Source: Niebla homalea (taxonomy: Eukaryota > Ascomycota > Lecanoromycetes > Lecanorales > Ramalinaceae). From it: 64,000 nt of DNA. The DNA lies in contig JAHGAU010000002.1 of NCBI GenBank assembly GCA_019925105.1, forward strand, positions 310,001 to 374,000, written 5' to 3'. The notes under the pieces were generated by a model. The model worked only from the letters and a program-made list of their open reading frames with translations, was not told where the DNA came from and made no database searches. Of this stretch, positions 1 to 64,000 are shown in pieces (position 1 is the stretch's first letter; each line of letters opens with the position of its first letter). The translations under genes were made by a program, and so were the position numbers.

Positions 1-756
1 TCAAAAGGGGGCGACTGATTGAAAGCGATGGCTCCGGTCAGTGCGTCGCGCCGAAAAGGCCTCACCTTCACTGTGGCCCAACTATACCAATACAGCATAT
101 CTAAATCATGTCAGCGGACCGGTTATGAGTCGCACGTGCACGAGGACATCCAGGGATATCCTCTAGTGAATAGCAAGGAGATTCATGAAGTTTGGGAAAT
201 GGCATCTCACAGTGCGCTGTCCAAAATGAGATGATATAGGATATCAGACCCATCTCGGATATGCAGCGGTTCTACTTTGATCCTCAAGGATGTCACCCGT
301 GTAGCTGACAGGTTCCTCTTGGTTTAACTTTGCCAGTCAATGTTGGTACAGGTAGGCTTCAATGTGCACAGGAGTCTTTATTGGCACGGTACAGTATCAC
401 AAAAACTTAATACATCGAGAGTTCGAGCGGTGTGTTTCAGATAGTCCTGAGGCAGGACAATATATACTCGAGAGCAGAAAATGACTTGGCGGATATGTTG
501 TTGGCATTGAGAACAGGGACTTGAGCTTTAGGCCCATGCCAAGTCAGAGTGCCATTGTTCGAACGACCAACCAAGATAGACAAAATTTGCCATGCATTGT
601 ACCACTTGCCGGTTCTGACCGGAATATGGAAGAGCACATGAGATGGGAGCTCTTCCAGCTTTACGAGGAGCATCATCAGCATCCACAAAATTGCCCGTCT
701 TTCAGGAACATTGTTCATCAGCGTCTCAGAAGCGAGATATCAAGCTCTAGGTCATT

Positions 757-1482
757 TTGGCAATCTCACAGCGAGGGGGCGAGATACAGACCGTTGTTCG
801 AGGACATGGAGAGTTCCCGGACCCATGGCACGTAGTCGTCTCGACTGCCACACTCAGATCATTAGGCCTGGGGGCTCTAAAGGTCTCCGAGTATTCATGG
901 GTAACGGTAGTCCTTGCGATTGCTTTATCTCATTTCACCAACGAAAACAATAAACCTTTCTTCCCAGCTCGAACAGGCCGGACGTCGATCGCAGGAAGCG
1001 AAGATACGATGGGATCGTTAATCGCACGGGCCCCGCTACGGGTCTGCATCAAGCACGACTCGAGCGCGGCAGTAAGGCTGAGTACCGTGGATCGCAATTT
1101 CTTGGAGACCAGCAAGCACAGAGTTGTTCGCGAAGAAGACTTCAAGAGTGCGTCAAAGGAAGCTGCGCCGCATCTTTGCCATGCTGTCTACCTAATTGTT
1201 TTGCGTCCTGCTGCAGGCTTAATGCACGATTCTGAGAGTTCTGTTCCGATCAATGATGTTTGAGAAGGGATGGGCTATCCGACGCTGTCGTTCTTCATCG
1301 ACGTTGAAGTGAGGGATGGAAATGTCGATATAAGCGTCATGTGGGATGAGAAGGTGGAAGCGCACTCGCCACAGCCGAGGATTTCCAGCAACATTGCAAG
1401 GATTCCTTTTTCCTTTAAGTTTACGGGCGAAGACCAATGGCCTAACAGGATTTTAGAAGCTATGAAGAATCAAACGCTGTGA
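757..1482 (+). other. Unassigned open frame with one internal stop
   Basis: A single plus-strand frame runs from an ATG-like start at 757 to a stop at 1480-1482 and is interrupted only by TGA at 1261-1263; an ATG follows in the same frame at 1270. The two halves would encode about 168 and 70 residues. I recognise no domain, and no splice sites clearly remove the stop. It could be a decayed gene or chance. Nothing else convincing is seen in 1-1989. Confidence 0.2.
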
Positions 1483-1989
1483 AAGCAGATTTAGACTGCT
1501 GAGCACAGTACGACCGCCGATCAGCGAACTGTGAATGATAGACGGCTGGGTCAGGAACTCAGCTGAAGGAAAGCCCAGGCGGAAGACCCCAGACGCGACC
1601 CTCCCGAGCCATCGACCCCCTGGACCAATCAGAGTGGAGTCAGCCGCCGCAGTGAAGTGTGGGTAGAAACAACGAATTGTCACTCCCGCCCTCATGCAAA
1701 CCAGCAAATGCTAATATAATCGGTCACCCTAGTGGGCTGTAGCCAAGTTTGACATCATTACATGTGTGAAATTCAGCTATCTATCTGACCCCAATTGCTT
1801 CTTTACACATTTATGAGTAGATCTCCTCGACAAAGGAGCTTCCTTCTGACGCACTGCTTGATAGCCTGCCTAGATCTCATACTGGAAGAAGACGTATGCT
1901 ATCAGGCCGGTGACACTCGCATGAGCAACGACTCGTAGCCAGATTGAGCAACAATGCTATGGGCGGGCTAGATCATCCTCTTCGCAGTG

Positions 1990-3354
1990 ATGACAGCCTT
2001 CGTCCGCGTCTGCGGTCCTCCTAATAGCGCCTTTTTGGTTGGCTATCCTGGCATATCCGCGACCTTGGTAAGCTCTGCACCTGCCCAACTATTGGATGAT
2101 TCCCTTCCCCCACATTTGTTCTCGATGCAGTCTTGAATGTGGCGCTAACATACAACAACCCAATATAGCCAAGAATAGAGGGCAAAGTCGAGATCCGTCC
2201 CAGCCAAGGCGTCGATGCCCCTGTCAACATCTCCCTCGTCACAATATGTCTCCAAAGGCGCGAAACCATTCATCCTTCTGCCGACTCCATGACCAAGAAA
2301 CATCTTGCCGCGCCCCGCAAGGAAGTCACAGATATTGTTGGCAAGGAAATGCTGCTCTTCCGCTGCCCAATGGGGAGAGAGTTTGAGAGGGTCTACTCAA
2401 TGGACCTGCCGTTTGTTTTGTTCATCCCGTTTGGTCGAGGAGGGGAAGAGGTGGCCCGGCGCATACCACCCGCGAGTCTGCAATTGGCGAGCAGAACTGC
2501 TGAGACGTATTATGAGATGGTGGTATTGGTGCAACAGGGGCATGCGGAGCAGAAAAATACCCGTTCCCTGTCCCGATACAGAGATATGATACGCTGTCAA
2601 CATTTGGCATGTATAATCGACCCGAGTCATCTGAGAAAGTGACGGACCATTTGGTCACGTTGGGGATATCGCTGCCGAGATGGTCGTACGGACCCTTGGA
2701 TCCTGTCAGCGTGTATATCAAGCTGAGCCCAAACCCGGATTGGTTGACGAAAGCAAAGAAAGTGACGATTCAAAAGATTACGATTGGGATCGAAGAGGAA
2801 ATCATCTACAATCACGAGGGCGATGAGCCGCAGCATAAGATCAAAAGCTTGGCGAGGCAGACGCAGACGGTCGGGGTGAGGATGCCCGAACCTGGGTATT
2901 TTACGAACCTGGGGCTTGTCTTTCCCGCAAAGGACTACAGGGACCACGATGGGGTAATACCGAGGGGGAAGCCGGCCTTTCCCCAGTACAGCGTCAGTGG
3001 GTTTACGACGTCGGGGAGTTTGTATCGGGTCGAATACTACTTGACTGTGAAGGTATGACAACCAAGCTTCAATATCCACTTTCAAGGCTGATTACTAACA
3101 AATCACGACAGGCTCACTTGACCTCCGCGAAAGACATCGTCCTTCGCCAACCCATCGTCGTCTGCCCCCTCGACCACACAGCCTGCAAGGAGGAAATGGA
3201 ATACATTGAAGTAGCCGCCAAAGATGCGCGACATATCCGACCGGAAGACCCAATGCTCCCAGCACCAACGATCATCAAGATGAACGACTATAACGCTTTG
3301 CACTGCCTAGGAATGACCATGGTAGGAGCTAAGCGAATGCCCTTGATTGAGTGA
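1990..3354 (+). CDS. Alpha-arrestin-like protein, interrupted by a frameshift
   Basis: Arrestin-fold proteins of this fungal family are trafficking adaptors, often recruiting a ubiquitin ligase to membrane transporters; that role is inferred from the family. The ATG at 1990 opens MTAFVRVCGPPNSAFLVGYP. Intron 2068-2168 follows, then exon 2 from 2169 with the motif ETIHPSADSM and the segment RRIPPASLQLASRTAETYY, a second intron at 3053-3111, and a last exon to 3354 (LRQPIVVCPLDHTACKEEM). The arrestin pattern moves from one frame to another at the A5 run 2553-2557: upstream reads QQGHAEQK, downstream reads YPFPVPIQRYDTLSTFGMYN. One extra A would restore a continuous frame. No intron fits there. 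The product would be about 400 residues if continuous. No PPxY motif is obvious. Family assignment is firm; whether the gene is functional is not. Confidence 0.75.
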
Positions 3355-3736
3355 AACGGACCAGAATTTGAGTAAACTATATTCGAATGAGGAAAGCTGC
3401 GCCGGGCTCGATCCTAGATGACAAAGGGACAGTGCCGAAGGCCTAGAGGAGGCCAATAAGAGGGACAGGCTTCTGCCAACCAGCACCTGAGCTCCTGAAC
3501 GCCATGTGTATGAGTCACCGGTTAAGAGGATCAACGAGGACACCGCTCGAGGTGGAAATTGTTTACCGGGGAGTTTTCGACAGTGACGAAGCAGCATGAC
3601 ATGGACTGACATTCCAATACCACATGTCTCATTTCTGGAGTCTGGAGATTTTTGGGGGATTTTGAGTCGTTCCGGCGGGAATCAATCATTGGCTCCATCT
3701 TATTCTCATATTTCGCTTAGGCGTCTGTTGAATGTG

Positions 3737-3976
3737 TCAGGGTTGATTCGAATTGTTAAAGGCCAACTGTTCAAGCATCTCAACAAGATCCACTTCATTG
3801 GTCTGAGAAACGTCTAGTTTCGAATTGTTGTTCGTTTTTGCCGAGTGGCTATCGAAGGCTTCCAGTGCTATCTGTCTACAGGCGATATACTGTGGGCTGG
3901 ACTCGCCCCACACTTTCTTGGCATTCTGAAGATTCGTCAGGATAGCTTCGACGTCCATATCAGGCAACAGCCCCAC
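3737..3976 (-). CDS. Small hypothetical ORF (79 aa)
   Basis: A minus-strand ORF of 79 codons with ATG at 3976 begins MGLLPDMDVEAILTNLQNAK. The composition looks protein-like: an amphipathic N-terminal helix, then a hydrophilic Asn-rich stretch and a leucine-containing C-terminal helix. I do not recognise a family. It may be the last exon of a gene whose upstream exons I cannot place, because the region immediately upstream is the DAD1 promoter. The rest of 3355-4151 shows nothing else. Confidence 0.25.
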   Translation of the reverse strand: MGLLPDMDVEAILTNLQNAKKVWGESSPQYIACRQIALEAFDSHSAKTNNNSKLDVSQTNEVDLVEMLEQLAFNNSNQP

Positions 3977-4151
3977 TGATGCAGATTGTAAGACTGCATA
4001 AGCGGGTCAGTCCAATCTCAATCTTTCTGGCGGAAATACTCCGGAAATAAACAATCCACCAACATCCTTCCCCCCAATTTTCCCTTCCTCCCATCCTCAC
4101 ATTCCCACCCCTCAACCAACCTAACCACCCCCCCGACAACCCCAGCAAAAC

Positions 4152-4571
4152 ATGTCCACCCACCGCCAAACCCTCCCCCCCCTCCTCCTCCCAACCCCCC
4201 AACACTCCTCCACCTCCACCTCCCCCTTCCACACCCAGCGCGACGCCCTCGTCTCCGACATCGCCATCGCGCTCGACCACGTGCTGCACAACATCAACAA
4301 GCTGAACCGCAGCCTGGAGGGCGTGATCGCGGTGGGCAACGAGTTCGGCAACGTGGAGGCCCTGTGGAGTGTCTTTGAAGGGGTGATGGCGCGCGATGGT
4401 GATGGTGGTGGTGCGAAGGAGGGGGGGAGAACGAATGACGATGATGGCGGTGATGATGGCGCGATGGGTGAGGATGAGGATGGCGGAGATGTTGGTGGTG
4501 GTGGTGGGAAGGAGGAGGAGGTGGAGGAGGATGCAGAACAAGGTAGTGGGGGTGGGGTGGGCGGGAGGTAG
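4152..4571 (+). CDS. DAD1: DASH/Dam1 complex subunit Dad1
   Basis: Dad1 is a small subunit of the DASH (Dam1) ring that couples kinetochores to spindle microtubules in fungi. The signature lies at about residues 28-78: a helix beginning [17 protein letters not shown], then [19 protein letters not shown] and [13 protein letters not shown], which is the conserved Dad1 core. The ATG at 4152 sits in a good context (aaaacATGtc) and no intron is needed. The protein is 139 residues. The core is followed by an unusually long tail of about 60 residues made almost only of Gly, Asp and Glu, with a matching G-rich coding strand. The tail is probably disordered. A 306-codon minus-strand ORF overlapping this gene is its shadow. 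Confidence 0.85.
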
Positions 4572-4996
4572 AAGGGGTTGATGGATTGTTGGGGGAGGAT
4601 GGGGATGGATGTTGGTGGAAGGGATGGTGGGGGGAGGTGGTTTGCTGAATGGGGGGATATGAAGGGAAGGGGCGAGTGCAGTGGGCAAAGAAGTGAAGGG
4701 GAGGTGTCTCGCCGAGACAAGGTCGGAGATTGAAGTCACAGGAAAGAGGATGAATGGCTTTAGAGTACGAGGGATGGCATGCAAGTGGTACAGCTTGGAC
4801 GGACCTGGATGATGATCGAGCGAGTTCATTGCTTCTCATTATTTTTCTGTGCAAAGACGTATGTATACAGTCACCCTCGTCCACTGTGTTGAAGAAACCG
4901 CTAAAATCAAAGAATAGCAGAATCATGTTCATGCGAGCAATCATCAACAGACTTCCCTCCCCTATACACACGGATTTTCTAGCACTTCTTATCCTC
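4572..4996. other. Convergent intergenic spacer
   Basis: About 425 nt between the 3' ends of DAD1 (+) and RHO4 (-). The first half continues the G-rich bias of the DAD1 tail. No gene or defined terminator is recognised. Confidence 0.5.
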
Positions 4997-5998
4997 TCAT
5001 AGGATACGACACCCCTTCCTCTTCTTATGGTGCCTTTCACCGCCGCCGATTTGCCCGCCACCACCACTATTGGCAGCCCACCTCTCCTTCTCCTCCTTGA
5101 TCTTGATCTCCCTCTCGACAGTCGTATCGATAGCCAGATCAAACACTTCGTGCACACCTTGCATCTCTTTGCTCGAGCACTCCACATAGATGGCACCCAT
5201 TTGCCTTGCCACATTCCGGCCTTGCTCTTGTGTAACGGGGGTCAAACCCTGCGTCTTGAGAAGGTCGATGCAGGTGCGCTTGTGGCGCAGGTCGGACTTC
5301 AAGCCAACGAGGATGAGCGGGGTGGTGGGGCAGAAATGGAGGACTTCGGGGTACCACTAGATATATGTTAGCGGTAGGCGCGCATACATGAGGTAGTGAA
5401 TATAGGAAAGGGAGGGAAATTCACCTTGTCCATCACATTCTCCAGAGAATTGGGGCAGTCAATGGCAAAGCAGACAAAAAGCAGGTCTGTTTCCGGGTAT
5501 GAGAGCGGTCGCAGGCGGTCATATTCCTCCTGACCCGCCGTGTCCCACAGGGCGAGCTCGACTGTCTTGCCTGAGGGTTTGTGTTCGGTGTGTGTGATGT
5601 AGTTTTCGAACACTGTGGGGACGTATTTCTATACATTGTCATCAGCAATCTCCCCTATCTACTTTATGAACCACAGGAACTGTTCCTACCTCTGGAAACA
5701 CCCCCTGACTGTAACTAATCAACAGACACGTCTTTCCGCACCCGCCATCGCCGACCACCACAAATTTCTTCGAATACGAGGGTGGCTGCGTGATATTTGT
5801 CCCCGACGTATTTGCGCTGGCTGAGTCTCTGGTGCTGGTCATGGTGCCATTACTGTAGCGGGTGCTCTGAGCGCGGGCGATGGGCTTGCGGCGGGGTGAG
5901 ATAGAGCCGGATGTGGAGTGTATGGTGCCGCTTCGCCGTGAACCGCGGCGGAGGAAGTCGTAATTGTCATAATTGGTGGTGGAGGTTGCGGTAGACAT
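4997..5998 (-). CDS. RHO4: Rho-type small GTPase, Rho4 subfamily
   Basis: Rho4 GTPases act at the plasma membrane and septum in polarity, septation and wall remodelling. Three exons (5998-5690, 5628-5425, 5356-4997) with introns of 61 and 68 nt give 290 residues. The ATG at 5998 opens [16 protein letters not shown] Ser/Arg-rich extension of about 75 residues, typical of Rho4, precedes the G domain. Visible motifs are the P-loop GDGGCGKT, effector loop YVPTVFENY, switch [19 protein letters not shown], the LKSD base-recognition motif and CSSKE. The C terminus has a polybasic stretch (HHKKRKG) and the CAAX box CRIL; a terminal Leu favours geranylgeranylation. The 468-nt gap to the divergent phosphatase gene at 6467 must hold both promoters. 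Confidence 0.92.
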
Positions 5999-6466
5999 GG
6001 CGAAAGAGGGTCGGGGAGATGAAGCCGTTAGGCTCGAGAGCGCGAAGATGATAAAGCCGCTGGGCTTGTGGCTGCAAGAAGAAAAGCAATGCAAGACCTT
6101 GGCTATACTGTCTATGAAGTATATACCAGAAAGGTGTAGGTATGCAATGACAATTCTGTGTGGGAAATGTTCTTAGCCAATGTAAAGCACGATGATGAGA
6201 ACTCGAGAGACAGAGAGTTAATTGTTGACTACATCTTCCGTACTTGTGTCTCGCGGGGTGATTATCTTATCTTGGTGCCTTACAGCGATCCGAACGGGTA
6301 CATCCGGTGTCTCAAATTTAAAGTAAGCAAGGCAAGAAGCTTACCGATGACGGCGGCTCTCTCGGTCGTTCGGTCGTTCGTTCATGAGTCAATCAATGCC
6401 CTTGTTCTTAATTATTGCTATTGTCGCATTGCGGCTGAGATAGGTATACCTAATGCTTACACTCTA
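5999..6466. promoter_or_regulatory. Divergent intergenic region RHO4 / LCB3-like
   Basis: 468 nt between two divergent start codons, hence the probable shared promoter region. A short direct repeat (cggtcgttcggtcgttcgttc) occurs at about 6364-6385. No specific binding site is identified. Confidence 0.35.
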
Positions 6467-8349
6467 ATGCCTACTATCAATGGGCATGCCAACGGGGCCA
6501 TCGCCAAATCAGCAGGCTTGCTGGAGCCGCTTCCGACGCTCAATCTGGTCCCGAGCGTGGAGAAGCTCGATGCCGGCTTGAGGAGCTTGGATCATTGTGA
6601 ACCCTCCGCTATACTCTTTGCGATGCATTCCTGACACTAGACGATCAGACCGAACGAAGCTCCCACTATGGCGCTATGCGCCCCGGCAAAAGATTATTCC
6701 TCTAGTCAGATGGGAGACACCCTACCTTGCCGCCATGCAAAGCGCGACCCGATCCTCTGCCCTCGATACCTACTTCTCCATCACAGCCAACCTTGGCACC
6801 CATACCTTCTTCATGATCGTCCTCCCTATACTCTTCTGGTGCGGATACACTGGTCTCGGTAGAGGGATGGTGCATATCCTGGCCTCGGGCGTCTTCTTCA
6901 GTGGCTTCATCAAGGACATGTGGTGCTTACCTAGGCCACTGTCGCCTCCCCTCCATCGGATCACAATGTCACATTCCGCGGCGCTGGAGTACGGCTTTCC
7001 GTCGACGCATTCTACCAACGCTGTGTCTGTGGCCGTGTACGCTCTCTTTTTACTCGCTAGCCCAGACTCTGTCGTACAAACAGATTTGAAGCTTGCTCTA
7101 CAGATACTGTCTAGCTGCTATGCTGTCTCTATCATTCTTGGTCGACTATATTGCGGCATGCATGGCTTCTTCGATGTCGTGATTGGGAGCGCCTTGGGGG
7201 CATTTCTTTCGGCTCTACAATTCTGGTTTGGGGAGGGTTTTGATGCCTTCATACATACTACGTCCTATCAGGCGCCTACTGTTGTTGTTCTGATAATCCT
7301 AATCATGGTCCGGCTCCATCCAGAGCCGGCGGACGATTGTCCTTGTTTCGATGATAGCGTTGCATTTGCAGGAGTCATCATTGGTGTTGAGCTGGGGAAT
7401 TGGCATTTTGCTAGGAGCATCTATGCTTGGAACCTACCGGTCTTTGCGACGGTGCCATTCCAGCTAGATGTCCTAGGTTGGCCTAAGACGATCGCACGCA
7501 TTGCTATTGGAGTCCTAATGATCTTCGCATGGAGAGAAATCATGAAGCCAGCGCTTCTGAAATCACTGCCTCCCCTCTTTCGTATGATAGAGAAATTGGG
7601 TCTTAGTCTGCCGAGAAGATTCTTTGTTCAAGCCTCGTGAGCCCAATACACTTGCATCTCCTCTTGATCCCAGCTGACGGACCCAGTGAATACAAACAGG
7701 TGCCAGGACAACTCAAAGAAGACAACGTCATCCCCGAAGTATCAGATATCCCTTCACTATTGACATCCTTCCGCCATCCGCGTAGGAGCCGCTCAGTCTC
7801 TGTCGGTCCCCAATCCGAGGCCGACGCCTACGAAACCCTAGCGTACCGTGAGAAGCGACGAAGGGAAAGCACCCGTGGAAGGGCGGCAGACGCGCCCAAG
7901 CATAATGAGAAGAATGCAATACCTGACTATTTTGCAATCACGACTTCGAACAGTGCTTCACAACGGCCTACTGCTCATCTCCTACCTACACCAGCTTACT
8001 CCAATGGCGACTTGGCCCAATCTATGCTTGGCGCTGAAACTGCCTTGTATACGCCTCTCACTCCTGGATCGGAGAGCAGCGCAAACGGTAGTCGCCGACC
8101 AAGTCAAGAGAGGCGTCAGTATGAGAGAGAGGAGCGTGAAATGTTCTCCAAACTTGAAAAGCCAAGAGTGCGGTATGATGTCGAAGTGATCACGAAGCTT
8201 ATCGTCTATGCAGGTGAGACTGGTTTCCTCCAACTCTGCTTTCTCATAGTTTAACTTACATTGTTCCAGGTATTGCATGGATAGCCGTCGAGGGTGCTCC
8301 AATACTCTTCCAAAACGTCGGCTTGGGCATCGATGGTCCTCCGAGATGA
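6467..8349 (+). CDS. LCB3: Dihydrosphingosine / long-chain-base 1-phosphate phosphatase
   Basis: ER membrane enzyme of the PAP2 superfamily that removes phosphate from long-chain-base 1-phosphates and feeds bases back into ceramide synthesis. Four exons (6467-6596, 6649-7636, 7687-8213, 8270-8349) with introns of 52, 50 and 56 nt give 574 residues. The start is the ATG at 6467, whose short first exon ends GLRSLDH, a conserved N-terminal segment. PAP2 motif 1 is KDMWCLPRP, motif 2 is GFPSTHSTN and motif 3 is GRLYCGMHGFFD, with the catalytic His and Asp in place. Several hydrophobic spans flank them. The C-terminal third holds a conserved Ser/Arg-rich stretch (PSLLTSFRHPRRSRSVSVGP) and a final hydrophobic segment in exon 4. 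All key residues are present. Confidence 0.9.
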
Positions 8350-9496
8350 GAGTTGGTCTACTAGGAACTTGCTATACTGATCAAGTCATCGTTCGATGCT
8401 GCAACCCGGACTACGAAGGCCATTATGCCAAATTTGCGGTGTTCTGCACCGTTCTTACCTGCTCCTGAGGCCTCTCTGGCCGTCAAGCCTAAGATTGGCT
8501 ATTGAGCCCGATCTTTACTACCGCCGGAAACGAAATTGGAGTATCGCAGGACTGCCCCGTCAACTAAAAGGCTTCAGGGTCTTTTGAGGGCAGACAATCA
8601 CTGACGAGCCGACGGCCTCAGGGTCCTAACAGCCGGGAGCCTCACTGGATGAGCTCATCTGGCCACTCCTTACTATTCGAACAAGCGTTGCGATGCCTAT
8701 CAAGCTTCGAACGTCAATCTCCAAGCCTCTGTCAGACTTTTGGAGTTCCGAACGTCTTCAGATGGTCAGACTATAAGATAGGAGTCACTCAGAAAGTCTC
8801 TAGATTCTTCCGGGCTCCCTTTGTATGGATTCATCTGATTGGCAAGCAATGGCTCGAGAGCTCGCTCCTATTCCGCTGCTCCCAATCAAGTAATACCGGA
8901 AGAAAATCAAGGAGCTGAATGTCCAACAACTGGACTGGAGCCTAGTGTTACGGTCTCGAATGGGCAGCATTCGTTGTGAGTGAGGTATCCACCGGCATCG
9001 CCCCTCGCTCAGGAACTGTGGCCAGCGTCCGGACTAGGCCATGCTCCCCCCCACTCCCAACCAAAGGACACTCATCCAATCTGAGGGTCAAGCAGGCGAG
9101 CGGGCATATTGAATCTAGGGATGATGCCCGAACAGGTCACAGAAACCCATGTGTATCTGGGGCGTCGGAGAAGCGATCGACAAAGGTAATACGTGATACA
9201 GAGGTTTTTCTGTCAATTCTCCTGCACTGCAGGAGGCTAAGAATTCTTTCTACCCGTAATTTACAATAGGCAATACCATGTTGAAGCAACGCTTTCATCC
9301 CCTTCGCCCATTATGCCAGATGCCGCTTGAATCTGCTTTGAACGCTCCTCACAATCCAGGCAATGCACGCTTTATTCACCAACCTTTTCCACGCTTCAAA
9401 ATTTGGTCGTCCCCAAGAAGAAGTGAAGCCAGATCCTCGATTATCTGCTCTCAAGCCCCTGCCGGCACATCCCCCCCCCGCTCCCCCACCCCTCAA
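8350..9496. other. Intergenic, no gene recognised
   Basis: About 1.15 kb between the phosphatase gene and the GH71 gene. ORFs up to about 97 codons occur but have no recognisable domain and no convincing exon structure. A C-rich run lies near 9471-9490. Confidence 0.5.
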
Positions 9497-10834
9497 TTAG
9501 ATCGCCACCACATTCCCGTCATAGTGATCATGCCCGCCCACGATCGCCGGTCCCTCCTTGCTCAGTGCCTTCCCGTTCCCCAACGCCCGGTTCATCGTGA
9601 TGGTCTGGTTCCCCCAGGTGAACGGAACGGCTGCCTTGTTGACCCCCACCGCACACGGGATCTCATGGCGATTATCGCCGCTCAGCAGCGTCACCGTCGC
9701 GGGCTCGGCCAGGAAACTGATGATGTACATATTATCCGCCACGGCCGTCACATTCTCCGGCAAGGGCAGGGTGTCGCGCATGCCATCCGCCTCGGCCGGC
9801 TGGGTCCGATACACCATGAAGACATCCTCGTCGCGGGGGGCCACATCCAGGGGCGCCGGCGCGCCGGCCTTGAACGCGTTGATGAAGTGCCAGGTCATGC
9901 TCAGGAAGCCCGAGTGGTCGGCCCCGCCGTACTGCATCTTGCCCTCGAGGTAGCGGTTGTCGGTGAAGGAGCGCAGGGGCCCGATGTAGGAGGATTCGCC
10001 GAAGTCGTTCCAGGTGACGAGCTCGAGGAAGTCGGGCTGGAGCTGCAGGAGCGAGTGCCAGCGGTCGAACCAGATGCCGCTGTCCTGCGCGTTCAGCCAG
10101 TTGGTTTGTGGGGAGAGCCGCTTGAAGAACCAGGGGCTGAGGCCCGCCATCCAGGGTTTGTTGTAGCCCGGCGAACTGTGGTCCCGCCGGACGTTGGAGA
10201 AGGCGGTGTCGATCTCGCTTTCCTGGGCGGTGGAGAAGGCCGGGTGCATCCAGGTGAAGACGCCGGAACCGATGCTGGCGGCGGCGATGTTCGAGGCCGA
10301 GGTGGAGATGGTTCCCGGCATGAACATGACAGGGGCGGCGATCTTGTCGATGACGTCGTGCTGCCAGTTGAATGCTGGGGCCAGGGTGGAGAAGGAGCTC
10401 AGGAAGACTTTGCCGTCCACCCACAGTTGTGCCGGGTGGTGCGCGTAGGTGTTGGAGATGTTGGCCATGGCGTTGGGGTCGGTCATACAGGTGGTGTCGT
10501 AGGACATGAAGAGCTTGAAGTTGCGGGCGGCGGCGTCGGTGTAGAATTGCTGGAGCCATGTGGCGAGTTGGGCGGCGTTGTCTCCCGCACCGCCGTAGTT
10601 GACGGCGAAAGCGTCGATGCCGGCGTTTTGGGCGAGGGTGATGTCGGTGAGGTAGCTGTTATTGGGGGGTTGCGTCATTATCATGTAGTGGGCGAAGACG
10701 AGTGGGTTACTGTTGTTGCGGGAGCGGGGGTGGAGTTGGTGGTGGGTGTGGTGCTGATGATGGTGGGAAATGGATGATGCTAGGATGGGGATGGAGCAGA
10801 GCAGAGCGCCGAGGATGGCGCTGAGGACGAGCAT
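9497..10834 (-). CDS. Secreted GH71 alpha-1,3-glucanase (mutanase)
   Basis: GH71 enzymes hydrolyse alpha-1,3-glucan of fungal walls. The single exon starts at ATG 10834 (an upstream TTG is in frame but is not an ATG) and encodes 445 residues. A signal peptide (MLVLSAILGALLCSIPILA) is followed by a His-rich patch, then the catalytic domain opening with PLVFAHYMI. Family features include GIDAFAVNYGG, the FTWMHPAF segment and ELVTWNDFGESSYIGP, which carries the conserved Asp/Glu pair. The protein ends just after the catalytic fold, so no C-terminal carbohydrate-binding module is visible. The gene is GC-rich, which leaves a 499-codon open frame on the opposite strand; that frame is a shadow. Confidence 0.88.
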   Translation of the reverse strand: MLVLSAILGALLCSIPILASSISHHHQHHTHHQLHPRSRNNSNPLVFAHYMIMTQPPNNSYLTDITLAQNAGIDAFAVNYGGAGDNAAQLATWLQQFYTDAAARNFKLFMSYDTTCMTDPNAMANISNTYAHHPAQLWVDGKVFLSSFSTLAPAFNWQHDVIDKIAAPVMFMPGTISTSASNIAAASIGSGVFTWMHPAFSTAQESEIDTAFSNVRRDHSSPGYNKPWMAGLSPWFFKRLSPQTNWLNAQDSGIWFDRWHSLLQLQPDFLELVTWNDFGESSYIGPLRSFTDNRYLEGKMQYGGADHSGFLSMTWHFINAFKAGAPAPLDVAPRDEDVFMVYRTQPAEADGMRDTLPLPENVTAVADNMYIISFLAEPATVTLLSGDNRHEIPCAVGVNKAAVPFTWGNQTITMNRALGNGKALSKEGPAIVGGHDHYDGNVVAI

Positions 10835-11642
10835 GCTTAACAATGGAAGGAATTGGACGAGTGACTGTTGTGGCTATTGAAGAACGAGTGTGTGATATCC
10901 CGCTCGGCGAGATATGTTGGAGGTCAACGGCTGGAAGGCTGAAATGGCAGAAACTAAGTCAAGTGCTGTAGGGACAGTGTTTGCTAAGGATGGCCTGGTC
11001 GATGCAAAAGAGCGTAGATGAAGGATACACAATGAGTGACAGAAGTAACAAAGAAGTTGACTGAAATTATTTTGAAGTTGAAACAAACATTATACTGTGT
11101 GTGATAGCCAGCTTACCGGGCTGCTACCATCATCATTGCCTGATGATGATGGGGAATGTTTGCAGCGAGGGGAATATAAGGACTCATATCCCCTATCTTC
11201 AAATTGACTCCAAATGAGAGGGAGAGCCTTTTGATGAGGCACAAAAGTATGAAACACGTTACATGGAGTCCCCTGGATTGTGATCACGAGATTATGTAGG
11301 ACGGAATTTTCAACAGCCAACGGGCAGTCGGCCACCGCGGGATCTTCGCGATTTTGGGGAGCTTTTACCGCCCGGAGATTTCACTTGCACGGGCCCCCGC
11401 TCCACAGTGAAACCCCTGCAGTAGTCCCGTCGAGGCAGTATTCGGATTTAGGCACGGCACTCCAGGCGCCTTTGCTGCAAAGCCAATCAGAGCTAAGCTA
11501 AGAGAGGAGCATTTCTGCACCTTCTTCAACAAACAATTAACAATGCAGCATGCCAGCCAAGTGAGCAAACGCTCAAAGGTAAAGTGAAATTAGGGTCCTG
11601 CTCGTGCAGCCCGGCCTGCCTTCGTCCATCTAATTCGCCAAG
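10835..11642. promoter_or_regulatory. Divergent intergenic region GH71 / ALG2
   Basis: About 800 nt between two divergent start codons. It contains an imperfect palindrome (catcatcattgcctgatgatgatg, about 11128-11150). No gene is recognised. Confidence 0.35.
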
Positions 11643-13199
11643 ATGCAACGCGCATCAAAGAAAGCGCTGGCAAGTGATCTTCCTACCGATACCAAAAAGA
11701 ACATCATCTTCTTCCATCCTGACTTGGGAATTGGGGGCGCTGAGCGCCTGATAATTGATGCAGCCGTCGGCTTGCAGCAGCTTGGTCACAAAGTTACCAT
11801 CTTCACCTCGCATCGGGATGTGAGCCATTGCTTTGATGAGGCCCGGGATGGTACCTTGGATGTCAGGGTCCGAGGCAACACCGTCATCCCACCCACCGTC
11901 CTTGGTCGCTTCAAGATCCTCTGCTCCATTCTGAGGCAGATACATTTGCTCTACACCATCACCTGGAGTGACGAACTTGCAAAGCTGAATCCCTCAGTCT
12001 TCTTCATCGATCAGTTGTCTGCTGGCATTCCCTTCTTGAGATGGTTCTGGGAAGATACCCATATCTTGTTCTACTGCCACTTCCCTGACCTGTTACTGGT
12101 TCAAAACCGAAAGAGCTGGCACAAGAGGATATGGCGTCTGCCGTTCGACTGGCTGGAAGGTTGGAGCATAAGAGGTGCAGATAAAGTGGTCGTCAACAGT
12201 GGCTTTACCCAGGGGGTGGTGGAGGAAATATGGCCTGGGTTAGGAGACACTCAGGGCTTAGGCATTGTCTACCCGTGTGTTGATACTCAGAGAAAGAAGA
12301 CGCAGGATGGAAACAAGATCACAGATCAAGTGATGTGGAAAGGCAAGAGAATCCTGCTTAGTATTAACCGCTTCGAGAAGAAAAAGGACATCGCATTGGC
12401 CATCCGGGCTTTTGGGGGCCTTACACCTCAGGAGCGTGCCACTACAAGGCTAGTCATTGCCGGTGGCTATGACGCACGAGTACACGAAAATGCAGCATAC
12501 CTCAAGGAGCTGGAGGCTCTTGCTGCCTCTTTGAAACTCAAGGCTGCTACTACAAAGAACATCGTATCAGCGCAAGCGATCCCGAATGACATTGAGCTTC
12601 TCTTTCTCCTATCCTTCCCTGATCAGCTTAAAAATTCCCTCCTCCAGGCTGCCAAGGTTCTGATATATACCCCGTCAAACGAGCATTTTGGCATCGTCCC
12701 ACTTGAAGCTATGCTTGCTGGTGTACCAGTACTAGCCGCCGATAATGGCGGGCCGCTGGAAACTGTTGTCGACGCTGAGACTGGCTGGCTACGATCTCCA
12801 AGGGAAGTAATTCAGTGGACGGATGTCCTGCGGAACGTTATTGCACCTAAAAACGATCCACTCCTACAGGAGATGGGACAGAAAGGGAGACAGCGAGTTC
12901 AAGGGAAATTCTCCGAAACCAAAATGGCGCAGCGATTTGACGAAGAGCTTGATGCCACCATCAAAGGTACTCGACCACAAGCCACCGAGCTTGGTGATGT
13001 TGCAGTAGCTTTTGTCTTCTACATGATAGCCGTGGGGATTATCGGACTCGTGATACGAGAAGGGACAAGCCCACAGCTTCGTGGGACGACGAACAAGCCA
13101 AGAGACTATGCCATGGCTGGTGGCGTGATCGGACTTGCGCTGTTGGGCTGCGCAGGAATCACTTGGAAGCTGATGCAGAACGAATCGGCTTTTATGTGA
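11643..13199 (+). CDS. ALG2: Alpha-1,3/1,6-mannosyltransferase Alg2
   Basis: Alg2 adds the second and third mannoses to the dolichol-linked N-glycan precursor on the cytosolic ER face. One uninterrupted exon encodes 518 residues from the ATG at 11643. The GT4 fold is plain: N-terminal FFHPDLGIGGAERLIIDAA, the Alg2 segment YCHFPDLLL, the central LSINRFEKKKDIALAI, and the donor-binding motif EHFGIVPLEAMLAGVPV followed by NGGPLETV. Two hydrophobic segments close the protein (about residues 455-475 and 490-510), as expected for a membrane-anchored Alg2. The length matches the family and no lesion is seen. Only about 190 nt separate it from the next start codon. Confidence 0.93.
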   Translation: MQRASKKALASDLPTDTKKNIIFFHPDLGIGGAERLIIDAAVGLQQLGHKVTIFTSHRDVSHCFDEARDGTLDVRVRGNTVIPPTVLGRFKILCSILRQIHLLYTITWSDELAKLNPSVFFIDQLSAGIPFLRWFWEDTHILFYCHFPDLLLVQNRKSWHKRIWRLPFDWLEGWSIRGADKVVVNSGFTQGVVEEIWPGLGDTQGLGIVYPCVDTQRKKTQDGNKITDQVMWKGKRILLSINRFEKKKDIALAIRAFGGLTPQERATTRLVIAGGYDARVHENAAYLKELEALAASLKLKAATTKNIVSAQAIPNDIELLFLLSFPDQLKNSLLQAAKVLIYTPSNEHFGIVPLEAMLAGVPVLAADNGGPLETVVDAETGWLRSPREVIQWTDVLRNVIAPKNDPLLQEMGQKGRQRVQGKFSETKMAQRFDEELDATIKGTRPQATELGDVAVAFVFYMIAVGIIGLVIREGTSPQLRGTTNKPRDYAMAGGVIGLALLGCAGITWKLMQNESAFM

Positions 13200-13385
13200 T
13201 ACAAATATCTCGCCTTGATGGATGGTCAAGCCCGAGGCTATGGGTGGCCAAGTGCGGGGAATGCATAATGCATTATCGGAAACCCTGAAAACGCTCCTCA
13301 CCACATACCCAATCATCATCCCTCAATACATTCTTCAACATTCTGATTTGAAGGTTCCATTGATAAAGCGACTTTGACAGCGGCA

Positions 13386-14768
13386 ATGCTTGATCAATTG
13401 CCCCTCGAGTTGCAACAGCGCATTGTGTCGGCCTTAGACTTCCCCTCATTACTGTCGCTTTCTCTCACATGTAGAGTCCTACATGGGGCTTGTCAAAATG
13501 CCACAGTGGTCAGAGATATCATCAGAAATCGCAATGGCTATGGTGGACCTGTCTGGAAGTACCCAGATTTCTTCGAAAAATCCTCGTCCACGGAGTTGGC
13601 TCGTTACGCATTAGCAGATGCCCTGGCTTCTCAAGATCGCTTTAAGCGTGCTCATCCGATGGTCAATGTGGACATTGCTACCGCCAGTTGGGTACCCCAA
13701 CTCGTCGCTCTGAAGCGTGAGTCTTCTTTGACCTTGCATCACTTGCACAAATCTGATCGAGCAGATCCGTTCTTTGCCTCATTCGACGTTCGCCTCTTTT
13801 GCCACGTTGTTCATCACAGTGACTCGCCACTGTGGAAGCAGTACAGCCCTTTCAGCCACCATGGGTATGGTCAGTCGTTCTGTATGGCAGCTCGCCTGAT
13901 TTCCACCAAGCCACCCAACGATCTGCCTCTGGAGTTTTCGCAATGTTCTCTGTCTCCCAATGGTCAAGACCTTTGGCCCACCGCGGATAGCGATCGAATA
14001 ATAACTGATGAACCCCTCCGTCGTCACCTCGAGCCTCGTCACTCACGAAATCTCTTTCGACGTAGTCAAGAGGTTGATGCTCGCTGGAGCGAACTCCAAC
14101 GTCTCAACGTGCATGTGAGAGCCAACGTCGAAGTGGGAATCATTGCACTCACACTGCGCGAAACCCTTGCCAGGAATGGTGGCGGGCGTGATTCGGCTTC
14201 AAGCTTGGGGCTCCCCCGTTCTTCGACGAGCTCGACCTCCCAATTACCAACACTACCCGACATTCCCTTCCACACATTCATGCACCTGCCCAAACTCTTC
14301 GCTCCGAACGCGGCTGAGGATTTTGCTTTTTGCCACTTGGCAGAGATGACGACGCCGGAGTTCTTGGAGGATGGGGAGTGGATGGGTTTCTACTCTGTTC
14401 CCGATCTTACCACGGCCCGGAATACCGCGAAATACGATCTGCCAATGCTCGGGATCAATTTCTCTGCCAGGGATCTGTCTCCAGCAGGACCTGTCGAGCT
14501 TATTGCGATGGACGGTAGGGATGGTGTGGGAGCGTTCAGCTTGGTGGGCACCGTGTCCAAGAGTAGCGGCTGGGTGGATCTGCGGAAAGAGTACAGCACC
14601 ATGGCAGGTGCCACTGGAGGATCGCTATCCTGGGATTGGTCTGGCGTAGTCACGCCGTTTGGCATCGTCTGCACATGGGGACATCCGCATTGGGGAGGCT
14701 GGGTGTGGTTGTGGAAGACGAAGTGGACGGTGGGCAGGCAACGAGTTTGCAACTGCCTTAGTAGATAG
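13386..14768 (+). CDS. F-box domain protein
   Basis: F-box proteins are substrate adaptors of SCF ubiquitin ligases. The real start is the ATG at 13386; the frame is open four codons further upstream but begins with TTG. The F-box lies at about residues 1-45: LDQLPLELQQRIVSALDF, then LLSLSLTCRVLHGACQ. No leucine-rich, WD or Kelch repeats follow, so the substrate cannot be predicted. The rest has the length and Trp-rich C terminus (WDWSGVVTPFGIVCTWGHPH) of an uncharacterised fungal F-box family. It is a single exon of 460 residues. Confidence 0.75.
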   Translation: MLDQLPLELQQRIVSALDFPSLLSLSLTCRVLHGACQNATVVRDIIRNRNGYGGPVWKYPDFFEKSSSTELARYALADALASQDRFKRAHPMVNVDIATASWVPQLVALKRESSLTLHHLHKSDRADPFFASFDVRLFCHVVHHSDSPLWKQYSPFSHHGYGQSFCMAARLISTKPPNDLPLEFSQCSLSPNGQDLWPTADSDRIITDEPLRRHLEPRHSRNLFRRSQEVDARWSELQRLNVHVRANVEVGIIALTLRETLARNGGGRDSASSLGLPRSSTSSTSQLPTLPDIPFHTFMHLPKLFAPNAAEDFAFCHLAEMTTPEFLEDGEWMGFYSVPDLTTARNTAKYDLPMLGINFSARDLSPAGPVELIAMDGRDGVGAFSLVGTVSKSSGWVDLRKEYSTMAGATGGSLSWDWSGVVTPFGIVCTWGHPHWGGWVWLWKTKWTVGRQRVCNCLSR

Positions 14769-15535
14769 GCGTGGGACTTTAAAAGACAAGATTAATAGGG
14801 GAAGGGTTCACGTACTAGGGTCTTGACAGCCAGACTATGTCGCATCTAGCAGCAGCGCAGAAGAGCACGAGGCCGGACGCTCCATTATGAAAGTGTCGAC
14901 CTAATAAAATTGTCAATCATCAAGCCAAGATCAGCGTGATCGTAGCGATGCTCATTGACAGATCTTGCGCAGGCCTCAGTGATTTGAGTGGGCTAATCAG
15001 CTGGCTAGCTCGAGTAGCCTCAGTAAGGGTTGGAGCTTGAGGCTGGCGTTTTTCAACAACAAAGCCCAAGTGTGCCTTGAGGGCTTTCCTCGGTTTTCCT
15101 CGCTAAGCTCATGAGCCAGTAGGGACATTGAGCAAATGTACCATGTACCACAGGCCCTCCAATCTAGGAAGGTGCTCGACGGGGCAAGAAGTTGGGTGGG
15201 GCCGTCTGAGAGGGATTTGATCAGCCTGATAACCTGCTTCCCTTCTTGAATCTCATCTTATCCTGGATCACTTCACATTACACATATTACCTCTGTCTAC
15301 GTAAGTGAAGGTCGAACATTGAGCATTGCTGCCTTGCGGGCATAGCCACATTTGCAATTCTAGGACTATCAGGCTGTGCAGCGCGCAATATTGACTGTAT
15401 TTGCATGCGGTGGACCACAAAGTCTACTCCTTCGGAAAAAGCTTGCTACTTTGTACAGAGGTTGATGAGTTGAGCACAACTTTGATATGATGTTAAGGAA
15501 GATTGTTAGCAACATATGACAGTTTGCACTCAGCG
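14769..15535. other. Intergenic, no gene recognised
   Basis: About 770 nt between the F-box gene and the hydrolase-NACHT gene. No supported coding sequence or RNA gene is seen. It presumably includes the promoter of the latter. Confidence 0.5.
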
Positions 15536-18397
15536 ATGGCAACGCCTGTTCAAGATATTGGACCAACGGTAGTCTACACACCGGGGACTGGCCAACAGCA
15601 TTTGGTAGAGTATGCAAATCTCTCACTTGTGATTGAAATGCATTTGATGCAAAATGCTGATAGGTGGTAATGCGTTAGTATTGTTTTCGTGCATGGTCTT
15701 TTCGGTCATCCCAAGAATACATGGACAGCTCGAACTCCCAGGAAATCTCAGAATCAAGGTAGCATCGCGGATTCTAATGAGATTTTCTGGCCTCGAGACC
15801 TACTGCCTACGAGAATTCTCACGGCCAGGATCATCACATGGGGCTACGATGTTCGAATAGAATCATTACGAACGCAGACATCTAAAGCTACAATCTCTCA
15901 ACATGCTGAAACGTTGTTGGAGGACCTGGCACGACTGAGGCTATCTCAATCGGGTCTACCAATCATCTTCGTAGCACATAGCTTGGGTGGCATTGTGGTC
16001 AAAGATGCTCTCAGTATATCCAAGCAAGAGGAAACGACTCACCTCAAGGATATTTTACCTGCTACCGTTGGTGTTGCATTCCTTGGAACGCCGCATCGGG
16101 GCTCAAAGACGGCTTCGCTAGGCAAAATCGCTTTTGAACTGAGTAAATTGTTCTTCCAAAATCCCAACATCAAGATTCTGCGAGCATTAGAGAAGCAGTC
16201 CGAGATATTTGATCACATTTCGAGAAGTTTTGCCCAGATCCTCGCCTCAAATGGAGACATCAAAGTGCATTCGTTCCAAGAGGAATTCGATACGATGGGG
16301 ATGACGATCGTTGATGCCACATCTTCAACGATCGAGTATGGCCCGAAAACGAGGGGCAGGACCCTTTTTATGCCAACCATAGCAACATGACCAAGTATTC
16401 AAATGCTGGGGATATCAATTTCCAGCGCGTGTCATCAGTCCTGGAAAGATGGGTTGAGCCTCCCTCTGCTACAATGAACAATTCGGATAAAGATCCTACT
16501 GACATATCTGATGAAGCGTATCAATCGCTGCTGGACAAATTGGACTTCCCGGACGCCAGGTCCCGAATTCAAAACGTGAAGCGCCCTTATGAGGGAACTT
16601 ATAATTGGCTCTACGATGACAAGCTAGGTTTCAAAGAGTGGCTCCAAGGTCATGATCTACGTCCAATCTTCTGGATCTCAGGCAAGCCTGGCTCAGGCAA
16701 ATCGACACTCATGAAATTTGCCTTAACGCAAGGAGCTACAAGAGACTATTTGACAGAATATAGTCAATGTGGGTGGCTCCTAATAGGCCATTTCTTTCAC
16801 GACCGAGGTAGTGAAGTACAGAAATCCAACGTCGGCTTCTTGTGTGAACTACTCTATCAGATGCTAAAGCAACGGCGTGAACTCTTCGTTTTCATTCAGC
16901 CTATTCTTCAAGACTGGGATAGGCAAAGAGACCTAAAAAGTCCAGCATTCTACGATATAGAAATATTGCAACGTGCCTTGTTTGCAATAGTCCTCCACTC
17001 AGATCATCCATTGAACTGCTGCCTCTTGGTTGACGCCATGGATGAGCATCACGGAAACCATCGAGATTTGGTGTTGTTTCTCAAAGACTTGGCATCTCGG
17101 CAGTCGAACCCGCATCTTCGCTTACGACTCGTTCTTGCTAGCCGCCCGGAGAATATCTTCTTAAATACTCTCGACATTTTTCCAGGCTTTGCAATACACG
17201 AATACACTCACACGGATATCCGTAGATACGCTGAAAGTAGATTTCGAGATGAACAGCCTATCAGCTCAGGCGAGCAGCAGGGAGAGATCACACGGCGACT
17301 AGTCAGCCAGATCGTGGACAAGTCCGATGGTGTATTCATGTGGGTCAGGCTAGTGGTGGACGAGCTGATAAAGGGACTTGGCGAAGGTGATACGCCTGGA
17401 GAGCTTGAGGAGTTACTTTTGGAGGTTCCTACGGAATTGTCTGACCTTTATGTGCGTGCGATCCGCCGTCGACCGCGAAGATCTACGACGAGATCGGTAG
17501 CAAAGCATCGAGCTCAGGCCTACATCATGTTCCGTATAGTTAGCAGCGCTCTCGAACCTATACCTCTTGAGCATGTCGTCAGGGCTTCCCTGTTTCTGAC
17601 TGGCGAGAAGCAATCAATCGCTGAAGTGGACACTATGAGCGCGGCCTCAATGCAGCGCCGTCTGAACAGCAGATCGTGCGGTCTCCTAGAAGCTATTGTG
17701 CCAGCCGATTCAAACCACGGCAGTGGCAAAGTGTGCAATTCATTCACCAGACAGTGAAGGAATTTATAATTTTTGAAGAAGGTGCCGATGTCATCAGGGA
17801 GGGTGTCAACCTGTCTGATGAAGACGGACTTGTACTCATTCTCCAGTATATCTTGGAGCGATTGAAGAGCGATTGTAGGTGGGCAGCAGGGAATTTCAGT
17901 GAGTATGCAGAGAGAGTGGAGGGTTCAGGTAAGCCTGGGGAACGTGGATTCAGCCGTCAGTGATAGAACTTGGAAAGAAAACTTTCTTCAGAGTTATCGA
18001 AGACGACATACAGGAGGAGTACAGAGCGAAGGTTGTGAAGTCTTGGAAAGATTCCAAACGTCATGTGAAAGACAAGATCGTCCCGTGGTTGCTACTTTAC
18101 TGCCTTGTGGGACTTGACCTCTCGCTTCAGATGACCCTGGGCCTGCACGCAGAATCAATGAGCGCAGATGTATCCGCCATGCTTCTTAAAATGGCTCTTG
18201 AATCACAAGCCCCTCGTCCATGGTTTTGTTTCATGGTCCTTTTAGAAGCCGGCGCTGCTGCTCATTTGACCGCAAAAGCTTTTCGGGAGATCGATGGAAT
18301 GTTTCAATATACAAAGGGAGAGAATCATTGGGACACAACGTGTCTAACAGAAGCTGAAAAGCTTTGGATCATGAAAACAATTCGATTCTGTAAATAG
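15536..18397 (+). pseudogene. Alpha/beta-hydrolase-NACHT NLR, multiply frameshifted
   Basis: Fungal NLR-like proteins control self/non-self recognition and cell death. The ATG at 15536 opens a 74-nt exon ending QQHLV; intron 15610-15678 joins it to IVFVHGLFGHPKNTW. The hydrolase domain shows the nucleophile elbow FVAHSLGGIVVKDAL and FLGTPHRGS. Its conserved end moves frame at the T5 run 16365-16369, after which NHSNMTKYSNAGDINFQRV continues. The NACHT domain has a Walker A (WISGKPGSGKSTLMKF), a Walker B-like CCLLVDAMDEH and ASRPE. A second shift near 17728-17736 (gtgtg) separates this from FIHQTVKEFI, the usual segment after NACHT. A further frame change at about 17929-17960 could be a very short intron. 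The final open segment ends at 18397 without recognisable repeats. Either a recent pseudogene or an error-affected allele. Confidence 0.8.
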
Positions 18398-19217
18398 TCT
18401 GGTCAGATAGACATCGACCAGGGACAAGCCAAGTGTGATCCTGTCTAGTCAGAGCACCGAGAACTCCGTGGACGCCCACCTCGAATGTTTACTCAGAGCC
18501 ATGCATAAAGCGATGAGGGAAGGGAGCCCACCTCGAGATGTTTATCCAGAGAACTGCATAAAGCGACGACGGAAGGGGGATGACAAAGAAACTGCTAGCC
18601 GACTTATTCTTATTCGTTTTCCAACTTTACCCCTACGGCGGGGGGGCGGAGACAACGCAGGAAGGGAGCTTCTTATGTTCAGCAATGTGGAAAGAGGTTA
18701 TGTAGTGGTTGTCGGTACGGGATATCTTCTCAAGCATCGTGGGTGATATGGTTACACGCTGATGTGCTATGCTACTCAATCGTTATTTTCTGTTACAGAA
18801 GCCGGAGGAGCTGTGGATGTTTCCCTTTTCATGCTGGCCTAGCTAGCTAGTTAATAGGTAGCTAGCTATTGTATGCCAACAGGCGGAAAAGGGAGTTTCG
18901 TTTGGGACATTGCTGTTTCTGTAAAAGGGGATGCATCATGTTGGAAGTAGCAGACGCGGCGACATTTATACGTCTTCTCAGTTCGGACTCCTTACATACG
19001 CCACTGCTTTTCCTCTCGAACTGCTCAGTAATCAAAACAATAGAATGAGTCATGGCTATGCGACCAACCCAAAAACACCGTGCACGCATCCCAAGTCTAT
19101 GAACATCGCAGCATCCAATCTTCCTCCGTTCTTCGCCCGCCTCCACCCCTTTCCAAATGTCAACCCTTTCCCATCTCTACCCTGCCACATTCCCGGCCTT
19201 GGACCCCAGCAGCACAC
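18398..19217. other. Intergenic spacer with small repeats
   Basis: About 820 nt between the NLR remnant and the 3' end of the Cdc11/Nud1 gene. It contains a 52-nt tandem duplication (18475-18579, listed separately) and a tagctagcta-rich palindromic patch near 18839-18870. A 103-codon ORF at 18435-18746 spans the duplication but has no recognisable domain. Confidence 0.5.
18475..18579. repeat. Imperfect 52-nt tandem duplication
   Basis: Two adjacent units, 18475-18526 and 18527-18579, both start cccacctcga, share gcataaagcga and end ggaaggg; they differ by a few substitutions and one base of length. The duplication lies directly downstream of the decayed NLR. Confidence 0.75.
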
Positions 19218-22200
19218 TCAGCCTCGGACCTCATCACCCACCCCACCCTCCCTTGACCTCAACACCCCCAACTCCACCAACCGCTCAAAGACCCCGTCCT
19301 TCCTGCCCACCTCCTGCCTGTTCGGCACGGGCAGCCCATCCAGCCTATCCAGTTTTGGGCAGCTGTGCACGATCAGCATCTCATACACCCGTCTCCGCAG
19401 CGCTGTATCCTCGTCCAACCTTTGGCGGGCTGAGGCATCGGCTGTGGGGTCGAGCGGGGGGAGGAGGTATTGCAATCCTGCCGCATCGGCTGCTCCTCGA
19501 TGATGGACTTGGGTGTGGTCTATCAGCGCCCCACGGCGCTGCTTGGATCCCTGCCGTTGCTGCTGTGCAAGCACCAGACTCTTCTCTCCCATCCCGTGCT
19601 TGCTTTCGGTAGCGGTAAACGCCTGTTGGTGGGGGATATAGGACCCCTCGGTCACTGCATTGCCCCTGAAGTCCAACAGCTCCAACACTTTTCCCACACG
19701 TTGCAAGACGCCCACCGTCCGCCTCAGCCTCGCCACCCGGTTGCCCGCTAGGTATAATTCATCAAGCCGGACTATGCCAATCAAGGGTCTCAGGTCTCTC
19801 AGGGCGTTGAAATTTAGATTGAGGGTCCGGAGATTTGGGCATTTGAGTCCGAAATCGTCCGGTAAAGTGGAGATCCCGCAGGAGGCGAGTTCGAGGGTTT
19901 GGAGGTTGAGGAAGGGCGTTGATGGGGCGAAAGCTGGGAGTGGGGATGCGGAGAGGTAGAGGTGGTGGATGTTGTGGCAGGGCTGGTAGTCTAGAGGTGA
20001 ATTGGTGTTTTGGTCACGCCAGGAGAGGGTGTGGAGGTTTTGGCAGGAGGGAAGGTCGGGAAGGGAGGTAATGCTATTGTGGTTAGTGATGAGGGTGTTC
20101 AGGTGCGGAAATGATACGAGAGATAAAGATGTGAGATGGTTGGAGGACAAGTTGAGGTTTTCGAGGGAGGAGAGTGGGGAGTCTGAGTTAAAGCTATTAA
20201 GGCCGTTGTTACTGAGATCAAGGGTCTTGATGGCAAAGAGACTGTCGAGCCCGCGGACCTGTGTAATGACATTCTCGCTCAAGTCGAGATCGATGAGTCT
20301 TCGTCTGCTGGTTGTCAGCGTGTTCACACAATCCAGGAGAAGGAGACATACAGATAGTATTCATGAAAGTCCACCTCTTGCACTTGATTACCACGCATCT
20401 TCAAGCTAAGTAAGCCATCCATCTCCTCCAGCCCACAAAGCTCGCTGATCTGATTGTATTCAGCTCTCAAAGCGCGCAGATGGAGGAGCGATTGAAGCCC
20501 TTTCAACGTCATCAGACCGTTGTAAGAGATATCCAAATACTGTAAATGCTGCAGATGATGCCAAGCAGACATATTCGAGAGGCAATTCCCGCGAATGTTG
20601 AGTAAGCGGACCGACGAAGGGATACCTTCGGTCGAGCTGACCTCATTATTCGATACGTCCAGTTCCTCCAGGCAGCCACAAAATTCGTTGAGCATATGCA
20701 CCGAGGTGAGACTACGATCATGAAGGTCGGCGCTGCGGATATACTCCCAGTAAGGCTCGAATGGTTCGATATCTGTCAGGTGCTTTACAAGACCCTGGGC
20801 TGTGAGGGAGAGTCTGTTCTCGACATGCGCCACATATCTTGAAGGTATCAGTGGAGGATCCGCATCAACCGGCCGATCGATCTGATGAACAGTGAAGTCT
20901 GCCAGTGGACTAAGGGAAAACCCCATGCTCGAGCCTTTGCCTGCTGTGGGAGGAACTAGAATGCTCCGTGTCATAGGCAGTGGGGTGGACATGGAATGGA
21001 TCAGAGAACAATTTGGCCGCGCAGAATACTGAACCAAAGACATCTCCTCGTTCTCGTCTAGCCGGGACATGGGAGGCCCCATCAACGATCGGTCGCCAAA
21101 TGACATCCTTCGTGAGTTCGATAGGATGGACTTTCTCATCGAATTGATTGGGGTCCGTTGGACATGTCGTCGGCTTGGCGTATCACTGCCCTCGACTTGC
21201 TCGTCATGATCCCAGTTCTCGTGCATATCTGGCGATTGCATGTGATCTACAAGAGGTGAAGAAAATGCAACGGTCACAGCTCTCGCTTGACGCCTCATAT
21301 CCCCTTTTCGATTGGGAGGCTTCGCAGCCCGGCCCTCTAGGATGCTGATCTCGTGCTCAACTTCCTCAGAGTCCGCTGGACCAATGCTTTCCGCGACCGC
21401 AGAAAGACTCGGTACTTGTACAGGTTGCGGCTTCTGCGACCAGCGTTCTTCGCCCCATGATGTTGCCCGCGTGCTGGGCACGGGACCACTGGAAGCGAAA
21501 TGAGAGTATTTGGACGGTGCCGAGCTGTCTTCTGCGGGACCTAAAGATCTGCCTTCTGCTGTTCTTGGTCGTGCCTCCTCAGCTCTTCGTCGAGCGTCTG
21601 ATTCATTTCTTGTTGGTGACGAAGGGGCTGCATAATCCTGGCTCTCGACCCTCGTTGCTCTCGACCCTATCGAGTTGCTCGCCGATACTGCATTCTTCAC
21701 CATCTGCAGCTCATTCATCTCGTCGACGCTAAGATCGGGGATGTCTCCGAATAGATCGTCCTCGCTGCCACCGCTTTTGCTTTCATTTGCATCGAGCACA
21801 TCGCTGTTGAGAGAACCTTTGTTCTTGATCCACATCTGTCTTTCTCGATCAAAAACCATGCCGGCCATTTGGTCCGAAAGGAGATGGGCTACAGTGTCCG
21901 GCGCAATGATCATCCTCGTATGAGAGCTACCCGAAGACCCGGTCGGCAGAGAACGTTTTGTTGAAGCATTCGAAGCTTGGGAATCTTGACGTGGCCTAGC
22001 ACTGGAAACTATCTGGGACTGATGGGATAGCCTCGTTTCAGCCTGGTCCTGCTGATGCCGCTCGAAGATGCGAACGTTGGGAGGATCACTGGTCACGCTT
22101 CCACCACCTATGTGGTTCACATTGCGCGCCACAGAAGATCCAGATGCCGATCTTGAACGCGACATCTTCAATTCCTTGACAGATGATGATATCGCCAGTC

Positions 22201-24748
22201 CAAGGTCGTCCTCGTCCTCGAACTTGCGTAGTTGACTAACGATCCTGGAATTGAGCTGAACAGGAGCTCTGCGGTCACGGAGCGTACCACCTTCTCGACT
22301 TGGAGGCCGTGAGAATTCGTCTCTCGTTGACTCAGCAATCATGGACTCTTCGTAAATGATCGGCGGCTCAACCTCTGATGCATCTGCTGTCGTATGGCTA
22401 CTCTGAGGACGCCTTTCGGCGCGAATCAATCTCATGATCTGCTGGGCTTCATTGAAGAAGTCTGCAGTGGTGACGGATGCTTTGCGAGACTTCGCGGTAA
22501 CATCTTGAGCTGCATTAACAGCAACAGTCGCCAGGGCTCCAGCAACGATCTGTGTAGGGGGGTCGATATCGGCGTTGGACTGAGTGGGTTTGTGTTCTTT
22601 GACCGAGTCTCTGAAGTCGAGTGTCGAATCATCTGGGACATTCATTGCAGAAGATGAGGCATGATTTGGGGTAGGGTTTCTGGGACGTCGCATTTGCCTC
22701 ATTGCCAGAATGTGGGGATCAGCGGCTTGCTGCTCCTTTTCGTAAAGGGCGTCTTTTCGCTTCTTGCCAACGAGAGCCGTTGAGGTTGTCCTGTGGAAGT
22801 CGGCGGCATGGCTTTCTGTAGTCACTTCTATTTGAAGTCCTTCATCGGAGCTGCGAATGGTCCTGCGGCGCTTTCGTTCATGACTCTTCTCCGGAGATGA
22901 ATGAAGTCGTTTGCCATTGGGAGTGTGAGGGTTCTCCACATCTGGAACACCGCTCTCTGAGTCGCTTTCCTCATCATCCAAGACATGGGCTCTGAAGGAG
23001 GGCTTATTGCGAGCAGTATCTGCATCGTAAGATTTACGGTGGGTCCGAGTGATAGAAGTCCGCCTGTCCCTATGGTTGGAAGGATGCCTTGTCAAGCTCG
23101 CTCCGTCCAAATGCTCAGGATTAGGACGTGGTAGCTGTGGAAGCACGGGCTCTTGTTGAAGAGGGATAGGGAAGTCGTAGTCATCTAGGTATCCTCCTCC
23201 AAAGCTACTCAACCTCGATGTCGTCTGAGAAACATACCTCTGGGAGGTGGACCTTGATCTTTGTAGTTCTTTGGGGCCTGGTGAGGGACTTGAGGGTCTG
23301 TAGTCGTTCTTTGCATCACCAATGTCGAGTTCATGCTGGCCAAGTGTCTCCTCAAATTTGCTCATCCTTCGAATGAGTCTGTCATTCGTAAATGTGTCAT
23401 ACTTATCAAAAAGCTTCAGCGGACTTCCGGATGATCGGGGGCGTTCAGGACTGGAATGACTCTCCTGGCTGGGTTGAGGGGGGGTCTTGGTTGTGAGTGC
23501 ATCGGGATCTTCTTTGGGCTGAGTCTTGCCTCTCCCTGGTCTTCCATCATGTACTTTGTCTTGGAGAGGAAGACTTAGTCCCTCAAGCCCATTCATCGAG
23601 GAAGAAGGGCTGAGCGGTCTTCGTTGGAAAGAACCGTCCTCAGAGTATCCGCCCCTTTTCACACTGACGAAGCCTCCATTGGAGGTGAATGCATCAGTCC
23701 CCATAGACAGGTCATCGGGCAGCGACTGGCTCGTCATGTCATTCACTGCATCGCGAATTGCAGTGCGCTCTGACGCCGACGCCGCAGAGTGCGAGACGTG
23801 GCGCTCGGCTTTATGTGAAGAGGCCTGCCTCTGTCGTTCGATCTTCAGTCGGTCCATGTTCGAGTTGAGGCGATGCATCGACATGTTGATGGCTGCATAA
23901 TTTACTTGTCCATCCGAAGACTCGTGCTTGGATATGTAGGCTGGACTGAAACCATCGCTCACGCTGTGTCCCTTGCTACTGATACTACCGGCAGGAGACC
24001 TCTCTTCGGCATCGTTCGCAGACGGCAATTCATTTGGAAGATATCCAAGTGTCTTCTTCTTCGGGTTTGCGTCCTGATCCACCTCCTCAGCGACTTTCCC
24101 CTTCCCCACATCCTGAGTGATTGGGCTGGATGTTGATGGCCGCCTATTCGGATGCTTATTCTCGTTCGTGATTACAGGCTTCCTTCCCGGGCTCCTTTGG
24201 GGTGTCTTTGACTTTACCGTAGGCGGTCTGAACATACCCTGAAGACCTACAGGTTTGGGACTAAACAGGTCGGTCTGTGAGGCAGATCCTGCCTCGCCCT
24301 TGACCAGTCTCTTCTTCCATTCAGGTGTCGCTTGAATATTCTCTTTCTGTGGGCCAAGAGATCTATGCTGGACTGTCCCCTGTAGCGCCACCTCTTTGGT
24401 TCCATGATGACTTGCAAGGGTTCCGCCAGATCTCTGAGTGGACCCATCGCCATGCGCTTTCTTCCGACCATCAGAAGCAGGCTTGTTGAAGGAGTTGAGC
24501 TCCGATTGTGTCCGCGCCTTTAACACATTCTTCTGACTTCCAATTGACATTCTCGAAGAGGCCCTTCTCTCGGAAGTACCTCCACTAGCACTGCGAGTGC
24601 TGGACGACGTTCTGGACTTTGGCATGGGTATGCGGCTTTGCGATCCATCGATAATTGATGCTGGCGAGTCGCGTACAGCCGGGCTCGAATGCTGAGATGG
24701 TGGCTGAGAAACCCAGTCTTCAGACAGTGAGTCGAATAGGTTGTCCAT
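19218..24748 (-). CDS. Septation initiation network scaffold, Cdc11/Nud1-like LRR protein
   Basis: Cdc11 (fission yeast) and Nud1 (budding yeast) are spindle-pole-body scaffolds for the septation/mitotic-exit kinase cascade. The start is ATG 24748, giving MDNLFDSLSEDWVSQP, which matches the N-terminal signature of filamentous-fungal members; the frame is open nine codons upstream. Exon 1 (24748-20352) encodes about 1465 residues, mostly disordered, Ser/Pro/Arg-rich with many potential phosphosites. A 44-nt intron (20351-20308) falls inside the leucine-rich repeats, and exon 2 (20307-19218) continues them. Repeats of the type LxxLDxSxNxL run from about residue 1370 to 1750 (LEELDVSNNEV, IKTLDLSNNGLNSF, LENLNLSSNHLTSLSL). 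Total 1828 residues, with no frame lesion over 5.5 kb. Confidence 0.85.
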
Positions 24749-25228
24749 TCTTGTCGTTGGGGGTAGATCCCTCAATCACTCGGCGGGGCGCCGTCGAAAG
24801 CACTGTAGGCTCTAACATGCATGGATAGCAATAGGTAAGTGATATTGCATCATACGCATTACTTGAGACCTAGAGCTCGCCTCCGTCAATGCGTAGGCTC
24901 ACAGTCTCAGGTGATCCGCGACAGCTTCGCGATTGGTGATTGGTGGGGCGCATTTCCATCGAAGTTGTCAAAAAATAAACAAATATTCCTCCCATTCGCG
25001 GCTGATCCACTTTACCCGGGATTTAGCCGCCTCACCTCTTTGGATCTGCATATCAAATGTATTATGTACTACGTGAAAAGCTACCTGTCTATGAGGTTGG
25101 TACCTCAGGAGCAAATTCTAGGGCACTGTAAATAAAGTTGAGCTGTCCACGTTCTTCAAGCCCCAAAATATACACCGTGCTCCAAAGGCGCCTAATGCTG
25201 CATCATGCGTAACGTTCGCCAATCACGA
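24749..25228. other. Spacer upstream of the septation scaffold gene
   Basis: About 480 nt containing the presumed promoter of the minus-strand scaffold gene and the 3' flank of the AT-hook gene. Nothing else is recognised. Confidence 0.45.
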
Positions 25229-27464
25229 CTACTTGCGTACAACCCTCAATAGTGGCTCTATCCTTGCTCGCTTGCTCAGACCGACTCGATATTTTGAAAG
25301 TCCAGCGCTGATCGGACTGTGCTTAGTCGGGCCCTTTGGCGTGCTTCCGGCAGCTTTTGGGGGCGTTACTGGCGGAAGATTCTCTGGCTGAGCGGCATCG
25401 GTTTTATTGGTCGTTTTGCTACTCAATTTCGCGTTGTTAGGATTGCCGGTAGGTTCTTTCAAGGCACTGCGTTCAGGGTCTGCCGCCTGTTGAGCTTGGG
25501 GATCAGACTTGTGCTCCTCCAAAATTTCTGCTCCATTTTCCGAATCGCTGTCCAGCACCGACTGGGAGTTCTTGCCAGTTTGGCCACGCTTTCTTGGTGT
25601 TTCTGCCTCACTTTCCGAGTCACTCTTCACAATGGACTGACAATCCTTGCTACGCTCGCCGCGCTTTGCAGGCCTTTTCACTGTCTCTTCTTCATCTTCG
25701 GAGTCGCTATCAACCACTGACTGAGACTTCTTGGACTGGCCACCTTTTGCTGGTCTTTTGTTGTTTGAAGCTGTATCCTTTTTGGATTTAGAGTCATCTT
25801 CTCGCACACCTTGCTCCGTTCGCGGCGCTTGCACATCCACATCTATAGCTTTCTTGGGCCGGCCCCGTTGCTTTTTGAGTTTCGGGCCTTTCTTGACCGA
25901 TCCTTGCGTTAAGAGATCATCGACTTCAGTCGTCTGAGCTTTGGACGCGGGCATCTTCGATGGCTGGCCATCTTCAATTGGACCTTCGGCATCCGTTGGA
26001 TTTTCTGGGGGGTTGATATCTGAACGTGTGACATCAGGATTTGGGACCTCGTGCTTCTCCATTGTCTCTTCTTTCCCTTCTGACTTAGCGATGACTTCTG
26101 CGGCGACACTTTGCTTACGTTTCCTTTTCTTGGTTTCATTTTTGCCCTTTGCGACAGTCTCTGGTCGTTTCGAATAATCAACTGGCACAATAACATCATC
26201 GTCGTTCGGATTGCCTCGTGATCGACTTGGTCTTGGCTTGTACTGCTCCCTCGGAAGACCAATTGATATGTCATCGGATCCAAGGTCGTCAGCTGCGTTC
26301 TGATTGTGTCGCTTCATTTCTCTCTCATCGGAAACCTTTACGGTCTTGGTGATTTGTACATCGGGAGCAGGCATGCTGACCTGGTCCAATGATAGTGAAT
26401 GATCCGGGGCCTCAGGTAATACGACCATGGGCCTGAGTAGCCCTGCAGTATGAAAAGTAGGAAGTGACGTTGGATCCTCTTTTTCGCTGTGATGACTGCA
26501 ACGGATCGCTTCATTAATAGCAGTTCCACCGGGGTTAACTGTCATTGTCTTGCTTGGGTCGATTGCGGAGGTACCCAAGGTCGGTCGCTGTTGTGCTTCA
26601 GGCTCATCCGGGTGGAGATTTGGCACGGCAGGCGGGTGTGTCATCGCCTCCTCCTGAATTGCTTTGTACGAACCGTTCGCAGTGCTACGGCTATGAGATG
26701 AAATCGTAGGCGTGGGCATCCTTTCATCGGCCTGAGACTGAGGGTAAGAAAGGTTTTGCTCATGATCTGATGTTGTTCTCATCGCAGAAGAGTTGCAAGG
26801 TCGAGGTGGAGTCGAATTCGGCACGGTTGGAATAGTATTTGAATCGCTACCTTGTAGGTATGTTCCACATGAGCCATTTTGAATCTCTGGCAGCTTTTGA
26901 GTTTCGTCCTCTTTGCCCCACCCCGAGCGGTTGAGGATTTGTGATGGCTTCCTTTTCTGAGACTTGATATCAGTCTCGCCATCACTGCTCCCATGAAATT
27001 CGAAGACGTCTCTTGCATTATGCGTATGCCTCATCTCCTGCGACAAAGCTGTTTTGACGTCCTTGCCAACCCTTGCTTTTTCCAACGAAGTTGTAGTATG
27101 CTTTCTTAGACTCTGGATACTTGGAGTTGTGGTTCCAGTAGCTTGCAATTCATCCATGGAAGTCCTAGCGAGAAACTTGTTATGGGTTGGTGTAGGCTCC
27201 AGGAGGTCTTTATGTGCATTTTGCATCTCCCGATTAAGCTTCTCTGCAACGGACCCAACTTATGAGCATCCACAAACCGTAACTCCTTGTCGTTGACTTA
27301 CCTGTAGAATTCGTGCTTCTAATGTCTGAGCTCCCGCCTACGAGATCTCTCTGATTGCCGCCAACTTGGGCAGTCTCACCATCAAGCTTGACCTCTTTGG
27401 CTTGAGGGCCATCCTCGCCCTCGTCCTCCTCATCCGAATCTTCGATGTATTTGCGTTTAGGCAT
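25229..27464 (-). CDS. AT-hook-containing, highly charged nuclear protein
   Basis: Function unknown; probably nuclear and DNA-associated. Exon 1 (27464-27302) starts MPKRKYIEDSDEEDEGEDG; the intron 27301-27244 has a GTAAGT donor; exon 2 (27243-25229) runs to the stop. Total about 725 residues. An AT-hook-like core, KKQRGRPKKAIDVD, lies near residue 520. Downstream are three spaced copies of a motif of the form K-x-x-Q-S-(V/I)-(V/L)-(D/K)-SDSE followed by acidic residues, looking like casein-kinase-2 targets. The C terminus ends in the basic segment YRVGLSKRARIEPLLRVVRK. Most of the rest is low-complexity and hydrophilic. The AT-hook makes minor-groove binding plausible; no catalytic domain is visible. 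Confidence 0.7.
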
Positions 27465-27731
27465 AGTGTCATGTTTGCTTCAGCAACAAGCCACAATGCG
27501 ATTCATTTGCGCGTAGTGATTATGGCGTTTCTCTAAACTGAAGTGCGGGGCATCTCCGATGTGGCCATTGGACGTTGCAGGATCGGCAATTCAGTTCACC
27601 AGAAACGCGAGATAGACGCGCCCAGGTTTTTGATCACGTGACCAATTGCATCGTGAACGCAGAACAGAAGAGCGTAATACGAATATTTGGAAGAGAGATC
27701 CAGTAATCATATGCATCTTTAAAGCCGCGTT
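27465..27731. other. Short spacer between AT-hook gene and VPS11
   Basis: 267 nt between the start of the AT-hook gene and the stop of VPS11, both on the minus strand. It presumably carries the AT-hook gene promoter and the VPS11 3' end. No individual site is identified. Confidence 0.4.
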
Positions 27732-30700
27732 TCATTCACTGGTAGGAGCGACCATGACACCACGACCAAAGAACTCGCTGATCGTCCCGAACCTATCTCG
27801 ACTTCTTTGCAGCGCATCCTGAAATATATCATGCCTGTCCGCTGACTCTTCTTGGGCCTTTCTGAAGGCGCGAATATTGCTGTTCGCAGGTGCGCACTTG
27901 GGACACTCAGCCTCTTGTCCATCATTCTCGTTGAGACAGCTTTGGTGAAAGGAATGCTTGCATAGGAAATGCACCGTTGGGAGGTCTAGACTCCGGCCGC
28001 AGGCAGCGCAGCGACTTGCGTTGAAGACGGCCGGCTCGTTCTCCAAATCAGCCAACTCCTTACGCTTAGAGTCTGTTTCGATTCGATAGCTCTCTATCAA
28101 GCGGCGATTGTTCGAAATCTCCTTTCGTTCTCGGTCAATGGTTGCACCCAGGTACTTCTTGACAAGTCCCATAGTAGCAACGGCGTTGGTGCTCAGGGTC
28201 TGGATGACCTGTAAGGGAGCCATCAATCCATCATCGTCGATTCTCTTCAAGACCATGTCCAGCTCGTCACCAGCTTCCTGAAGCGCCTGTGGGCTAGAAG
28301 TGAAGTATGCCAACGCAGCGGGATAAAGCTGCGGCTCATCAGGACCGTATTTCTTCAAAGCCTTGATCGCGCCGGCGGTATCCTTTGCAGACGTGTACGA
28401 GCGGAAAATGTCGAAACGCAGCCCTTGCTGCTCTTTGACCATGATGGTTCCGTCTTTGAATTCTGATAGGTGAGACAATAAGAGTACGTTCGAAGTATCG
28501 ATTGGCAGCTGCGACTCCATCAGCACTCTTCCGGTGGTAAAAAAAGGCCACATTTACATCTTTGCCCTCTATCAGTCTCTTAGCTTTCGCCTCCCACACC
28601 TTCTTTTCTTCCCCTTTTCTTGAGGCAGCAGTCTCAAGGTAGATCTCGAATAGAGTGGTGTAAAGCCCGCTTCTGTCGTTTTCATCCAGATCATCCTTCC
28701 TAAGACAGGCTTCCAAGAATGTGATAAAATTATGGGGATGGTCGACGAACGCAGAGAACGCAGTCCTTGGCTTGGGCATGTTGTATTTCCTCACGGGCTC
28801 CTCGATCACTGCTGCTGCATCGGGATCAGAACGTGCGAGTTGTCCTGCTGCTGCGGGTGAGATTGTTGTCGCAGAAGCTTGCCGATATGGCAGTGGAATG
28901 AATGATGAGAGGTTGGAAGCTGTCGTGGCGGATGTACCTTGACCCGCTGGCATAGATGATTCGGTCTCCTCGTTCTTTGGCTTATAGATTCCAGTATAGT
29001 AATCGACAAACACCTGGGTACAACCTTCCGGACAGTGTTCAAGCAGTACCCTAGCATATTTCATCAGATTAGGATACGCCATCTCGGGTTCAAGATGCCA
29101 AATATAGTCCAAAGCTCCATCATAATTCTTCGAATCCTCGATCAGGATGTCCACGACTAGCTCGTGCTCCTGATTCTTTTTTGCCAAGTAGACAGCTTGA
29201 TCATAGTAGCCGCCCTGACGGCACATGCTAATGGCAGTCTCAAGATCAAAGTTTGTCCCAGACTTGATAAAGGTTTCCAGCTTGTCAGTATCCTTGAGCT
29301 TTGCATAGCAATTCAGTAGAAGGGTTGTATGATCAATTGTTGCTTTATCGTGGTCATGTAATTCCTCTAGATACTCGATCAGATTATTGATTCGCTGCGA
29401 GTCTAAGAACTTGCGGATGACCTGGGATGGCTCTGTACTGTCTATGGCTTTGAGATACTGTTGCATCGCAGTGTCGTAATCTCCTTTCCTGTGTAGGTAG
29501 TCGCCATATTTTCGATAGATCACATTGCGCTGGGCCGCATCGACGCCGGCTTTCTGTGCAAAATTGATGGCCAAGACGTAAAGATCCCGCTGGTAGAAGA
29601 TCTCCAATTTTTGCTGCAAAGATTTCTCGTGGTAGCGAAGAAGCTGTCAAGTCAGCAGATAGTTCCAAAACAAGCAAAGTCACAACCTACTTTGCCGTCC
29701 AGCGTGAGGATGAAGAGGTCGCCCCATTCGATGAAGAGCGTCCGAATTTGTGACTTCAATGTCGCCGTGTATGCGATATATTTCAAATCCGTGTCTAAGA
29801 GCGCAAAGGAAGATGTACTAAACATTTCATCGACCTTTCCCGCCCCGAACCTTCGTAATCCATTCGGCCTAGCAGATGACGCTGTCTTTGGCGAAGACAC
29901 TATGGCAATATAATCACGATAGAGTTTGACAAGCTGCTTGGGTCCCTCGTAAGCAAACGATGGCCCGCGGCCGTTGATCCCATAGTAATGAATTGCATCA
30001 TCCCTTGCGACGACGACATCGCCGCTTGCCTCATCAAACGTCATACATCCCACGCCGCAGCCTGAATCTTCAAGAACCTTGGCAGGTTGCCCCTGGCCTT
30101 TCCCACTTATGGTAAGAAACAAGATGCGGCCGGTCGTTGCAATATAAAGCGTCGTGTTGGGCCCCTCTCGAAACTCGACACCTGTAATTGGCTCCTCAGA
30201 TTCGAACACTGTTCGTTGCTTTTGACCTCGATTATTGATGAGGTCTCCTCGCACCACAGTGACTGCTCCGTTGCCAAAGCCGACAGCAAGCTGCGAAAGA
30301 TCATCCACCGTGGCGAATGCTGATATCTGTACCTGTCAGAAGACGTTGGCCGTAACACGAAGATTTGCTTGCATACGGGAAATTGTTTCCGTCCATTGTG
30401 TATGCCTAGAGTGGACAGACACTGAGGGTACCCAGTCTTCTTCTCCGTCTTATCCAAGGCCCACACCTTTAGTACCGGCTCGTTTAAGAGGTCTTCCGAG
30501 ATGGTGACCAGTAATGCAGTTCTATCTACCTGTTTGATTTGGGTGATGGTCCCAGTCTCATGTGCTTTCCAGGTCCGCACGACCTTGAAGGCTTGCGAAA
30601 GAATCCGAATGTGGCCATCGTTGCTACTTGCGAATATATTGTCCGAACCCGAACATACACAGCTCAGGTCATTACTCTTGCGAAATCAGCCCCAGCCTAG

Positions 30701-30865
30701 GCTTCATGTAGCTCATCGTACTGACATCGAAAAGACTCGAACTCTCCCCGTCTTCGGTTGGCTTGACTTCAGAGTCGTCAAAGAACTTGAATGTTTTCCA
30801 CTGGGAAATATGTCAGCATTAAAAGCCATGACAGGAAATGCATCACTAACCGAAGTCAGAGCCAT
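27732..30865 (-). CDS. VPS11: Vacuolar protein sorting protein Vps11 (Pep5), RING-H2
   Basis: Core subunit of the CORVET and HOPS tethering complexes that drive endosome and vacuole fusion. Six exons are supported: 30865-30851, 30800-30726, 30676-30377, 30326-29691, 29643-28558 and 28508-27732, with five introns of 47-50 nt, giving 962 residues. The first exon encodes only MALTS, and the next begins WKTFKFFDDSEV, as in other Vps11 proteins. The N-terminal beta-propeller includes NDLSCVCSGSDNIFASSNDG. A clathrin-heavy-chain-repeat alpha-solenoid follows (LEIFYQRDLYVLAINFAQKA, LEHCPEGCTQVFVDYYTGIY). The C terminus has a RING-H2 finger (CAACGRSLDLPTVHFLCKHS, then CPKC). All exons keep phase, so this is a good internal control for sequence quality. 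Confidence 0.93.
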
Positions 30866-32279
30866 GTGTGCGCTCCATCTGTAGATTCGTTAACCTCATT
30901 ATCGGTGAACCCCACACTATCGTGAGGAATTTTGTCACGTGATGTCGGATCAAAATCCGAAACACCCGGTGCAAAATTGATCTTCGTTCTCAAGCTATAG
31001 CTCAATGCATGTTTGCAAATTTGAATTGGTCCTGCGTAGTACCACGATAAGTAGCGTTCAAGGCAGGATGGGTACTCTGCAGTCTCTGCATGAAGCATGT
31101 ACAAGAAGGGAAGCACGGTACTCCGTCGTCCTGCGTCTTTCAGCTGCAGGGCCAAAAAAATGCAAGGTATTTGAAATGTGAGAAACAGAGCGCTTCTACT
31201 TCCGTACTAGACAACAAGGCTTCATCGTTGTTGCGAATGAAATTCTTGCCTGATCAAGGGCTTATGGACGCACCTGATCATTACTTGTGGCATGGATGCT
31301 GAGAGTAGGCGCTGTCCGAGCTATCGACCCAAAATGTACTCATTTAGAAGTCGAGTGGAGTCGGCAAGATCAGATTTGCCCCTTTCGAGATCGCAAAGTT
31401 TCGCAGGTCTTTAAGCATTGCATGGTACGGCTTTGGTAGCGGCAAGGGGCCGTCTCACTAAAGGGGAGGAGACAATTCCGATTCGTTGTTTCAAGATACA
31501 CCAGCAATCTAGACGATGCGCTATTGTTGATCTTACAAAGTCAGAAGAACCGCGGCCGTTGAAGGCTTGGAGCAGGCGAGCAGCTAACAACGGCAGAACT
31601 CATGCAAGCACGTGGAGGGCGATTGACATGCTGCATGAGCCTTGGATGATAGCTGCTGAGATTTGTCAATGGTCATAGATTTACGAAAGGAATAATACAA
31701 ATTGCTACCGACACTTTCTTCAATATCAATTTTGACCGGATGGATAATTGGGTAGTGGGTCAAGCTCCTGCTTTGACTTCCAAGCCGCCCTGAAACCCCT
31801 GTCACAAGCAATTTCGACCTGACCGAGAGAAGACTAGTGGAGTGATGGACTCCTTCATCGCTGCGTCTACTTCCCGAAAAGGATCATCCGTGATTGGTCA
31901 ATGATTCAATGCTACCCTCGGCACGGGCAATCGCCCAGCAAAATTGGAGACGTGGAAAACAACAAATGCCTGTCACCCTTCAAAGTTTGCTGGTGATACC
32001 AGTACATCTTTGATCTTTCAGTCCCTCCTTCTTTCATCTTGCTCTTTCTGATTCTACTATTTGCTCACCATCCGCCGGGTTCTGCTTGCCTTCATCATTC
32101 ACTCTCGGTCTTGCAACACTTCGTGGAGCCTAGAGCCGCCATGTCTAATTAGCTATCTGGGGGCTACGCCGCTGTTGTAAATGCACGTTTGACACCTTGC
32201 GAGCTTAAAATCCTCCGATCATTCTAAACGTGGAGCTGGAATAGCTTCATTTTCTGGCCTCGTATAATCCTCCAGGGAC
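30866..32279. promoter_or_regulatory. Long divergent intergenic region VPS11 / DENN
   Basis: About 1.4 kb separating the divergent starts of VPS11 and the DENN-domain gene. Short ORFs (up to 99 codons) have no recognisable content. The 300 nt before 32280 are pyrimidine-rich, as often seen upstream of fungal start codons. Confidence 0.4.
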
Positions 32280-35249
32280 ATGGCTCCCTCACTGCGCGAC
32301 TACAATTCATGGGTTCCTCGGCCTTCGACCAGGGATCGCGAAAGGCCACCTTCGACGCGCGACCATGGCGAGCACTCGCTCATGATCCCTAGCCGGACCT
32401 CATCTCTTCACTCCAGAATCACACAACCCATACCCTCGACCCCCAGCGTGAGGCCCAACCAAAGAACCCCAAAGACCCTGACACATGCATACATGGTATG
32501 TGGTGTCGACCGAGAGCCTTCGCAATGGGTCAAGGCTCCACCGCCTGCTCAGGGCAAGATTGGTCGCATGAAGGGCGCTGTAGGACAATTTTGGTTGCCT
32601 GAGATCTTGGGTAGTAGCCCACGTATGGAGCATGATAATGAAGTTGCACGATCACTACATTCTGCCATGAGGGTGCGTACTACCTGAATGAGAGCTCAAG
32701 GGGTGAAGCGTTACTGACAAATCAAAAAGGCTTGCTTTCCCCATGATGTTGAAATCATTTCACAGCGTGGTCAGCCTCACTGCACACATCATTCTTTCGT
32801 CCTGCAGCAGGACTCTTCGCACACCCTCTATGGTATCGCTTTGCGAGTGTGGGCAAGAGCGGATGAGAAACGGGCAGAGACCATTCGAGATCTGCGCAAG
32901 CGGACAGAGGCCGATTACTATGATTCTCCCGACGACACCTACTGGATTCCTTACTGCCTCAGCTTCCTATCTCGGTATCCTCTTTACGATTTGCTTGGAG
33001 ACTATCTACGGGGGATGTGGGTACATTGGAACAAAAACAGCAACCTCTTCCATGCCGAGGAGGTCTCACGAATCCTTAGCTTCCCAGCACCACGGCTCAA
33101 CGACCTTGTCAGGATTGACATGAAAGATTACGCGCTTTGCTATCAGTTCCCCTCCTCGCCAACAGGCTTTCAGAATTTCGCCATGTGGCCGCTATTCTCC
33201 TGTCTGTCTATACCAAACATTGTCGGCGTCATCGAGGCTGCCGTGTCACCCACTCGCCGCATCATCTTCGTCAGCCACTATCCCGGCATGCTTACCGTCG
33301 CCACGGAGACGATCCGTCATTGTATCCGAGTGTATGAATGGAGCGGTCTATACGTCCCAGTCGTCCATGCACGTCACGCCAAAGAGCTTGTCCAAGAACC
33401 TGGCCCTTACATGCTTGGTATCACAGCGGAATGTCGATCACTTTTCACCGCACCATCAGATGCTCTTGTGGTCGATCTTGATCGCAACTACGTCATGACC
33501 GCAGCTCCTCCTACTGCGCTCACTCATGGTCAGCGTCAAAAAATGATCACCCGACTGACCAATGCTTTAAGTGGTGAAGTCCAACCTGCTGGCGTTCCAC
33601 AGCATCTTCGTGGATCCTACTCAGGCGGGAAGCTCATTCCTGCTGGGCAAATCATCGTCATCCGCGGAGAAGTAGAGACGATCGAGAACCCGCCATGGTG
33701 GAATCAGGATAGCGTGATGGGCGTTGTCGACAATGTCTGTGTAAAGCTGGTGAGACAAGCTCTATGTGAATCAAGACAGCAGTCGCTAATTTGGTCGAAC
33801 AAGGGCCGCAATTCCGGCATGAAGGCCATCTTTGGTAGCTCGGTGAAGAAACCACTAATGACCAAGATTTCTATGCGTCATTTGAATGAGATTGTCCGAG
33901 AACGCAATCAGTACTCGAGAGATGCCATGGAAGCTTGGCAAGATTTCATCAACCTCAAGAGCAGAATGGATAGGGAGTTGTCCAAGGTCACCAAGAGAAA
34001 CAATTTCCTGGTCGATGAGCTAGAGAGCTGGAAGCAGCAGTTCCTCAAGTTCCAGGCCTTTGCCGAGCAGCTCAACAAAGAGACTCAAGAGCTCAAGGTC
34101 AAGATCGAGACCCACAAGCGCGAGCACCGTCGTCTTACCGCCCTTATCGAGCAACAGAAGGACGACAGCGCCAGAATGACTGTGAAATTGTCTGGCGCTG
34201 AGAAGCAACGTGATGATGCGTTGGAAGCACTTGTCCTCCAGCAAGAGATTGCTGAGGAGCTTGAGCGAGAACGCAAGCGCAACAGGAAGGAGCTCTCTGC
34301 ATTGCAACATACCAACAGCACAATTGTCCGCCAGCGAGACGAATCTCAGCGCGTCGTTCTTCATCTGCGTGCCTTGATCCATGGCCAGACACATCATATG
34401 GAGCACATTGTTCGCACCCTCAACGATGGATCAGAGCTTACCGAGGAGGTGGGTGAAGGCTATGAAGATTCTCCAGAGGGGATGGACGAGCGTGAAGGAA
34501 GTGAGGCAGGGCACCAGGCGCCTGCCAACCGCAGCGAGGCTCTACGCTCGGTGAGTCAAGCGAGCATGCTTAGCACAGGCGAGAAGGTCACACCCGAGAT
34601 GGAGTCAAGCTTCCTCTCCGGCCTAGCCGGCAAAAAGGCCGCTTCTCGCCTTAGCATTGCAGATATCGCTGACCGCGACCTGCGCGATAAGACCGACGCG
34701 ATTGCAGATATCATTCGAAACATCAGCGACCAATGTGCGGCTGCTGTTGAAGGCCTCCATCTCGCCCAAGGCGCTGACTCCGATGAGCAAGAGCATATCG
34801 ATCCTGCCTTGACTGCGAACAAGTCTTCGCACAAGTACCATGGCTCTGAAGGCGACGCGTCCATGCATACGGATGTCTCAGGTCTCAGCAACCCTGACGA
34901 CATTGCCGACAACGACTCTGGACATGGCGAGTCACCCGCTCACCTTACGCCAATGGCTGAGGGCCGGAATCGTCGACAATCCCAAACTTCAACGATCCCT
35001 TCCACACCGGATCTTATTGGCGGTAGATCGAACACCAGCATGAGTGGTTACAGTGTGAGCACCGGCGCGACACATGAGCGGGACAGCATTCAATACCAAA
35101 GCCAGCATCCTGGTAAAGACCAGATCAAAGTGGTTGGTGAGGATGAACCACATGACAGTGGCAGTGAGTTGGCGGAGCACGCAAGTGTCTTTGGCAAGAA
35201 ACATCAACCTACGAGCAATCGACCACTGGCTGCCAGACTTGTGAATTAA
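32280..35249 (+). CDS. DENN-domain protein with coiled coil
   Basis: DENN domains are usually guanine-nucleotide exchange modules for Rab GTPases. Exon 1 (32280-32672) and exon 2 (32730-35249) are joined by a 57-nt intron, in phase, giving 970 residues. The N-terminal uDENN-like part includes TLTHAYMVCGVDREPSQWVK. The central DENN part shows YCLSFLSRYPLYDLLGDYL, FAMWPLFSCLSIPNIVGVIE and RRIIFVSHYPGMLTVATETI. Residues of about 535-700 form a long coiled coil rich in Glu, Lys, Gln and Leu. The C-terminal 270 residues are Ser/Asp-rich and probably disordered. No lesion is seen. The substrate Rab cannot be told from the sequence. Confidence 0.82.
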
Positions 35250-35848
35250 GGAAACGCGTCATTGGATGAATTAAGGAGACTCGGATCATTTCTTTATTGA
35301 AGATATCAGTGACACTTTTCAGGGAGACGACGTGTATTAATGGCGGCTCTATTCTCTCCCTCGATAAGCGGGATTCTTAATCAACAGCATCGAGCGGCTG
35401 CCGGTCAGCAAGAAAGGCAGGACATATCTTATCCTAATATGGTACAGAACCTTTAATCTTGTGTACATAGTCGCCAGTCTCTCCACCATAGCCTGCAGTG
35501 GTGTTTCAATAGTGTCCAAAAATTCAAGTTATGAATGATTCTGCCTCCACTTGGGAATTGGGGTAACCCGTAGTTCTCCGCAGGGTCCATACCTTGACTC
35601 ACCTTCTACATTCAGCATCGCCTCAATATGACATGACCATCAGAATTCTTCGTACAATGCAATGTCATCCCTGGTACTGGCCCACCCATCCCATCCCTAT
35701 GCTACTGCTCCACCTGTAATTGTTCTCCTGCCACTCATCACCCCTCCAACTTCTCCTTCTTGTCAGTAGTCATCGCAGTTACCAACGCTTTTTTCCTTTG
35801 ACCATTGCTCCATCAACCTCTCATTACAAGAAAAGAAACCACACACAA
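35250..35848. other. Intergenic, no gene recognised
   Basis: About 600 nt between the DENN gene and the GNAT gene. The last 200 nt are strongly pyrimidine-rich, consistent with a fungal promoter. Confidence 0.45.
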
Positions 35849-36677
35849 ATGGCCACCCCACCCTCCCCGCCCTCCACCATCCGCACCGCCCTCCCCCGAC
35901 CTCCCCGCCGTCGTCTCCGTCATCACCGCCGCCATGTCCTCCGACCCGATCTGGAATTGGCGGTTCCCCTACCGCCACCATTACCCCGCCAACCACCTCG
36001 CCCACACAGCATCACAGTACGAACACTACATCTCCCCCACCACTTGCTCCGACTACACCGTCACCATCGCCGAAGTCCCTAACCCCCCGTCCTTGGACCA
36101 GCGTGATGATGTTGATACTATTACCATCGCTGCTGTGGGGGTGTGGGACCTTTCTCTCTTCAGCAACAACAACAAGCGAAAAGCTTGCTTGGAGCAGCAG
36201 CTAGGACCGCGCGGAAAGGATGAGCCTTCCCCCCCTGCCTGTCAAACCCCGTCATCACCACCACCACACAAGCCCGTCGCCGCGCGGAGGGATATCGATC
36301 CGCAGCACCAACAGTCCTTCATCGCAGCGACGAGCAAGGCCAAGCAACGCTTCTTCGATGACGTGTACGGAAGGGAGGAGCAAGTGCATCTTCAGCTGCT
36401 GTGCACGCACCCGGCGTACGTGCGCAGGGGGCTGGGGAGGGAGATGGTGGCGTGGGGGATCGGTGTGGCGCGGGGGGAGGGGGTGGTGACGTTGATGGCA
36501 AGTCGGGCTGGGGTGGGGCTTTATGAGGGGTTGGGGTTTAGGAGGGTAGGGTGGGTGGGGGTTGGGGTTGAGGAAGGAGTGGAGGCGGGGGAAGGGGAGA
36601 TGGGGTTGGAGGCGATGGTGTTGGATTTGAGAGGAGGAAGGGGGGGAGGTTTGAGGGAGGAGATGGGTGGGTGGTAA
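35849..36677 (+). CDS. GNAT-family N-acetyltransferase, frameshifted near the start
   Basis: GNAT enzymes transfer acetyl from acetyl-CoA to amines; the substrate here is unknown. The only good start, ATG 35849, opens MATPPSPPSTIRTA, which looks like the first beta-strand of a GNAT domain. The continuation, PDLPAVVSVITAAMSSDPIW, lies in another frame that has no upstream ATG before residue M of ITAAM. The frames meet in the C-rich stretch 35889-35897, where one C fewer would join them. Downstream, motif A is LLCTHPAYVRRGLGREMV with the acetyl-CoA-binding RRGLGR, followed by LYEGLGFRRVG. The tail is Gly/Glu-rich. The product would be about 275 residues. An insertion of about 60 residues rich in Ser/Pro/His sits between the early strands and motif A. 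Confidence 0.7.
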
Positions 36678-38213
36678 GGGCTGGACGCCTGGGTAGGGAT
36701 AGGATGGTGAAAGGTGCGAATAACCTTGAACGAGTGTAGGTTGGGATGTAAAGCCATTCATACAATGAAGCGTGGGCCTTTTTCTTGATGAGCCCCGGCA
36801 GCACGATACTATGCCTCTAAGTATGTTATTTACTTCTGGATGGGAGCATATGTTGTTGAACGCTATTGTATCAGACAAGGGTGTGTCAGGTTGTATTAAG
36901 GTGAGGCTCGAGGAGCTGGTGAAAAAGGTTGGAAGATCTGACCTCATCTGGATGATCCTTTGATGTATGTACCCCAAGAATCATCATCAAACCCTTGGCT
37001 ACACATGCTACAAATGACTCTGCGATTGAAGAATCAGACGACTTGGTGATTAGTCCAATTTCTCGTTCGCGAACGACATTATGTGATTTAGGCTGTCAAT
37101 CAAAGGTCGTATCTATCTATTTAGGGATCAATCGTCGGGCTTCCGACGAGCCTTGCATGATACAGCAGTCTCGTACCCTGTACCCCGACCAATGACGTTC
37201 CATGGTAGCATCGCTACAAGCAATCACCAAGACTTTAGCGAGTGGTGACAAAGGAGCCAATGGGATCAGTATGAATTCCTCGCTCTCTTGGTACTCATTT
37301 TCTGGCCAACCTCATACCATCCCTTGCTCATAATTCTTGAGCCTGTCATCGTGCCCAAATAGATCTAGCAGGTAAGACCATTATGAGCCGTCAAACGGAT
37401 CATACGGTAAGCTGAATCAGTGTCGTTACATTGGGGATCTACCTGCAGAAGTGTGGCGCAATACGACGCATTCGATGCATGTCTTATCGGCTCTTCTCTG
37501 TACAGGAAGAAGCGAATAGGTCCCGGGACGGTACTGATCTTCGCCCTCCAGCTATATATATGCTGCGCTTGATTCTTGGTATGCTTGCCTAAGCGAGGTA
37601 TTTGTCAATTTTGGTGCTCGTCAGTCCTGCAAGGCGTACCACCCTACGAATAGACTTTCAGTATTCTTCCGGTGCGCATCTCAAGCTGCTTCATCGTATA
37701 TCCTTTATCAGGTACTCTGCGTTTGCTCGTTACCCCTCATTTTGGTACGAAACCACATTCATGAGTTGAGAGAAGAGATCTTTGGTTAGAGTATCGGCAG
37801 ACACAGGAATCCTGCTACAAAGCGCCTAAATGGGCTCAGAGACACGCTTCGGAGTCAATGTATTTGGAAGCCTTTGGTTGAAATCATTCACCACCTTCCA
37901 AAGGAAAAAAAAGAATACAGGTCCGCTCCAGCCTGCTGAGGCTCGGTATTTGATCGGCAAGTATCACAGTAGGACTGAAGATAGTATCTCAATGCGCATC
38001 CCAGCGATCTTGGGGTGCCTCCTGCATGCGCCTTTTTTACGAGAGAGGCCGCGTGATTTACCGCATATATCCGTTGAATGGCTTTTCTTCCTCCAGCGTC
38101 GATCTTTCCATGTCTTTCGTCGCTAGTATTGGTCTTTAGAGGGCGGGCGGTAGAGCAATCCTGCTAAACGCTCGACAGTCGCTGTTGATAAGATTCAATA
38201 GCTCTAATCCAGA
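36678..38213. other. Intergenic, no gene recognised
   Basis: About 1.5 kb with ORFs no longer than 98 codons and no recognisable domain. It includes the promoter of the cupredoxin-like gene at its right end. Confidence 0.5.
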
Positions 38214-39630
38214 ATGTGGCCTCCCTTTGGCACCCTCTTTGCTTCGGCATGGCTTCTATCGACCGTGATGAGTGCATCAGTAACGACTACTGCTTCTTCG
38301 AGCCTCGTGGAGACTGGGTCCATCAAATCCGTCGAGACTCATATCGTCACCGTAGGGAAGGTATGAATCCACTTCCCGTCATATCAAGGAGGATCATAAC
38401 CTCATATTGCTATCTACTACGCCAGGTCCAGAACCAATTCGACCCAGATTCCCTTCAGGCCAAAGCAGGAGACATCATCGAGTTCGACTTTTTCCCACCC
38501 AATCACTCTGTTGGTAGGGCCGAGTATCTACAACCATGCATACCATACGAAGACACCGGGCAGAACAAAGTTGGCTTCTTCTCTGGCTTCTTTCCTTTGC
38601 AGAAGATTCTCCCCAACGTACGCTACTCTATGATTCTCCATGATATTCATCAGGTCATTTCCCCTTTAATATACTCATATTCACATAGCCTCCTACCTGG
38701 AATCTCACCATCAATGACACGGAGCCAGTCTTCCTCTATTGTGCTGCTCCAGGCTCGTGCATAAATTATCAGATGGTAGCTGTCATTAATCCGAACTCAA
38801 GCGTGTCCTTAGCGAAGCAAAAGCAAGGTGCCTCTGACTCGACATATATGTTAGCACCTGGAGAAGCCTTCCCCTCAGAAGGTTCAATTCCTGATGGAGA
38901 CCTTAACCCTGACGGCGGCGACAATGGTATCGGCTATAATACTACATCCTCTGCAGCATCAGCTTCATCAAGAGCAGCATCTGCAAAATCTGCTGGGGGA
39001 AATGGCGGCCTCTCTGGCGGCGCTATTGCTGGTATTGTGGTTGCAGCAGTATGTGTAATTGGTTTGCTGGCAGGGTTGTTCTTTCTACTGGGCCGTCAGA
39101 AATCGATGCTGCAATTCATGCATCGTAATAATAGCAAGGCAGCGCACCAACAACATCCTTCATCGGACATGAGGCCTGCACCCGGCTCCCACTTCTCGCC
39201 TTCCCATCAGAACAACCCTGCTACTTCGTCGACAGCCTATTTTGGAGGCTCGCCCCAACCCGATCCTCAATATGGGGACAGCACGTTTGTGGCTGCACCT
39301 CCATACCCCCGTCAGCCTGAGGTTGACCGGGTATCTGGCCCCAAACCAGGCGCAATAGCAGAGCTGGCAGATCCCGCCGACAAGCATTTTGTGCGAGGGT
39401 ATGTGGCGGAGATGGCGCAAAAGAACTCGCAGGAAGGGCCACGGACCCAGGATCACCCAGTGAATCACCCATGCTCGCCGCCGCTGGAAAAAGAGCACCG
39501 ACAGGAAAAGCAGCTGCAGCCACAACCGAGGGTGGACAGTCCCGAATTAAGCTCAGGCGTGCCCAGCCCAATGCCGAGTCCGAGACCATTGAGCTTCTGG
39601 GGAAATCGGAGGAGCCAAACCACCGAGTAA
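38214..39630 (+). CDS. Cupredoxin-like, single-pass membrane surface protein
   Basis: Predicted wall/membrane-anchored extracellular protein of a fungal plastocyanin-like family; function unknown. Exons 38214-38360, 38426-38617 and 38689-39630, with introns of 65 and 71 nt, give 426 residues. A signal peptide (MWPPFGTLFASAWLLSTVMS) precedes the cupredoxin fold: HIVTVGK, GDIIEFDFFPPNHSVGRAEY, PCIPYEDTGQNKVGFFSGFF, and after the second intron WNLTINDTEPVFLYCAAPGS. A Ser/Ala/Gly-rich linker leads to one transmembrane helix (AIAGIVVAAVCVIGLLAGLF) and a Pro-rich cytoplasmic tail ending in clustered SP motifs. In the C-terminal copper-site loop the usual His before Cys is Ser (APGSC), so copper binding may be weakened or lost. 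A decayed paralogue lies at 42130. Confidence 0.82.
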
Positions 39631-40219
39631 GTCCACCTGAAATGGAATCAAGAGAGTGAGTAGGGTACAAAACAGTCGCTAATATTGAGGTGCTAGGTCG
39701 AATGAGCTCTCCGCAGATTCGCCGATGATTGAGAAAGGCGGGCGCTGGCATCGTGGAAGGTGAAACATGCACGGTGGATACATGGTAAAGCGTTTTGAAT
39801 GAGGAAGGCTGCGGAGGTATCGGGCAGCGCTACTCCTTTCAAAATTATGCTAAGTCCAAATCATGAACAAGACGTTTCCGTGAGAGCGGGGATGTGCGGG
39901 CGTTGGACAGCATTTGGACATGATCCACCCATTTATGTTGATATGTAAACAAAAGTGACGCAAAACAAAGACGAATCACTATGCAGCTGCATCATTATTA
40001 GCACTGGCTCCACAAGTTCACCACGTTTCTCGACCACCAGCGTTGCCTTGGCCGCTCCTGCTGCTTGCTCCTCGGACGGTAGTCTAAAGCATCTATCCAC
40101 TGTATGTGTGTTTTGTGTGCACCCAATCGTCCCGCTCTCTTTGAAATTTTCTTTCCCGAAAAACCAAAAAAAAATTGAAAGGAAGGGGGCTGATATAATA
40201 GATTGGATGTTCACCGTGT
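39631..40219. other. Intergenic, no gene recognised
   Basis: About 590 nt with a short A-rich tract near 40166-40174. A possible upstream exon of the 40220-40651 remnant would end near 40100, but I cannot support it. Confidence 0.4.
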
Positions 40220-40232
40220 GTGTGCGTTCGCA

Positions 40233-40651
40233 GCGTCTACCCCGTCCGCAACAGCGACCTCACCCTCTTCTACAACGCCGGACTCCTCGAGAGAGAACTC
40301 AACATCGACCTCGGCCTCCTCACATCGACCATAAATGCCTATCTGCTCAACGTCATCTATCCCGCCGTGAACGCGCGGAGCGGCGCTTCTCACATTCTAG
40401 CCAGGGAGGATATCTACGCCCAGGCTTGGGTGGTGGTCCATTTCAAAGGTCCCTTCGCCGCGCGTTAGCCGGTCCTGGATGATGTGGAGGCGATCCTGAC
40501 GGGGATGGAGGGAGCGGCGGCGGACCCCAAGTACCGTGCGGTCGAGGAAGCGAATATTGCGGCTTTCAAAGGGTGGGCTGGGAAGGGACGTCGTGGCGGG
40601 GATTTTGATGACGAGTCTTCCGGATGGGGGAAACTCATCGTCCCTAGCTGA
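40233..40651 (+). pseudogene. Unidentified gene remnant with in-frame TAG
   Basis: After a plausible acceptor (cgttcgcag, ending at 40232) a GC-rich frame with protein-like composition runs for about 140 codons and is interrupted once, by TAG at 40466-40468. Before the stop it reads SDLTLFYNAGLLERELNIDL and NAYLLNVIYPAVNARS. After it the same frame continues as PVLDDVEAILTGMEGAA and EEANIAAFKGWAGKGRRGGD to a TGA at about 40651. Continuity across the stop suggests a real former coding region. I do not recognise the family. Confidence 0.4.
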
Positions 40652-41189
40652 TGTGAGTAGTAGCAATGTCGACGTGGTCTGAATTGTTATGCCGCGGACC
40701 CGTTGGACGTGGTCGTTACTGCCTACCAATTGCGAGTGCAGCTGGGTCACGCTCTGGGAACCCCACCCCACCCCCCAACCGAAAAGGGTACGCTGAGGTG
40801 CCTCTAAAAAGATCTCGATCCTCACACATCAGATCGTGAGCCACGCTCTACCAAGTATAACATGTACCCAACCATCATTGATCGCACAAGCAGCCAACCA
40901 AATCGGCACACGTAGCCTGAGGGACGCAGAGAAAGCCCAAGTATTTGTCCCCTCTCGCAGAGCTCCTATATTTCATTGTGACCATCAAGACCTACCTCTA
41001 TTGTCAAGCTCCTCTTCCGTAGGCATTGGTGTTTGTGAGATGTAGTTGATCATGGCCAGAGGCATGTCGAGCGGTCGACCAAATCCACCGCCGATCGCTC
41101 AAAGCGCGAAAAATGTCGTTGATCTTGCGCCAGCAACAATGGCTAGCGTACTTTAGAGTGGGCGCAACAATGGGCATTGGACTCCCCTC

Positions 41190-41466
41190 ATGTACTCAAC
41201 CGAACCGGTCAAGTATTACTTGGACTCCAGTCGTCCTGTTGACGCTGACTGCTTCACAGCGGCACGTCGCGGGGATGTCCGGGCGCTCAAAGAGGGTGAG
41301 TTCCAATACAGGAATATCTGGTACCTTCGACATCATAACTGGTGGTTCGTCGATGCTCCACCTCGCCGTGCAATGCAATCACTTTGAGAGTGTCTTACTT
41401 CGCCATGGTGCTGATCTTCTTTTTTCCAATCTCCTGGCAAAGACGCCAATCCTCACCAATTCTTGA
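41190..41466 (+). pseudogene. Ankyrin-repeat gene remnant
   Basis: A fragment reads MYSTEPVKYYLDSSRP, then DADCFTAARRGDVRALKE, a typical start of an ankyrin repeat. It is followed by a GT donor and, in another frame, GSSMLHLAVQCNHFESV and LLRHGADLLFSN, a second repeat core. The frame between HFESV and LLRHGADL appears short by some residues, and no complete gene can be built around it. Ankyrin arrays are common at the C terminus of fungal NLRs, so this may be the relic of one. Confidence 0.45.
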
Positions 41467-42129
41467 CGGGATCAGTGGACAGCTTCCGATGCGATTTACA
41501 CGATTTGCGCACAAGCTGCTATTGCCATGTCTGTTCGTTTTGTCGGGGCTTTCACCTACCGGTAGACGAGTTCCTCGCCCATTGTACATGATTCGTAAAG
41601 CACTTGGTGATTCGCGGACCGAACAGTGGGGCCCAGAAATCACTCAAAGGTTTGCTTGAAGCCTGGGTAATTGAAACAATTGACGGAATTTGACGAGGCA
41701 CCGTTTGAACAGAAAAGGCACAAGATTTTCCTCAAAAACCATCAATATCACCGCACCGTAGGATTGCGTACACTTTTTCTGGGACAGCGCCTACCAAAAT
41801 TTAACTGGCCAGGGCGACAAGTTATCGTCATCATCAAACGAAGCTGCAGCGAGAAGAAAAATCACGCTGGACTCTGTGTTGGAGCGTGTTGCAGGATGGG
41901 GGACGGCGCCGAATGCAATACTTATGCACACCAACACATGGCAGCGATGATGAGGTCCCTGCGTGCACTTGTACTGTTGCGAAATTTGCCGAGTGTAAAC
42001 CAGTTGACGGGTCTTCATGCCTGCGATCGTTTCTGCGTTCTTCATCCTCAAAGCTGGTTACGCGGGACTTGCGGTCTTGCATCAGGCTCGATCTATGCTT
42101 GAACCACGAAGTATCGTCTTTGTTCCAAG

Positions 42130-43595
42130 ATGAAGCCTTATTTTAGAACCCTATGTGCCGCGGCCTGTCTTCTGTTGACCGTTTTGGGAGCATCAGAGAC
42201 TGCTTCTACATCTTCGAGTCCCTGTCAGGAGACCGGGCCTGGCAAGACTGTCAAGACCCACACCGTCACGGTAGGAAAGGTAAGGACGTCATTGTTTACG
42301 GGATGTATATTGTGTTGTGATTATCCACAACCCCAGGCTCTCGATCAGATCGTCCCGAACTCCGTCCAAGCCAATGTCGAGGATGTGATCAGCTTCGAGT
42401 TCTACCCCGCGAACCACTCCATCGCGAGGGCGGAATATTAACAGCCGTGCATACCGTACAAATACACGGGGAAGGACGAGTCGGCTTCTTCTCGGGATTC
42501 TTCCCCGTCAAGATATTGCCGGACGTATGCATCACTCTTTTCACAAAACCCCTGTCGCCCTGGATATGCTAATCTTCATGCACGCAGCCGCCGAAGTGGA
42601 ACCTCACCATCAACGACACGGAGACCATCTTCCTGTACTGCGGCGCCCCGGGCTCCTGCATCAATTGTCAAATGGTCGCCGTCATCAACCCAAACTGCGA
42701 AGTGTCATTGGCGACGCTGAAGCTGGAGGCCGCCCAGTCCTCGTACATGCTGGTGCCAGGCGACCCTTTCCCTCGGAAAGCAAGATCCCTGAAGGCGACG
42801 TCGATCCCGCCCCCAGCGACGATGGCTCTGCCACCACCATATCAACCTCCCCACTAACCTCATCAAGTGCCCCACCAGCAATAGCGTCCTTCAGCAGTGA
42901 CAGCACGACCCTCCCTGGCGGCGCCATCGCGGGTATCGTCACCGCCGCCTTCTTCGTCGTCGGCCTACTCGCCGCGCTCTTCCTGCTGGGCCGCCAAAAC
43001 TTCCTGCTCCACCTCCTGAAACGCCAACGCCAAGGCGGCCAGGAAGCCCAGCAGCGCCACCCCTCCTCAGCAGACACAGCCCGCGCCCCGCTCTCGGCTT
43101 CCACCACCACCCATCCTCCTACTCCCACCACAGCTCCATGGGTTCTCCTCAACAGCCTACTACGGCAGGTCCCCCCGACCGGCCCATCATTACTACGGCG
43201 GCTACGGCGACGACACGAAATTCGCCTTTTCCTCGGCGCCGCCCAACGCGTACCAGCAAGAGAACGGCTTCTGGGCGCCCAACTCGCCGAGACCGGGCCT
43301 CCTGGCCGAACTGCCGAGTTCGTGGGAGAAGCAGATTGGGGAGGGGCATGTGAGGGAGGCGTCGGTCAAGGAGGAGCAAGAGGAGGAGGGAAGGAGGCCC
43401 CCGCAGCCTGAGAATCATCCGGCGTGCTGGCGGCCGGGGAGTCCGTTGTCGCTGGTAGTGCCTCGGGCGCCGACGGTTGGGGAAGAAGAGCAGCAGCAGC
43501 AGCAGCAGCAGCCGCATCAGAGGGCGGATTCGCCAACGATGGGGAGTGGAGGGAGGTGGAACCGGAGGAGGTATGAGAGGCCGGCTACTAGATAA
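42130..43595 (+). pseudogene. Decayed paralogue of the cupredoxin-like membrane protein
   Basis: The exon layout of the gene at 38214 is preserved: signal peptide (MKPYFRTLCAAACLLLTVLG) and HTVTVGK in exon 1 (42130-42279), intron 42280-42336, exon 2 with VEDVISFEFYPANHSIARAE, a second intron starting near 42523, then WNLTINDTETIFLYCGAPGS. Lesions: TAA at 42439-42441 where the paralogue has a sense codon; a one-base loss near 42478-42482 (before the GFFSGFFPVKILPD segment); a one-base loss in the C run 42770-42772; and at least one more shift between about 43090 and 43150. The transmembrane helix (GIVTAAFFVVGLLAALFLLG) and tail (GLLAELPSSWEKQIGEGHV) are still readable. A polyglutamine tract from CAG repeats (43491-43511) lies in the tail. 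Confidence 0.8.
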
Positions 43596-43603
43596 GGCGA
43601 TCG

Positions 43604-43626
43604 TGATGATGATGATGATGATGATA
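43604..43626. repeat. TGA/GAT trinucleotide microsatellite
   Basis: About 7.5 copies of TGA in tandem just downstream of the stop of the cupredoxin pseudogene. Confidence 0.85.
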
Positions 43627-43876
43627 CCCGGGAAGGTGGTGGGATGATATGTGTACTAGTATGATGTCCTCAACTCCACTGTAAATATTCCGAAGCTGGA
43701 AGATTCATATCAGCGATTGTCCCCATCAAGAAGGCGGAAATCAGTCAACGTGAAAACATTGACAAATCATGGCGAAATGTATCACTGTCGATAGGCTGGT
43801 AAGCCTCCCTCGTCCATTGACCTCAGCCATGCCACGTACATAGAACCAATCTCGGTCTTCATGTCACTCTTATTCG

Positions 43877-45647
43877 TTATCTGTTCGGAGACACTTCCCC
43901 ACTCCTCTGCTTTCCCCTATTGGCAGCCAAACACTCCGTGAACGCTTCGAGATGCAGCAGATGTCCCCTCCTCAGACGTACGTACAAAGTGTACGCCGCG
44001 CTCGCAGAAGCGACAGCAATAACGGAGATGAGCGCGGGCCACCGGAACTGCGCAGGACGGGAGAAAAGGATGGTGGATGCGAACGAGAGGATTTCAAAGG
44101 CATTCTGCCACGCGGCTTCGACCGAGGAGAACGCGCCGCGGTTGTCTGCCTCCACGTCCTGGAAGAAAAAGATGGTTTCTTGATCAGTGAGTGGTTCCAT
44201 TGCAAGATTCTTCCCGGATCAGTCAAGGTAATCTGAAAACGTACCTCTTGAACAATCAGCTGCGTACAGAGCTCGAAGCCCCTCAAGCCAACACGACTGA
44301 GTATCGTCCCGCCAACGAGTCCACTCGCGGCGATGAGCGGGTCGTCACTGAGATTCCAAAACACAGCAATACCAGCCATCAGCGTGAGCACCTGCCAGCT
44401 ACTGAACCACAACCCAGCCCTGATGGGTCCAATGCCGGCCATCAGCCATGGCCCCACCCATGTCGCCAGCATTTCAAACGCGACGCTCGACGTGTTTGCA
44501 ACGCCGACCTGTGAAGCGCTGTATCCGGCCGAGAGCAAGTACGTGACCATTTGCCCGGCGAAGCTGAGGACGGTGAGGTACAGCAGCGCTCCCGCCATCG
44601 AAGGGAGGAATGCAGGATGTCGGAAGTACATTTCGAAGTCGGCGGCAGACTTTGATGTTACACCTTTGACATGGCGCCAGTGGCGCACAAATCGGCCTTT
44701 GGAGACTTGCGAGGAGCTGGACTCTGCTTCATCTGCACGTGCTGGGCGCTGTTTGGACTCCCAAAGCGCGGGGACATCACGGTAGACACGAGCGATGGCG
44801 AAGTATTCGACGCCGACCGATGCGCAATTCATGGCAAGATTCACCATGATGGCAAGCCTCGTAGAGAAGCCATCCACAAGCGCGATGGACAGCGGGCCCA
44901 GTAGCTTACAGAGCAGATCGATGCGGCGCATCTGTGCGTTCATGGTCCTCAGAGCAGTTTCATCCTTGTTGGTCACGACAACCACCTACTCTCAAGAGTC
45001 AGCATTAGCAATTGCTGACAGTCAAGATATCAGGGGCAAGTCAGGTATACCCAATCCCTTTCCACGGAGACCAGATTCATAATGGAGCCCAGCTTCTCAC
45101 CACACGCCAACGCTGCAAGAAGAACAAGCAGGGCTATCTTGCCACCATCCCCAAGTCGCGGGTGGACGGTAAGGACGTAGAAGACGACACAGGAAGCCGC
45201 CACAACGAGTCTCTGCGCCACTTGAAACACGGAATCACTCAGCATCAAAACAGCATCTCAACTTTGCAGGGTTGTCTAACCAATAGAGATCCTCACCACC
45301 TGCAAACGATCCCCCGCGTCGATGTACTGTCCAACCGCCGGCGCAAAGATGATGGCTGCAAGACCTCGCGTGAATGCGTAGACGGACATTGGCAGCAAGG
45401 TGCCAGGGAAAACCGTGGCTAGATAGAGCACGGCGCCGAACTCGAAGACGCGGGAATTCCACGTCGACAAGAAGTGCGAGACGTACAGCCTGCGTGCAAT
45501 GGTGGCCGGTCCCACGCTTTGCGATACATCCTCCACTTGCATGTGTTCGAGGAACGGATGATCCTCAGCGACGCCCTCTGGGTCGTCAACATCCAGAGAG
45601 TGTGCCATGGCGCCAGGGTTCGAGTATTTAGAGGACGAGTCTGACAT
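43877..45647 (-). CDS. Ferroportin / SLC40-family metal transporter
   Basis: SLC40 proteins export divalent iron or related metals; direction and membrane in this fungus are not known. The ATG at 45647 (MSDSSSKYSNPG) is the first in frame. Exons are 45647-45281, 45220-45051, 44985-44245 and 44158-43877, with introns of 60, 65 and 86 nt; all phases agree and give 519 residues. Typical segments are RLYVSHFLSTWNSRVFEFGA at the first membrane span, the join reading LQVVRISI and then QRLVVAASCVVFYVL, SVERDWVVVV with TNKDETALRTMNAQMRR, and GLRGFELCTQLIVQE before the last intron. About ten hydrophobic spans are seen. No lesion. The gene stands between two degenerate accessory regions yet is intact. 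Confidence 0.88.
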
Positions 45648-46857
45648 AAATTTTGGCAGCGAAATCTTATGAGGTCTGTTTACATCGGGGAAACTTGCGA
45701 GAAACCCTGGTGACTCGACCTTAATGCTCACATACACCTTATACCACCGACTGTCCGGCTTCTTTTGAAAGGGTTGGATGACAACACTTATTGGAACAGT
45801 TCAAGTGAGCTGTGGTGTTTACATGAAGGACTGCTCTCATGTCTCTTACTGATCATTCGATATTTACTGACCTGGCTAAAGAGAGCAGAGCTTTCTAGTA
45901 ATGAGTCGTGCACTTAGAATTTGAGCCGGCTAGAAGAGCTTGAAGCCCACTCTCCTCAGCCGCCTCAGTACACTGATCTTGAGTAATTTGGCTTATTGTC
46001 GGATTGAAACGATCTCAGCAATGATTGATTGTTTGATTTAGTCATATGTCACACGCATGGGACACGCATGAGTGTGATCTATGATGAATCTACCGAGCTG
46101 GTCTGAGATGTACCGCTAAGTGATTATATATACACGTGTCATGAGAGTGTCTTGGCACCGCTCGTATGATGGGTCAGTGACAACTCCATACCCGCAACAC
46201 CACCACCATGCCCGCACCTAGGCTGACATCATATGATACAAGAAAAGAAGCTTCCTTCGAAGCGTATCAAACGACAAGAAACCAAACGGGGCTAAGTCAG
46301 GCATTAGCAGCGCCGCGCCTGTAAATCTATGCCGCACCTTGACTGGGAGTAAATATAGTTAAACATGCGCTTAAGGGCGCCAACGAGACGTCGACGCAGC
46401 GCTCGCTCTTTCAGACGGCAGTCGTTCACGAACAGCAGAGTTGGGAAGGAGAGACACTGTAAGTGCCAGATATGAAGCATGAGCGTGAGAGGCCCCGAAA
46501 GCAATATCTGGTACGATGGACCCTAGGTGGCCTGGGTGGATGATGGCCGTTTCACGGCTCCAGCTTTGTTGTAAAACTGGAGAAAGAAGAAAGCGCCACT
46601 GTAACGCAGGCGTCAAGTCCATGACACCTCTTGACCAATGTCGGTCCCATCGTCTCTTAGCCTATACCACAGTGACCATCATTGTGCTTGAGGAGGCCTG
46701 TTATCATAATCGTGCTGCGTGCCTACGGTATATTTTGTCCATATTGCAATTCAGCCGCTTTCATAACCATCACACATTACTTGATTCTCCAAATGCTTTC
46801 AAGTAAGCCATAAGTACATAAAACCACTGGGTAAGCTAAGCTGAGAGTTCTGACTTC
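45648..46857. other. Intergenic, no gene recognised
   Basis: About 1.2 kb between the ferroportin start and the 3' end of the TPR receptor. The motif acacgcatg occurs twice in a short palindromic context (about 46050-46075). No coding region is supported. Confidence 0.45.
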
Positions 46858-49615
46858 CTATTCTCCATCTTCCCATATATGCAGAGCTTCAAGCGAGATC
46901 TGAGTGTGGAGATGGCCTGGGCCGAGGATTTGTTGTTGTAGCTTGACGCATCTTTTCATCAATTCAATGGCGCGATCATTGCGGCCTTGACGTTTCATTA
47001 TGATTGCCAGGCTGGCCATGCTTGCCAGCGTGTCGGGGTGCTCCTCGCTTAGCACCTTCTTACTTGTCTCCATTACCCGTACCTCCAGTTCTTCAGCCTC
47101 CTTCCAGCGTCCCTGCTCCCCATACGTTGAAGCCAGGTTGTTCATGTTCGTAAGGGTATTAGGATGCTCCTCGCCGAACAACCTTTTCATCGTCTTTAAT
47201 ACCTGTATATTTAGCTCTTCAGCCTCCTTCCAGCGTCTCTGATCCCTATACGTTAAAGCCAGGTTATTCATACTCGTCAACGTATCAGGATACTCCTCGC
47301 CGAGTACCCTTTTCCTTATCCTTAATACCTGTATATTTAGCTCTTCAGCCTCCTTCCAGCGTCCCTGATCGTTATATATTGAAGCCAGGTTGTTCATACT
47401 TATCAGCGTGTCGGGATGCTCTTCGCCTAGCACCCTCTTCCTTGTCTTTAATGTCCGTACCTGTAACTCTTCAGCCTCCTTCCAATATCCCTGATTGCTA
47501 TATGTTGAAGCTAAGTTACTTATACTCTTCAGTGTGTAAGAAGCCTCCTCGCCTAGCACCCTTTTTATTATCTCTACTAACCGTACCTGCAGCTCTTCAG
47601 CCTCCTTCCAGCGTCCCTGAGAGCCATATGTTAAAGCCAGGTTGTTCATGCTCTGCAGAGTGAAGGGATCCTCCTCCCCTAAGATAATCTTCTTCTTGTC
47701 CAATATTCGTTCGTTCCAAGCTGCCGCTTTCCGATAGAGCCCAGATGCTTGAAGATAAATCGCACCCCCTGTACTCGCACCCAGGAGCTCGGTGTTCGCG
47801 ACCTTGTATTGCTCCGCAAAGGCCTCTAGAGATTCAATGTGGCTGACAAATTGACCACATTGGATCCACTTTCGTGGAGACCAGGGATCATCGATTTCCT
47901 CGAAGGCTTTGCAAACAACGCGTATAGCTGCTTCCAGCCACGGTCCTCGTTCTGCATTGGCCATAAGCCTCGACCGGAGTAGAAGTTGGACTAGATCGTG
48001 GATCCGCATCGTACCCCTAGATCCCTCCAGCGTACAAGCCGCAAGAGATAATCGCTGAACCTCTTGAACGGCTTTGGAGAGGCGTACATGAGACCGAAAT
48101 AAGTCCACTACTGCTTCAAGCTCGTTCACTGCTCGTGATGGGGTACATCACGCCAGTTTCCCTGGTGCAGAGCGTTACATCCTTGCGTGAAGATATTGAT
48201 TGGGATATATTCAGGGTCGCAGAAGCATAGAACCCGAAGAAGAGTCAAAGCATCAGGGGCTGTCGTTTGGAGCTTTGTCAGAGCCGGGGTAAAAGTAGCT
48301 GCTACCGATTTCTCTTCATGCCGTGAGAGATCATTCTCCCACGAAAGGATCTAAGTTTCGGTCAGCTTCTCCTCCCAATAGTTCATGATCTTTGCCTACC
48401 TCAAGTGCCTCCTCGGTCTCATATATCTGAAGAATCGCGTTCATGCTACTTCCCGTATCCTTTAAATATGATGCGGCTTGGTCGATCGCCAGAGGCAGAG
48501 CTCCTACGAACCGAACAACCTGCTCAGCATCCGCATAGCTCACTTCCCTTTTGATGTCTCGCTCTATTTCAGCGCCGGTCAAGAGCATTGCCACAGCATC
48601 GCGGACCCCTGGCGGTTGCAAAGCAAGCTGGGATAGCGCACCAGACGCAGTGAATACTTCTGCAATCTTCGCCGTCCGAGTAGTAAATAAAAGCCTTCCC
48701 CCACTGTTTCTTCGTGGAAGCATGTCACGAAGCATCGCAGTCGTCTCCTGAGTCACATTATCAAAGATAATTAACCAGCTCCTCGCACCCGTCGGATCTT
48801 CCAACCAAGCTCGTGCTATCTTTGGCTTGGTGACCTGATCCAGAGTGCACCATCCCGGGAGACGGAGCAGATCCACCAGCTCCGAGAAGCCCCGAGTCAA
48901 TTTCCCCTCAGACGCCGCAGACACCCAAAAGACATAGGCATACTGGCTTCTCTGGAATGCAAGAGTCGCGAATTTCAAGGCCAGCTGTGTTTTCCCTATG
49001 CCTGGCATACCATATATGATACAGCGGGCTGGGGCGTCTCCCTTCGATGTACTGAACACGCGATCGATCTGCTCTAGCTCATCGTCTCGGCCCGTGAAAT
49101 TAGAGGAGAGGATGGAGTCGGGCAACTCGCAGATCGTTGGCGGGAGCTTGTGATCTATGCATGGTCAATTGTATATCTATCTCACAAAGCTCTGCATCAT
49201 TTAGACCTACCAGGATTTGCATCGAAATGAATAGAGCCGCCCTCTGTGTTCATGTTATTTCCCACAAACTGCCCACCTCCTTGGCTATTGCAGTCTCCAG
49301 CAAACACTTTCGCCGCATGCGTACTGCTTGTCTGCATCTCTCGGTGGCGCGCTATGTCAGTAAGGTGGTCGTGCACTTGCTTGTGGAGCAAAATGATTGA
49401 GCCTCGTCCCGGTAGCTCTCGATAATGGCATATAGTATCCCTCCGCCTTCTTCGTTGTCTTGTACAGTAGAGCCTTGAGTTCTATTATCAATGAAAGAGC
49501 TGTTGGCGATATTATACACGAGAGGAAAGCACCCAATGGCCTCGAGGTCGAGGACAGAAGTCGTTTTCCACCGCCAAGACTTAAGTATCTTCACTTCACC
49601 GTGGTCCCTTACCAT
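46858..49615 (-). CDS. NB-ARC / TPR NLR-like receptor with N-terminal amyloid-type motif
   Basis: Likely a signal-transducing STAND ATPase of fungal immunity or incompatibility. In order: an N-terminal segment from ATG 49615; a Gly/Asn/Ser-rich motif at 49307-49224; intron 49210-49155; the NB-ARC domain (CIIYGMPGIGKTQLALKF Walker A, WLIIFDNV Walker B, LLFTTRT, GALPLAIDQAASYL); intron 48399-48351; a winged-helix-like part; then five well-conserved 42-residue TPRs plus a degenerate sixth, of the kinesin-light-chain type (NNLASTY..QGRWKEAEEL), to the stop at 46858. Two frame breaks: at the G4/C4 run 48140-48143 (one more base restores phase before VNELEAVVDLF) and near 49397-49398. The N-terminal extent is uncertain because of the second break. 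It is divergent from the hydrolase at 50184, which carries the matching motif. Confidence 0.78.
47000..47690 (-). repeat. 126-nt tandem repeats encoding TPRs
   Basis: Five consecutive units of 126 nt, each containing the near-identical stretch cttcagcctccttccagcgt on the plus strand, encode 42-residue tetratricopeptide repeats. High DNA-level similarity between units indicates recent amplification or concerted evolution. Confidence 0.85.
49224..49307 (-). other. 28-residue amyloid-type motif of the receptor
   Basis: The segment begins VFAGDCNSQGGG and ends NTEGGSIHF, just before the exon joining to NB-ARC. It aligns without gaps with the C-terminal motif of the neighbouring hydrolase (51447-51530): F2, G4, S8, G10, G11, G16, G23, G24, S25 and F28 are identical, and D/N5, Q/N9, S/T21 and I/M26 are similar. 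Confidence 0.65.
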
Positions 49616-50183
49616 TACAAACAAGTCCAAAAATTCCAGAAAGATCCAGTAGGGATATTCGGAGCTTTCCAAAGTTCACGTCTGATTTTTTGAGCAAATT
49701 GGAACTCAGGATGTGGATTCAATAAAGGACAAGCGAAAAATGACTTCAGGGTCTGGCTGGATACGAAAATGACCTACTCACTTCTTTGGTCTGTATGCAA
49801 TATTCATTACGGTCATGCTCTGTACTAGCTGAGTAGTGGTGTCGATCAAATAGATGACGGTACCTGTTGGAAATGGAGGAGGGGGTCTCCTTCTGGGTCT
49901 ATCTCGAAAAATACATTATATATAGTATACTTTACTAATAATAGGAAATTAAGGTAACATAACCTTCGTATAGAGTGGTAACTAACCAGTGCTGTCAATT
50001 GTAAGAAATGGTCACTTCATAAGTGGTACATGAGCAGGTCATTTACGGTATCCAACCAGACCCTCAGTTCCTCGACCCACTGCTCTGCGTATTTTTGCCA
50101 AGAAAAATGCCCGGACAATTGTTGTGGCCAAGCTGTTCACATTGCTCTGTATGAAAGAATAAGTCTGCCATCGTAGGACCATC
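49616..50183. promoter_or_regulatory. Shared divergent promoter region of receptor and hydrolase
   Basis: 568 nt between the two divergent starts. It contains an AT-rich island (about 49906-49990) with alternating TA steps (attatatatagtatac). A shared promoter would allow co-regulation of the two proteins; this is inference from layout. Confidence 0.35.
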
Positions 50184-51536
50184 ATGAGCGCTATCATGCC
50201 CAAATTAAGGTTTTGGCACGGCAAATCCGAGCCTCAAAGCATGAGCGAGCCCATCTCAACCTTAGGCCTGCGAATAGTGAATCCGGACCGAGTCGAAGCA
50301 GCGATTGAGTGGGTATGTCCTTGGCCGCTATTATTAGTGCTTTCTGGGCTGATTCGCAATCCAGCATCGTATTCATTCACGGCCTCACGGGCGATCGAGA
50401 GTCCACATGGACTGCGAAGGGCGCTGCGGCCTGCTGGCCAGAGTCGCTCCTCGTTAACGATATACCTCAAGCAAGGATTATCATGTACGGCTACGATGCC
50501 GACGTGCTTAATTTTTGGTCAATGGCATCTCAAAACACGGTCGGCGATCATAGTCAAAAGTTCTTGACGTCGCTCGCCAATCTAAGAGATAGCACAAACA
50601 CTGTTGGTTTAAGGACTGTCAGGTGGGCTCTTCAACTAATTGTTCTTCCACAGAACACAAGACCTCTCGCATTCGTTGCGCATAGCATGGGTGGAATCGT
50701 TTGTCAAGATGTAAGGTGGCATCTGCCTTGTTCGAGGACGAAGTCTGATATGTGGTAGGCATTGTTGAAATCGAAAGGCAATGCCGACCGACATACTCAA
50801 CATATCCTTGAAGAGACAAGGGGCATTTTCTTCATGGGAACCCCACACTGTGGCTCAGGTCTTGCAGAATGGGCAGTCGTCGGTAGCAAGTTTCTCCAAT
50901 ACTTTCGTCGGATTAATCATAGAGCGCTGGCGATTCTGCAAGAGGAATCTGAGGTCATGGAAAGAATACGGCGTGAATTCCACACCATGTTGCGGGCTCG
51001 AGACAACAGCAAAGACAAAGAGATTGCAATCATATGCTTTCATGAGGAAATCCCAGTGCGGGCTATTGGACAAGTAAACTTTAGCGGTAACAATTTGGAG
51101 ATGTCTGGATACTGACTCTTAAAAGGTTGTGCCACAAGGTTCGGCAATACTTGACAGGTATACATCGATTCCCATCCATGCGAACCATATGGATATGACC
51201 AAGTTCTCGAGCGATGAAGATCCCGACTATCGAAATGTACTTTGCGAGCTTCAGAGGCTTGTTCAATCTCTTGAACCACAACTGAAAAGCGTGCCACCCT
51301 TTGCATCTTCTGCGTCGTCTACATCGTCTAATCTCGAAGTAAAATCTCACTATACTCCTCGAAACGAGGGTTCTTCCGTGGGGGAACAAGACCAAACCAC
51401 TGTGCATGAAATAGACACTTCGCATCAGCCGACAAGATCGGTCAACAACTTTTCTGGCAACTTTTATAGTAACGGAGGTAAAATAACTCAGGGGGGTGAA
51501 TTTCATTCCGGAGGCGGATCGATGACCTTTTCATGA
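50184..51536 (+). CDS. SesB-like alpha/beta-hydrolase with C-terminal amyloid-type motif
   Basis: Predicted serine-hydrolase effector of an NLR signalling pair. Exons 50184-50308, 50365-50710, 50759-51073 and 51126-51536 give 398 residues. The domain opens with VEAAIDIVFIHGLTGDREST; the nucleophile elbow is FVAHSMGGIVCQD; the strand-helix GIFFMGTPHCGSGLAEWA follows; and PIHANHMDMTKFSS carries the expected late His. A possible extra 51-nt intron (50603-50653, GTTGGT...CAG) has no stop and keeps frame, so a 17-residue length variant could exist. A Ser/Thr-rich linker leads to the final motif at 51447-51530, followed by one Ser and the stop. The gene is completely open. It is homologous to the hydrolase part of the fused NLR at 15536. 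Confidence 0.82.
51447..51530 (+). other. 28-residue amyloid-type motif of the hydrolase
   Basis: Starts NFSGNFYSNGG and ends SGGGSMTF, at the extreme C terminus after a flexible linker. Its position (effector C terminus) and the position of its partner (before NB-ARC of the receptor) match the geometry of known fungal amyloid signalling motifs. Confidence 0.65.
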
Positions 51537-51873
51537 CACAGCAAAAGCTTCTAAGAAATGTGTTCACTGTCCCTTCTGCAACTTTTGAATAAATAGATGT
51601 ATACACAAGTAACCTAAATATTCCAAATGACGCCTCCAGCAAAAGCTCCAATAGAAGCCGTGGATGAAGATTATGCTGCGCTTCCCTGTCAGATCCAAAA
51701 GCGATTGAACCTCCCACACTCAACCTTTGCACCGGTTCAGTGTGAGTTCACCAATCGCAAGTCCCAGACTTTTCAGTAACGCTTTTGGAAAGCCACAACC
51801 TGCGGATGACAGCGTTCACAATAGTCCTGCAGCAATTGGCATGCTACAATGATCAACAAGCTTGCCACGTCTG

Positions 51874-52474
51874 AGTCATATAAAGATCAGCCATTCATAA
51901 ACGACCCACCTTCGTTTATGAATCAGCGAACTATTCATGAATCACGTATATATGCATCTTCTCTACAAATAGAACATGTCATATACAGCGCTTATGTACA
52001 GCCTAATCTAAATCGTCGCCGCTCTGGGGGAGCAGGGATCTCCCACTGCAAAATGAAGCCTACTGGAGCTCCACTCCTCGCACCCTCACCCTCGTCGTCA
52101 CCCTCGCCCTCACCTTTACCCTCATTGCCACTCTCATCAACCACGTTGTCTTTATACCACTTTACTTTCAGCTCAATTCGCAACCCCACCATTACCTTCG
52201 CTTCCTTGACGTGGCACAGCGAATGTGAAGTAACGATAAAGGTGGTAACGGGGGTAATAACGCTAATACGAGGGTCTGATAATATGGGTATAAGGCGGTG
52301 AAGGCGGCGAGGTCCCGTAAGGCTCATGCGGGACTCAAAAGCAGCGACGTGTACATCGTTCACAGCTTCGTAGATGAGATAGCTCATTCATGAAAAAGCT
52401 TTCATTCGTGGATGAGCATGGGTGATTTTATAGATGAGTTGTGGCGCGTTTTTGAATCCGAGATCTTTATGACT
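51874..52474. mobile_element. Short terminal-inverted-repeat element (MITE-like)
   Basis: The left end 51874-51910 (agtcatataaagatcagcc, then attca, aaacg, cccac) matches the reverse complement of the right end 52441-52474 (agtcataaagatctcgg, then attca, aaacg, gccac), with one 2-nt gap. Further in, both ends contain ttcatgaat followed by a similar stretch. The element is about 600 nt. It encloses a 131-codon minus-strand ORF (51992-52387) with no transposase signature I recognise, so it is probably non-autonomous. Target-site duplications are not obvious. Confidence 0.6.
51893..51923. repeat. 12-nt perfect inverted repeat in the left end of the element
   Basis: attcataaacga (51893-51904) and tcgtttatgaat (51912-51923) are exact reverse complements around a 7-nt spacer, so the left end of the element can form a hairpin. 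Confidence 0.8.
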
Positions 52475-53189
52475 AAATCCTGACAAAACTAACACCAATG
52501 GCGTACACTGTTTTCCATCCCCGTCGACCAACCGTCCTTTACCAGATGTCGTAGCTTGGCAGGATTGTCGTTAGAAGCTGGTCATGACCTCCCTTACAAG
52601 GAGCTACAGTCTGGTTCACAAAACCCCCCCCCCAAAATCGCCAAATTGGTACGATACTCAGGTAGCAAAGCAGAGGGGAATGCTACTCCTACTTGACCAT
52701 GGAGCAGGATGAACGAAAAATAGTAGACTCGGACAGGTGAACAATCTCACGCTGGACAAGAGCCTTGTGATTTCCCCCTCCTCGCAGGTGAACGATTATA
52801 CGCCAGACGAGGGAGTTGATTGCATGTTGTTAAGACCGGAAGCTCGTAGTTTAGTTTGGAGGGTGTGCTATGTTCCGTCATTTTGATGTAAGAATGACCC
52901 TGTCGTTCTAAGATCTAGATTTTAGAGAGCGTAGAGTAAACATGTAGCGATTTGTTAATACGAAATAAGTTCCCACACATCCTGTACATCTTGAATGGTT
53001 GCAATGTCTGTTTTTGAATGAGAGTGCTCAAAGATGTACGCAAATCCCTTCATGAACGGCTGATAGATCGGCCCCTTATGACATCCGCAAGACGCTGCTC
53101 ACATGGTGACTTGAGGGATTTGTCGTTCAACAGTAGTTGAGGCAACTTCTCAACAGTAATTGGCGAGGTGGGGAGAGGGTTGATCGTTG
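52475..53189. other. Intergenic, no gene recognised
   Basis: About 700 nt between the inverted-repeat element and the CorA-like locus. It has a C10-C12-like homopolymer near 52626 and no supported gene. Confidence 0.45.
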
Positions 53190-55823
53190 CTAAACTGCTG
53201 AACCCGTGTTGGATCCTGCATTACTGCTGCCCCTACTTCTTGTCTCGTTGCTCTCGCTTCTCTCTTCTCGACGGATTCTACGTGCGAGCCGGTTCCACCA
53301 GGTCTGAGGTACCTTCAGTCCCCCTCGCTCGAAATCATATATCAACCATCCGATATTTTTTTCAACTGAAGTAAAACAGAGATGTTTAATGCGGCCAAGG
53401 AGGGAGAACCAGAGCGCGAAGGAATGATAGAAAGACAATGAAGGCCGTGTCTTAGGATGATCGATTATGTCCAAGACCAGAAAAGTGGAGCCAAGCGCAA
53501 AACCACCCAGCTCAATTAACAAAGGCATGCTTCCAGCAAAAAGCTGAAAAGCCGTTTTGTAGTATAGCTTCCTGTTGATCACCGCGCTTCGGCTTTCACT
53601 TATCGTCGAGCCTGTATCCGTAGATGAATGGACGGAAGGCTGAGAGTGCTCGATAAGCTCGGTCATTTGCACATTATCAGCCTGCTCAGATTCTGTAGTT
53701 GGCACTACAATGTCGACCTCGCTTGAGTTCCCTGTTGCCTGAGATGCTGTTGCTGCAATAGTCGTTGCTGGAATTTGGCTCGCTTCTTGCGTTTAGCCTC
53801 TTTTTGTCGAGAGTGAGCAGCACGGCAATGGTGTTAGGCAAACAGGTCAGAAAGCCCAATACGTACAATATATTTACCTTCCACGCTGTCCAGAAGAGGG
53901 CTAGACCACCATGGAACCGCTGATGCAACATTCAGAGCCAGTAAGATGCCGAACGTGAGGTTATTGTCGTGTTGAAGCCATACTTGATACGCTGAGCGAA
54001 GGGCTATGGTAGACAGCCAGACGAGTAAGCCCGAAAATACAATTGGGATGATTATGCTTGCAACCCATGACGGGAATAGACAACTCCCAGAACATGGTGG
54101 TTGACACTAGCCCCCCTTCCGTGAATTCTTTAGCATTCATACCGAAATATGAAGATACGAAGGCAAGAGGGACGTAGATACTCGCGAGTATGGTCAGGAT
54201 AAGGGAGCGCGTGCCTGAATTCAAATCGAGTTGTTCCCTGAGCTGGAGACGATGTTTTATGACTTGAGGGGGAGGAGAGGGGGGTTTCAGAGTCGTGGTG
54301 AGCTTACCATCGAGTGGAGCGCCATTCGACAATTATCAAGATCTTTGAGCAGAGAGCTCAAATCCGATGCGTCTCTATGCAGGCGGCGCATTCGGACAGC
54401 CCACCGCGCACCGGGTATAGATGCAAGCCTGACACCACTTACCTTTGCGTTTGTCCAAGTCTCTATCTGCACGATTGCGGTGACCAAATGATCACGGCTT
54501 TTCTCTATTTGGTCTTCCAGGTGATGAAGATATTGAAATTTGCTTCTATGAGGATGGACTCGACCATGGAATTTCTAGCTAAACCTCAGTTCCTTACTAT
54601 GGTAACGACAAGAACTTTTGCTCACCGCATCTTGCACAAGCGAAAAGCGACTACTGACAAAACTTTGAAGTTGATGACGCATAACTTGATACACAGCAGA
54701 GATGCAGTTCATAAGCTCATGCAAGGGACTCCAGTTGCGCAGTGGCGACCGCATCATACCTTGCTTGACCCGGATAGATATTAAAGCTTCGAAGAGTACG
54801 TCATGAGTGATAACGGATGAGCAGGCTATCAAGCATTTTGGCATTGAGCGCCGCGACGTTACACCGTTTGGATTGATCAGGACCCGGATGAACTCAAACT
54901 CTGGAGGTTTTTGGTATGGTCGCTTAACGGTCTGGTGATAGAAGTCATAAATGAAGGCAATGGAGCGTACAGATTGGAGGACGGGTCCAGGGGCTGGCCG
55001 GGCTACGTCAAAGAAGTTGGGGATGCCAAATTCACTTGACCTCAACACTTGCTCATGTTAGTAGGGAGAAACTCTTCTTGTTGAAAGTGCCAAACCACAC
55101 TTTTAGATGGTAAACCTAGCTCAGGTAGCGGCATCTGCGTCTCTGCTGTTCTCAACATGATTTCATAACTTTCGAAGACCTTGCTTTGAGAAGCTGTGGG
55201 TAGTGAACTGCTATCAACTCCAGCTGAAGCGAGCAAGAGCCGTGAGAGGAGTTCGTCAAGCAGATTCTTCTTATTGCCAATTGTGATGCAGCTATCACCA
55301 AGTGAGCCATGTGAGAACGTCCAAAACACATAGGCCTTGCATGCTGTTAGTGAGCTGAGGAGGACATACCTAACCATGAACGCATTATCTGCTTGACAAC
55401 CACGCACAGCTTGTATCACTTGTTGTGGCAGCCTATATCCATCAGAACTGGACGTAGCTTCGTGAATGCGCGATGCCTCTTCTGTTCATTCATGAGACCC
55501 CGTAGTCCAGAAATACGATAATCCCATGTAAGCACATAACTACTATTGCTTGGCTCCGGTAGTCGTAGCCAGAAGAATCCAGCATCATGATTCCTCAGTC
55601 TAGAGCAAGGCTTGCTCAAGGGTCGATACAATTGTCCCAATTCTGGATCGATAGTCTGTAATTTCTCATAAACAAGGTCATGCTGGTAGTTTACGGCGAA
55701 ACTTGCTCCTGTTGGGTCCGGGTCAATGAAATTATTGATATTTCGGTGTGAGCGAATCCCATAGGGAACGGATCCGATCTCATAATCACGGTAGCGAAAG
55801 GAGGCGTCATTTGCTGATGTCAT
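53190..55823 (-). CDS. CorA-like metal-ion transporter locus, with frame lesions
   Basis: CorA/Alr-type channels carry Mg2+ or related ions. From ATG 55823 (MTSANDASFRYRDYEIG) a soluble N-terminal domain continues through intron 55115-55048 (TACTAAC branch site) and intron 54625-54575, into the long helix FQYLHHLEDQIEKSRDHLVT. The C-terminal part has TM1 with the hallmark GMN (ASIYVPLAFVSSYFGMNAKE) and TM2 (IIIPIVFSGLLVWLSTIA). Two breaks: near 55419-55422, where MDIGCHN must shift frame to reach VIQAVRGCQADNAFM, and at 54064-54066, where one base fewer joins the start of TM2 (FWELSIPVM) to its rest. A further hydrophobic ORF, 53705-53190, may be a C-terminal exon or a separate gene; I could not connect it securely. 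Confidence 0.6.
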
Positions 55824-56562
55824 TGCTTCTCGCCGGTAAGTAGAACCACGCGCTTCATTACATGCGACTCAACAGCTATCGCAATGCTAGTGATGACGAT
55901 TCGAAAAATGGCAAGACTGGCCTTACGAGGCTGGATTTATCAGCTGCGGCGGAGAGCGGGCTTTGCATGATACGATAAGGTGCACTCGGTGCACTCGGGT
56001 CAGATGCAAAGACTAAGGCGACTACCTTTACTTCATTTTGATCTGCTTAGACATTGCATTTGGTCATCAAATGAACCGGAATATGCTGCCCTGTCGCGCA
56101 ATGCCGTCAGTGTTATAGATCGATCTGTGTTGACTCAGACCGAAAGAAATGGCCAAGAATTCTTCCTCTAAGGTGAGCATGAGGCCGGGGAACATACGCC
56201 TGTTCAGCAGATGCTCGTTATAACAGATGGCAAATGGTAAATGGTATAGCGGTTGATATGGGAAGGTGCCTTTCGGTCGGGCAGCACCGTGGACCTTCCT
56301 TACAAAATGAGTATTCTCTGCTCATCGAAGAATGCTCGATGGACGAGGTGCTACAGCAATTTGAACGCTGTTGCATCTCTACCAAGGGTCAATTCCATGA
56401 GCATTGCAATTCCCCTCATTCAAATTTGAGATCGTTCTTCTACAGAGCGCTTGCAATCGTCCCAGTCAAGCACGACGGTAAGTAGTATACCCTTGAAAGA
56501 GTACCAATCCTCCGGGCCCCATAGGGTCACAGAGCTATCTCCTGATCGTTGGCTAGCCCAAG
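55824..56562. other. Intergenic, no gene recognised
   Basis: About 740 nt between divergently oriented CorA-like and Nudix genes; presumed promoter of both. An ORF of 83 codons at 56234-56485 has no recognisable domain. Confidence 0.4.
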
Positions 56563-57126
56563 ATGGCAGACTCCATCTTCCCAGACACCCAACACAACTC
56601 CTCCCAATACGTCGAGTCTGTCGGCGCAATCCTCTTCCGCAGGTTGACCAAGCAAATTTGTCTACTCCACCATCTCGCCCGTGATGAGTACCAGTTTCCC
56701 AAGGGCCGACGCAATGTGGGCGAGTCTCGACAGCTCGCGGCCCTGCGCAAAGTGACGGAAGAGACCGGATACCAAACCCCCGGCCTGTTGCAACTGTACA
56801 TGCAAAGTCACGCCACGCCTGCTCCAGATGTCAAGGCATCAATGCCGAGCAGCCATCCGGACCAGACGAGCATTTACAGTCACATTACCGAGCCAGTCAT
56901 GCTGCAGATTCGCCATTTGCCACGTGAGGGAAATGTGGAGTTGATCTGGTGGTATGCAGCTGCAGTGACGGAAGAGGAGGCTTACTGTGGAGCGCGAGGG
57001 CCGGGAGACGAGCAATTCGAAGTGCGGTGGTGTAATTATCAGGAGGCACAATGGAGGTTGACTTGTCTAGAGGATCGAGAGGTGGTGAAGCGGACTGTGG
57101 AGGTTGTCACTTGGAGTGGACACTAG
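56563..57126 (+). CDS. Nudix hydrolase (diphosphoinositol/diadenosine polyphosphate type)
   Basis: Nudix enzymes cleave nucleoside-diphosphate-linked substrates; this subgroup typically acts on diphosphoinositol or dinucleoside polyphosphates, which is inference here. The single exon encodes 187 residues from ATG 56563. The Nudix box is GRRNVGESRQLAALRKVTEE followed by TGY: G-x5-E, seven residues, R, then E-E-x-G. The first Glu of the canonical R-E-U-x-E-E core is Lys (RKVTEE); the two metal-binding Glu residues are kept. The N-terminal strand SVGAILFRR and the later IWWYAAAV fit the fold. Length is normal for the family. Confidence 0.82.
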   Translation: MADSIFPDTQHNSSQYVESVGAILFRRLTKQICLLHHLARDEYQFPKGRRNVGESRQLAALRKVTEETGYQTPGLLQLYMQSHATPAPDVKASMPSSHPDQTSIYSHITEPVMLQIRHLPREGNVELIWWYAAAVTEEEAYCGARGPGDEQFEVRWCNYQEAQWRLTCLEDREVVKRTVEVVTWSGH

Positions 57127-59063
57127 GCATACGACCTCTTCTGTGCCTTCATCGACAACGACTCCTGCACATGGCGGTATGGTATCCCAGGTAGACCCAA
57201 AAGCTATTATTTCTCGAGCAGTACCGGAAGCCCACGTTTTGGGTCTCATCATCAGGCAAATTCCAGATTGCGCAATGGAAGAAATAGGCAGACTTCGAGT
57301 GTCGGGCATTGCTTAAACGAGTCAGACGAAAGACACCCAGCAGTCGGTAACAATTATCCCCTCATGGAATTCCCAGACGGCATGTTATCAAATATCCACG
57401 GAATTCCGTAGATTAGGACATTCAATGATAGAAAATCCGATGAAGAATCTGACAGTGGGCTGGGAAAGTCAATATCATGGGCACCAGCACGAGTATGAGT
57501 TGCCAGTGATGAGTACAGCCTCCAAAGACAGCAAGAAAGCGTTTAGATGGGCGACTTTTCAGGCCATCCCAAAATTACACATTTCGCGTTCGCAATCTCG
57601 CACAGACTAATTGTCTTCTCTGTCCCTATAACATTGAGATTGCTCGAATCTAGATTAGATCTCTCTCGTCTGTGTCATATATGATCCATCGCCAGTCGCC
57701 ACAACCCCCTGAGCTAGAAAGCCAAGCTTAAGCGGGAGGGAAGAAAAAGGCGCCGGCTCAAAACGCCCGCTGGTAACGAATAGTTCCCCTGCGTTTCTAC
57801 ACAAGCCTGTCAATTAGCCAATCAGGGGCCTTTCGCAGCTTGCACTTGTGATAGGGTTCCCAGGGTTCCTGCGTAGCAGGCAAACGGAGCCCGAGTCAAA
57901 ACCTCCTTTTCCTTCTGACATGCCTTTCTCCCACTGCTGATCTTCGCGTGCGCACAAGGATGAGCGGGGACTCAGGGAGAGTTTCAGAAGTTACCAAGAT
58001 CACACACCTGGCGTTGCAGAATTCGGGTCCCAGCGGAGGTCAACCGTGAACCGTCAACCGGACAACCCACCCATTGCTTAGTACCCACACCCTCCTTTCC
58101 CATCCTCCTGGGTCAGCCATAACGTAAAACGGTCCAAACATTAAAAAGTATGTTTTACTCAATCACACAAACATGGCTCCCGGCAGAAGAAACCAAAGAA
58201 CCAACACTAAACAATCCTTGGAGGTTTGACTGCCGGCATTCGGACTCGTTTGTCTTCTCATCTGATGGGGGTAGGGAGACAGGGAGAAGGGCCTTCAGGA
58301 ATTCCCAATGCGATCCTCCTGTGCTGCAGGTAGACGTAAGACTTCGTATGCGCGTCAACGGCTAAGGTACCGTAGCCCATAGAGGTAGACGTAGATTTGT
58401 GGCGCAGAGACTAGAGAAGCGAGCAGTCCTCTCCACATGTTTGACCGTTATCGTGGCCCCGTCATGATAGCCATGATGCACATGCAGGGTATATCATTAT
58501 TTGTAATTTTATTGCATGACAACTATCTGTGCGATAGTCAAGAGGAGGCAAAGGAGATGAAGCACATTTGGCCCTATTATTATTGTGATGGGACTTGACG
58601 GTGCCCGAGAGCCCTTGTTTCTGATTCGTTCAACCCTCGACACCCTCCCGCCTCTAGCTTCCGAAAATCCTTTTCCCAATCAGCCAGAATCCGTAATTCC
58701 TCTTTTGCCCAAGGAAACTTTGGCTCCCAAAAGATCGAACATTTAACGACTCCTTGTCACGCTGCTACTCTTCCCTACTTACACCTGCTCTCCTCTTGCT
58801 TACCGAAATCTCGTGCAGCTTGCTATAACGAAGATTACTTGCATATTGCGCTGACGTGCGCATCCTCGCAACGGTCGCATCCTCGCTACAGGGGGGAGGG
58901 GGAGGTACAAAAGTCGGCGAAGTAGGGTGGCACATACCCAACCTCAATCTCCCTTTCGGCAAATCAATACAGCATGCCATATCTTTCAACCCGCCATTTG
59001 GAGCGTCTTCGATGACCAGGAAGCTCTATATCTTACCCTGAGTGAGCGAAAATAAAGAAAGGA
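57127..59063. other. Intergenic, no gene recognised
   Basis: About 1.9 kb between the Nudix gene and the kinesin. ORFs are short (up to 74 codons) and without domain. The last 400 nt are pyrimidine-rich and probably contain the kinesin promoter. Confidence 0.45.
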
Positions 59064-62000
59064 ATGGCGAGCCCTCCCGCGTCGCCTCCTCCGACGCGGC
59101 CGATGAGTGGCATATATCAACCAAACAGATCATCAAGTCGGATGAGTGTCAGCAGCAAACATGGAGGAGGAAGCCGAGCGTCAGATGAGGATAGCAAAAC
59201 ATCAGTCAAAGTCGGTGAGTTACTGTCATGATTGGAGCTGGAAAGGAGTGGTTTACATGCTAATCTGGTCGACTCTAGCGGTACGCGTTCGACCACCATT
59301 ACAGCCATCCGATCCAGGCTTCGAACTCATCCCGCAACGATATCATCGATCAATGGTCCATACCGCAACATCTACCGGCTTGACGGTAGAATCACCTCAA
59401 GGCAAAAAGTTCTTCATCTTTGACAGAGTCTTTGGCGAAACCACGCAGCAAGAAGGAATCTGGGAATATGTCAGAGATAGCGTCGACTCCTTCATACAAG
59501 GATACAATGTCTCAATTCTGGCATACGGACAGTCGGGCTCAGGCAAGTCATATACAATGGGCACCTCGGCAGGTGGCGAGCAGAGCAATTATCAGCAGAT
59601 GGGTACGCATCATCTTGTTCCTGAATCCCTAACATGGTCGCATTAGTCTACCACGGCCATTCTAACCTGGGCGACTTGATAGGTGTCATACCCCGGGCGG
59701 CCAGCGTACTGTTTCAGAAACTCCAGGGTCCCCCAGCTCTTAAGCGCAGCGGCTCTTCAGGCTCTGGCCTGCGCACCCCAACGCGATACTCAATGCACAC
59801 AACGCAAGGTCTGGCATCAATGGCAAAGGCGCAGTCACATGCCGACAAGAATTGGCAGATCAAAGCTACATATGTTGAGGTCCGTAATCCACATACAGCA
59901 CTGCCGCTCGCTCCTAATCCTTTCAGATCTACAATGAGCAACTACGCGATTTACTGCTCCCAGAAGATGCCCCGCCCTCCGAACGAGGTGCAGTGACGAT
60001 TCGTGAAGACACCAAAGGCAGGATATTGTTGACTGGCCTTCGAACGGTTACCATTGAATCAATGGAAGACTTGTTGAGAGTTCTCAATTACGGATCAACT
60101 GTTCGACAGACTGACTCAACAGCCATCAACGCCATCTCCTCTCGCTCACATGCGGTATTTAGCATCAATCTCGTACAAAGAAGGAACAGAGCGCAGCCGG
60201 CAGCTGTGAACAAGCGATTCTCCATGCCCGTCGAGGCTCTGACTGGGGCTGAAGATTGGGTCACTATGGACAGCAAGCTCCATTTCGTGGATCTTGCCGG
60301 CAGCGAAAGACTCAAGAATACAGGGGCATCCGGCGAGCGAGCCAAGGAGGGAATTTCAATCAATGCTGGTCTTGCCTCCTTGGGGAAGGTGATTTCGCAG
60401 CTATCGTCAAGACACTCTGGCTCTCATGTCTCATATCGCGACTCCAAGCTCACGCGACTCCTACAAGACTCCCTCGGGGGCAACGCAATCACATACATGA
60501 TCGCCTGTGTCACGCCTGCGGAGTTCCACCTGAGCGAAACCCTCAACACCGTCCAATACGCTCAAAGGGCAAGAGCGATTCAGAGCAAGCCCCAAATTCA
60601 GCAAACATCAGATGACAGTGACAAGCAAGCCGTGATTGACCGATTAAGAGCCGAAGTATCCTTCCTCCGTCAGCAAATCCGAAGCTCAGAGGGCGCTTCT
60701 CATGCACCTCAGGAGCGTGGTGAAAGGCAGAACGAGAGGGAAATTGAGCTTCAGAACCATCTTCTGGATGTGCAAGAGAATTACACCGCTTTAAGTCAAC
60801 GACATGCCAGACTCATCTCAGAAATCACCAAGGCAAGGAACGACGGCGAAACAGGCGATACGCCAACTCTCAAAGAAACTATAGGGGACTCGGCGGTTGA
60901 AAGACTGAAACGATCGAATTCTTTCGCTGAAGCTGTGGAGCAGGTTGTATTAGAATACGAAAAGACAATTCAGAGCTTGGAGACGTCCTTGTCCAATACA
61001 CGGTCTACGCTTGCCTCTACTGAGAGCACATTATTGGAGAAGGAGAACAAATGCGCTTACATTGAGACATTGAATCAACAGCTCCAGAATCGCTGTCAAA
61101 AGCTTATGGATCGAGAAGCTTCAAACGAGCAGTACCTGCACAACCTTGAGGCTAAACTGGATGGCCAGACCTCAGGTGATGACAGAAGCTCGGCTGTCGT
61201 GTCAGAGCTTCGGAAAGAAATTGCTCGAATCCGAGAAAATGAAGCGCAGTGCGAAGAATATATCTCGACACTTGAAGAGCGGCTTGCGGAGGCTGATCAA
61301 GATCTCGACCTGAAACAGCGCGAGCTTGACAGGCTTGAAGGTGTCGTTGAAAGGCAGAGAAGTCTTGGAAAGCTTGACAACTTGCTCTATGAGTTCGATC
61401 ATCTACAGCAGAATGGCCATTCAGACCCGTCGCTCCACCAGTCTCTGCCCAACGGAGTTGCTAAACCTTCAACGCGTGGTCACAAACGCAGACTCTCGAC
61501 TTTGGAGGAAGCTGCCAATATAGCGATGCCTGAGTCGGATGAGGAAGAGGAAATAAAGCTACCGAACGGCCTTGGCATCCACGAGGAGGAGCACGATAGC
61601 TCGAAAGACGTTAATACGCCGAAAGCCAAAGGTCGCTCGCCAGCGCCACCGCAAGACCCTCATGAAAGCCCAGCGCAAATGCGTGCTGTTGCTAGCAAGC
61701 TGGAAGACGTCACTCAGGAGCTCTTCGACCTTCGGATCTCCCATGAAACGACTGTCAACGAATTTGATAACCTTACGGTCAAATACGAGCAGGCTCTGAC
61801 TGTGATGTCTGAGCTACAGGACAGAATCGACGAGGACCGACATGCAAACGAGCACGAAAATGTCGCCTCGCTACCGTCCACAAGACCTACATCTTTTTTA
61901 GGGGACGCAAGAGTGACGGAACTCAAAGACCGAGGACATTTACCATCCTCGCGGTCCTTGTCCTCGGAGTTGTCATTAGCTGGGGACTCCAGTACCTCCT

Positions 62001-64000
62001 TGGAGAACGAGAGTCCTCGTTCCCGAAACCGTTCGGGCGATTTGCCGAGATCCTTACAGCGTGAGGAAGTCTTGTTGCGCGAAATCGAGGATCTCAAGAG
62101 ATCGCATGCAGTAAAAGATGAATCGCTGGCCAACGTCAATGGCAAATTATCCGAGTTGCAGGCGCTCTACAACGAGACAGTGGACATCGTTGAAGACCTG
62201 AGAACAGAGAACCTCAAGGCCAAGGCGCAAAGCCCAACGACTCCGACTTCTCCAGTCATCAGAAGAAAATCTAGCCAGAATGTCATGACTATTGATCGTG
62301 CTCATCGCTCGCTAGCATCACTGAAGAACATTGCAGCGGAGAAGTTCGAGCACGATGATGATACGATGCAAAGCTTCGAGTTGAACCTGAACACCGCCAT
62401 GCACGAGTTGCATCAGAGATCGGAGCGTGTCCAGCTTCTCGAAGGTGAAATCGCAATGGTCAAGAGGGACATGGACAACAAAAACTCGATGATATCTGGC
62501 CTCACTCGTGAACGGTCGAGCATCAAAGCCACCTCTCCCATCATGGACATGTCTGTCATGACGACAATGAATGATCAGCTTATCCAGCGGGAGGGTCAAA
62601 TGCGAGAATTGCAAGAACAACATGCCACTCGAGAACAGGAAATGCAAGTCGAGATCGAATCGCTCAAGGGAGCAGTCCAAAGGGCGGAGTCGGCCAAGTC
62701 AAGCATTCCAGGCTTCTTCCCTGAAACCCCTGCCACGGCGAATGAAGCTGACCGGCAGCTTGGAGACGGCTCTTCGGCTACTGAGCAGGCTGCAAGGCTT
62801 CTGGAGGAGAATGCCAACCTGAAGAGCCAAAACCAGGCTCGTGTATTGGCAATGAAGGAGTCGGAGAGCAGACTGATCTCCACCATCAGTGAGCTCGAAG
62901 CGACCTTGACAGCCGTCGAGCGAATGAAGAACGAAGCCGAAGAAAGAGCTAGACAAACGGAGAGGAGATTGTCTACCGCAGGTGATATGAGCCAGCAGAA
63001 CAAGGGTCATCTCGACACCATCAAGGGCCTGCAGCGCGAGCTTGACGAACACAAAGCTGCATCATCTATACATGTCAATAAGATCGCAAGTCTTGCACAG
63101 CTTCAAGAAGCTGCTCGAGGTCAAGCGGAGGAAGCCGCTACCTTCAGAGAGACCAGTGAAAGGGAGCTTGAATCGCACCGTCAACATATCGCGGACCTTG
63201 AGCGGCAAGTCGAAGAACACCAAGCCGATGTGGACTTCCACAAGCATGGTTTGAAGTCTTTGCATGATTCTCACGCACGAGATGTTGAGGGTCTCAATAA
63301 AACCATAAACGAGCATGAATCGGCAAGGTCTGACATGGAAAGAGAAGTGCAGAACATGAAGGATGCGCACACTGGGCATATCACCCGGCTGGAAAGCGAA
63401 GTCATTGATTTGAATGCTCAATTGGACAGATCCAAGGGTGGTCTAGCTGACGAGCTGGAACAGTCAAGGGCAACTTGCAAAAGATTGGAGAGTCAGCGGG
63501 ATGATCTTGCAAGACATGCCGAGGAGCTCAAGTCAGAAATGACTTCGATTGGCAGAACCAACAAGAACAGGATCGCTGAAATGGAAACACTCAGGGCTGA
63601 AAAGGACCGAGCAGTCAACCTGGTCGAGGAGCTTGAGGAACAATTGTCCAACTCTTATGATCAGCAGCGAGCCAACTCGAGCCGACTTTCATTGTTGAAC
63701 AGCACGCACAACAGTCAACAGCAGGCTGTCAACGAAGCCAATGCGGCCATGGGTACATTACAAAAGCAACTCGAGTCCTCACAGAACCAGGTCGAGACTC
63801 TTCAGGTACCTCTCCTTGCCCAGGATAAATTGATTTCTATAGCAAAACACTAACGAGCGCCTCACAGTCCCAACTCCGCGAAAGCCAACAAATCGACCGC
63901 TCTTCCTCCGCTGCCTCGAACCTCCGCAAATCCACCTCCGTAGCGTCACTCCCCTCCCCACCTCCCGCCATCCCGCTCCCACCCCTCCCCGCCGGCGCCA
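59064..64000 (+). CDS. Kinesin with long coiled coil, kinesin-4-like (3' end outside window)
   Basis: Plus-end-type microtubule motor with an N-terminal head. The start is ATG 59064 (MASPPASPPPTRPMSGIYQ). Exons are 59064-59214, 59279-59602, 59683-59879, 59927-63805 and 63868 onwards; introns of 64, 80, 47 and 62 nt, all in phase. The head begins VAVRVRPPLQPSDPG. The P-loop is GQSGSGKSYTMG, switch I NAISSRSHAVFSI and switch II HFVDLAGSERLKNTGASGER. A Ser/Gly/Arg-rich insertion (about residues 175-205) interrupts the head after VLFQKLQG. After the neck the protein is almost entirely coiled coil for more than 900 residues. An apparent stop at 63851-63853 lies inside the last intron; exon 5 (SQLRESQQIDRSSSAASNLR) is open to the window edge. 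The kinesin-4 label rests on head similarity and layout only. Confidence 0.85.

Follow-up and report, generated by a model that had tools for sequence, protein, structure and literature searches.

A divergent gene pair in Niebla homalea, which encodes an NB-ARC/TPR NLR and a SesB-like esterase, carries homologous 28-residue motifs at the N-terminus of the receptor and the C-terminus of the enzyme. The pair is probably a two-gene NLR/effector signalling pair, in which the NLR would activate the esterase by templating the shared cross-beta motif. The locus (46858-51536) lies in the 64-kb window, i.e., the whole stretch of contig JAHGAU010000002.1 that was analysed, with the NLR on the minus strand and the esterase on the plus strand. 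Its features are as follows.

46858..49337, minus: NB-ARC/TPR NLR gene (774 aa; splice model open to the stop)
49337-49211, 49154-48400, 48350-48179, 48128-46858, minus: NLR exons (model)
49224..49307, minus: NLR-side motif (residues 11-38, N-terminus, upstream of the NB-ARC domain)
48403..49041, minus: NB-ARC nucleotide-binding domain (E 7.5e-10, over the Pfam cut-off)
48129..48178, minus: frame-change stretch of 50 nt (putative GT..AG intron, or frame interruption)
47026..47681, minus: TPR array (126-bp unit, 5.2 copies, 77% matches; TPR_10, TPR_12)
49338..50183, no strand: stretch between the start codons (846 bp; from the sequence)
50184..51536, plus: SesB-like alpha/beta hydrolase (DUF676) gene (381 aa; splice model)
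50184-50308, 50365-50602, 50654-50710, 50759-51073, 51126-51536, plus: hydrolase exons (model)
50684..50686, plus: predicted catalytic Ser132 (AHSMGG; from conservation and the nucleophile-elbow position in the model of relative P0002)
51291..51443, plus: variable linker from hydrolase core to motif (mean identity 0.34)
51447..51530, plus: effector-side motif (residues 353-380 of 381; one Ser, 51531-51533, then the stop)

The receptor and esterase genes

The two genes are adjacent, as looked for in the membership test for an amyloid-signalling pair, and the 846 bp between their start codons may serve as a shared divergent promoter, judging from the sequence. The NLR has an NB-ARC domain followed by a TPR array, the arrangement that defines the NB-ARC/TPR NLR class. 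Its identity to seven relatives is 53-66%, six of them aligning from residue 1, and the motif-bearing relatives begin at the same place. The receptor has no effector domain of its own: the motif starts at residue 11, and no Pfam family is found in the first-exon frame. A 107-aa ORF (49352-49675, minus) was considered as a part of the NLR and excluded, because the motif-bearing relatives begin further downstream and the ORF has no Pfam match better than E 0.16.

Three introns with GT..AG borders, 56, 49 and 50 nt long, are proposed in the NLR model; the third is uncertain. The preliminary description called the module complete, which is doubtful: unless splicing removes a 50-nt intron at 48129-48178, the NLR frame changes there, and relatives translate through the matching stretch. 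This frame change, together with the Cys and Met that replace two conserved inner aromatics in the NLR motif of the window, would agree with ancestral machinery that has decayed in this isolate, with the NLR broken and the esterase alone active. Such decay seems unlikely, if far from negligible, since outside this stretch the model keeps an open frame along its 774 residues, the 50-nt segment begins with GT and ends with AG, its omission lets the frame continue, and the assembly may contain an error; in either case the motif shows conservation across species.

In comparison with five relatives the hydrolase shows 61-74% identity, and its 51-nt intron 50603-50653, in frame, was inferred from relatives. 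It presents the two elements of the SesB-like class, a DUF676 match (26.9 bits vs a cut-off of 20.3) and a Ser/acid/His set, the catalytic residues being predicted from conservation and modelling. The predicted partners of Ser132 are His266 and either Glu236 or Glu237. In alignment A2 (58 rows, P0002 numbering), Ser141 is present in 56 of the 56 non-gap rows, His275 in 58/58 and Glu245 in 57/58, and position 246 is acidic in 58/58. The structural model of P0002 is alpha/beta, with 200 of 386 residues at pLDDT >=90, and a sequence search of the PDB gave a single significant relative, the esterase BlEst2 (6wpx, E 4e-6). Among four hydrolase sequences, mean identity drops from 0.76 in the core to the 0.34 of the linker and rises again to 0.70 in the motif. 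The counterpart of the linker has pLDDT <60 in the P0002 monomer model and the C-terminal tail is unstructured; the low pLDDT of the motif speaks neither for nor against amyloid.

The shared motif and its conservation

Segments 51447-51530 (plus) and 49307-49224 (minus) translate as the preliminary description had it, and its gap-free alignment of 28 residues, with ten identities and the aromatics F2 and F28 preserved, was reproduced; its count of at least four conservative positions comes to five, 15 of 28 positions being BLOSUM62-positive. Its placement of the two segments held in part. The first was given as the last 28 residues of the hydrolase and is C-terminal, yet it does not reach the exact end, since one Ser follows it; the second was given as directly before the NB-ARC domain and does lie before it, but some 25-40 residues upstream and across an intron.

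When every 28-mer of one protein is aligned without gaps to every 28-mer of the other, the claimed register (score 41) and a +1 shift (44) are the top scores. In-register shuffles of both segments attained 41 in 8 of 100,000 cases, and shuffles of the 40- and 50-residue ends attained the best-register score of 44 in 2 of 5,000. Both sides have a 13-residue internal repeat. A recent duplication of one tag is ruled out because the DNA of the two segments is only 50% identical (42/84). By itself the match within the window is modest, the motif being Gly/Asn/Ser-rich and the two copies only 36% identical, and it is conservation in relatives that decides the case.

The motif terminates 12 of 15 close esterases, the relatives being chiefly lichen-forming fungi, and is found whole in eight of the 14 best-scoring NLRs and by half in one more; relatives P0122-P0127 and P0134 carry it in the same register as the window NLR. 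Comparison of the effector and NLR motif profiles with hhalign aligned them in register with a score of 37.9, against a shuffle maximum of 18.6 (0/150 column shuffles). The same column-shuffle test on a PP control from this genome (two effector-side vs two other motifs) gave 34.0 vs at most 15.5. A homologous motif is therefore present at the effector C-terminus and the NLR N-terminus, and the pairing of an NB-ARC/TPR NLR with a SesB-like hydrolase through one end motif, as first described, is supported by both relatives and profiles.

Two independent Gly/Asn-rich tails might look alike merely by composition, and both segments are indeed Gly/Ser/Asn-rich with low identity. This is very improbable: none of the 150 shuffles, which keep composition, reaches the profile score; the register and the F/G frame are kept across species, with six invariant columns among 15 motif sequences; and the adjoining linker shows no such conservation. 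Within what sequence can tell, these shuffles and this conservation rule out chance and composition.

An HMM of the effector tails only, run against 242 proteins, had NLR N-termini in register among its next matches; these were mixed with weaker tails from further SesB-like hydrolases. In the opposite direction, an HMM built from the NLR side recovers 12 effector tails. The tail of the window hydrolase matches the NLR-side HMM poorly (E 2.2), and the window NLR reaches only E 0.052 with the effector HMM, so that the window pair has diverged further than the motif family as a whole. In four species (four of seven close named hydrolase relatives) the locus tags are consecutive and the contigs have the same length. 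The refuting condition set by the preliminary description, a motif that is not conserved in other adjacent pairs, was not borne out within the reach of the data, but only one of the four tag-linked relatives, Xanthocarpia ochracea, has both motif halves in its gene models. In Lecanora helva neither gene model has the motif, and the NLR model has a different N-terminus.

No pair-specific co-evolution was found, partners matching no better than the partners of other loci (the row of Lepraria neglecta P0121, out of register, was not counted). A region search for further effectors with this tail, run with the tail of P0004 as query, recovered P0004 itself and P0003 from only three candidates, a weak negative in view of the word filter. 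No second genomic copy of the motif was found in a whole-genome search that was insensitive, since the NLR-side motif 2 kb away escaped it. Among 106 proteins, tails of other SesB-like hydrolases gave five matches with E < 0.1, all at most 40 residues from the C-terminus, against none in 40 shuffled runs; these related tails are suggestive, yet too weak to claim. Since no third motif copy was found in a search of the window and 20 loci, which is blind to any motif split by an intron, no HeLo-type protein bearing the motif was found in the window.

Class of the motif

Four known classes were compared. PP membership was judged by a PF17046 match or the pattern FxGx(x)NxGLQLxGxNxGxL, sigma by a PF17106 match (three submotifs, type A/B), PUASM by the pattern FxGxGxQxxGxGxF, and HET-s by PF11558, a double-repeat model, so that the HRAM comparison covers the double repeat only. 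PF17046, PF17106 and PF11558 each matched 0/15 motif members with E up to 10, in a test where the HMMER filters lose most matches above E ~0.1. In profile comparisons against small sets (four PP and five sigma sequences), the score with PP was reached by 104/150 column shuffles on the effector side and 134/150 on the NLR side, and that with sigma by 43/150 on the effector side. Membership of PP, sigma and HET-s/HRAM was rejected on these results.

The motif may nevertheless be a strongly diverged member of sigma, PP, HRAM or PUASM, in which case the mechanism would be unchanged. The NLR side resembles sigma weakly (5/150 shuffles), and comparison with PUASM, for which two printed peptides were used, gave 11/150 on the effector side and 78/150 in the second comparison. 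Visually, one of the repeats (FN..GG) is like a submotif of sigma, and GxQ on the NLR side recalls the core of PP. Against this stand the Pfam and shuffle results above, and PF17046 does detect PP motifs elsewhere in this genome, so we hold assignment to a known class to be rather unlikely.

PP motifs of this genome lie at C28 and C14. Those at C28:663907-664784 form a pair, in which an effector frame ends in the motif and the adjoining NLR frame starts with the same kind. The pair is like that of the window in layout and unlike it in that its motifs are PP. The effector side scores 49.8 bits with PF17046, over the cut-off, and the NLR side 19.7 vs 23.2 bits (E 0.07); the latter, below the cut-off, is PP by eye. 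A further locus, C32, was suggested by its coordinates as another SesB/NLR pair and rejected: the SesB there is followed by ankyrin-looking sequence, with no shared motif by eye.

Tentatively, at somewhat less than an even chance, the motif may represent a further amyloid-motif family: 28 residues in two rungs (13 + 13), with conservation among lichen-forming fungi, isolated from the PP pathway that this genome also has, and coupling an NB-ARC/TPR receptor straight to a SesB-like esterase with no HeLo pore-former in between; the comparison behind this spans PP, sigma, HET-s and PUASM. PMC9815663 also has unassigned classes such as NLR34.

Proposed mechanism and known systems

Under the templating reading, the NB-ARC/TPR protein would be a sensor that is kept off until it meets a ligand, which the TPR array presumably binds and which makes the sensor oligomerise. 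This would align the N-terminal 28-residue motifs into a stacked cross-beta fold, probably of two rungs, which could then template the matching motif in the flexible tail at the C-terminus of the serine esterase. Templating would cluster the esterase and switch it on, membrane lipids being its likely targets and regulated cell death the likely outcome. The motif could instead be a non-amyloid homotypic adaptor, in which a small beta structure joins NLR and esterase at a fixed stoichiometry and templating plays no part, and the computed results do not separate amyloid from other homotypic beta assembly. Such an adaptor is distinctly improbable: the motif is Gly/Asn/Ser-rich, repeat-bearing and disordered in the monomer model, and it occupies exactly the two ends used by known fungal amyloid pairs (PMC3321046, PMC5485727).

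Lichen fungi live with algae and bacteria. Literature searches (lichen/NLR/amyloid; Lecanoromycetes/NOD-like receptor) gave no paper on such systems in lichen fungi among the matches listed. A dataset in use in 2025 comprised five motif families from fungi (HRAM, sigma, PP, PUASM 1-2; PMC12261475). If true, an additional family, orthogonal to these and equipped with an enzyme of its own, would broaden the receptor-to-effector addressing code.

PUASM pairs (PMC9815663) also join an enzymatic effector with a C-terminal motif to an NLR N-terminus. They differ from the window pair in having a PNP_UDP effector, NACHT NLRs and the FxGxGxQxxGxGxF pattern, and the two printed peptides show no clear profile match to the present motif. 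HET-S/NWD2 of Podospora anserina (HRAM) likewise has two adjacent genes, with the motif at the effector C-terminus and the NLR N-terminus; according to PMC5485727, it combines a HeLo pore-former, 21-residue repeats and a NACHT/WD receptor, whereas the window pair combines an esterase, 13-residue repeats and NB-ARC/TPR.

The sesA/sesB/het-eN system of Nectria haematococca and relatives is described, in PMC3321046, as a SesB hydrolase and a STAND protein that also share an end motif; the sigma motif is likewise built of short repeats, and NB-ARC and TPR variants are reported. Sigma has three submotifs over ~40 residues, per PMC5485727, whereas the window motif has two 13-residue repeats over 28; PF17106 does not match the latter, its effector side lacks profile similarity and its NLR side is faintly similar.

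The CgPNT1/CgSBP/CgHELLP cluster of Chaetomium globosum (PMC7885112, PMC5485727) also has a PNT1-type NB-ARC/TPR NLR with an N-terminal motif and a SesB-like putative lipase with the same motif as the NLR, in clustered genes. It uses the PP motif, while the window motif is not PP by profile. According to PMC7885112, CgHELLP targets CgSBP to the membrane, whereas the search of the window found the motif in no third gene. The Niebla locus makes it testable whether a SesB-like lipase can work by itself, lacking the HeLo protein by which the lipase reaches the membrane in Chaetomium.

The hydrolase gene and its divergent receptor gene

The host genome comprises 50.6 Mb in 52 contigs, the window being C2:310001-374000. 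Two divergent genes form the pair:

50184-51536 (+): alpha/beta hydrolase gene, five exons, 381 aa
49337-46858 (-): NB-ARC/TPR protein gene (NLR), from profile matches and a splice model

Among the matches listed, the nearest named proteins belong to lichen-forming fungi (Protoblastenia, Lepraria, Fulgogasparrea, Xanthocarpia, Lecanora, Caloplaca-like, Psora and others), which makes a lecanoromycete the probable source. Reading frame and splice sites gave three of the hydrolase introns; the remaining one, at 50603-50653 (51 nt, in frame), is based on relatives P0002 and P0003, which are without those residues, and relative P0001 retains a similar stretch. The hydrolase matches DUF676 above the cut-off (26.9 bits; cut-off 20.3). 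An AlphaFold2 model, made on P0002 (67.6% identity to the window hydrolase) with a 58-sequence alignment, presents an alpha/beta hydrolase core, with pLDDT of at least 90 at 200 of 386 residues, lower confidence around residues 91-110 and 181-210, and block means of 36-47 in the C-terminal tail from residue 321. Ser141 lies immediately between strand 135-140 and helix 142-155. In P0002 numbering, this predicted catalytic serine is conserved in 56 of 56 non-gap rows of the alignment; His275 and an acid at 246 are each present in all 58 rows, and Glu245 in 57 of them. The window equivalents are Ser132, His266 and Glu236/237.

The window NLR has 53-66% identity to the seven relatives compared. 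Given that six of these align from its first residue, a hidden N-terminal effector domain is not indicated. Its TPR array is a 126-bp repeat in 5.2 copies (77% matches), in which four picked units have a mean identity of 64%; in three relatives with at least four units, the mean is 82-91%. PMC9815663 reports high internal similarity for part of the repeats of fungal NLRs, a pattern that these TPR units share. The X. ochracea NLR, P0125, matches the bacterial model FxSxx_TPR (NF040586) with 402.7 bits (cut-off 300), and by this match resembles bacterial NB-ARC/TPR proteins.

The NLR reading frame shifts between 48178 and 48129 (-), a 50-nt segment with GT..AG ends whose omission yields an open frame of 774 codons. 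Relatives (e.g., P0125 and P0129) code a conserved stretch at the equivalent place, which the window DNA still partly resembles. The segment is either a lineage-specific intron, an interruption of the receptor in this isolate, or an assembly error. Given this frame change where relatives code through, the word "complete", used for the module in the preliminary description, should be dropped.

Between the divergent genes lies a 107-aa open frame (49352-49675, -; best Pfam family E of 0.16), and flanking genes at 43972-45800 (-) and 53961-54332 (-) include ferroportin-like and CorA-like transporter genes.

The shared 28-residue motif

The two matching 28-residue segments, at the hydrolase C-terminus and the NLR N-terminus, are as previously described: 10 positions are identical and 15 score positive. 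Of 100,000 in-register shuffles of both segments, 8 scored at least as high, as did 2 of 5,000 any-register shuffles of the two protein ends. The evidence from relatives is far stronger than that from the window pair alone. Among the best 120 of 234 hydrolase matches, fifteen have at least 53% identity (P0001-P0009, P0016, P0040, P0046-P0049), and in twelve of them the motif is the C-terminal end; P0005 and P0006 end upstream of it, and the tail of P0016 is unrelated. Averaged over four hydrolases, identity drops from 0.76 in the core to 0.34 in the linker and rises again to 0.70 in the motif. The fourteen best-scoring NLRs (P0121-P0134, among the best 120 of 268) include eight with the whole motif, the copy in P0121 lying behind hydrolase sequence. 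As for the other six, P0130 has the second motif half, four start downstream, and P0128 has a different N-terminus. The motif is absent from the next fifteen NLR matches (P0135-P0149), fourteen of which start downstream, while the distant P0141 has a different N-terminal region.

Profile searches were run in both directions. An HMM built from eleven effector tails and searched against 242 proteins ranked the effectors and P0121 first, followed by NLRs P0122, P0127 and P0130, and then by other NLRs mixed with weak C-terminal matches of further SesB-like hydrolases; the eight single-gene NLRs with the whole motif, the window NLR among them, matched from residue 12 (19 in P0122) with E-values of 3e-5 to 0.25, the window NLR having 0.052. 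The NLR-side HMM recovered twelve effector tails (E 3e-5 to 0.25), and matched the window's own hydrolase tail poorly (E 2.2). Aligning the two sides with hhalign yielded a score of 37.9 and no gaps, against at most 18.6 in 150 column-shuffled versions; four PP motifs of the host genome, tested likewise two against two, yielded 34.0 against at most 15.5. Six columns are invariant across fifteen motif sequences.

Both sides present an internal repeat at 13 residues (effector, n = 11, z = 3.5; NLR, n = 8 with P0121 excluded, z = 4.0), a score reached by 0 of 1,000 and 1 of 1,000 column shuffles, respectively; other offsets from 8 to 16 have z of at most 2.1. Two short rungs per motif copy, in a beta-solenoid or beta-arch, are a plausible reading of this periodicity.

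The C-termini of five SesB-like hydrolases from other ascomycetes (P0015, P0030, P0060, P0064, P0089) are weakly similar and Gly-rich, all with E < 0.1, and possibly belong to a wider tail family.

Known motif classes and gene linkage

With HMMER's filters on, none of the fifteen motif members matched PF17046 (PP, called "misnamed SesB" in PMC12261475), PF17106 (sigma) or PF11558 (HET-s) at E ≤ 10. Against four PP sequences, 104 of 150 column shuffles reached the observed score on the effector side and 134 of 150 on the NLR side; against five sigma sequences, 43 and 5 of 150 did, and against PUASM, represented by only two peptides, 11 and 78 of 150. The sigma profile found nothing over cut-off across the host genome (best E 0.052), and an insensitive search found no second copy of the window motif there. 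The PP profile found three motifs over cut-off, listed with a fourth below it.

PP motifs in the host genome
C28:664383: near reading-frame end; PF17046, 49.8 bits
C28:663907: frame just before NB-ARC frame; 19.7 bits, E 0.07, below cut-off, PP by eye
C14:1020707: after SesB-like hydrolase pieces; over PF17046 cut-off
C14:1010568-1010645 (-): over PF17046 cut-off; 10 kb from C14:1020707, opposite strand

The locus at C28:663907-664784 shows the known effector/NLR layout within the host genome itself: an effector frame ending in a PP motif adjoins an NB-ARC NLR, and the frame preceding the NLR bears a PP motif. On C14, the SesB-like pieces and PP motif span 1019676-1020787 (+), and genome profile searches found no NB-ARC match on that contig.

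Among the matches listed, the two genes are joined in four of seven close named hydrolases, by consecutive locus tags and equal-length contigs; for the other three, those matches include no partner. Of the four linked pairs, X. ochracea alone shows both halves of the motif.

Tag-linked pairs
Xanthocarpia ochracea, Q9171_005755/_005754: both motif halves visible
Lecanora helva, ACLMJK_009429/_009428: no motif half visible
Fulgogasparrea decipioides, Q9201_007298/_007299: effector half only; NLR model starts after motif
Caloplaca-like species, Q9220_000827/_000826: effector half only; NLR model starts after motif

In Lepraria neglecta, one annotated protein (P0121, OEA41_009869) runs from a hydrolase end with part of its motif to the NLR motif and the NLR; it is either a genuine gene fusion or the product of an annotation that joined two tandem genes. 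By match coordinates, SesB-like and NB-ARC segments are adjacent on the same strand in at least six places of the host genome (C1, C2:390 kb, C9, C10, C23, C41). Within the window, 15671-17757 (+) holds a SesB-like frame (DUF676) and, overlapping its end and continuing beyond it, a NACHT-type NTPase frame (NPHP3_N). Together they probably make up a single SesB-NACHT receptor gene, a counterpart in cis to the two-gene pair. Both layouts are among those described for fungi in PMC3321046 and PMC5485727.

Proposed mechanism and comparison with known systems

Among the papers listed by the literature searches, with preprints and most subscription journals outside their scope, none dealt with the window motif or with amyloid NLR pairs of lichen fungi. 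We regard the two genes as a putative amyloid pair, whose membership depends on a defining property beyond the reach of sequence. In the best-supported model, receptor oligomerisation would come first and lead to motif stacking; the stacked motifs would template the esterase tail, and the templated esterase would attack lipid locally.

In Chaetomium, HELLP targets SBP to the membrane, as stated in PMC7885112, whereas no third gene bearing the window motif was found within the 64 kb; hence, the window esterase may act alone or with an unlinked partner. The window pair is proposed to operate like PNT1/SBP of the Chaetomium globosum PP cluster.
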